From the NCBI GenBank assembly GCA_023475835.1, contig JAMCVM010000095.1, positions 1 to 37,091 on the forward strand: a DNA stretch of 37,091 nucleotides. Reading direction: 5' to 3'. Both the position numbers and the translations under genes were made by a program. Origin of the DNA: Bacillota bacterium. GTDB taxonomy: Bacteria > Bacillota > Sulfobacillia > Sulfobacillales > Sulfobacillaceae. Positions 1-37,091 of the stretch are shown one piece after another. Every line of letters starts with the position of its first letter. Positions within the stretch are counted from its first letter, which is position 1. Below the pieces are notes generated by a model that was not told the DNA's origin, searched no databases, and saw nothing but the letters and a program-made list of their open reading frames with translations.

Positions 1-813
1 GTCTTAGGATCGGACGGTTTGGGTTGGAGAATATCGGTGGGAGTGCGGCCCACCGGGATCACCCCAGACACGGAGCCCACCTCCGCCATGCGTTTGCACC
101 CTCGTTTCTCGCCCGACGATAACCGGGTCTGGAGTTTATGCCCGGGTTTCCCCACTTTGGCCGTGCTAGGTTGCAGGCCTTCCCGTCGCATCACGATCCC
201 TTTGCCGTCCACGGAAACGCCCAAGGCCTGGTCGGCGACAGCGTCCGGTCGCGGCTGATGCTGGTAGAAGGTATCGACGTCGATCGCGGCGCGTTGGGCG
301 AGTTGTTCCACTCGGCGTTTGCTCAGCCGCTGGCCCGTTTGGTCCTCGACGGACCGAACGGCTTGGTCAACCGATCCTTATTACCGCGGCCTTGGCGGCG
401 ATTTCCCTTAACCGATGCGAGTGTTTTTCGGTCGGGAGATTGGCCACCGCGTCGACAGGATAGAGATTGGCGGTGCCCTTATGGCAATAGGCCCGCCGCT
501 TCACCGTGATCGGCCCAAAGATGGTGACCAAGGGACGCGCTTGGTCGAGTTCTTGGGTGCTATGGACAACGCCCTGGGCATCCACCACCGGATCTCGTTG
601 GGGCTCCTCCTTCGCCCGGAAGGCAAAATGCTCGTCCATCGCCTTGCAGAGGATGTCTTGGCCCATGGTGTTCAGCTCGATTTCGAACACGGCGTGAGTG
701 ACATCGCGCGCCTGGTCACTCGCCACAAACGTCAAGAACGTGCCAAATCGCCCAATCGTCGCGTGAAAGTTCAGAGCATCGGCGATCGCGAAGTGCTGGG
801 AGGGGGTCATCAT
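1..813 (-). pseudogene. ISKra4-family transposase, frameshifted and cut by the window edge
   Basis: The N-terminal 148 codons (813 down to 367) carry the family-like segment with RRAYCHKG near residue 110 and LYPVDAVANLPTEKHSH just after it. The reading then shifts frame: from about 375 downward another minus frame gives DQAVRSVEDQTGQRLSKRRV, followed by GVSVDGKGIVMR, which looks like the start of the catalytic core, and it stays open to base 1. The junction at about 375-383 has no obvious slippery heptamer, so I read it as a one-base indel rather than programmed frameshifting, but cannot exclude the latter. The start ATG at 813 has a GGAG-type ribosome site about 8 bases upstream, inside the end of the DUF4338 gene. 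Family assignment comes from recognition of these motifs only. Confidence 0.65.
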
Positions 814-1779
814 CGATTCTCTCCTCTCTGGTTTGATGCGGAAGGGGTCGCATGATGAGCACCTGCCGGTTTGGCCGGATCGGTGCGACGACCGTCAGTT
901 AAGATCGCTCGGAAATTCGGCTGGAGCGGATAGACCCAGATATCGCGCACCGGTTTCGCGGCGGCGGCGGGCGCGGCGAGGCGCCCATGCCCTGTACTGT
1001 GACCAATCCGATGCCAATTGGCGGCCGCATAGGCGGTGCCGGCATAACGATCATGCTCGACAAAGGTTTCCAAGAGCACGAGGCGATCCCCATAGCGTTG
1101 GGCCCAATCGTCAGGTAATCAGCGGGCGACGCCCACCAAGACACTCGACGTTAACCCCTGCACCCACGGGAGCACCAGAAACCGTCGATTTTGCACCACG
1201 TGGAGCAAATGGGTGGTCCGTTCCTCGGGGGGTCCACCCAATCCATCGGTCCCGGTCGGCTAACTTGAGCGCTGGCGATCCAAAGTCCAAGCAGGCCAAT
1301 ACGCGGTCGTCCACGACCGCGAGATACCGGAGCTGCGGCCCCGCCATGTGGGCGCTGTGCAAGGGATGATACCGACGCACGAATTCGCTCCATAATCGAG
1401 CCGCGGCACTACCGCGCTCCAGTAACTGCCACTGGAGGTGGGGAAAGTCGCCGCGGGATCCCGTGATCGGCTCCTGGGCATCCGAGGCGGAGGTCAGGGT
1501 CACCTCATGCATCCCCAGCGATTCTCGGGTCGGCAAGGGCAACTCAATGACGCCATCGATTTCCATCTGTTACAAAGCTTTGAGACACGTCGAGAACTTC
1601 CGTTGGCCATTGGTCATGGTCCAGTCGAGAGCCGTACGGACCGCTCGGGCAATGGCACTTTGGGTGGTACACCACGGATCATCCGTGATGCGACGAATCG
1701 TCTCAAGCTCGGCCTCGGTGAACGAACGTCCCCCATCCCAGAACGGCGTTCCTCCGGGGTTGCGGCGTATGTTGTTCAT
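810..1779 (-). pseudogene. DruA-like DUF4338 protein, broken by two stops and one frameshift
   Basis: Read through its lesions, this locus gives a DUF4338 protein of about 323 residues. The N-terminal helix-turn-helix-like segment is at 1779-1573, the central part with RYLAVVDDRVLACLDFGS and DRWIGWTP at 1566-1230, and the C-terminal core with LLETFVEHDRYAGTAY, AANWHRIG and WVYPLQPNFRAIL at about 1085-890. Lesions are an in-frame TAA at 1570-1572, an extra base in the G6 run at 1227-1232 (C6 on the coding strand), and an in-frame TGA at 1119-1121. The family includes DruA of the Druantia anti-phage system, but most members are scattered singletons, and no DruB-E partner is visible here. The stop overlaps the transposase start. 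No intact protein can be made without suppression or sequence error. Confidence 0.75.
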
Positions 1780-2001
1780 GCCCCTACCCTAACAGGGGGT
1801 TAGGGGGTTGAGATCTCGTTACGCCCATCAAAGGCCGTACACGTGGATATGCGGGTATTTTCCCAGATTATCTCTAGAACAGGAGATTAGACGCAGGATT
1901 GCAAGCTCAATCTATGTGATACGATGTGAAAACCTTCCCTCCAAAAGAGCCACACCCATCCAATTTTCGACTGCCCAACGTTGGCCGCGCGTATCCATGC
2001 C

Positions 2002-2631
2002 TTATTTTTTCTGGACCCCTGCTGCGGATGATAGCGGATGGGCCGGAGCAACATGGCTAGGGTCCACCAGAGCGCGATACTGGTCAATCACTTTTTTTAA
2101 ATCATCCCATGCTTCGACTTTCCAGCCAGGATTTCTCAGCAGCGCAGCCGGATGATACGTGGGCATGGCCCAAATGCCCGAGGGCAAGCACTGCCAACGG
2201 CCCCGACAGCGGCTCACGCGGGCGTCTTCACCGAGAAATGTCTTGATCGCCGACGAACCTAATAGCACGATGATAACCGGCCGGATCAAGCCCAATTGCG
2301 CTTCAAGATGCGGGCGGCATGTGTCTCGTTCCTCCATGGTAGGCGTGCGGTTATTCGGAGGCCGACATTTCACCACATTCAAAATATAAGCATTGACTGC
2401 ACGTGAAAACCCCATCGCTTCCATCATTTGATCCAAGAGTTGTCCTGCCCGACCTACGAATGGGCGTCCCAGCTTGTCTTCGTCCGCTCCCGGGCCTTCT
2501 CCGCAAAAAACAATGCGGCTTCGAGCGACACCCTCGCCAAAGACAACCCGCTCGGCTTGCTGACGAAGCCCACAAGCTTGGCACAACTCGACAAATTGTT
2601 GTAAATCAGCTAAGTTTTCGAAGGCAGGCAT
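2002..2631 (-). CDS. Type 4 uracil-DNA glycosylase
   Basis: This is a 209-residue family 4 uracil-DNA glycosylase, which removes deaminated cytosine from DNA as the first step of base excision repair. Motif GEGPGADED is at residues 44-52 and HPAALLRNP at 160-168, the two active-site loops. Cys17, Cys20, Cys89 and Cys105 are spaced as the four ligands of the family's 4Fe-4S cluster. I chose the ATG at 2631 because GGAGGT lies 6-7 bases upstream; the longer frame from 2685 adds 18 residues that do not look like the family. The last 25 residues are a low-complexity tail. It is the last gene of a minus-strand run following a 76-codon ORF. This glycosylase type is common in thermophiles, where cytosine deamination is fast. 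Confidence 0.93.
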   Translation of the reverse strand: MPAFENLADLQQFVELCQACGLRQQAERVVFGEGVARSRIVFCGEGPGADEDKLGRPFVGRAGQLLDQMMEAMGFSRAVNAYILNVVKCRPPNNRTPTMEERDTCRPHLEAQLGLIRPVIIVLLGSSAIKTFLGEDARVSRCRGRWQCLPSGIWAMPTYHPAALLRNPGWKVEAWDDLKKVIDQYRALVDPSHVAPAHPLSSAAGVQKK

Positions 2632-2686
2632 TCCCGCACCTCCAATCAACGGCTTGGGGATCTTTACCAACTTTATCACATGCACC

Positions 2687-2917
2687 CTAACAGCCCTCGT
2701 TCAAGCGATAGGAATGCCGGCGCTCGCCAAAGGCAAACTTTTCAGCGGGTTTTAGCCTGAAGGCAACCCTGAAGCGTACCTCCAGAAAAAAAGAGCCATA
2801 GACTCGATGGCGAGCGGTCGCCAAGGGGATGATGGCAAATCTCTGGTTAAGTTGGGCTGGCGTCAACCGGTTCCTCGCCAGAGCCTCCCGGCTTAACTGC
2901 AAAAAAGGTCCAATCAC
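2687..2917 (-). CDS. Small unknown protein, 76 residues
   Basis: The GTG start at 2917 comes 3 bases after the stop of the NlpC/P60 gene, a spacing typical of translational coupling, and the frame ends just before the uracil-DNA glycosylase gene. The product is basic and Arg/Phe-rich (for example FFLEVRFRVAFRLKP) with no signal peptide, no clear membrane helix and no motif I recognise. There is no strong ribosome site of its own; reinitiation would be needed. Position and same-strand packing favour a real gene, composition is not decisive, and it may be a chance frame. Confidence 0.35.
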   Translation of the reverse strand: MIGPFLQLSREALARNRLTPAQLNQRFAIIPLATARHRVYGSFFLEVRFRVAFRLKPAEKFAFGERRHSYRLNEGC

Positions 2918-2920
2918 GGC

Positions 2921-4153
2921 TTACCATACGTGCACGATGCGAGTCAGGGCGCTTAAGTAGGAAGGTCCGCTTCGGGTTGGAATGCGAAGACTGGAAACTT
3001 CTACGCTGTTAACCCACACCGACTGAAAGACGCCGTCGATGGTCTCGCCGTAGCCGACAAAAGCATGGAGAGCATAAGCTAACTGAAGGTGAATACCAAG
3101 AAACATCAGGACGTGCCCCGGCATCATCAACAAGTCGCCGGGCTCGGCGAGCGCTAGATCGGCCATGCGTTGCCGTGCGTCGTCGTCTTGATTCCATATA
3201 GAGCGAGCAGGCAAATACTGAGCCTGGTCCCTGCTATTGCGAGGCAGATGAATGCCCAGCGTTCGATAGGCGTCCATAACCAGACTGGAACAATCATGCC
3301 CTCCAAGTAAATCTCCCCAAGCGTAGCGGTCGCCGAGCAGGGAAAAGATTGAGCGAATGAGGTTGGCGCGGGAGGATGCTAAAAATCCCACATGAACTCT
3401 GTCATCTTGGTTAATCAAAGCGAGACGGATATCTAGGCTGCCATCGGCTTGCCGAACAGGATATTCGACCACGTAGTGACCGAGCACGGTTTGATTGCCA
3501 AGGGCTTCAGGCGGTGAACCGGAAAACAACGGCAAGCAGGCGCCGTATTCAATCGGCATGAAAGAGACTGCCGAATCATAAGGCTGAGCTTCGGTTCGGA
3601 CGCCATTGGCGATCACGACTAAAAACCTCGACACCTGATCCCGATAGCGTGCCCATTGTATGGCGCTAGCCACACCGACGTCCTCCGTGTGCATCCATCC
3701 GCTGGCAATCTTGGAGCGCACCCACACCCACTTTTGATCCTGGCTGCATAATCCAATCGCGAGGGGCTCAAACAGGTGAATTCTAGTCTCCTGGAACTGG
3801 TCGAACTCCCGGTCACTCTGGCTGCGAAAGCAGGGACGGTCCGTAGGCCAGATTCGAAGATTTGCTCGCCTGACGGTAAAGCCGACTGCGCGCATTTCCA
3901 CGGCTCCGGCGACATTGGCGACAACCTCTTGCCATAGCGGATCCGACCAGCGTTCGCCATTGCCGAGATACCCGGACGGCGAGTCAGGCAGGATTCTGTC
4001 GATTGGGTCAGCGATGGACACCTGCTCAAGATCGTCCAACCCCCCCGTCACTTGCAGCGGCCGCAGATTGCAGTGTACGCTATCGGCCTCCTTGTTCACC
4101 CAAAACTGCCAAGTGCGCATCACGGGGGACACATCCGGCAAATGCTTACCCAT
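2921..4153 (-). CDS. NlpC/P60 endopeptidase with SH3b domains (YkfC-like)
   Basis: This is a 410-residue C40-family cysteine peptidase. The C-terminal NlpC/P60 domain (about 265-380) has the catalytic Cys288 in HDCSSLVMD, His347 in PGHVLMFLG and a third polar residue, probably His363. The N-terminal half shows an SH3b1-like segment around ANLRIWPTDRP (97-107) and an SH3b2-like segment around KWVWVRSKIASGWMHTEDVG (141-160). No signal peptide is visible, so it probably acts in the cytoplasm. Family members such as B. subtilis YkfC cleave gamma-D-Glu bonds in murein peptides after the Ala-Glu epimerase substrate is formed upstream. Its ATG overlaps the epimerase stop by 8 bases, tying the two in one operon. 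Exact bond specificity is inferred from family and neighbour. Confidence 0.85.
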   Translation of the reverse strand: MGKHLPDVSPVMRTWQFWVNKEADSVHCNLRPLQVTGGLDDLEQVSIADPIDRILPDSPSGYLGNGERWSDPLWQEVVANVAGAVEMRAVGFTVRRANLRIWPTDRPCFRSQSDREFDQFQETRIHLFEPLAIGLCSQDQKWVWVRSKIASGWMHTEDVGVASAIQWARYRDQVSRFLVVIANGVRTEAQPYDSAVSFMPIEYGACLPLFSGSPPEALGNQTVLGHYVVEYPVRQADGSLDIRLALINQDDRVHVGFLASSRANLIRSIFSLLGDRYAWGDLLGGHDCSSLVMDAYRTLGIHLPRNSRDQAQYLPARSIWNQDDDARQRMADLALAEPGDLLMMPGHVLMFLGIHLQLAYALHAFVGYGETIDGVFQSVWVNSVEVSSLRIPTRSGPSYLSALTRIVHVW

Positions 4154-5255
4154 CGACTGCGATTTCCTTTCTCCAGTGCACCCTGGTCAAGCGGTCATCG
4201 GTGATGCCGAGTCCCAGCCCGGTAGGCAACGTAAGCTTCGGACCATTGTATGACAGGCCGCCTTTGACATCCTGCCGCTCTAGAAAGTAGCCGGCGTCGA
4301 GATCCAAATAGTCTACGGCATAGACGGAGGCTAGCGCTGCCGCCGCGCTAATCGAAATGATGCCTTCCATCATACTGCCAATCATAATTTTCAGTCCTTG
4401 CGAACGAGCGACTGCAATCATCGTACGTGCCTGATGAAGACCCCCGGTCTTCATCAGCTTAAGATTGACGACGTCTGCGGCGCGTAATTGGATGAGGCGC
4501 AATAAGTCATCCAAACCATACACGGACTCGTCAGCAACAATCGGCAGGGGACTATCACGAGTGATGTCGGCCAGCCCTTCAATATTTTGGGCCAGCACTG
4601 GCTGTTCCACTAGTTCGACTGCGAGATCCGCCAAGGGATGCAAATAGCTTTTAGCTTCGCGAACGCTCCAAGCTTGATTGGCATCCACCCTCAGGCCGAT
4701 GCCAGCGCCCACGGCTAAGCGAATCGCGGCCATACGCTCCAAGTCTACCCCGTCATGACCGCCGAGCTTGACTTTCAACGTATGAAAGCCCGCTAGGCAA
4801 AGCGTATTGGCTTGCGCCACCATGGACTCAACCGTGCCTAGACTTACGGTCGCATCGGTTTTCAAAGCCGGCGCTGCCACCCCTCCCATCCAAGTGATTA
4901 AGGGTTGATTGGCGGCCTTGGCGTAGAGATCGTGCAAAGCGATGTCTACCGCGGCTTTGGCCGACCGATTATGCATCAGCGCGCGCTCTAGCCGAGAAAA
5001 CACCGTCACCTGGTCCTCTAAGGCGACGTTAAACAGCGCGGGCAGGAGGTAGTCTTCGATGGCGGCCTGAATCGACGCCGCGGTCTCCCCGGTAATGGCA
5101 GCTGTAGGTGCTGCGGACCCCACACCTTGCAAGCCGTTGTCGGTCTTGAGCTTGACCCGTACCTCTTCAATCCCACTAATCTGGCGGAGAGCGGTGCGAA
5201 ATGGGGTGGTCAAGGGAATGGATGTTCGAGCCATCTCGGCCGCTATGAGTTTCAT
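4146..5255 (-). CDS. L-Ala-D/L-Glu (dipeptide) epimerase
   Basis: This enolase-superfamily protein of 369 residues has the full epimerase signature: KVK at 161-163 supplies the first catalytic lysine, Asp191 (DANQAW), Glu217 (VEQPV) and Asp242 (ADESVYG) are the metal ligands, and Lys266 in NLKLMKTGG is the opposing base. The enzyme converts L-Ala-D-Glu from murein recycling to L-Ala-L-Glu so that ordinary peptidases can use it. I chose ATG at 5255 with AGGGG five bases upstream; a GTG at 5261 overlaps that site. A TATAAT box at 5286-5291 lies about 30 bases upstream of the start. The adjacent NlpC/P60 endopeptidase supports the murein-peptide role over other dipeptide or muconate-type substrates. 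Symbol would be ykfB by analogy. Confidence 0.88.
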   Translation of the reverse strand: MKLIAAEMARTSIPLTTPFRTALRQISGIEEVRVKLKTDNGLQGVGSAAPTAAITGETAASIQAAIEDYLLPALFNVALEDQVTVFSRLERALMHNRSAKAAVDIALHDLYAKAANQPLITWMGGVAAPALKTDATVSLGTVESMVAQANTLCLAGFHTLKVKLGGHDGVDLERMAAIRLAVGAGIGLRVDANQAWSVREAKSYLHPLADLAVELVEQPVLAQNIEGLADITRDSPLPIVADESVYGLDDLLRLIQLRAADVVNLKLMKTGGLHQARTMIAVARSQGLKIMIGSMMEGIISISAAAALASVYAVDYLDLDAGYFLERQDVKGGLSYNGPKLTLPTGLGLGITDDRLTRVHWRKEIAVDG

Positions 5256-5285
5256 TGGCACCCCTCGCTTCGTGTTGCGGAATTG

Positions 5286-5291
5286 ATTATA
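5286..5291 (-). promoter_or_regulatory. Candidate -10 box for the epimerase operon
   Basis: The minus strand reads TATAAT about 30 bases upstream of the epimerase ATG. No good TTGACA match sits at the usual spacing, so only the -10 element is supported. It lies in the 142-base divergent region shared with the first aldo/keto reductase. Confidence 0.45.
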
Positions 5292-5397
5292 CTAAGCATA
5301 AGCTACTTGCTTGCCAATGCGGTAGCGGTTATCTGCGAAATTACTGAGAAAACTACGGTATCGACTTCACGACACCAGCACCCGCTCAGGAGGGCCG

Positions 5398-6333
5398 ATG
5401 GAATACGTTAATCTTCGAGAGAATATCCGGATCTCCCGAATGACCTTTGGATGCTGGGAATTAGGCGGTGGACAATGGGAAAAGCAGAGCGACGATGTCA
5501 ATCTTCAGGTCATCGAGCAAGCTTTGACATTGGGAATCAACAGCTTTGACACCGCCGAAGGCTACGGCAACGGTCATTCCGAGAGTATCCTAGGGGAAGC
5601 TCTGGCAAAGCATCCTCGTGAGACCTTGGTGATTGCCACTAAAGTCTCTCCGAACCACCTGTACGGAGTCGAGGTGCGCCGTGCCATCGAGCAAAGTTTG
5701 ACTCGGCTTCGCACCGACTATGTCGATGTGTATTACATACATTGGCCTAACCGAGACATTCCCTTGACAGAGACCATGGCTGAACTCCGTCGTTTGAAGG
5801 AAGAAGGCTTGGTCCGTTCGATTGGGTTGTCTAATTTCTCCTTGGCGCAAATGCACGAGGCGATGGCAGAAGCGCCGGTTGAGGTGATTCAACCCGAGTA
5901 CAGTCTGCTAAGTCGGTCCATTGAATCCGACATCGTGCCCTATTGCATCGCTCACGGCATCGCCATATTGACCTATAGTTCGATTGCCAAGGGTATTCTT
6001 ACGGGGACCTATCATCAAGGGCAGACCGCGTTGCCGGCTTCGGATTTTCGAAGTAAACGCAGGTTATTTCTGCCGGAACATATCCAAGCGGAAACGCCGC
6101 TCGTCAATGCGATTCAAACCATCGCGGAGCGTCGGCGGGTATCGATGGCGCAAGTGGCCATCGCTTGGTTGCTGGCCCAGCCGGGAATGTCGTCCGCTAT
6201 TATCGGGACTCAAAGCGCGGCACATCTCCAAGACAATGTCAAGGCCCTGGACTGGCAACTAAGTGCTGAAGAACTTAGCTCACTAGACGATGTGAGCCGA
6301 GATGTGCTCACCCATATCGACGCTCAAGTTTAA
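5398..6333 (+). CDS. Aldo/keto reductase, first of a tandem pair
   Basis: This is a 311-residue NADPH-dependent oxidoreductase of the TIM-barrel aldo/keto reductase superfamily. The catalytic tetrad is visible: Asp51 and Tyr56 (FDTAEGYG), Lys82 (ATKVS) and His115 (YYIHWP). A late segment, SSAIIGTQSAAHL near the C-terminus, matches the cofactor-binding loop of the family. Length is typical. The start has CAGGAGGG six bases upstream of ATG. It is followed 26 bases later by a second, divergent reductase on the same strand. The substrate cannot be read from sequence; candidates are short aldehydes, sugars or methylglyoxal. Confidence 0.9.
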   Translation: MEYVNLRENIRISRMTFGCWELGGGQWEKQSDDVNLQVIEQALTLGINSFDTAEGYGNGHSESILGEALAKHPRETLVIATKVSPNHLYGVEVRRAIEQSLTRLRTDYVDVYYIHWPNRDIPLTETMAELRRLKEEGLVRSIGLSNFSLAQMHEAMAEAPVEVIQPEYSLLSRSIESDIVPYCIAHGIAILTYSSIAKGILTGTYHQGQTALPASDFRSKRRLFLPEHIQAETPLVNAIQTIAERRRVSMAQVAIAWLLAQPGMSSAIIGTQSAAHLQDNVKALDWQLSAEELSSLDDVSRDVLTHIDAQV

Positions 6334-6359
6334 TGCTTGTCAAACAAAGGAGGCTTCAC

Positions 6360-7328
6360 GTGCAATACACTCATCTAGGTCGAAGCGGAGTAAAGGTTAG
6401 CCGACTGTGCCTGGGAACCATGAATTTCGGCCCACTCACGGAGGAATCCGACAGCTTTAAAATTATGGACCAAGCGTTGGAACATGGGATTAACTTTTTC
6501 GACACCGCCAATGTGTACGGCTGGAAGCAAGGCGAAGGCGTGACCGAACAAATTGTCGGCCGGTGGTTTGCTCAAGGCGGCGGGCGCCGAGACAAGGTGG
6601 TTTTGGCCACCAAGGTGTACGGTGATATGGGATCGTGGCCCAATCAATCGCGGCTATCCGCCTTGCATATTCGCCAGGCGTGTGAAGCCAGTTTGAAGCG
6701 CTTGCAAACGGACCACATCGATATGTATCAAATGCACCATATTGACCGAGAAACCCCATGGGAAGAAATCTGGCAGGCCATGGAACAGTTGCACCGGGAA
6801 GGCAAGATTCTTTATGTCGGCAGCAGTAATTTTGCCGGTTGGAACATTGCTCAAGCTCAAGAACTGGCGCGTTCTCGCCACTTCATGGGGCTCATTTCAG
6901 AACAGAGTCTGTACAACCTCACCGCCCGCACGATTGAACTTGAAGTCATCCCCAGTTGTAAAAATTACGGGCTGGGCCTCATTCCGTGGAGCCCCCTGGC
7001 CGGAGGCCTGCTCGGGGGCGTGCTCGAAAAGGCGCAACAGGGCAGACGCGCCAGCGAGCAAGTCCAAAAGCGGATTGAGAGCATGCGGCCACAGTTGGAA
7101 GCCTGGGAGAAGTTGTGTCGAGAATTGGGAGAACGGCCGGCGGATACCGCTTTGGCTTGGCTCTTGCAAAATCCCGTAGTGACCGCCCCGATTATTGGAC
7201 CGCGGACGATTACGCAGTTGGATGAAAGCCTGCGGGCTTTAGAGATTTCCTTATCTTCGGAGACCATGGAGGCCTTGGATGCCATTTTCCCTGGCTACCG
7301 TCAGGCCCCAGAGGGCTACGCCTGGTAA
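6360..7328 (+). CDS. Aldo/keto reductase, second of a tandem pair
   Basis: This 322-residue reductase has Asp48 and Tyr53 (FDTANVYG), Lys85 (ATKVYG) and His126 (YQMHHID) as catalytic tetrad, and PIIGPRTITQL as the cofactor loop. The GTG at 6360 is preferred because AAAGGAGG lies six bases upstream; an ATG at 6333 overlaps the previous stop but has no ribosome site. It resembles the YghZ/Kv-beta-like branch more than its neighbour does, so the pair looks like two subfamilies placed side by side rather than a recent duplication. A strong terminator follows directly. Substrate unknown. Confidence 0.9.
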   Translation: MQYTHLGRSGVKVSRLCLGTMNFGPLTEESDSFKIMDQALEHGINFFDTANVYGWKQGEGVTEQIVGRWFAQGGGRRDKVVLATKVYGDMGSWPNQSRLSALHIRQACEASLKRLQTDHIDMYQMHHIDRETPWEEIWQAMEQLHREGKILYVGSSNFAGWNIAQAQELARSRHFMGLISEQSLYNLTARTIELEVIPSCKNYGLGLIPWSPLAGGLLGGVLEKAQQGRRASEQVQKRIESMRPQLEAWEKLCRELGERPADTALAWLLQNPVVTAPIIGPRTITQLDESLRALEISLSSETMEALDAIFPGYRQAPEGYAW

Positions 7329-7338
7329 TCGCTCACCC

Positions 7339-7374
7339 AAAAAGGCCGTTCGGCTTCGTCCGTTCGGCCTTTTT
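7339..7374 (+). terminator. Bidirectional intrinsic terminator
   Basis: AAAAAGGCCG pairs with CGGCCTTTTT around a short GC-containing loop, giving an A-run and T-run on either side of the stem. It lies between convergent genes, the second reductase and der, and can serve both strands. Confidence 0.85.
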
Positions 7375-7380
7375 CGATGC

Positions 7381-8709
7381 TTAAGGTTTGCTGTCGCTGG
7401 TGCGTTCGCGTCTTCGCCGTTGTCGAAAAGAAAGGGTAATCGGACTGCCGGCGAAATTGAAACGCTCGCGCAAACGATTTTCGAGATAGCGTTCATAGCT
7501 GAAATGGACCAATTCCGGATCGTTAACGAAGAACACGAAATGCGGTGGACGTATCGCTACCTGCGTGGCGTAGTAGAGTTTTAAAGCGTGTCCCTTATCC
7601 GTCGGAGGAGGATTCAGGTGAGTGGCCTCTTGCAACAATTGATTCAACCGATGGGTGGTTAAGCGCTGCGTGTACGCTTCATACGCTTGGTTAACCATGT
7701 CCCAAATAGTGTCTAAGCGCCAGCCTGTTTGAGCCGAAATCGAAGCCACGGATGCCCACGGCATAAACTTTAATTCTTCCTTGGCGGAGGCTACGCGTTC
7801 AACGGTACTGCCTTTGATTAAATCTGCTTTGTTAATCAGCACCACGGTCGCTTTTTTGGCTTTAGCGACTTGCCCCGCAATCCGCTGATCCTGCGCCGCC
7901 AAGGGTTCATCACCAGCGACCAACAGTAACACCACATCTGCATTCCGAATCGCCTCTAACGTCCGCCCGACCGTCTTTTGTTCTAAATCGTCATCGATAC
8001 GATTGGGGCGCCTCAACCCGGCGGTGTCTAGCAACACAAACCGTCTGCCATCGACTTCGATTTCGGTATCGACGACGTCACGGGTGGTTCCGGCTATCGG
8101 TGTCACCAAAACCCGTTCTTCTCCGACCAGTGCGTTGACCAACGACGATTTGCCGACGTTGGGCCGACCGGCCAAGGCGATTCGAATCGGAGTCTCGTCC
8201 TCTGCCTCATCTAGACTATCTACCTTGGGCAAACTGTCTACCACCCGGTCCAGTAAATCGCCGGTGCCCTCCCCGTGAAGCGCTGAGATGAGCACGGGGT
8301 CGCCTAAGCCAAAAGCAAAGAAATCGTTGGCCACAACGCGATGGCTTTCCGCCTTGTTAACGGCAACCACCACCGGCTTATGGGCTCGACGCAGCATATT
8401 CACGACGACGTCGTCGGATGCGGTGGGTCCTGACTGTCCGTCGACCACGAACACAATCACATCGGCCTCGCGTATGGCGATTTCCGTCTGCCGCCGAGTC
8501 ATCGTCAACAGTGAGGCTTCCTCATCGACCCAAATTCCTCCGGTGTCCACTATCATGAACTCGACACCATTCCAATCGGTACTTTCATATAATCGATCTC
8601 TGGTCACCCCGGCCACGTCTTCGACAATGGCGCGCCGGGTTTGAGTGATCCGATTGAACAACGCCGACTTGCCAACGTTGGGTCGTCCGACTAAAGCCAC
8701 TAATGCCAC
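7381..8709 (-). CDS. der: Ribosome biogenesis GTPase Der (EngA)
   Basis: Der carries two tandem GTPase domains and a C-terminal KH-like domain and is needed for 50S subunit assembly. Walker A motifs GRPNVGKS occur at residues 8-15 and 181-188, DTGG at 55-58 and DTAG at 228-231. The second G4 is NKAD; the first reads NKAE, an unusual but tolerated form. Length of 442 residues fits the family. The GTG start at 8709 has GGGGGTG about 8 bases upstream, and the family N-terminus begins right there; the longer frame from 8796 is not credible. It is the last gene of the aroH-cmk-plsC-S1-membrane protein-der run, in an order similar to that of Bacillus. Confidence 0.97.
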   Translation of the reverse strand: MALVALVGRPNVGKSALFNRITQTRRAIVEDVAGVTRDRLYESTDWNGVEFMIVDTGGIWVDEEASLLTMTRRQTEIAIREADVIVFVVDGQSGPTASDDVVVNMLRRAHKPVVVAVNKAESHRVVANDFFAFGLGDPVLISALHGEGTGDLLDRVVDSLPKVDSLDEAEDETPIRIALAGRPNVGKSSLVNALVGEERVLVTPIAGTTRDVVDTEIEVDGRRFVLLDTAGLRRPNRIDDDLEQKTVGRTLEAIRNADVVLLLVAGDEPLAAQDQRIAGQVAKAKKATVVLINKADLIKGSTVERVASAKEELKFMPWASVASISAQTGWRLDTIWDMVNQAYEAYTQRLTTHRLNQLLQEATHLNPPPTDKGHALKLYYATQVAIRPPHFVFFVNDPELVHFSYERYLENRLRERFNFAGSPITLSFRQRRRRERTSDSKP

Positions 8710-8725
8710 CCTATCACCCCCTAAA

Positions 8726-9283
8726 TTAAGGTTTTTTGTGCATGCTGTCCCACCAAGAAGACCCTTGCGCCACCACCGTCCGCCCTGTCCAGGCAATCAG
8801 CGCGGATAGGACCGCAAGAGCCAGGCCCGAACGGTTTAATAAATCGGCTGGATTTTGAAAGCCGTACTTCGCTAAGCACGCTGCCGAAAGAATCCCCGTA
8901 GCGGTGGCAGCCAAGGCTTCTACGGGATCCTTTGACAGGAGCGCGCCAATCAGACCCAACATCCAGGTCAGACTGCCCGCAGAAATGGCCTGGTTAGCCG
9001 AATGCAAAAACCCCAGAGCCGACAGCACGCCTACCGTCGTGGTGGGAAGCCACCCGCTAAGGCGCAGATGCCATCGCAACCACACCATCGCTAGCGCTGT
9101 CAACCCGCTGCCGAAGGCAAGCCCTCGCCATGAGGGAATCCACAAACAACATCCAATCCCTAATGCCCAGCCCGAGGCCATGGCAGCCGATACATGATAA
9201 CGGTGCCAACAATCCCGGCCGAATCCTCCCCACCATAAGCCCGCATAAGCTAGACAAGCTCCAACGGCACGCACCCGCTCCAT
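8726..9283 (-). CDS. Membrane protein between the S1 protein and Der
   Basis: This 185-residue protein is hydrophobic nearly throughout, with perhaps five or six membrane-spanning stretches (examples around VGACLAYAGLWWG, LAFGSGLTALAMVWL, LTWMLGLIGALL and LALAVLSALIAW) and no catalytic motif. The ATG at 9283 follows GGAGGGATCTTC, a strong ribosome site. The position between an S1-domain gene and der is the one held by the membrane protein YphA in Bacillus, so it may be a positional counterpart, but I see no sequence match and do not assign the name. Only 16 bases separate it from der. Confidence 0.7.
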   Translation of the reverse strand: MERVRAVGACLAYAGLWWGGFGRDCWHRYHVSAAMASGWALGIGCCLWIPSWRGLAFGSGLTALAMVWLRWHLRLSGWLPTTTVGVLSALGFLHSANQAISAGSLTWMLGLIGALLSKDPVEALAATATGILSAACLAKYGFQNPADLLNRSGLALAVLSALIAWTGRTVVAQGSSWWDSMHKKP

Positions 9284-9396
9284 GAAGATCCCTCCGAATG
9301 GAGCCTCACCGAAGAAGGCGCGCGCTATTCGCAAAAGACAGGACTCGGGGTGCAGCCACACCACCAGAGTCCCGCCAAAATCCGTCGCTAAAAGGG

Positions 9397-10656
9397 TTAG
9401 GAACGTTCAGAATCATCGACGGAAAGATCCTCAATTTCGTCTTCCCAATCGCCGGCGTGATACGCATTGAGTCGTTCTGGAGGATCGGCTGCCGCTGGCG
9501 GGCCTTCGACCTCTATCTGAAAAATTCCCGCCTCAATATCGGTATCAGCGGCGCGCTTCGACAAGGAAATGCGCTTGTGTTGCGGATCTACTCGCAGAAC
9601 CTTGACGTAGATCGTATCCCCCACGCTGACGGCTTCCGCTGGTGTTTGGATATGCCGGTCGGCTAATTCGGAAATATGCACTAAGCCGTCGATGCCAGCT
9701 TCTAATTCCACAAACGCACCAAAGCCCGCCAAACGCACCACCTTACCCTGGTAGATATGATCTAGCAAATACCGACTTTCGACCACATCCCAAGGATTTT
9801 GACTAATTTGTCGCAATCCTAAAGAGATTTTTTCTTTCTCGCGATCTAAGCGCAACACCTTCACAGAAATCGAATCACCCACGTTCAACAATTCCGATGG
9901 ATGCTTGATCCGGCCCCAGGACATTTCACTAATATGCAAAAGACCGTCGACTCCACCTAAATCGACAAACGCTCCGAAGTCGGTCAAACTCTTGACGGTG
10001 CCTTGACGCACTTGACCCTCTTCTATGCCCGACCATACCGCGTCATGGGAAGATTTGGCTTCTTCGTCCAGCACACGCTTTCTAGACAAGATCGCGCGTC
10101 GCTTTTGCCGATCGATCTCAATCACGCGCACTCGAATAGTTTCTCCTAAAAAAGTGTCAAGGTCACTGACAAATCCGCGGGCAACATGAGATGCTGGGAC
10201 GAATCCGCGAAGACCGACATCCACAACCAGGCCACCTTTGACCACATCGGTAACCGGGGCCTCAATCACGGTTTCAGACTCCATGAGTCCTTCGAGGCGT
10301 GACCACGCCTCCTGCTCGTCGGCTCGCCGTTTCGACAAGCGCAATGCGCCTTCCTCGCCCTCAAATCCGACCACGTACACGCGAATTGTGTCGCCGAGTT
10401 GGACCACTTCCTCCGCTCGATCGATATGACGGTGACTCAGGTCTTGCAGATGAATGATGCCTTCCGATTTGGATCCAACATCCACCAGGACACCATCGCT
10501 GGAAATGTGGACCACCTTTCCCTCCACAATCTCTCCAGGATGCACGTCTTCCAACATGGCAAAGGACATGGCTTCCATTCCCATCTCCTGTTCCATCTCG
10601 TTGGTCTGATCGTCCTGGGTCATTGGGCCCCGAACTTCGTCGTGCCGATCATCCAT
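9397..10656 (-). CDS. S1 RNA-binding domain protein (ribosomal protein S1-like, YpfD type)
   Basis: This 419-residue protein has four consecutive S1 domains at roughly 40-110, 127-195, 212-282 and 297-367; the last two carry the clearest hallmark, TDFGAFVDLGGVDGLLHISE and GFGAFVELEAGIDGLVHISE. An acidic, Met/Glu-rich N-terminus of about 35 residues and an acidic C-terminal tail flank them. Four S1 domains match the Firmicute YpfD form rather than the six-domain S1 of Proteobacteria. The ATG at 10656 has GAGGGGG about 9 bases upstream. It probably binds mRNA on the ribosome or in RNA metabolism. In some Clostridia this protein is fused to IspH; here it is free-standing. Confidence 0.92.
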   Translation of the reverse strand: MDDRHDEVRGPMTQDDQTNEMEQEMGMEAMSFAMLEDVHPGEIVEGKVVHISSDGVLVDVGSKSEGIIHLQDLSHRHIDRAEEVVQLGDTIRVYVVGFEGEEGALRLSKRRADEQEAWSRLEGLMESETVIEAPVTDVVKGGLVVDVGLRGFVPASHVARGFVSDLDTFLGETIRVRVIEIDRQKRRAILSRKRVLDEEAKSSHDAVWSGIEEGQVRQGTVKSLTDFGAFVDLGGVDGLLHISEMSWGRIKHPSELLNVGDSISVKVLRLDREKEKISLGLRQISQNPWDVVESRYLLDHIYQGKVVRLAGFGAFVELEAGIDGLVHISELADRHIQTPAEAVSVGDTIYVKVLRVDPQHKRISLSKRAADTDIEAGIFQIEVEGPPAAADPPERLNAYHAGDWEDEIEDLSVDDSERS

Positions 10657-10763
10657 GCTGCTGACCCCCTCAAAAGTTGCCTTCTCGTTCAGTTGTTTCG
10701 AAATCAAATCCTTCGCAAAGAAGGGAATTTCTTCTTCATATTACACCGTAATGATAGCGCAAG

Positions 10764-11366
10764 CTAGCGGTTTTCACTGGGACCGCGGCCGCCGGCGCGG
10801 TCCATCTGTTCTTTAATCTTGGCAATCAGCAGATACTGGGCCTCTAGCGTCGGCATATCGTTTGGAATCGTAAATGCGCGGCCTACATAGTATCGAATGC
10901 CGCGCCGAAATCCATACTCACCAACAATGCCCACCGGAACCAGTTGCGCTTTGCTGTGTTTAGTCAAAAACACGGTACCCGATCGTGCCGGTTGCAGTTC
11001 CCCGGTTTCCGTCCGATGGCCTTCTGGAAAAATCAGCAGAGTCTGACCGTCGCTTAGTAGGCTCAGCGAGTAGCGCAAGGACTTTCGGTCAGGCGTTCCC
11101 CGTTTGACCGGGTACGCATGCAACGCGCTGATAAAGCAGGCAAACGGTCGAAACCGAAAGAGTTCGACCTTGGTCATAAAATACACCGGACGGGGAATCA
11201 AGGTTCCCACTACCGGCGGGTCAAACCCACTGACATGATTGCAAATCACGATTAATGGGCCTTTCTTGGGGATGGTGTCGAATCCGTCGGTGCGGATCTT
11301 GAATGTCACGATAAAAAGGGGGCGTAAAATCCCCTTAAGCAAAGCGTACATCCAATCAGCGAACAT
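10764..11366 (-). CDS. plsC: 1-acyl-sn-glycerol-3-phosphate acyltransferase
   Basis: This is a 200-residue PlsC-type acyltransferase that acylates lysophosphatidic acid to phosphatidic acid at the membrane. The catalytic NHVSGFD box (NH-x4-D) is at 43-49 and the substrate-binding FPEGHRT box at 113-119. A hydrophobic N-terminal segment (about 8-22) may anchor it. Its ATG overlaps the end of cmk by 11 bases, and the pairing of cmk and plsC before an S1 gene is a conserved Firmicute arrangement. Confidence 0.94.
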   Translation of the reverse strand: MFADWMYALLKGILRPLFIVTFKIRTDGFDTIPKKGPLIVICNHVSGFDPPVVGTLIPRPVYFMTKVELFRFRPFACFISALHAYPVKRGTPDRKSLRYSLSLLSDGQTLLIFPEGHRTETGELQPARSGTVFLTKHSKAQLVPVGIVGEYGFRRGIRYYVGRAFTIPNDMPTLEAQYLLIAKIKEQMDRAGGRGPSENR

Positions 11367-12036
11367 GATTCCGACACTCGGTTAACACTTGGGCTAGAAC
11401 TTCATCGATGGCGGCATCGGTGGTATCAATTAAAATCGCGTCCTCAGCACGTCGCAAGGGAGAATGGGTGCGGCTAAAATCCAGGGCATCGCGATGCTGA
11501 ATGTCCGCCGCCAATTGATCCAGGTCAATTGAATAGCCAAGGTTTTTTAGTTCCTGAAACCGGCGTTGGGCACGAGCCTTCAGGGACGCTGTCAAGTAAA
11601 ATTTGACATCCGCATAGGGCAGCACCACGGTTCCGATGTCGCGCCCATCCATCACCACGCCTCCGGACTCAGCGACAGCGCGCTGTCGCTTCACCATCTC
11701 GGATCGAATCGCGGCAAATTCCGCTACTAAAGAGACGCTCGCATTGACCTCAGGTGCCCGGAGCAGGTCGGTCACGTCATCTCCATCCAAACGGACGCGC
11801 ATGGATCGGTCCACTCCTTGTTCCAAAACAATTTGGCTTTGGCGTAACAGATCCAGCAACTGCTCTTCATCCCGCAGATCCACCCCTTGAGTGACCGCCT
11901 TCAGGGCCAAGGCGCGATACATGGATCCTGTGTCTAAATACAAAAAATTTAGCGCTTTTGCAGTGAGACGCGCCACCGTACTTTTCCCCGCTCCCGCCGG
12001 TCCGTCAAACGTTACGATGAGGTCTTTAGACGCCAT
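11356..12036 (-). CDS. cmk: Cytidylate kinase
   Basis: This 226-residue kinase phosphorylates CMP and dCMP. It has the P-loop GPAGAGKS at 12-19, the YLDTGSMYRA segment and the MDGRDIGTVV segment typical of bacterial Cmk. I use the ATG at 12036 because the family N-terminus starts there; the longer frame to 12108 lies inside aroH. It overlaps the aroH stop by 11 bases and lacks a strong ribosome site, so translation probably depends on coupling to aroH. Confidence 0.96.
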   Translation of the reverse strand: MASKDLIVTFDGPAGAGKSTVARLTAKALNFLYLDTGSMYRALALKAVTQGVDLRDEEQLLDLLRQSQIVLEQGVDRSMRVRLDGDDVTDLLRAPEVNASVSLVAEFAAIRSEMVKRQRAVAESGGVVMDGRDIGTVVLPYADVKFYLTASLKARAQRRFQELKNLGYSIDLDQLAADIQHRDALDFSRTHSPLRRAEDAILIDTTDAAIDEVLAQVLTECRNHVR

Positions 12037-12430
12037 CGTCGTCGTCAGTCCCCGACTCGGCAAATCCGGTGATGGGCACGAGATCTTGGCGGAGGCCCTC
12101 TGCACCACGAAGGTAGACGTGTCTAACCGACTTCTGATCGACCTGAGTCTCAGCCATCATAATCACCCGGATAGCCTTGGCCAATGCGTTGGGGACTGAC
12201 AACTCGCGCATGCAGATGACCGGAACATACGTCCAACCGAGTCGTCGCGCGGCTTCTGCCGGAAACGCGGCATTTAAATCCGGAGTCAAGCTAAAAAAAA
12301 TACTCGACATGGATTCCGGCTCGACGAAATTATCGTCCGCCAGTTGCTTTAAGAGTTCCATGGTTGCCTCAATAATCTCTACCGCGTCGTCATGTTCTAC
12401 TGTCGTCGCTCCGCGAATTCCGCGAATCAT
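12026..12430 (-). CDS. aroH: Chorismate mutase, AroH type
   Basis: This 134-residue protein begins MIRGIRGATTVEHDDAVEI, the near-invariant start of monofunctional AroH chorismate mutases, which turn chorismate into prephenate for Phe and Tyr synthesis. The active-site segment with FFSLTPDLNAAFPA is also present. The ATG at 12430 has AAAGGGTG upstream. A C-terminal tail rich in Asp (TDDDDG) overlaps the cmk start. It heads the minus-strand operon that runs to der. Confidence 0.95.
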   Translation of the reverse strand: MIRGIRGATTVEHDDAVEIIEATMELLKQLADDNFVEPESMSSIFFSLTPDLNAAFPAEAARRLGWTYVPVICMRELSVPNALAKAIRVIMMAETQVDQKSVRHVYLRGAEGLRQDLVPITGFAESGTDDDDGV

Positions 12431-12815
12431 GCGTAAACACCCTTTGGCTAAAGTTTTGTCGATGCCTTCAACGATTGACTGTCCTGACACGATGGCTCTG
12501 GACGAGACCTGTCAGGAACCGAAGCTCTTGCATTATAATACCATCAGGAACGAAATTTGAGGGATTCTGCTGGGATGATTTCCTGAGGGCGCGGGTAGAC
12601 ACGTCAGCAGATAGGACTGTCTCTTGGCTGACGAGTGTGAATACCGGGCACGGGTTCTTCAGCGGACAGCCTCTTCATCAAATGACATTGTGGCTGCCGC
12701 CGAATGGCCTGGTGCGATGCGCCCTGGACGTTTATACCAGAGTCGGGGGTCGCCTAGTTTCTAAGCTGGTACACGCGGCCGAAAGTCGACGGGATCGCAG
12801 CAAATCTAAAGTGAG
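12431..12815. other. Divergent intergenic region between aroH and the SWIM gene
   Basis: No convincing gene. A TATAAT (-10-like) on the minus strand at 12532-12537 could drive the aroH operon, though its TSS would leave a leader of about 95 bases and no clear -35 box is visible. A plus-strand frame ends at 12819, overlapping the GTG of the SWIM gene; its last 45 codons from 12682 might be translated, but there is no ribosome site and no recognisable product. Confidence 0.5.
12532..12537 (-). promoter_or_regulatory. Candidate -10 box for the aroH-der operon
   Basis: The minus strand reads TATAAT in an otherwise GC-rich gap upstream of aroH. No -35 match lies at 16-18 bases, so support is limited to this hexamer and its position. 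Confidence 0.4.
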
Positions 12816-13982
12816 GTGAGGGTGGTAAAGATCCATCTCGATTGGACATCGCTGGATTCGCTACAGACCGAGGCGTTGTCGTGCTCTCTCCGCACTTTGA
12901 ATCAAGCACGAGACTATGTGTACCAAGACCGAGTGGGTCCGATGCTCCTGGACCCAGAAGAAAAAAGATTGGCGGGCAGAATTCGCGGCTACCAAGATGA
13001 TTATGTCCCCCACTTTCAAGAAACGGCCCAAGGAATCACTGTGGACTGTTCGTGTGCTCAAAGCCGAATCTGTGCTCACGCGACAGCCCTCTTACTTGCG
13101 AGACAACGCGAACCATGGAGGGTTTTGGAACTATCCCGAGTGCGAATCGACTTCGACTCCCGGTGGCCATGGATGACCGAAAAGGCCTTTAATTGGCAGA
13201 GGGTGGCTTATCCTGATCCAGTCTTCTTGCAACCCTGGGATAACGAACTCAATCTGCCTACTCACTGGCCTTGGTCCAACCCTTCGGTTGCCGGACGGCA
13301 CGAGGATCTTTTAAATCAACTCGCGGTCGTTAACCCAAGCTGGTGGCAGTCGCACGCTTTTTCCACCGCTTTCCACGAATTGTGGAGCGAGGGTGCATTC
13401 ATGGCGGTGGCTCTTCGTCATTTCGACGCCTGGCTCGATTTAGCCTGGCGAGGGCCAGAAGTCCCTCTCAATAGCCTGTGGCAAAATGCTCGGGGGCTGC
13501 TCAGCGAGAGCACGATGGCTATTGAGCGTATGTTGTGGCGGACGTCCGCGAATGCGGATGATCCCGCGCTCTGTCGCCTGCGAGTGCTCAAGTGCTTAGA
13601 ATTGCTAGAAATGGCATGGGGAAAAGAGCGCATGACCTGGCTGGAAGCACTCCGGCAACAGTTCGACTGGGCGGACCCTGACGGCCTGGAGATGGCCCTG
13701 TTCTATCGGCGCATGGGTTTAAACGAGCAGGCAGCCGCTACTTTGGAAACCCATCTCCCCGACGATCGGAGCCGAAGGCGAGCCTATCGCACGCTATTGA
13801 TTGAATGGACCGAAGGCGAAACCAGATTCGGCCACCGCGTGGCCGATCTGCTAGAAAATCCCAGCGAGGAACGGCGTCAAGAAATTCTTGGGGGGCTGAC
13901 GGTTGAAGAGCAGGATCGGTTGCGGCAAACCTTTCCTGCTCTCGATGCTAAAATTTCCGAACCAGGTTCGCCTGCGGAGTAA
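12816..13982 (+). CDS. SWIM zinc-finger protein
   Basis: This 388-residue protein has a SWIM motif, Cys78-Ser-Cys80 then Cys86-Ala-His88, embedded in DCSCAQSRICAHATALLLA. SWIM fingers bind DNA or protein, and bacterial examples often accompany SNF2-type ATPases. The remaining 280 residues are Trp-rich and mostly helical-looking, with no enzyme motif. The GTG at 12816 or the one at 12822 could be the start; GAGGTGAG lies immediately before the second. Its 3' end overlaps the convergent nicotinate phosphoribosyltransferase gene by 35 bases. The SNF2 helicase at 20.2-21.8 kb is a possible partner, but it lies on the other strand 6 kb away, so the link is a guess. Confidence 0.8.
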   Translation: MRVVKIHLDWTSLDSLQTEALSCSLRTLNQARDYVYQDRVGPMLLDPEEKRLAGRIRGYQDDYVPHFQETAQGITVDCSCAQSRICAHATALLLARQREPWRVLELSRVRIDFDSRWPWMTEKAFNWQRVAYPDPVFLQPWDNELNLPTHWPWSNPSVAGRHEDLLNQLAVVNPSWWQSHAFSTAFHELWSEGAFMAVALRHFDAWLDLAWRGPEVPLNSLWQNARGLLSESTMAIERMLWRTSANADDPALCRLRVLKCLELLEMAWGKERMTWLEALRQQFDWADPDGLEMALFYRRMGLNEQAAATLETHLPDDRSRRRAYRTLLIEWTEGETRFGHRVADLLENPSEERRQEILGGLTVEEQDRLRQTFPALDAKISEPGSPAE

Positions 13983-14997
13983 TTCCGGGAATACGTCCAC
14001 GTTTTGCTATCGGTTTGCCGTCGACCTCTTTCAAGTCCATCGTCATATCCAAAGGCGGCGCACCGGCAATGTAGCTGCCGACCCCAAATCCAGTCACCCC
14101 GGCCTCTCTCAAAGCTTCCATCCGTTCTGGCGTGATCCCTCCAGAAACAAAAATCCCAAGCCGTTCGAACCCGGCTTGATCGAGGCGCTGACGAAGCTCC
14201 CGGACCAAGTCTGGGGTCACGCCGCCTCGCTCTTTGGGCGTGTCGAGACGTACCGACTGCAATCGGTCTCCCATGGCTCGGGCGACCCGGAGTGCTTCCT
14301 CAGTCTCATCATGAAAAGTGTCCACCAGTACGACCCTAGGGGCCGAGGCAGGCATCACTTGGTCATAAGCTTCGGCTGCAGTGACGGTGTCTCCTACCAT
14401 TAGCAGCAAGGCGTGAGGCATCGTTCCCGAAGGCAGAAGGCCTGCTTGGCGGGCACCTAAAATCGAACTGGCGCCGACGCAGCCGCCGACGAGGGCGGCG
14501 CGATCAAGCACCGAGGCGACCGCCGGATGTACATGGCGGGCTCCAAATGAAATGACGGGCACACCGCCAGCCGCGGCCACCGCGGTTCGTGCCGCCGTGG
14601 CCCAACCAGAAGCCGAAGCTAGCGCCCCCAACATGGCCGTCTCGTAGATGCCAAACGCTCGATAGGGGCCCCGAATTCTCACTACGACGGTTTTCGCTGA
14701 CACGTTGCTGCCTTCTTCCAGGGCTTCGACGCTGACGCCCTGACCGCGAAGCAGGCTTACCGCTTCGTCTACTCCCGCCAACACGCCGCTATGGTTGGAG
14801 AAAATTTCGGCGGTGACTTCTGTATCGGCTAAACCCATATGATCCAAAATTTGTTGCGTTCCGACAAAGTATGCGTCAGCGGTGAGGCCGGCTGCGATTT
14901 CTTCGGGAGTTGCCGACCGAATGGCGCGATGGTCTGGTTGATATTGCCAAATGTCCGCGACCGAGTGGATGGGGGGAAGATTTTCCTTGTCTGCCAC
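13948..14997 (-). CDS. Nicotinate phosphoribosyltransferase
   Basis: This 349-residue protein begins with the family-like stretch HSVADIWQYQPDHRAIRSAT, followed by TADAYFVGTQQIL, and later has VISFGARHVHP, VLVDTFHDE, VRLDTP and FVSGGI, which form the phosphoribosyl and nicotinate binding core of the type II PRTase fold. It salvages nicotinate to nicotinate mononucleotide for NAD synthesis. The start is GTG at 14997 with AAGGAG about 11 bases upstream. Its first 122 bases lie within the 3' end of the upstream pseudouridine synthase frame, and its stop overlaps the convergent SWIM gene. It is the short bacterial/archaeal form rather than the longer PncB. Confidence 0.9.
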   Translation of the reverse strand: MADKENLPPIHSVADIWQYQPDHRAIRSATPEEIAAGLTADAYFVGTQQILDHMGLADTEVTAEIFSNHSGVLAGVDEAVSLLRGQGVSVEALEEGSNVSAKTVVVRIRGPYRAFGIYETAMLGALASASGWATAARTAVAAAGGVPVISFGARHVHPAVASVLDRAALVGGCVGASSILGARQAGLLPSGTMPHALLLMVGDTVTAAEAYDQVMPASAPRVVLVDTFHDETEEALRVARAMGDRLQSVRLDTPKERGGVTPDLVRELRQRLDQAGFERLGIFVSGGITPERMEALREAGVTGFGVGSYIAGAPPLDMTMDLKEVDGKPIAKRGRIPGITPQANLVRKF

Positions 14998-15802
14998 GAT
15001 CTTTCGTACTCCTTACGCGATTAGGTTTTTTCGATTCTATGCCACCGTTCGTGATCTCTTGAAATCGTTCATCGCGCTGATTGACGAATTGCTCAAGATC
15101 CAAGATTTCGCGGTGGGTTAACGGTCGCGCCTGGCCGGTTGCCAACCCGGCGAGAGACAAATTGGCGTATGCCACACGGGTCAAGGCCACTACCGGGTGG
15201 CCGACTGTCGTCATTAGGCGGCGGATCTCGCGTTTTTTCCCTTCCGTCATGACTATGCGCAGCAGGCTCTTTGCGCCCTCGCTGCGAATCAAGGCAACGC
15301 TCGCCGGTCGAGCCATTCCGTCTTCTAACTGAATGCCTCGTTCGATGCGGTCCAGACGATGTCGCCTGGGAGTGCCCTCGACCCACACCTCGTAGACTTT
15401 AGGAATCTGGTAGCGTGGATGACTGAGCTTAAAAGCCAAGCTGCCATCATTCGTCATCAACAACAACCCTTGACTGTCGCGGTCCAAACGGCCGACCGGA
15501 TACAGGCGGCCTTGCTGTTTGGGGACCAGTTCAGTCACCAGGTGCTCGGCATGGCGGTCTTTGAGACTGCAGGTATAGCCTTCAGGCTTATTGACCATCC
15601 AATAAGCGTGCGCTCGACCGGTCGGAAGCGGCCTGCCATCCACCAGCACCTTGTCCGCCAAAGGATCGACAAGTTGCCCGACAGTGGCCGGAAGTCCATT
15701 CACTTTGACCCGACCATTCTGAATCCAAGCCTCGGCAGTGCGCCTAGAGGCCAGCCCGGCCATTTGAATCACTCTTTGAATGCGAATGGCAGATTCAGCC
15801 AT
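14876..15802 (-). CDS. rluB: 23S rRNA pseudouridine synthase, RluB/RsuA family
   Basis: This 308-residue protein has an N-terminal S4 RNA-binding domain (residues 6-60, with RVIQMAGLASRRTAEAWI) and a pseudouridine synthase domain containing the catalytic aspartate in VGRLDRDSQGLLLMTNDG, plus GKKREIRRL. It modifies 23S rRNA. The ATG at 15802 has GGCGGTG upstream; longer starts lie inside the ridA end. The family normally ends soon after LTHREILDLEQF; here a basic tail of about 60 residues, rich in Arg, Lys and Ser, runs 122 bases into the next gene, which suggests loss of an earlier stop codon. Confidence 0.9.
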   Translation of the reverse strand: MAESAIRIQRVIQMAGLASRRTAEAWIQNGRVKVNGLPATVGQLVDPLADKVLVDGRPLPTGRAHAYWMVNKPEGYTCSLKDRHAEHLVTELVPKQQGRLYPVGRLDRDSQGLLLMTNDGSLAFKLSHPRYQIPKVYEVWVEGTPRRHRLDRIERGIQLEDGMARPASVALIRSEGAKSLLRIVMTEGKKREIRRLMTTVGHPVVALTRVAYANLSLAGLATGQARPLTHREILDLEQFVNQRDERFQEITNGGIESKKPNRVRSTKDRGRQGKSSPHPLGRGHLAISTRPSRHSVGNSRRNRSRPHR

Positions 15803-16271
15803 GGGCATCACCGCCCAAACGAAAGACACATTCGATCTCTACCGCCGCATTAAGCGGAAGAGACAACACCCCGACCGCGGAGCGAGCGTGGCGTCCGGCG
15901 GTCCCGAACAAAGCTTCAAACAGTTCCGAAGCCCCGTTGATCACTTGCGGCTCTTGGTGAAATCCCAGATGAGACTGAACGAATCCGGTCACCTTCACTA
16001 CCCCGGCTATCGCTTGGATCCCCCCGGACGCCTCTGCTGCGGCACTCAGAGCATTCAAGGCGGCTATCTTAGCGGCCTCTTTAGCCGAGGCCACATCCAC
16101 TTCTAGTCCCACAATTCCAGAACACGCTAACGTCCCCGCGACCATCGGCAACTGGCCTGAGGTGAAACATAGGTTTTCAACCACCAAGGCCGGAACGTAT
16201 GCCGCTAACGCTGTGGGCACAGGGGGCAACACGATGCCTAGTTCCGCCATTCTCGCTGTAACCGAACTCAA
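15795..16271 (-). CDS. RidA family protein (YjgF/YER057c/UK114)
   Basis: This 158-residue protein is of the RidA superfamily, whose founding members hydrolyse reactive imines/enamines from PLP enzymes. It shows AELGIVLPPVPTALAAYVPA and FTSGQLP near the N-terminus, and PLNAAVEIECVF at the end. It matches the longer, about 155-residue subfamily, many of which lack the RidA arginine, so imine deamination is not certain. I chose the TTG at 16271: GGAGGG lies six bases upstream and the first residues fit the family start; the ATG at 16250 has no ribosome site. Its stop overlaps rluB. Confidence 0.82.
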   Translation of the reverse strand: MSSVTARMAELGIVLPPVPTALAAYVPALVVENLCFTSGQLPMVAGTLACSGIVGLEVDVASAKEAAKIAALNALSAAAEASGGIQAIAGVVKVTGFVQSHLGFHQEPQVINGASELFEALFGTAGRHARSAVGVLSLPLNAAVEIECVFRLGGDAHG

Positions 16272-16441
16272 TCCTTGCCCTCCCCAGCCAGCACCCAAAA
16301 TGCCGCTCTTCTCGATAATGTTTAGGGTTGTTGACCGTCATCTGCCTACGTTCAGCCTCACTCATTATTCTCGGTCTCAGTATAGCAACTTCTGGCACGG
16401 TTGGAAAAGAGTCGCTCGCCCGCCATCAATAGTTAAGTCGA

Positions 16442-16470
16442 TTGACAGATTAAAGGCTTAATGCTATGTT
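16442..16470 (+). promoter_or_regulatory. Strong promoter giving a leaderless marR transcript
   Basis: TTGACA (16442-16447), a 17-base spacer and TATGTT (16465-16470), with TG one base before the -10 box. The expected start of transcription, about seven bases on, falls at the ATG at 16477. No ribosome site precedes that ATG. Confidence 0.75.
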
Positions 16471-16476
16471 GCGCGT

Positions 16477-16941
16477 ATGAATACGACACGCCTTCATGAA
16501 ACCGCCGAACCGTTATCGGATGCGCTTTGGGACCTTTGGAAGATTTGGCATCATCGCTCTCAAATCGCGCACGGTGCACAATCCGTCACCGCTGAGCAAT
16601 ATTGGCTATTGCGGCAAATGGGGCTTTCGGGAACCACTACTGTCACCGAATTAGCCAGAATCCGCGGTGTGACCAAAGCTGCCATCACGATTGCCACGAG
16701 GAAAATGGAGTCCCTGGGCTGGGTCAACCGACGCCGCGAATCGGACAACCAGCGCGTCGTCAGACTTTCTTTGACCGATCGTGGACGGGCGCTGTGGCAA
16801 GAAATCCGTCGCGAACGCCAATCGATTTTAAGTGATATGGTGCAGCAACTGAGCGAGACCGAACAGCAAGACCTGCTGAGGCTGGTGGCTAAGATTAAAG
16901 AAATGTCTTGGGATCAGGATCTTGAGTGGGGATTAGAATAG
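16477..16941 (+). CDS. MarR family transcriptional regulator
   Basis: This 154-residue protein has the winged-helix core of MarR: TVTELARIRGVTKAAITIATRKMESLGWV (recognition helices, residues about 55-84) followed by the wing with RRRESDNQRVVRLSLTDRG. Length is typical. Such regulators bind small ligands and repress nearby operons, often their own. It is divergent from ridA and 39 bases ahead of murJ, so murJ and possibly the ridA operon are the likely targets. There is no Shine-Dalgarno site; the promoter position implies leaderless translation. Confidence 0.92.
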   Translation: MNTTRLHETAEPLSDALWDLWKIWHHRSQIAHGAQSVTAEQYWLLRQMGLSGTTTVTELARIRGVTKAAITIATRKMESLGWVNRRRESDNQRVVRLSLTDRGRALWQEIRRERQSILSDMVQQLSETEQQDLLRLVAKIKEMSWDQDLEWGLE

Positions 16942-16980
16942 ACGCCATCCGTGTTCGCTAGAAGGAAATGAGGAGACCCG

Positions 16981-18546
16981 ATGACGCGTCCGCCCAAGGC
17001 CACCGTGCCGCAGAAAATTGAGCGGAGTTCTGCGATCCTGTTTGGAGCGACCCTGCTCAGCCGAATTAGCGGCTTTCTCCGCAGCATGGTTTTGGCTTAT
17101 GCATTCGGCACCAGTGCCGGCACGGATGCCTGGATCATGGCTTCGGCGTTGCCCAACCTGCTGTTTGGAGCGGTAAACACGTCGATTACAATGACCACCG
17201 TGCCGGTGATGACGGATGCGGACGCAATTTTTTCACCATCGTCGGTCGCTGACTTGCTGGATCAGGTGTGGAGTGGACTTTTGCTGCTTTCTCTGGTTTT
17301 AGTGGTTGGCGGGGAACTCACCGCTCCCTGGTTGATGGCCCTCTTGGCACCGGGGTTTCACGGCCATCAACTCCAGCGAACGGTCCTCATGACCCGGATC
17401 ATGATTCCGACCATGGTGTTTTGGGGCACTGCCGGACTCATGGTAGGAGTATTGCAGGCTCGGGATGTCTATGCGGGTCCGGCCCTATCCCCTCTGGTGG
17501 TGAATCTGGTTCAAATTGCCGGCATCTTGCTGCTGCGCCATTGGTTTCACATCGAGGGGGTGGCCATAGGCTTCACCGTGGCCGTGGCCTGCCAAGTCGT
17601 CTGGTTGCGGCCGCTATTGGCGCGCCAAAACATTCGCCTGAAATGGCAGTGGCCGTGGAATCATCCTTTGGCCCGCCGCCTTATTTCGTTGATGTGGCCG
17701 TTTTTTTTAGTCAGTTCGGCGAGCAGTGTGGAGATGATTATCGACCGAATTTTGGCTTCTTCCATGGTGGTCGGCAGCATCTCCGCAATGAACTTTTCCT
17801 ATACATTGAGCCAAGTTCCGATGGGACTCATTATTGCTCCCTTGACCACTCCGATTTTTACTCGACTGTCACGCCATCATGCCCGCGCTAGGGACATGGA
17901 GTTCAGCCGACTAGCTACGCGGGGCCTGCGCCTGATTTTGCTGACGGTAGTGCCCTTAGCCATTGGATTCTTTGCGTTTCGGGTGCCGATTTTGCGCATC
18001 ATTTACGAACATGGAGCGTTTAGTCAGCGCTCACTAACCATGACCTCACGGACGTTGGCGTTTTTTGCGCTAGGCATGCCAGCCGTTGCCCTCACCGCCT
18101 ATTTCCAGCAGTTGTCATTTGCTCGCCAGAAGACCAAGGATCCGGCCCGATACAGCGTCGCCGCCATTTCGTTAAACATTGTCGGCAATTTCGCCTTGAC
18201 ACCGTCCTTGGCCGTGAGCGGATTAGTGCTGGCGACCACTCTGGCCAGTTGGTTAAATTGCATACTGCTCTGGCGGCATTTTCCCCTGGTTGGAATTGGG
18301 GGCTTAGCTTTGCGTATCGCACTCGCGGCCACGGCAATGAGTGGGGTCTCGTGGCTTCAACTCCACGTCAGTCATCTCGACACCATGGTCGGATTCTTCC
18401 CCGTCACGCTAGTGATGGCATTGGCCGCGACCCTGTCGTCGGCCACCTATGCGGGGGTGTTGTGGCTTTTCCAAGTTCCCGAGGTCTCCGCTGGAAAACG
18501 CCTAGCCATCCGAGTCATGCGTCGTACCTGGCGTCTGGTCGCTTAA
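16981..18546 (+). CDS. murJ: Lipid II flippase, MurJ/MviN family
   Basis: This 521-residue polytopic protein belongs to the MOP exporter superfamily. It has about 13-14 hydrophobic segments and the MviN-like N-terminus with ATLLSRISGFLRSMVLAYAFGTSAGTDAWIMA, where conserved arginines line the central cavity. MurJ moves lipid-linked murein precursor across the cytoplasmic membrane. GAGGAG lies six bases before ATG. It follows the MarR gene by 39 bases and its TAA shares the palindromic TTAA with the stop of the convergent panC. A role in other polysaccharide lipid carriers is possible because Firmicutes often carry several MviN-like paralogues. Confidence 0.88.
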   Translation: MTRPPKATVPQKIERSSAILFGATLLSRISGFLRSMVLAYAFGTSAGTDAWIMASALPNLLFGAVNTSITMTTVPVMTDADAIFSPSSVADLLDQVWSGLLLLSLVLVVGGELTAPWLMALLAPGFHGHQLQRTVLMTRIMIPTMVFWGTAGLMVGVLQARDVYAGPALSPLVVNLVQIAGILLLRHWFHIEGVAIGFTVAVACQVVWLRPLLARQNIRLKWQWPWNHPLARRLISLMWPFFLVSSASSVEMIIDRILASSMVVGSISAMNFSYTLSQVPMGLIIAPLTTPIFTRLSRHHARARDMEFSRLATRGLRLILLTVVPLAIGFFAFRVPILRIIYEHGAFSQRSLTMTSRTLAFFALGMPAVALTAYFQQLSFARQKTKDPARYSVAAISLNIVGNFALTPSLAVSGLVLATTLASWLNCILLWRHFPLVGIGGLALRIALAATAMSGVSWLQLHVSHLDTMVGFFPVTLVMALAATLSSATYAGVLWLFQVPEVSAGKRLAIRVMRRTWRLVA

Positions 18547-19409
18547 CTCGAGGTCGAATCCTTCTCTAAAATGACATTGTCGATGAGACGAGACTTTCCT
18601 ATTCGGGCTGCTGCGGCCAGCATCACGGGGGTGTCAGGAATCATTTCTGGCAACCCCTCGAGCCGGTTCCAAGATCGCAGTTCCACATATTCCGGGTCAA
18701 TTCCGGCGTCAGCCAGCGCGGCTTTGACCGCGTCGATTAAACGGGATTGATGCCTTTCACCCGCACCGTAGAGCGCCTTCGCGTCGAATAAACCGCGAGC
18801 AATGGCCGCGGCGCGAGTCCTTTGTTCGAGTGTAAGGTAGCGGTTTCTGGAGGAAATCGCCAATCCATCGGGTTCCCGTACTGTCGGAATCGAATGGATG
18901 GCGACCGGGATATTTAGATCGTGCACTAGCCGTTCGATCACCGCCACTTGCTGACCGTCTTTCGCTCCGAAAAACGCGTCGGTTGGTTGCACCAAGTTGA
19001 AGAGTTTGGTCACCACGGTCGCTACTCCCGCAAAGTGAGTGGGCCGGGTCCTCCCGCAGAGGACTTGACCGAGTGCACCGATATCAATCTGAATCGACCC
19101 GCCTTCTTCCGGGTACATCTCTGCGATAGAAGGCGCGAAAATGACGCTGGCTCCCGAGGACCTCGCCAATTGCACATCCTCCTCCATGGTGCGTGGATAC
19201 TGGAGAAAATCTTCATTCGGTCCAAATTGCAGAGGATTGACAAAAATACTGACCACCGTGATTTGGCATCGCTCAACGGAGGCCTCAATCAGCCGTTGGT
19301 GCCCTCTATGCAAAGCCCCCATGGTCGCAACCAGCCCGACCGTGACCCGCCGTGCCTGCCTTTCATCGGACCAACGCCTGATCGCTTGAACGCTATCAAA
19401 AATTTGCAT
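18543..19409 (-). CDS. panC: Pantothenate synthetase (pantoate-beta-alanine ligase)
   Basis: This 288-residue enzyme joins pantoate and beta-alanine with ATP, the last step of pantothenate synthesis. The HIGH-like nucleotide-binding motif is GALHRGHQRL (residues 31-40), followed by VSIFVNPLQFGPNEDF, the dimer-region FFGAKDGQQVAVI and the KMSKS-like AISSRNRYL. Length is typical. The ATG at 19409 overlaps the previous gene by 14 bases, so it is probably coupled to it. No panB or panD is visible in the window. Confidence 0.96.
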   Translation of the reverse strand: MQIFDSVQAIRRWSDERQARRVTVGLVATMGALHRGHQRLIEASVERCQITVVSIFVNPLQFGPNEDFLQYPRTMEEDVQLARSSGASVIFAPSIAEMYPEEGGSIQIDIGALGQVLCGRTRPTHFAGVATVVTKLFNLVQPTDAFFGAKDGQQVAVIERLVHDLNIPVAIHSIPTVREPDGLAISSRNRYLTLEQRTRAAAIARGLFDAKALYGAGERHQSRLIDAVKAALADAGIDPEYVELRSWNRLEGLPEMIPDTPVMLAAAARIGKSRLIDNVILEKDSTSS

Positions 19410-20115
19410 CCGCCCCTCCTGCTCTCTTTTCGGGCAACTTATACTCCTGCCACGCCCGAAGTTGTTCGACTAAACACCGTTCACTGACGGTGCCCAGCAC
19501 CACCAGCCCTGGCCCCAAAACGGCTTGGGATGAGGCCCTAAGCCAAGGAACCTCGCGGACGCCGAGATCCTCCGCCCAGGCGGGGTGGGTGGAGGCGTCC
19601 ACGATCACGGTCTGAATCCGCTCCCGGTTGGCCAGTGCTAATCGCTCTGCCAGGGTCACCATTCTCGGGCTGTGCGGGCATGTCGGAGTGACCATCACCA
19701 AGAGGTCGACTGGAGAGGTCAGCCGTTGACACCAAAGATACGTTTTGGGTTCGACCAACACCCGACTGCGCGACACATCGATCATGGCGTTCAACAGGGT
19801 GGCAAATTGATACCCCGTAGGCAAGCCTAAAAAGTAAATGCCCGCGGCCACCCCCCGCTCGTCGGCAAGGACCCATTGTTGATAATATTCTCGATGTTCG
19901 CCATGAACGACATTGGAGTAGGGTGGAGTGTCTTGCCATCGGACGGAGGTTTGCACTAAATCTGGCTTACAAGCTTCCAGTTCCTGAGCTAGATCAACGC
20001 AGAGAATGGACCGCGCGTCGCCCTCGGCGACGGTTAAGAGCCACTGGATAGGACGAACCATCTGACTCAGCATGGTCGAGACAGTAAGGCGCTCACGTTC
20101 GGTCAAGTAACTCAC
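19396..20115 (-). CDS. Thioredoxin-fold protein with a CPHS motif
   Basis: This 239-residue protein looks like two tandem thioredoxin folds, in the manner of protein disulfide oxidoreductase or the AhpF N-terminal domain. The second fold has LLVMVTPTCPHSPRMV with Cys146-Pro-His-Ser149, so only one active-site cysteine remains, and EVPW in the cis-proline position. The first fold has no Cys pair. It may act as a monothiol redox protein or have lost catalysis. The GTG at 20115 has GGAG five bases upstream; another in-frame GTG is at 20136. It is translationally coupled to panC, which need not imply a shared pathway. Confidence 0.6.
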   Translation of the reverse strand: MSYLTERERLTVSTMLSQMVRPIQWLLTVAEGDARSILCVDLAQELEACKPDLVQTSVRWQDTPPYSNVVHGEHREYYQQWVLADERGVAAGIYFLGLPTGYQFATLLNAMIDVSRSRVLVEPKTYLWCQRLTSPVDLLVMVTPTCPHSPRMVTLAERLALANRERIQTVIVDASTHPAWAEDLGVREVPWLRASSQAVLGPGLVVLGTVSERCLVEQLRAWQEYKLPEKRAGGADANF

Positions 20116-20213
20116 AGCGCTCCACCCAGCCTCCACCCACCCGATTAAAATATCACTCTGAAGTAACTTTAGTATAAGGGAGGCCTACTCATCGAACAAG
20201 TCCTTGACCGGGG

Positions 20214-21812
20214 CTAAGCTTGTTCGTCATCGGGGCGCTTTGTCATCGCGATTCCTTCGGGCCACGCCAGGCGCTCTTGATTGGACAAAAATTCGTTGCC
20301 CAATTGATTCAAGCGCGCCACCACCTGGGCTCGGTCGTCGTCAGAAAACAAGATGTCGAGCAATCGGTGCTCCAGACTTCCCCTTCGCTGAAGATGGCGC
20401 AAAATCACGTCCAGTTCGCCGATAACTCGGCGAAAGAGGTCAATTTTCTCGTGCAACAGACGCAAGAGATCCTCTTCCACCGTGTTCAGACTAAACAGGT
20501 TATAAATTTCGACCGGATGCTCTTGACCGATCCGATGAATTCGTCCGATCCGCTGTTCAATGCGCATGGGGTTCCACGGCAAGTCGAAATTAATCAAACG
20601 GTGACAAAACTGTAAATTAAGCCCCTGCCCCCCCGCTTCCGTGGCTACCAAGACCCGGGCATCTCCGGATCGAAACCATTCGATTAAGCCATCACGCTCT
20701 CGGGGCCGAATTCCGCCGTGAAAGCTGGCCACCTCGATCCCTGCCTTCTTCAACGATTGGGCTAAAGCGTCTTGACTGCCTCGATATTCCGTAAAAATCA
20801 ACGTGCGTTGCTTTTCCATCGTCATGAAGTCGACCACGCTCCGGATCTTTTCCGGATTTCGAATCGACGTGGCTAGCTCTAAGAGGGAGTCGCGTTCTTG
20901 GCCTAGCCACTCTTGCCGGGTTAGGGTCGGGATTAACGCTTGAGGGCTTGAACACAACTCCCGTTGCATTAAAATCAAGGGCAAAACAGTCGAATTCGGC
21001 TGCCGCATGCGGGTTCGATATTCTTGTTTTAAGGCGTGAGTCAGGGCATCGTACAGGCTACGTTCGGCTGAGGACAGTTGGACGGGCCAAAGACTGACTT
21101 CTCGCGGCGGCAGGTCTAACCCCACTTCCTGGCGTTGATTTCTGACCATGACTTGACTGAGCAATTGGCGCAGGGCGGCGGCATTTTTCGGGGTGCGCTT
21201 ATCCAAGATAAATTGCCGATAAAACTTTAAATACGAACCGAAATATCCCGGTTTGACCAAATTCACCAAGATGTATAATTCATTCAAATGATTTTCCATG
21301 GGAGTTGCCGTGAGTAATAGGAGGTGCTTTCGCCTGAGACCTGCCACCAGTTGGTAATTTTGGGTGGCTGCGTTTTTAAGATGGTGCGCTTCATCCACAA
21401 TCACAAGATCCCATTGGACAAACTGCAGTTGCTGCGCCAGGGGGGGACGTTTTGCAGTGTCGATCGATATCACCCACAGCCATCCCTGATCCTTAGGGCT
21501 TCGCACAGCCTCAAAACCAAACTTTTGGCCAAGTTCATGAATCCACTGGGTAATCAATCCTGCCGGCACTAAGATCAGCACCCGGTCGACTAATCCCCGC
21601 GCCTTCAGTTCGCTGATGATTAAACCGGCTTCGATGGTTTTGCCCAAGCCTACTTCATCCGCAAGAATGGCATTGACGTCCAATTCATGGACGATCTTGG
21701 CCACGCCTTGCAACTGATAATCCTGAAAGGTTAAGCCAGAGTTCACTTGGTTCTTCAAGGCGGGCCAGCACTGAAGCCAATGCTCCACGCCCCCTAGACC
21801 AGACGGCTTCAT
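20214..21812 (-). CDS. SNF2-family helicase (RapA/YqhH-like)
   Basis: This 532-residue protein has all superfamily 2 Snf2 motifs: Walker A DEVGLGKTIEAG (52-63), DEAH at 140-143, LLTATP, and QRIGRIHRIGQ in motif VI near residue 430. It lacks the N-terminal RNA-polymerase-binding domains of RapA and is close in size to B. subtilis YqhH. Such enzymes move along duplex DNA to remodel bound proteins, RNA polymerase among the possible targets. The start ATG at 21812 is preceded by GGGGTTGAGGG. Its partner may be the SWIM protein at 12.8-14.0 kb, a pairing known in other bacteria, though here they are not adjacent. Confidence 0.92.
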   Translation of the reverse strand: MKPSGLGGVEHWLQCWPALKNQVNSGLTFQDYQLQGVAKIVHELDVNAILADEVGLGKTIEAGLIISELKARGLVDRVLILVPAGLITQWIHELGQKFGFEAVRSPKDQGWLWVISIDTAKRPPLAQQLQFVQWDLVIVDEAHHLKNAATQNYQLVAGLRRKHLLLLTATPMENHLNELYILVNLVKPGYFGSYLKFYRQFILDKRTPKNAAALRQLLSQVMVRNQRQEVGLDLPPREVSLWPVQLSSAERSLYDALTHALKQEYRTRMRQPNSTVLPLILMQRELCSSPQALIPTLTRQEWLGQERDSLLELATSIRNPEKIRSVVDFMTMEKQRTLIFTEYRGSQDALAQSLKKAGIEVASFHGGIRPRERDGLIEWFRSGDARVLVATEAGGQGLNLQFCHRLINFDLPWNPMRIEQRIGRIHRIGQEHPVEIYNLFSLNTVEEDLLRLLHEKIDLFRRVIGELDVILRHLQRRGSLEHRLLDILFSDDDRAQVVARLNQLGNEFLSNQERLAWPEGIAMTKRPDDEQA

Positions 21813-22643
21813 CCCTCAACCCCTTCATTGGCTCAAGCTCCGCGCCCAAGGGCGCGAGGTAAAAATTTCTACGGCTCTATGTTTGAATAGCGTATGACCC
21901 TGATCCAAAATAGCGGACGCCAAGCTTATTCTTCTTCCAGTTCGGAGCCGGATTCAATGCCTGCCCGCGGCCGGGCGCAGACCACGTCAGGCACACGTCC
22001 GCGCGTCCCGAATCCGGACCAGAACACACGGTATAGCTCTGGCACATCAGGAATGGAATCCAAAGACCACGCCTCTTTAAGCAAGGCTCCTCCAAGGCGC
22101 TTGGACCGCATTCCTTGGGCCTACGCCTAGCACCTTGCCAGACGAATTTTGGTCCGAGGCCACGTCGCCACTAGAGAGGCGAAGAGCATTCCCCGTTGGC
22201 TCGGGGTCTAGTCTGAGCGCGATCCGTGGCCCTTCGTTCCCATGAAGAACCCGCTTTCGGACCATAGCGCCCGTGCCTCGGACCGGCCTGAGCGCACCCG
22301 GCGGGTACTGTTCTCGGGCCCAAGATCTCATCCGGCCCTCCGCGCCTATAGACGCGGGCGAGCTTTGATGGCGCTCACTCCCCGCATCTCGCAAGACGCT
22401 GACCGCGTTCTGGCTTCGTTCCAGGCCCGAGGTACGGTTCTTAAGCCGCCCTGACCGTTGAAAATGGCGTGGGCATCTGGGTCGGCACCTCGATGGTGCT
22501 AAGGTGGCCTCGACCTCTGCGAGATTCGAGGGAAGATAAGCCCCCCGAGTTAAAGTCTCGCCCTCACCATAAAGTGGCTAGTCGAATCCTCCAGGAGATT
22601 TGTTCGTCCAAAATCCTGACCTATCGGCCAAAGCCTGCCCCAG
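21813..22643. other. GC-rich stretch without a convincing gene
   Basis: Frames here are short and on both strands, with no ribosome site of note. A minus-strand frame ending at 21926 contains SIPDVPELYRVFWSGFGTRG and an acidic end, which looks somewhat protein-like and could be a fragment of a lost gene, but I cannot name it. No T-box, rRNA or tRNA pattern was found. The region may be the decayed interval between two operons. Confidence 0.5.
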
Positions 22644-23105
22644 CTACTGTAGGCTGGACGTCGGATCCAGTGGGACCGAGCGATCGTGGGAGCCTTGAGC
22701 TGGCTGACTGTCTTTGAATAATCCCTGCACCTGGTCGATGATTTGGGGCACACTGCTCATCAAATTTTCCAATAGATCTCCGCGCTCGACGGACAGAAGG
22801 CGAACGTTGTCACCTTGCACCACTAAAAATCCCACCGGATTGACGCTTACGCCGGCCCCGCTGCCGCCGCCGAACGGACGGCCATCCACCGGCTGTTGGT
22901 GATGCCAGTACTCTCCGCCGCCTGCCGCAAACCCGAAGCTGACTCGAGAAATGGGGATGATGGTGCCGCCATCTTTGGTTTCCACCGGCTGGCCAACGAC
23001 CGTATTGACGTCCACCATTCCCTTAATGGAGTCCATCGCAGTACGCATTAGTCCCTCGATTGGATGTTCTCCGGCGTGATGAAGGTTTGTCGGAATTTCT
23101 GTCAT
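22644..23105 (-). CDS. ytfJ: GerW family sporulation protein (YtfJ)
   Basis: This 153-residue protein carries the GerW core: HPIEGLMRTAMDSIKGMVDVNTVVGQPV, TIIPISRVSFGFAAGGGEY and the Gly-rich GGGSGAGVSVNPVGFLVV. In Bacillus it is made in the forespore and is involved in spore germination. Its ATG lies in an ATGA overlap with the stop of the DUF2953 gene, and AGGAGG is inside that gene's end. The ytfI-ytfJ pairing is conserved. C-terminal residues after about 120 are low-complexity. Confidence 0.92.
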   Translation of the reverse strand: MTEIPTNLHHAGEHPIEGLMRTAMDSIKGMVDVNTVVGQPVETKDGGTIIPISRVSFGFAAGGGEYWHHQQPVDGRPFGGGSGAGVSVNPVGFLVVQGDNVRLLSVERGDLLENLMSSVPQIIDQVQGLFKDSQPAQGSHDRSVPLDPTSSLQ

Positions 23106-23680
23106 GAAATTTGCCTCCTTGCTCTGACGGTGACTGCGTGTAATCCTAACGGGCAGGTTTCAGCAATGGCTGCCGCGATCATCCATCCCTTGATTTTGAC
23201 TCGACTGGCCAACCGACAGCGAATGCCAATGCGGTTCCAATCCGGGTCTATCCGCCACTGCGGGGGGATTTCGGCCTTAGGCGCAATTCTTTCTTGAAGC
23301 CACCAGCCCATCATCAGGTTCACCCAACCAACGACTAAAGCGGTCTGATCGGGACTGCCTAGACCTACTTGGAGGGAACCGTCGAACGATTGCACCACCA
23401 TGCGCCGGGTCATTCCGCGGGCTAATCGACGATACCAGCGAAAGGCCAACACGCCCTGCCTGACCCGCTTGGGGTTAAACATGACCGACGGGTTGGAAGA
23501 CCGGGCCGCCGAGGGCAGTTTCCAGCAGCGGTGGCGGGTAAACCAGAGAACATGGAGGCTCACCTGAAGGGTCCATGTTGCATTGTCGCCGACCGCTTCG
23601 ACCGCGACCCACCACCAGTCAATCATCAAAGTCCAGACCAGACCTAAGCCGATCAAGCCTAAGGCGACCATTGTGATCAC
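23102..23680 (-). CDS. DUF2953 protein (YtfI-like)
   Basis: This 192-residue protein has one N-terminal hydrophobic segment (ALGLIGLGLVWTLMIDWWW, about residues 6-24) and a charged C-terminal region containing GSPDQTALVVGWVNLMMGWW, which matches DUF2953. The family is membrane-associated and found next to ytfJ in spore formers; its function is unknown, with a germination or spore envelope role inferred from context. The GTG at 23680 follows GGGTGG; an ATG at 23671 is also possible. It overlaps ytfJ by 4 bases and follows scpB by 42. Confidence 0.78.
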   Translation of the reverse strand: MITMVALGLIGLGLVWTLMIDWWWVAVEAVGDNATWTLQVSLHVLWFTRHRCWKLPSAARSSNPSVMFNPKRVRQGVLAFRWYRRLARGMTRRMVVQSFDGSLQVGLGSPDQTALVVGWVNLMMGWWLQERIAPKAEIPPQWRIDPDWNRIGIRCRLASRVKIKGWMIAAAIAETCPLGLHAVTVRARRQIS

Positions 23681-23722
23681 TTAGCTACCACCCGCTACCA
23701 GGATGGACCGATATCGCCGGTT

Positions 23723-24271
23723 TTATACTTCGGGAGGTTGCAACCCCTCTGCATTTAGAGGGGGCAGGGCTTTTAAATTGGATAGTCCAAATTGCTGCAG
23801 GAAGTACGCGGTAGTTCCATACAATATCGGGCGCCCAGGGGTTTCCTTGCGCCCCACTTCTTCGATCAGTCCCCGTTCTTGCAAAGTGGTTAGGGTTCGT
23901 TCCGATCCCGCCTGACGATAAGCTTCCACCTCGAGACGGGTGATGGGCTGACGGTAGGCTACCACTGCGAGCGTCTCCCACGCGCCATGGGACAAGGGCT
24001 TTGGCTCGGTGCGAGCCTCATCAAGCAGACTCATCAAACGTTCGTGTAAATCCGGAGCCGTCGTCAAGCAGACCTGATCTTGAGTCCAGTGCAGGCTCAG
24101 GCCAACAGGATCCAAGCTGCGAGACAATTGATCCAAAAGCGCATGGAGCTCCTCCAATGACGTCCCCGTCCACTGACTGAGATCGGATAAATCTACCGGA
24201 TCTGCGTGCAAAAACAGGAGAGCAGCGATCACTCTTTCGCGCCCGTCGAGATCGTTATTGGGAGACGCCAT
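23723..24271 (-). CDS. scpB: Segregation and condensation protein B
   Basis: This 182-residue protein has two winged-helix domains typical of ScpB (roughly 12-90 and 95-170), with [19 protein letters not shown] and [18 protein letters not shown] as the clearest family segments. ScpB dimerises and joins ScpA and SMC to form the bacterial condensin that compacts and segregates the chromosome. GGAGGT precedes ATG by 8 bases. It overlaps scpA by 17 bases. Confidence 0.95.
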
Positions 24272-24920
24272 GCGAGGATACCTCCAAGGGCTGAAATATT
24301 GCCGTCTGATCTACATTGACCTCGCCTTGAGACCATAACAACATTAATGCGATGAACATGGCGACGACCTCTGAGCGACTTAACTCGGAGGATGGAAACT
24401 GCATCCGGGGACTGGCCAACAGCCACTGGTACCATCGATCGATGCGAGTTTGCAGCGGGTCGACTTCACGATAGACCCGGGTGGCAGCGGGAGCCTTCCG
24501 GATCTTAAGATGGGGCCATGCCAAAGGTAAACTTTCGAGGCTGCGTCCGAGAACCGGGCAGAGCCTCGGCGGCCACTGAGCCACCGGGCGCGCATGATAT
24601 TGCCCCGCCCGTTGCTGCAGTTGCTGCAACGCCACAACACTGGGAGCCAGCCAGCGACGATCCGACGGCTCATTGTCGGGCGCAAGTTCCTCCTCGCTCA
24701 ACTCCGGGGCTTTGTCGGCTGGCAGTATCATTTCGATTTTTCGACGCACCACCCAGGCGGTCGTCGGAACCTCGTCACTTGACTCGACGGGATCCTCCTG
24801 CGCGTTCCACTTTTCTATCATGGTCAAGACCATCTGGAGGGCGCTCAAATGCCTTGCCTCCTCGGGATGACGCTTGAGTCGATCGATCAGTTGGATCAAG
24901 TTCCCGTCAAACTCCATCAT
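24255..24920 (-). CDS. scpA: Segregation and condensation protein A, divergent
   Basis: This 221-residue protein is the kleisin that bridges the SMC heads. Its C-terminal winged helix is the clearest part, [30 protein letters not shown] (about 175-205), and the N-terminal helix begins [19 protein letters not shown], which is a weak match to the family FxGPLDLLL start. The middle is strongly diverged. Position directly before scpB makes the call firm. Its ATG overlaps the stop of a 73-codon ORF by about 14 bases, with AGGAGTGG upstream. Confidence 0.88.
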
Positions 24921-25128
24921 CCCGTGGCCACTCCTGGAGCGGGTCTAAAAAGTACGCAAAAACTTCCGATTCCAAGACGAGGGCCGCCGACTCGGTCTCG
25001 ATACCGTTTGCTACGGAACCAAGTCCACGAATAGGAAGCACCGGATAGGGTTGCAGGCGATAGCTCTCGGCTGCCTGGCCTTTTGACAGCATAAGGCCAA
25101 CGACAGACCCCATGGACCAAGGGTCCAT
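24907..25128 (-). CDS. Small unknown protein between lysA and scpA
   Basis: A 73-residue frame starts at ATG 25128 with TAGGGTG about 5 bases upstream and ends inside the scpA start, an arrangement typical of coupled genes. The product contains SYRLQPYPVLPIRGLGSVANGIETESAALVLESEVFAYFLDPLQEW, where alternating hydrophobic residues suggest a small beta-rich fold. It has no known motif or membrane segment. I think it more likely real than not because of the coupling. Confidence 0.5.
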   Translation of the reverse strand: MDPWSMGSVVGLMLSKGQAAESYRLQPYPVLPIRGLGSVANGIETESAALVLESEVFAYFLDPLQEWPRDDGV

Positions 25129-25218
25129 GAAACACCCTACGCATGAACACGCTTTGCAAAAACAACAGGCCAGTCCCCCCTTTAAGATCCCACTGACGTT
25201 CGTTCGTTGGTTGGTTGG

Positions 25219-26538
25219 TTACACTTCGCTGCGGTGCAGTCGATCGAGGCGCGTCAGATCTTGCCAAGATTCGCGTTCAACCCACACTTGACTCGTACCC
25301 TCGGATACCAGCACTACCGCTGGCCGCGGCACTCGATTGTAATTCGATGCCATCGAGTAATTGTAGGCGCCGGTGACATAGGTAACTAAAATATCGTGGA
25401 CTTCTGGAGTCGGCAAGATAACGTCGGCTAGCAAAATATCGCCGCTTTCACAGTAACGGCCCGCCACCGTCACTTTGGCTGATGCCGTGTCATCTAATGA
25501 ACGTCCATCCACTGCTGCCCGATAGCTGGCCTGATATAAGGCAGGTCGGATATTGTCTCCCATGCCCCCGTCTACCGCTACGTATTGCTTGCCCCCAGGC
25601 ACGAATTTCGTGGCGCCCACCCGATAGAGGGATACACCCGCTTCGCCGACAATCGAGCGCCCTGGTTCAATCGCCAACTCGGGGACAGCGCATCCCTTCG
25701 GTGTCATCGCTATCATCGCTTCGGCGATGCGATGAAATATGTGGGTGAGTTCGGGCGGTTCATCGGCAGGGCCATAACGGACCCCAAACCCTCCACCAAT
25801 ATCCAGTACAGTGGGCCACCAGCCAGAGCGTCGATGCCATAGTTGAGCGTAGTCTAATAAACTTTGCGCATTGGCCAAAAAAGGATCTTCTTCGAGAATT
25901 TGAGAACCCACATGCGCATGAAACCCGGCCAATTCGATGTGATCTGAGGATAAGGCCTGGGACACCGCCTGATCACTAATCCCGTCCGCCATGCCGAAGC
26001 CAAATTTAGAATCGAATTGCCCGGTTCGAATAAAGGCATGGGTGTGGGCATCGATGCCCGGCGTGAGTCGCAGCAAAATCTGAACCTGACGGTCGAGCCG
26101 CGCGCCTTCGCTTTCAATGATCGCAAGTTCAGCCAGACTGTCGACGACGATGTATCTCACTCCGGCGGCAATCGCATAACGAATCTCCTCTACCGTCTTC
26201 ACATTGCCGTGAAAGATGATCGCTTCCGGGTCAAATCCTCCGGCCAGTGCCGTATACAACTCACCTCCAGAGACCACATCCAATCCCACCGGCCAGCGCC
26301 TCAACCATTGGGCCATTGCCGTGCACAAAAAGGCTTTGCCAGCATAAAAGAGCTTCGTCGGTACTGCTAAATTCGAAAGCAAGGATAAATAGGATTCAAT
26401 GCGGTTTTTCATAGTCGTCTCATCCATCACATAAAGCGGCGTGCCATACTGACTGGCTAAGTCCGCAATGCGCATGCCGCCTATCCAAAGGTGATGGGCG
26501 TCATCAGCAAACAAACTATCCGGGGTCACATAAACCAT
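25219..26538 (-). CDS. lysA: Diaminopimelate decarboxylase
   Basis: This 439-residue PLP enzyme decarboxylates meso-diaminopimelate to lysine. Lys68 in FYAGKAF binds PLP; FHAHVGSQI, DIGGGFGVRYG, EPGRSIVGEAG, the second active-site CESGDILLAD and YNYSMASNYN are all present. The start is uncertain: ATG at 26538 gives the expected N-terminus, GTG at 26529 has better spacing from GAGAGG, and GTG at 26586 would precede the predicted transcription start. It heads the lysA-ORF-scpAB-DUF2953-ytfJ run. No lysine riboswitch fits in its short leader. Confidence 0.96.
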   Translation of the reverse strand: MVYVTPDSLFADDAHHLWIGGMRIADLASQYGTPLYVMDETTMKNRIESYLSLLSNLAVPTKLFYAGKAFLCTAMAQWLRRWPVGLDVVSGGELYTALAGGFDPEAIIFHGNVKTVEEIRYAIAAGVRYIVVDSLAELAIIESEGARLDRQVQILLRLTPGIDAHTHAFIRTGQFDSKFGFGMADGISDQAVSQALSSDHIELAGFHAHVGSQILEEDPFLANAQSLLDYAQLWHRRSGWWPTVLDIGGGFGVRYGPADEPPELTHIFHRIAEAMIAMTPKGCAVPELAIEPGRSIVGEAGVSLYRVGATKFVPGGKQYVAVDGGMGDNIRPALYQASYRAAVDGRSLDDTASAKVTVAGRYCESGDILLADVILPTPEVHDILVTYVTGAYNYSMASNYNRVPRPAVVLVSEGTSQVWVERESWQDLTRLDRLHRSEV

Positions 26539-26576
26539 CCTCTCGGCTTCAAAGCCTCTTGCTGTAGTCTCGAATG

Positions 26577-26606
26577 AGCGTAGCACGTCCAGGATTGGAC
26601 GGTCAA
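26577..26606 (-). promoter_or_regulatory. Candidate lysA promoter
   Basis: On the minus strand TTGACC is followed after 18 bases by TACGCT, with TG one base before the second box (extended -10). Transcription would begin near 26570, leaving about 32 bases before ATG 26538. The -10 match is only partial. Confidence 0.5.
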
Positions 26607-27274
26607 CGACGGGGTTAAACCATAGCCCCCTAGGTCAAGAGTAAAGACCCACCCATCGCATTAATCGAATCAGAATGGGGATAGGATCGAGCCGAGCATC
26701 GTTCGATTCTAATGCATCATTCGATGGCTTGCATCATCGATGAATCACCGATCACCGATCGCCTATCACCTCTTTTGCCCTAAACGCTGTAAGGTGTACT
26801 GTACCAAAGTATGACAGGACCGTCAGAGGATGGTGTGGAAAAACCGGTCGATGGCAAGGAATTTGTTCCATCATGTGGCTGAGGTTATGCTGCTTTCTTG
26901 GCACCCCTCGCCTGCGTTGTCGGCGCACCGGACCGGCCGACAACAGCGATTTTGTGCATTGGAGAACATGCACACACGGATCAGTCAGTTTCCAGGGATG
27001 AACCCCCATCCGCTTACTTTACTAAAGCTGCTTTTCTGCCCGGAGATGCCTGCCTATCCTACCGATTTTGCGCCGATCAGCAAAACTTGAAAAAAAGTGA
27101 AATAGAATAGGAGGAAAAGATCGTAAAAAACCAGGGATTTTTTGCAGACGACAAAAAGCCCGGATTGACGCCATTTTGATGGACACCCTACCCACGCTCC
27201 TCGACCTTTTGCCCTCGCTGACCTGATTTTTCACTCGTTTGGGATCGGCTGGCTCCTGGAGAGCCTTCATGGTC
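26607..27274. other. Intergenic stretch upstream of lysA, next to IS remnant
   Basis: No gene is supported. Short direct repeats of ATCACCGATC occur at about 26744-26760 beside related TCATCGATG and TATCACC units. A plus-strand AGGAGG near 27110 has no open frame after it. At 27163-27190 the sequence ends in a TGATGGACACCC block that might be the terminal repeat of the neighbouring IS1595-type remnant, but I could not find its partner. Confidence 0.45.
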
Positions 27275-28110
27275 CTATTCGCCGTAGAGATGGGGTTGGC
27301 GGGTCTCACAGGCCATGAGTAAACGGTCCGCAATGCGGGTTCCCCTGTACCGACGATTACATCGATAGGTAAACTCTTCCAAATCCGGTTGACGTCGGGC
27401 GCGTCCCCCTTCGGGGACTTCCGAGAGTCGTCGGCGCCGGTGATAGGTCCCGTCAATAAACGTTTTCGCGAGATTAATTACCGTATTAATCCAATGAAAC
27501 ACCATCGCCGCGTCTGGATCGCTACTCAGGGTCACCCAATGATCCGCGTGATGGGCTTTGGCCCCGGCAGCGTAGACCGCTGTGCCATCGGTCAACCAGA
27601 TCCCCGCCTCATTCACCCGTCGTTTGAGCATTTTCAACACCGTTTCTTGCTTTAAAGCCTCCACGACCTCCAAAAATGTATACTGCGGATGTCCTTATTC
27701 GTTCAAACTGACGCCCACCACCACCGGATCTTGGTCGGAGCCCCGCCCTTGCTTCCCCGGGCCATCCTTGGACTACGCCCAAGACTTTGACTCACGCCGC
27801 CAAAATAGGCATCATCAAGTTCCAACAACCCCGCTAATTAATATTTGGCATTGCGATCGACCAGCGCGCGTTGAATGTTATGAGGCATTAACCAGGCCGT
27901 CGCGTACCGTAGCCCGAGTTCTCGGCTGAGGGTCAGAACCGATTTGCCACCTTTATCCACGGCCATGAGGAAAATTGCGGCAAACCAGACCCGCAAAGCC
28001 ACTTTCGTGTGCTGAAAAATGGTGCCGGCCGTGAGATCCGCTTGATGACAACTGCCGGAAGAGACCGCTACCATCGTCAAGCATCTGTGGCAGCGGCCCT
28101 CTCCTGTGGG
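27275..28110 (-). pseudogene. IS1595-family transposase pseudogene
   Basis: Read on the minus strand through its lesions, this is an IS1595-type transposase. The zinc-knuckle remnant CHRC and LTAGTIFQHTKVALRVWFAAIFLMAVDKGG lie at the N-terminus, then LRYATAWLMPHNIQRAL, the DDE core start LLELDDAYFGG, VVVGVSLNE, YTFLEVVEALKQETVL, and at the end FIDGTYH, DLEEFTYRCNRRYRG and RIADRLLMAC. Lesions are an in-frame TAA at 27838-27840, a one-base indel in the run at about 27741-27744, and an in-frame TAA at 27695-27697. The extreme N-terminus before CHRC is missing and borders the larB remnant. It is not functional as read. Confidence 0.82.
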
Positions 28111-28555
28111 GATTGCCAACCGGGTTGATGGCGAAACAGCCCTAGCCATCAAAGACGAAGTACCCGAGGCGAACTATCATTACCGATCTCGGCTGAGCAT
28201 CGCCAAGAGACCTGAGTCCACCGGTTCAGCCGTGGGCAACATCGCCGTCGTGGCTGCGGGCACCTCGAATCTAACGGTAGCCAAAGAAGCATTTTTGGTA
28301 GCCCAAGCCTTAAGCAATCAAACGGAACTCGATGTCGACGCAGCCGAAATTCATCGTCTTCTCGAAGCCTGGGACTGTCTGCCATCCGCCCAAGTCATCA
28401 TGGTTGTCGGGGGCATGGCAGGCGCGCTCGCCAGCGTCATCGAGGAGCTAGCCGATTGCCCGGTATTGGCCGTGCTCTCCCTCGTCGGATACGGCACTGC
28501 TCAGGGAGGAATGACCGCCGTCTTAGCCAGCAGGATTAATCATCTGGCCGACTGA
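28106..28555 (+). pseudogene. larB: larB remnant, truncated at both ends of its core
   Basis: The frame carries LarB (PurE-related) sequence: ALAIKDEVPEANYHYRSRLSI, then NIAVVAAGTSNLTVAKEAFL, AAEIHRLLEAWDCLPSAQVIMVVGGMAGALASVI and VLSLVGYGTAQGGMTAVL, ending ASRINHLAD. LarB carboxylates nicotinic acid adenine dinucleotide in making the nickel-pincer cofactor of lactate racemase. The N-terminal 70 or so residues are gone, replaced by the IS1595-type remnant, and about 25 residues expected between MTAVL and the RINHLA end (the NIDNGFG region) are missing. No larC or larE is visible, so the pathway gene is dead here. Confidence 0.72.
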
Positions 28556-28573
28556 CCCCAGCGCCATGGCGCC

Positions 28574-30382
28574 TTATTCGGGACCCCAGTGTGTCGCCAT
28601 TTCTGCGGTAAGCGTGGGATTTTCGGTCGAAGCCGTAGGATCTAAAACCGCTGACAGTACATTTCCGCGCACCCAATCAATGTGGGTTAGAGCGCTGGTA
28701 CTCGAACCCACTAGTTGTACGGCTACGATTCCAGGATATGGGGGTAAAAAAGCCCGATGCAAATAAGCGACTAATGGCTTGGCGACTTCTTGTTCGCGTG
28801 TGAGGTTCCCACCTTCAACTTCCAGCGTCCAATCGCCTTCTCGCCAATCGAGTAGGGTTTTGGACGGCGTCTGGGAAACGGTAGCCGCAATCCCTTGACC
28901 CAATGTCACCTGGTGCTCTACCGCAGTCGTGGGTGCAGGCACATAGAGCGGATTGTATCGAGCTAACTCCTGAAAATAGCGGGCGGAACCTGAACTCGGC
29001 TGCGTCGTTTGCAGTCTGGCCTCACTAAATTGGGCCACCATCGGGTTAGGGCTGAGATAACTGTTAATCAGTGGGCTGTTAATCCCCAAGGGTTGGGTCG
29101 TATCGATGACAAACACCACATCGGTCGACGGTAACGCTTGGGCGGTTGCCGTCAGATACCCGGCATTGCGCGAAGGCAGGGTAGACGGCCCATCTAAGGG
29201 TAACGTGTTCTTGCCGGCGATGGCATCGAGTGCTTCGCGTATTACGGACATTCTCGGCGCTGGCGAGATAGCCTTGAGCACATGCACGGTCAGTTGCTGT
29301 CCCGCTAAACCATCGCCTGCTCCAATAATGTAAGTGCCCGGCTTGGGAAAGAAAATTCTCATCGAGAATCTTCCGTTCTGGTTGACGGTGCCGTTAATGT
29401 AACTTGGCGATTGTGGCAATCCGGTCATACTAAAGTGAGAGAAGGGCACGCCGTCCCCATATTGGCTGAGTAATTGCCCAGAGATCATGGCATATTGGCC
29501 GGCATGGACGGTGCTGGGATCGATCTTCATCGTCACCCTAGAGACGGTCGGATTATAAAACGACGTGGTCGGCACTAAGCTGTTCGCAGCCTCAACCAAA
29601 TCGCCAGGACTATCCATGCCATAGACGTTTCGGAGCGAGTCACTAGCATTGGGTGCGTGATTGTAAAACGGACTAATTTGGTAAACGGCTGATCCGTCAG
29701 CGAAGGCCAGGGCATAAACGTCGCCAATGGATGTGTCCGATACTGAGGCCTCCGCGGGAGCGGCGATGAGGACTCCCGGAAAGGGTGGAAGAGCCCAGCG
29801 GTCCAATGCGCGAATAATTTGTCGGCCTTCAGCCAAGTCGAGAGCTTTGGAACCTTGTTCCACTTCGACCGTCCAATCTCCTTCGTCCCAAGACAAGAGC
29901 CGGGTTTGAGGAAAAAAATGAGCATCAAAACCCGAAATCAAGGGAATCGAAAGACTCTTGCCAGCAAGACTGCGGTACCATGGAGCTAGGTGGAGGATGA
30001 CATTGTCTAAAGTGGCCCGACCAGGGTACTCCGTCCCGGAAATGGTTAAGAGGTGGGTATCCTGAGATGCGAATGCGGTCGAAGCCCGACGGTTAATCGG
30101 CTCGGGTTGGGTCATTGCCCAGTACTGTACGGAGTAACTGGTGGACGTGGCATCGACGTTAGCTGTCACGTAAAGTGGCACCGTGGTCTTAACCGTGGGC
30201 AGCTCCTCTGCGACCAACGCCGACATCTTTGTGTGGCGATTCAAAAACCGCGCGACTTGCCCATTGATGGCCATGATCCGACTAGCCGATGCCATGGCAG
30301 CGTGCACTTCCGAGATCCCTAGGGTGCTCGCCAGCAGTGCTCCCGAAACGCACACTACTGACCAATTTCTTCGGTTCAGCAT
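28574..30382 (-). CDS. Secreted 602-residue protein with a duplicated module, unknown function
   Basis: The first 29 residues form a signal peptide (NRR, then VVCVSGALLASTLG, then HAA before the cut). Residues 162-236 and 510-582 are repeats of one module: LLSWDEGDWTVEVEQ and LLDWREGDWTLEVEG, each followed by a helix, then LPPFPGVLIAA or LPPYPGIVAVQ, then a strand ending in an exposed segment. Between them, 285-370 looks like an Ig-like or carboxypeptidase-regulatory beta domain (VHAGQYAMISGQLL, NGRFSMRIFFPKPGTYIIGAGDG). I recognise no family for the module. ATG 30382 has GGAGGT six bases upstream; the longer frame to 30673 is a run-on. It is monocistronic. An extracellular or spore-surface role is a guess. 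Confidence 0.85.
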   Translation of the reverse strand: MLNRRNWSVVCVSGALLASTLGISEVHAAMASASRIMAINGQVARFLNRHTKMSALVAEELPTVKTTVPLYVTANVDATSTSYSVQYWAMTQPEPINRRASTAFASQDTHLLTISGTEYPGRATLDNVILHLAPWYRSLAGKSLSIPLISGFDAHFFPQTRLLSWDEGDWTVEVEQGSKALDLAEGRQIIRALDRWALPPFPGVLIAAPAEASVSDTSIGDVYALAFADGSAVYQISPFYNHAPNASDSLRNVYGMDSPGDLVEAANSLVPTTSFYNPTVSRVTMKIDPSTVHAGQYAMISGQLLSQYGDGVPFSHFSMTGLPQSPSYINGTVNQNGRFSMRIFFPKPGTYIIGAGDGLAGQQLTVHVLKAISPAPRMSVIREALDAIAGKNTLPLDGPSTLPSRNAGYLTATAQALPSTDVVFVIDTTQPLGINSPLINSYLSPNPMVAQFSEARLQTTQPSSGSARYFQELARYNPLYVPAPTTAVEHQVTLGQGIAATVSQTPSKTLLDWREGDWTLEVEGGNLTREQEVAKPLVAYLHRAFLPPYPGIVAVQLVGSSTSALTHIDWVRGNVLSAVLDPTASTENPTLTAEMATHWGPE

Positions 30383-31384
30383 GAATATACCTCCGTAAAG
30401 GCGACGACGCTTAGATTTTGATCCGACGCCCTTAATAGTGGAACAAAGTAATGTCTCTAAGTGTAATAACGCCGTGGTCACGAAAGAGGTTACCGCCATT
30501 CGAAATTTTGAAGTGCGCTCTTCCTCGGACTTAGACTTAACGAAAGGTGATGCCCACGACTGGTCAGTTCGGTCTATTTTTAGATGCTCCTTCTCGCTGA
30601 GATATACTGCGCGCGGGTCATAGTTTTCGTTTTTGGGAGAACGCCATCGTGTTGAAAAACCATTGTGCAGCAAGGTGTTGAGATGCCCACAGCCTTGCCA
30701 TCAAACCGTCAAATGTGACCCGATCGCAGTATACCATTCCCATCCCTTGCATCGGTGCAGCATCCGCGGTCTGCCATGGGTTAAAGAAACATCTCATCAC
30801 ATCAGGGAACATTTGAAGCGATCGGCCACCATCGTTTTAGTCCGTCAAATCGTCTCTCGACAAACTTCGGGCACCCCACCCCCGTGATTTCAACCCTTGA
30901 GGTGTTCCGATGCCCTCCAATCCATTCAGGTTGGTGGTGGATAAGCTTTATGAAAGTTTTAATCGAGTCCCTCGCCCTCCGGGTTGGAGCCCATGTCGCC
31001 AGCCTGAACCTGCACGTCGTATCCTAAACGCCTTGGCTTGTCCTGATCAATCTCACCCCGTGGTCCTGGTGACCGGCCGAAAAGATCTTATTAGAACAGG
31101 GTGGTTTGCCTCACCCACTCGTGCACTTCGAACCACAGGTGCGGCAACCAGGCAATCGGGCCATTTTGCTCCCATCGCCTGCTCTAGACTCAGCGCAGTG
31201 GCAGGCCACCCTCTCCTGGCAGGCGGCGGAGTGGCTTGATTCTACTCGCTGGAGCCAGTGGATTTCTCGAGCTAACAGCCAATTCTCGGATAGCAGCAGA
31301 GTTGTCGGTTCAAGACCGGCTATACTAAAAGTGCTCAACTCAGCGCACAATCGGAGAGTGCAAGCTAAGGAGGAAAACGCCTCA
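30383..31384. other. Long gap with a possible broken gene
   Basis: No intact gene. A plus-strand ATG at 30910 has GAGGTG five bases upstream and opens a 109-codon frame (KLYESFNRVPRPPGW, then HPVVLVTGRKDLI). From about 31090 a different frame continues as KILLEQGGLPHPLVHFEPQ, QPGNRAILLPSPALDSAQW and AAEWLDSTRWSQWISRANS, which looks protein-like and stays in frame with the next gene. Together they could be one gene with a frameshift. I do not recognise it. No tRNA was confirmed. Confidence 0.4.
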
Positions 31385-32707
31385 GTGACAGATCTCGCCC
31401 GCCGCCCGGCTTTAGACTACGACGTTATCATCATCGGTGGTGGTCCTGCTGGGCTTATGGCGGCTATCGCCGCCCGCGAAGAAGGCGCAAAAACCTTGTT
31501 GGTCGATAAGGGAGAGCGTTTAGGAAGAAAACTAGCAATCTCCGGCGGAGGTCGGTGCAACGTGACCAACAATAAACCCCTGCCCGAACTCATGGCCAAC
31601 ATCCCAGGAAACCCGAAGTTTCTCTATTCTGCCTTGACTAAATTTGGAAGTCCCGATATCGCACAATTCTTTGAACGCTTAGGGATTCGTTTAAAAGAAG
31701 AAGATCATGGCAGAGTGTTTCCCGTCTCCGACAAAGCTTCGACGGTTGTCAACGTGATGGTCGAGCGCGTGTACGCCTTAGGTTGCGAGGTGTGGCTGAA
31801 CCGCCCAGTCGTTGGCTTGATGGCTTCCGAAACAGGCATGGCGGTCAAATTCGAAGCAGACATGGTGCGTTGGACTCGCGCGGTCGTGATCGCTGCCGGA
31901 GGCTCCAGTGTTCCCCAGACAGGCAGTACTGGCGACGCCTATCCTTGGGCCAAGGCACTTGGCCACCGTATCGTCGCCCCATATCCCACCGCGGTGCCAT
32001 TGACCAGTCAATCGTGGTTTATCACGCAGTCCAGCTTAAAGGGGATATCGCTAAGAGAGACTACCCTCTCATTATGGTCAGAGGGATCCAAAAGGCCACT
32101 GGCTCAGGAGCAAGGTGACGTGCTGTTCTCTCACTTTGGATTGACTGGGCCAGCGGCGTTGCGTCTTAGTCACTTCGTGTCTACTGCTCTGAGAGCTGAT
32201 CCGGCTGCTAAGCTGCGAGCGAGCATAGACACCGTGCCCGGCCTGACAGCGGATGAGATGTTGTTAGGACTGAGTGAACGTCGACGAGTGGACGGCAAAA
32301 AGCGCCTGGAAACGATTTTAGAATCATGGGTCCCTGCCCGAATGGCCACGGTATTGTTGATCGAATCGGGACTGGACGGTCGTCAAGTCTCGGGCGAAGT
32401 GCCGGGAAAGGCACTGCAATCTCTAGTACAGCATGCCAAGGGGCTTTCGCTTTCAATTACCGGGACGCTCCCCTTGGAAAAAGCGACGGTCACCGGCGGT
32501 GGGGTCTCGGTTCAAGATATTGCGCCGGCAACCATGGCCTCCAAACGCTGTCCTGGGCTTTACTTTTGCGGTGAGGTGATGGATGTCCATGCGCATACCG
32601 GCGGGTATAACATTACGGTGGCGTTCTCGACGGGTCATCTCGCCGGTCAATCGGCTGCGCATTACGCTCTAGCATTGCCTCCATCGCATCTCATTGATTC
32701 TCAGTAG
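31385..32707 (+). CDS. HI0933-family flavoprotein (NAD(P)/FAD-dependent oxidoreductase)
   Basis: This 440-residue protein has the FAD-binding dinucleotide fold at the N-terminus (DVIIIGGGPAGLMAA, residues 13-27), the family box LGRKLAISGGGRCNVTN, ARAVVIAAGGSSVPQTGSTGD and the C-terminal FAD motif GLYFCGEVMDVHAHTGGYN. It belongs to the HI0933/BaiN group, B. subtilis YtfP being an example; the substrate is unknown for most. I chose GTG 31385 with AAGGAGG 11 bases upstream; the frame remains open for 93 more codons upstream, but those do not match the family. It ends before a gap and is convergent with the spoVA block. Confidence 0.9.
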   Translation: MTDLARRPALDYDVIIIGGGPAGLMAAIAAREEGAKTLLVDKGERLGRKLAISGGGRCNVTNNKPLPELMANIPGNPKFLYSALTKFGSPDIAQFFERLGIRLKEEDHGRVFPVSDKASTVVNVMVERVYALGCEVWLNRPVVGLMASETGMAVKFEADMVRWTRAVVIAAGGSSVPQTGSTGDAYPWAKALGHRIVAPYPTAVPLTSQSWFITQSSLKGISLRETTLSLWSEGSKRPLAQEQGDVLFSHFGLTGPAALRLSHFVSTALRADPAAKLRASIDTVPGLTADEMLLGLSERRRVDGKKRLETILESWVPARMATVLLIESGLDGRQVSGEVPGKALQSLVQHAKGLSLSITGTLPLEKATVTGGGVSVQDIAPATMASKRCPGLYFCGEVMDVHAHTGGYNITVAFSTGHLAGQSAAHYALALPPSHLIDSQ

Positions 32708-33044
32708 AATAAAGGAGGGCTCTGTGCCAAGGCCGTGCTAAGAGCCTAACGTGCGGGATGGTTCCCTCTCTGATCCGTAGATTGCGTCACCATATCTTTG
32801 GGATTCGCGGTGAATCTTAGGGTGTCTTCTTGGAACGTGGTGGGGTTTTGACGTAGAATCCGGTTCGCTCTCAAGGTCAACCGGTCGGGCCCATGGGATC
32901 CGGATGGGCGGGGCGTCTGCCAAGTCTCTAAGAGCTCCCGCTGACCGGTTCGAAATTCGAACCGGCGAGGGTAACCCTAGATGGCCTCTCCCATTGTCCA
33001 AAGCTCTGGGTCCACTATCCTCCTTCACGGGTAGGCTAGGGACT
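32708..33044. other. Convergent intergenic region with a palindrome
   Basis: No gene is supported between the flavoprotein and spoVAEa. GGCTCT near 32718 pairs with AGAGCC at about 32740, but no T-run follows. The strong feature is the palindrome at 32945-32965. An AGGAGG-like site at about 33017 on the minus strand leads to no useful frame. Confidence 0.5.
32945..32965. repeat. Perfect 10-base inverted repeat
   Basis: CCGGTTCGAA at 32945-32954 and its exact complement TTCGAACCGG at 32956-32965 surround one A. Perfect pairing over 10 bases suggests a protein-binding site or a stable hairpin between convergent genes. No T-run follows, so it is not a standard terminator. Confidence 0.6.
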
Positions 33045-33617
33045 TTAATCGCGCGTTGGTGGGTCTCCGCCCCGATTACGCAAAATGGTCTTGAGCGCTT
33101 GGGCCGTGACCGGAGCGCCTTGGCCGACGGCATCGTCACCGCCCATTTTTCCGGGATCGCCGAGTCCGATCACGGTGACGTCAGGATAATTGCGAAGTAC
33201 ATCCACGGTGTCGCCGCGAAGAACATGGCCACTGGCGTTTCCCTGCTTATCCACCGCTTCCGATACGCGTTCGGCATCATGGTCAATCGACAGGTCAGGC
33301 ACCACTCCCTTGACCCCCGGCGTGTTTGCTGCGACCGCAATCACACCCAGTACATCCAATTCCTCCGCATCTAAAATGGTGCCTAAATCGCGCTCTCCCC
33401 GGCCTTTTTTTGCCGAACCCCGGTCATCTACCATAGCCACCACAGGATTTCCCGAGGCGTGGTAGATGGCTTGCAGCAAGGCCTGTCCTTGGATCGGCGT
33501 AGGGTTCCCTTCGGTAGCATCCACCGGGTCCAAACCGAGGCCCTCACAAGCCTCAGCCACGGCTCGGTACGCTGTGTGATCTCCGTCAGTGATCACGATG
33601 ACTTGTTTTTTTGGCAC
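33045..33617 (-). CDS. spoVAEA: Stage V sporulation protein AEa
   Basis: This 190-residue protein matches SpoVAEa: it begins KKQVIVITDGDHTAYRAV, then GNPTPIQGQALLQAI, NPVVAMVDDRG, VLGVIAVAANTPG, LSIDHDAERVSEAVDKQG and VIGLGDPGKMGGDDAVGQGAPVTAQAL. It is part of the SpoVA membrane machine that moves dipicolinic acid into the spore, although this soluble subunit is dispensable in some species. I chose GTG 33617, with GGAGGG seven bases upstream; the frame to 33716 has no good start. It is separated from spoVAEb by about 200 bases, more than usual. Confidence 0.93.
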   Translation of the reverse strand: MPKKQVIVITDGDHTAYRAVAEACEGLGLDPVDATEGNPTPIQGQALLQAIYHASGNPVVAMVDDRGSAKKGRGERDLGTILDAEELDVLGVIAVAANTPGVKGVVPDLSIDHDAERVSEAVDKQGNASGHVLRGDTVDVLRNYPDVTVIGLGDPGKMGGDDAVGQGAPVTAQALKTILRNRGGDPPTRD

Positions 33618-33816
33618 GAAAAATCCCTCCATAATGAGCGCAACCTGCCGCTTGCTCGAGGCGGGTTCGCTTGGCTGTTGATCGCAGAGAACGAACATTG
33701 CCGCGATTTGGTGCATAGATGCTGAGAAACGAGACGGGAAGGCCTGAAACCTGCAGCGTTCCGATCCCCGAAAGTCGCGCCGAGGTGTTGGCGTCGGGGG
33801 CGTAGAATGGGCCCAT
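33586..33816 (-). CDS. Possible small protein between spoVAEb and spoVAEa
   Basis: A 76-codon frame starts with ATG 8 bases after the spoVAEb stop and overlaps the spoVAEa start by about 32 bases. The first part (SARLSGIGTLQVSGLPVSFLSIYAPN) looks plausible as protein, the second is basic and lies over the spoVAEa start. The ribosome site is weak. It could be a real spore gene or a chance frame filling an unusually long gap. Confidence 0.28.
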   Translation of the reverse strand: MGPFYAPDANTSARLSGIGTLQVSGLPVSFLSIYAPNRGNVRSLRSTAKRTRLEQAAGCAHYGGIFRAKKTSHRDH

Positions 33817-33824
33817 CCCGAACC

Positions 33825-34175
33825 TTATGCCTTAGGACGAAAAATCAACGCCGCCGCTAATCCAAAAATCAACGCTGCTTTGATGCCGCTGGCCGCTGCC
33901 GTAAACCCGCCCGAGAACAGGCCCAGCACTCCTTTTTGTTTCACAGCTTGGTCGATTCCCTCAACCAAGGTGTACCCGAATCCCGGCAAGGGCACGGTCG
34001 CCCCGGCGCCCGAAAACTGGACCAGTTTTTGGTAGACGCCAAACCCGCTAGCCAGGGCACCTAACACAATGAACAAGACTAAAACGTGGGCAGGAGTCAG
34101 TGTGGAGTTATCTAACACCCACTGAGCTAAGGCGCACATCAGTCCGCCAATGACAAATGCCCAGACAAAGGTCAT
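33825..34175 (-). CDS. spoVAEB: Stage V sporulation protein AEb
   Basis: This 116-residue membrane protein has the SpoVAE core: FVWAFVIGGLMCALAQWVLD, FIVLGALASGFGVYQKLVQFSGAGATVPLPGFGYTLVEG and LFSGGFTAAASGIKAALIFGLAAALIF. It is probably three to four membrane helices and is part of the dipicolinate channel in the spore inner membrane. ATG 34175 has AGGAGG upstream; its start overlaps the spoVAD stop (ATGA). Confidence 0.95.
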   Translation of the reverse strand: MTFVWAFVIGGLMCALAQWVLDNSTLTPAHVLVLFIVLGALASGFGVYQKLVQFSGAGATVPLPGFGYTLVEGIDQAVKQKGVLGLFSGGFTAAASGIKAALIFGLAAALIFRPKA

Positions 34176-35197
34176 TGCCCTTCCTCCTGTCGAGTGATTG
34201 CGATAGCATGAGCAATACCGGGAATGCTTTCGCCTTGCTGATAGGACTTGGGCGAAAACAACGCCCCGGTTGCTACCAATAAGATTCGATGCAATCTTCC
34301 CGACCGCAAGTTTTCGGCGAAATAACCCGAAAAGACCCCGGCGGAGCATCCCGGACCTGATCCCCCGTTATGGACATCTTGTTGTTGAATGTCGTACAGC
34401 ATCTCGCCGCAATCTTGAAGTTTTTCGCCCAGACTCACGTGATATTCTTCAGCGGCTAAGTGCTGCGCCAAGGTCAACCCGAAGCGCCCCAAGTCTCCAG
34501 TGACAATGGCGTCATAGTGGGCTTGGGTCTCCCCCATTGCCTCCAGATGGCGAACCATAGTGTCCACCGCGGCGGGAGCCATGGCGCTGGCCATATCGTT
34601 GGGGTCGTGAGAACCCCAATCCAACACGCGACCGATGGTCAGCGAGTCAATCCGCAAATCAGACCTCCTGGTGCTCAAAACCGCGACACCAGAAGCCGTG
34701 GCGGTCCAGGATGCAGTCGGCGAGCGCTGGTATCCCAGCTCTAACGGAAAGCGGAACTGGCGTTCGGCTGAAAGATGATGGCTGGCAGCGGTCACCAAAG
34801 CAGTGCTGGGGCCGCCTTGGCCTAAGATTAAACTGGCGAGGGCGAGGCCCTCGGTGAAGCTGGCGCATGCCGAAAAAACGCCGAGCATCGGCCGGGAGTG
34901 GGACCGGGCGTCAAAGTTAGTGGTGATTAGCTGGTCCAACAAATCTCCCCCCACGACGACATCCACATCGCTCCAAGTCATATTGCTCTTATCCAGCGCT
35001 ATGGATTCGGCTTCGCTGAGGAGAGCTTGCTCCGCTTTTTCATAAGAAGGGTATCGAGTCCCCTCATCCGGCCAAATGCGGTCAAACCAATCGGCCAGCG
35101 GCCCTTCACCTTCTTTAGGCCCGACCACGGCGGCGGTTTGACCGAGATATACGCCTTCTATTTGGTAGGAAGATTCTCCTGAGCGCTGCACCGCCAT
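34172..35197 (-). CDS. spoVAD: Stage V sporulation protein AD
   Basis: This 341-residue protein is SpoVAD, a thiolase-like fold that binds dipicolinic acid on the spore inner membrane surface. Recognisable segments are LGVFSACASFTEGLALAS, RFPLELGYQRSPTASWTATASGVAVLS, VTGDLGRFG, DCGEMLYDIQQQDVHNGGSGPGCSA and RILLVATGALFSP. Length fits the family. Its ATG shares one base with the spoVAC stop (TGATG) and it overlaps spoVAEb by 4 bases, so the genes are coupled. Confidence 0.97.
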   Translation of the reverse strand: MAVQRSGESSYQIEGVYLGQTAAVVGPKEGEGPLADWFDRIWPDEGTRYPSYEKAEQALLSEAESIALDKSNMTWSDVDVVVGGDLLDQLITTNFDARSHSRPMLGVFSACASFTEGLALASLILGQGGPSTALVTAASHHLSAERQFRFPLELGYQRSPTASWTATASGVAVLSTRRSDLRIDSLTIGRVLDWGSHDPNDMASAMAPAAVDTMVRHLEAMGETQAHYDAIVTGDLGRFGLTLAQHLAAEEYHVSLGEKLQDCGEMLYDIQQQDVHNGGSGPGCSAGVFSGYFAENLRSGRLHRILLVATGALFSPKSYQQGESIPGIAHAIAITRQEEGQ

Positions 35198-35667
35198 CAG
35201 CTTGTTCCCAACAGATAACGAGCGACACCGACCAGAAAGGCCATTGCCATTCCATAGACTAAGACGGGACCGGCAACGGTAAATAGTTTGGCGCCAATAC
35301 CGAGTACCAGTCCTTCGCTTCGATATTCCATGGCCGGGGCCACGATGGCATTGGCAAACCCGGTGATAGGCAGACTGCCTCCCATGCCTCCTCGTTTGAC
35401 AATGCGATCGTACCAGCCCAGTCCGGTCAACAGCGCCCCCATCCCAACCAAGACAATGGACGTAGGCGTGGCCGCCGCTTGGCTGGAAAATCCTTCATGT
35501 TCGAACGCCCACATCACTCCCTGGCCGAACAGAGAAATCGCGCCACCGACTAAAAAGGCCCAGGCTAGGTTGATTCCTACTGTTTTTTGGGGACGAATCC
35601 GATTGGCGTAATCTTGAAATCGCCGTATGCGGTCTGGATTTACCTTATTGCGAACATCGATTCCCAT
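35197..35667 (-). CDS. spoVAC: Stage V sporulation protein AC
   Basis: This 156-residue protein is SpoVAC, the mechanosensitive channel subunit of the SpoVA complex. NLAWAFLVGGAISLFGQG, SIVLVGMGALLTGLGWYDRIVKRGGMGGSLPITGFANAIVAPAMEYRSEG and LFTVAGPVLVYGMAMAF are its family segments, about four membrane helices. GGGGAAGG lies 7-8 bases before the ATG. spoVAA, AB and AF are not here, as in many Clostridia that keep only the C-D-E core. Confidence 0.96.
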   Translation of the reverse strand: MGIDVRNKVNPDRIRRFQDYANRIRPQKTVGINLAWAFLVGGAISLFGQGVMWAFEHEGFSSQAAATPTSIVLVGMGALLTGLGWYDRIVKRGGMGGSLPITGFANAIVAPAMEYRSEGLVLGIGAKLFTVAGPVLVYGMAMAFLVGVARYLLGTS

Positions 35668-35754
35668 GGACTGTCCTTCCCCGTATGGTTGTCGCCTCGG
35701 AGCGGTTCGTCCCGCTGCCGAGGCGCTGTCGAAACATAGCCCGGCGAGCGGAAA

Positions 35755-35970
35755 CTAACGCCGGTCCGAATCCACTCCAAAGGCGATCTTGACGTCCACC
35801 TTGTATTCGTTGACCTTTCCGTTTTCTACGGTAGCGGTCCAATTGGTCACTTCGACGCCGGTGATGTTGTCCACCGTTTTGTGGGCTTCTTGTACGGCGT
35901 CTTCCATCGCTTCTTGCCAGCCTGAGGACGATTCCCCTACCAATTCGATGACCTTGGCGACTTTGCCCAT
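35755..35970 (-). CDS. Dodecin family flavin-binding protein
   Basis: This 71-residue protein is a dodecin: KVAKVIELVGESSSGWQEAMEDAVQEAHKTV, then NITGVEVTNWTATVENGKVNEYKVDVKIAFGV. Dodecins form hollow dodecamers that store or buffer flavins; the tryptophan of TNWTA stacks with flavin in bacterial members. GGGGG precedes ATG 35970 by about 8 bases. It lies 87 bases before spoVAC with no terminator between, and a sigma-G-like promoter lies upstream, so it is likely the first gene of the spoVA operon. Confidence 0.93.
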   Translation of the reverse strand: MGKVAKVIELVGESSSGWQEAMEDAVQEAHKTVDNITGVEVTNWTATVENGKVNEYKVDVKIAFGVDSDRR

Positions 35971-36012
35971 GATTAATCCCCCTTATCGTCTGCCCTACTC
36001 GTGCTCCGAACA

Positions 36013-36042
36013 TAGTATGGACCACGTCTCGCCTTTTACTCA
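36013..36042 (-). promoter_or_regulatory. Sigma-G-like promoter before dodecin-spoVA
   Basis: On the minus strand TGAGTA (36037-36042), a 17-base spacer and CATACTA (36013-36019) closely fit the forespore sigma-G consensus (TGAATA, about 17-18, CATACTA), with the -10 exact and one mismatch in the -35. Transcription would start about 35 bases before the dodecin ATG. spoVA is a sigma-G operon in Bacillus, which supports the call. Confidence 0.7.
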
Positions 36043-36537
36043 GGACAAATCTGGCATCGTGCGACCGCCCAATGCGCGACGATTCGTGGTCAGAGGTCCA
36101 TGGAATCAACCAATAGGCTCTCTTTCGTCTTTCACGCGGCTGGCACGGGTTACAGAACCATCCAACCATCTCGGCCAGAGAAGGTACTGAATTGAGCACC
36201 AATGATAGGGTTTGGGCGATGGTTCTGCTGCCGCGTATAGGGACCATCCATCCCCAATGGGGCTGACTTTCTTAGTCAAGGAGGACACTAACCGTTTCGA
36301 TCAACATAGATCGCTGTGCTATCACATCGATATGGCACACAGTTGTCTCTCGCAATTGTGCGAGACGCGAAATGGATCGCGTCGTCACGACCAGACGTAA
36401 ACAGGATTCGGCGAACCAAGGTGGTTAGCGAAGTCTAACCATCACCTCAAGGACCCAGAGACCTTCGGGCGACTGGATAGAGGATGGTTGGCTCACCGTT
36501 TGCGAGTAAAGCTCACCTGAGTGGGTTCCTCGTAAGA

Positions 36538-36559
36538 CTCCCCGCCCTTCAGGGCGGAG
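36538..36559. repeat. GC-rich hairpin resembling an IS200/IS605 end
   Basis: CCGCCC pairs with GGGCGG around TTCA, with CTC and GAG flanking. Hairpins of this form (CCCGCCC-TTCA-GGGCGGG) are common near the right ends of IS200/IS605 elements, where TnpB genes end. No TnpB-like frame is present, so this could be a remnant only. Confidence 0.3.
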
Positions 36560-36621
36560 AGTGTCAAAAGATGGGGTCGGACGCTTAACCGAGCGCCTCG
36601 ATCGTCCACTCTCCATGGATC

Positions 36622-36656
36622 AAAGCCGGAGTGCCATCGAGGGGTGCTCCGGCTTT
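36622..36656 (+). terminator. Long hairpin, possible terminator or structured RNA
   Basis: AAAGCCGGAG (36622-36631) pairs perfectly with CTCCGGCTTT (36647-36656), and four more wobble or GC pairs can extend the stem around a 7-base loop. The T-run after the stem is short (TTT), so termination is possible in either direction but not certain. Confidence 0.4.
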
Positions 36657-37091
36657 GGCAGATCGTATCCAAAGGACAGCCCCAGCGCCTCGCTCTAGGC
36701 ACAAGGCCGTGACATGACCTCCAGTCCACTACCCGGGCCTGAAGTTATCTAAAGTCAGAAACTGACAACCTTTGGAAAATCAGGTTTTGATGGCATAGAA
36801 TGGTCTACCACTGACAATACGAAAGGCCAAGCACCGCATCAAACAGTCAGACAGGCAGGGCTTTGGGCCTTCGACGGATAGAGTTTCTCTGCCAGAGAAC
36901 CGCTAAAGATAATCATTCTCCGCCCGGGTTATTTGTGTTGTGAGGCTACGTCGTTTAGGTCGTAGAAGGCGCTTTCACCCGCTATAACGTGCTTAAGCAT
37001 ATTTACACAGACCCATGCAGAAATCTCCTAGATCTGCACATTCCTGAACACGTCTGGAATTGTTCGCTCTTTCGGAGGCCGCAGTTTTGCT

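Follow-up and report, generated by a model that had tools for sequence, protein, structure and literature searches.

The window analysed here is the whole of a 37,091-nt stretch of DNA (positions 1-37,091 of contig JAMCVM010000095.1, assembly GCA_023475835.1) from a Bacillota bacterium of the Sulfobacillaceae. On its minus strand, a dodecin-family gene stands directly ahead of a spoVA operon, in which spoVAC, spoVAD and spoVAEb are contiguous. The features are listed below in the order in which the minus strand is read.

36042-36013, minus strand: sigma-G-type promoter, with the -35 TGAGTA at 36042-36037, a 17-nt spacer and the -10 CATACTA at 36019-36013
35970-35755, minus strand: dodecin-family gene of 71 aa, assigned to a putative sporulation-linked subfamily (PF07311, 88.8 bits against a gathering threshold of 22.5)
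35725-35693, minus strand: 13-bp hairpin CGCCTCGG-C-AGCGG...CCGCTCCGAGGCG, with no T-run, in the 87-nt gap between dodecin and spoVAC
35667-35197, minus strand: spoVAC (PF03862, 123 bits)
35197-34172, minus strand: spoVAD (PF07451, 399 bits; NCBIfam NF006160, 408 bits, above the cut-off of 402)
34175-33825, minus strand: spoVAEb (PF03862, 113.5 bits; TIGR02839, 135.4 bits, above its cut-off)
33716-33045, minus strand: SpoVAEa-type ORF in its longest form (PF14097, 183.8 bits)

The initial annotation of this DNA, made from the letters alone, had read a dodecin followed by spoVAC-AD-AEb with coupled starts. The Pfam matches agree with this order and add the SpoVAEa-type ORF, whose start is likely to be later than that of the longest ORF, near 33632. 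The best NCBIfam match for spoVAC is TIGR02838 (spore_V_AC), at 156 bits slightly under the cut-off of 164, while spoVAD is identified by NF006160, the model for stage V sporulation protein AD. At both the spoVAC/spoVAD and spoVAD/spoVAEb boundaries the start overlaps the preceding stop (TGATG and ATGA respectively), and these genes are therefore translationally coupled, as had been proposed. The dodecin and spoVAC are not coupled in this way.

The genome has a single dodecin gene. A 200-aa ORF in another frame (36247-35645) overlaps it, and was set aside because the dodecin has homologues throughout. Elsewhere in the window, a convergent ORF on the plus strand (31106-32707) carries the motif GGGPAGLMAA, from which we presume it to be an HI0933-type FAD-binding flavoprotein.

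Promoter and intercistronic hairpin

A 42-nt stretch separates the end of the -10 element from the dodecin start, and both the sequence and the spacing of the two elements are of sigma-G type, located as the initial annotation had placed them. The -35 has the form GNGTR rather than GNATR (A to G), as it does in several relatives. A position weight matrix was trained solely on sites before spoVAC in genomes that lack a dodecin, and used to scan both strands of the window. It ranks the dodecin promoter first in the whole window, at 17.8 bits with the runner-up at 13.8, and no site as good was found in five shuffles of the window. A promoter scan gave no sigma-70-type promoter for the dodecin at this site on the minus strand. 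The search for a riboswitch or other known RNA before the dodecin produced only one sub-threshold Rfam match, to which no weight was given.

Across the genome the motif alone is unconvincing, because in 3.8 Mb GNRTR-N17/18-CATAMTA matches 13 times and the reversed control pattern 10 times; it is position and conservation that make the case. When 7-mers upstream of the dodecin were counted without bias at 114 distinct dodecin-spoVAC loci, CATACTA came out by far the most enriched, occurring at 22 loci as against 0.66 expected from composition and 1 in control regions. The density of CATA[ACT]TA at 15-80 nt before the dodecin is 2.97 per kb, compared to 0.13 on the opposite strand and 0.09-0.19 within the dodecin gene and the dodecin-spoVAC gap. 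A clear CATA[ACT]TA at this distance precedes only 22 of the 114 operon dodecins, and the others may have diverged or more distant promoters, or may be reached by read-through from spoIIA.

The sigma-G-type promoter is almost missing from the gap between dodecin and spoVAC (2/114). In genomes of the same family that have no dodecin, the same promoter is found directly before spoVAC (16 of 19), and thus the promoter tracks the first gene of the operon. From the motif and its position we infer that the dodecin-spoVA operon is transcribed by sigma-G. Sigma-F and sigma-G promoters are alike (PMC3789822), and the dodecin promoter may be recognised by sigma-F. In the window's genome, an alpha/beta SASP gene is likewise preceded by the -10 heptamer CATACTA; there are two copies of it near that gene (locus L282, positions 1201 and 1548), the second being before another ORF.

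In the sister species (locus L162), an RRXRR/IscB-type ORF (245-1657, minus strand) and a HEARO-like RNA (1709-1929, minus strand; 78.2 bits against a threshold of 83) are found upstream of the dodecin promoter, which is intact downstream of this element. Positions 36342-36984 of the window are 85% identical to the stretch beside the IscB-type element; the L162 region concerned, element included, is 242-2535.

It had also been stated that no terminator lies between dodecin and spoVAC. This is correct in that a terminator scan found no canonical intrinsic terminator there, but the 13-bp hairpin, a strong one, had been missed. The hairpin is identical in the sister species. The structure z-score of the gap in the window is modest (-1.85); among relatives the gap has a z-score below -2 in 23 of 78 cases, compared to 10 of 114 control stretches, and a T-run follows the stem in 10 of the relatives' gaps. 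The likely function of the hairpin would be partial termination or mRNA stabilisation, either of which would favour dodecin.

Conservation of the pairing and the spoIIA-spoVA junction

The initial annotation had suggested a search for an upstream dodecin in related genomes, and the pairing proves to be widely conserved. The class was surveyed in 154 genomes, 108 of them with a dodecin and 135 with SpoVAD. In 98 of the 107 genomes that have both genes, the dodecin immediately precedes spoVAC-AD in the same orientation and is 489-898 nt upstream of spoVAD. In three genomes (G003, G140 and G029) it adjoins spoVAC with no adjacent spoVAD match, and in G097 the dodecin and spoVAD are at contig ends. 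A dodecin is present in 107 of 135 SpoVAD-positive genomes compared to 1 of 19 SpoVAD-negative genomes, and this one has spoVAC beside its dodecin. Outside the class, a sample of the phylum was assembled from 80 dodecin-bearing and 80 dodecin-negative genomes. The same dodecin-spoVAC-AD arrangement is found in 64 of the former, and SpoVAD is present above cut-off in 79/80 dodecin-positive against 56/80 dodecin-negative genomes. The Fisher p-values for co-occurrence (3e-10 in the class and 2e-7 in the phylum sample) both ignore the relatedness of the genomes. Among 80 GenBank-titled loci matched by the dodecin profile, spoVAC is downstream in 64, including those of Sulfobacillus benefaciens, Thermaerobacter, Symbiobacterium, Tepidanaerobacter and Thermosediminibacter.

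No dodecin was detected in 28 of the 135 SpoVAD-bearing genomes of the class, and it is therefore not required for SpoVA function everywhere. Six genomes of the class (G057, G066, G068, G070, G073 and G141; loci L242-L247) carry an additional dodecin from the same subfamily, with Lys6 changed to Asn, located away from spoVA.

The genes on the other side were read in operons with at least 900 nt of readable sequence 5' of the dodecin (n=65). In 60 of these, a SigF/SigG-family gene is directly upstream, 76-648 nt away. A sigF-type representative, taken from a locus (L192) where a GerA-family gene comes after the dodecin, has as its best NCBIfam matches the SigB/F/G and SigF models, under their equivalog cut-offs. 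In S. benefaciens and Thermosediminibacter litoriperuensis the ORFs run spoIIAA, spoIIAB, sigF, dodecin, spoVAC, spoVAD, spoVAEb and on to a GerA-family spoVAF, most of them being assigned by reading rather than by individual model searches. With sigF upstream and spoVA downstream, the dodecin locus is the spoIIA-spoVA junction. In B. subtilis, the order here is dacF-spoIIAA-AB-sigF-spoVAA-AB-AC-AD-AEB-AEA-AF.

In Dethiobacter-like genomes where dodecin and spoVAC are not adjacent, the dodecin is often between sigF and a GerA-family gene. The loci where it is not beside spoVAC include L192, L194, L183, L216, L217 and L255, often with this placement (the GerA-family gene being spoVAF-like), and L208, L212 and L254, where the next gene is DUF2229-like. 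No sigF match was found in the available upstream sequence of the window's own genus, and therefore the operon there probably relies on its own promoter.

Fold and ligand pocket of the dodecin

The PF07311 match places the protein in the dodecin fold family. AlphaFold2 predicts a beta-alpha-beta-beta structure (E4-14, H18-30, E36-49, E52-66) with a mean pLDDT of 91.6, and the top Foldseek matches of this model are all dodecins. In flavin dodecins the flavin is sandwiched by Trp38 and Gln57, while Arg45 is part of the CoA site of the Thermus dodecin and is replaced in its R45A structure, 2v19. The canonical dodecins that were compared (from Proteobacteria, Thermus and Streptomyces, both solved and plasmid-borne) have Trp38, Arg45 and Gln57. 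The window protein has Gly38, Thr45 and Lys57, together with Trp18. This set is close to constant: position 38 is Gly in 113/114 operon dodecins (Gly or Ala overall), position 45 is Thr in 113/114, position 57 is Lys or Arg in 114/114 and position 18 is Trp in 107/114. Not one of the 114 keeps Trp38 or Gln57.

Nearly all of the other dodecins examined from the phylum have the same residue pattern. The one clear exception (L253, genome G490) is an Rv0379-like dodecin, from the only dodecin genome of the phylum sample without SpoVAD. It is worth adding that dodecins on two haloarchaeal plasmids (L298 from Natronococcus and L299 from Halobaculum) share Gly38, Thr45 and a basic position 57 with the operon dodecins, so that this residue set is not exclusive to spore formers.

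The window protein does not reach the flavin-dodecin equivalogs of NCBIfam, scoring 58.5 bits against 75 for NF043052 and 51.6 against 100 for NF041389. We conclude that it has a dodecin fold and should not be named a flavin dodecin. The operon dodecins appear to form a sporulation-linked subfamily, one for which flavin is an unlikely ligand.

Proposed function and comparison with known systems

The gene order, its conservation, the promoter motif and the residue replacements are read directly from the sequences. The comparative evidence supports the proposal of the initial annotation that the dodecin heads a sigma-G-type spoVA operon, and we consider it probable that this operon, the promoter before it and a function other than flavin binding are all correctly identified. 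The ancestral order would have been spoIIAA-spoIIAB-sigF, dodecin, spoVAC-AD-AEb(-AEa-AF), with the dodecin in the place taken by spoVAA-AB in B. subtilis. Late in sporulation, sigma-G would transcribe the dodecin together with the DPA channel genes in the forespore, the hairpin setting the level of dodecin in proportion to that of SpoVA. As in other dodecins, the protein would most likely assemble into a small soluble shell, presumably a dodecamer located in the forespore, and because the pocket is rebuilt the usual flavin binding would not be expected. It would work with SpoVA, possibly handling Ca2+, DPA or another solute of the core. Our preferred guess is that Ca2+, DPA or Ca-DPA, as solutes that SpoVA moves, are bound or buffered by it, which would make it a soluble forespore carrier for what enters via SpoVA; this is speculative, and we hold it to be less likely than not. 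As leads towards such a ligand there are only the basic position 57 and its occurrence together with Trp18 in the calcium dodecin Rv0379.

The dodecin might instead be an abundant protein of the forespore core unrelated to Ca2+ or DPA (a filler, an amino-acid reserve, or the carrier of some other ligand), the operon giving it only its timing and the hairpin lifting its level above that of SpoVA. The SASP gene with the same -10 heptamer and the enrichment of stable structure in the dodecin-spoVAC gaps are in keeping with this, and we regard it as possible, though not probable. The linkage to the spoIIA-spoVA junction is deep and specific, however, and extends to genomes where the dodecin is between sigF and a GerA-family gene, which points to a connection with DPA or germination functions; the loss of the Arg45 of the Thermus dodecin also counts against an unrelated core protein. 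Alternatively, the dodecin could belong to the spoIIA unit, its expression coming early in the forespore from sigF read-through or a sigma-F promoter, so that its adjacency to spoVAC is incidental. The proximity of a sigF-type gene in most readable operons and the likeness of the two promoter types would allow this, but CATACTA is close before the dodecin in many genomes, the sister species keeps the promoter intact downstream of its IscB-type element, and the promoter is before spoVAC where the dodecin is missing. We consider such an arrangement unlikely.

The initial annotation had suggested a forespore dodecin that stocks flavin or limits flavin photochemistry. Its clear fold and the flavin bound by solved relatives would suit this role, but the two flavin-sandwiching residues present in the canonical dodecins are absent throughout the operon set, and the NCBIfam scores are too low, so that we think it distinctly improbable. 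Least credible of all is a housekeeping dodecin that is beside spoVA by chance in this genome. Nothing speaks for it except that dodecins are common small genes, and a coincidental neighbourhood is rejected by the class and phylum surveys, where the arrangement recurs over many families and dodecin co-occurs with SpoVAD.

Of these readings, a sigma-G spoVA operon headed by a non-flavin dodecin is the one we prefer. The dodecin gene has been retained at the spoIIA-spoVA junction in dozens of spore-forming families, which makes it a strong candidate for a component of spore filling or germination, and one that would be undescribed so far. Most studies of DPA loading concern Bacillus and Clostridium. 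If the dodecin is indeed a carrier, it would be a DPA-loading component in many non-model spore formers that is absent from B. subtilis. The operon dodecins would also define a dodecin subfamily with a ligand unlikely to be flavin.

In agreement with the initial annotation, the papers searched, which include few of the subscription ones, contain no account of a dodecin-spoVA operon, and none of them brings dodecin and spoVA together. Few papers pair dodecin with spore, sporulation or endospore, and the dodecin-spoVA locus is absent from them as far as their titles and abstracts indicate. The B. subtilis spoIIA-spoVA cluster is similar in having spoIIAA, spoIIAB and sigF followed by spoVAC-AD-AEb and the GerA-family spoVAF, with a sigma-G-type promoter before the spoVA genes. 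It differs in having spoVAA-AB where the non-model operons have the dodecin, and a profile survey found no dodecin in the B. subtilis control genome. In C. difficile, spoVAC-AD-AE is sigma-G-dependent, is expressed in the forespore and functions in DPA uptake, but the operon as listed consists of three genes (CD0773-CD0775) with no dodecin (PMC3789822). The spoVA2mob operon of Tn1546 in Bacillus is a sigma-G-type spoVAC-AD-AEb operon that also has a small gene of unknown function at its head; however, this is a DUF1657 gene plus a YhcN/YlaJ gene rather than a dodecin, and the operon is transposon-borne (PMC5133452).

As to the protein, the flavin dodecins of Thermus (2cz8), Halorhodospira (2vxa) and Streptomyces (6r1e) resemble the window protein in fold and length, with a TM-score of about 0.86, and it is 33-35% identical to the Thermus and Halorhodospira chains. 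Besides the replacements at 38, 45 and 57, the operon dodecins differ from them in the extra near-invariant residues Trp18, Asn43 and Thr45. The calcium dodecin Rv0379 of M. tuberculosis (3onr), compared by fold and aligned residues alone, is like the operon dodecins in lacking the flavin tryptophan and in having Trp18 and a basic residue at 57; it is unlike them in having Val38 and Asp45 where they have Gly38 and Thr45, and the identity is about 30%.
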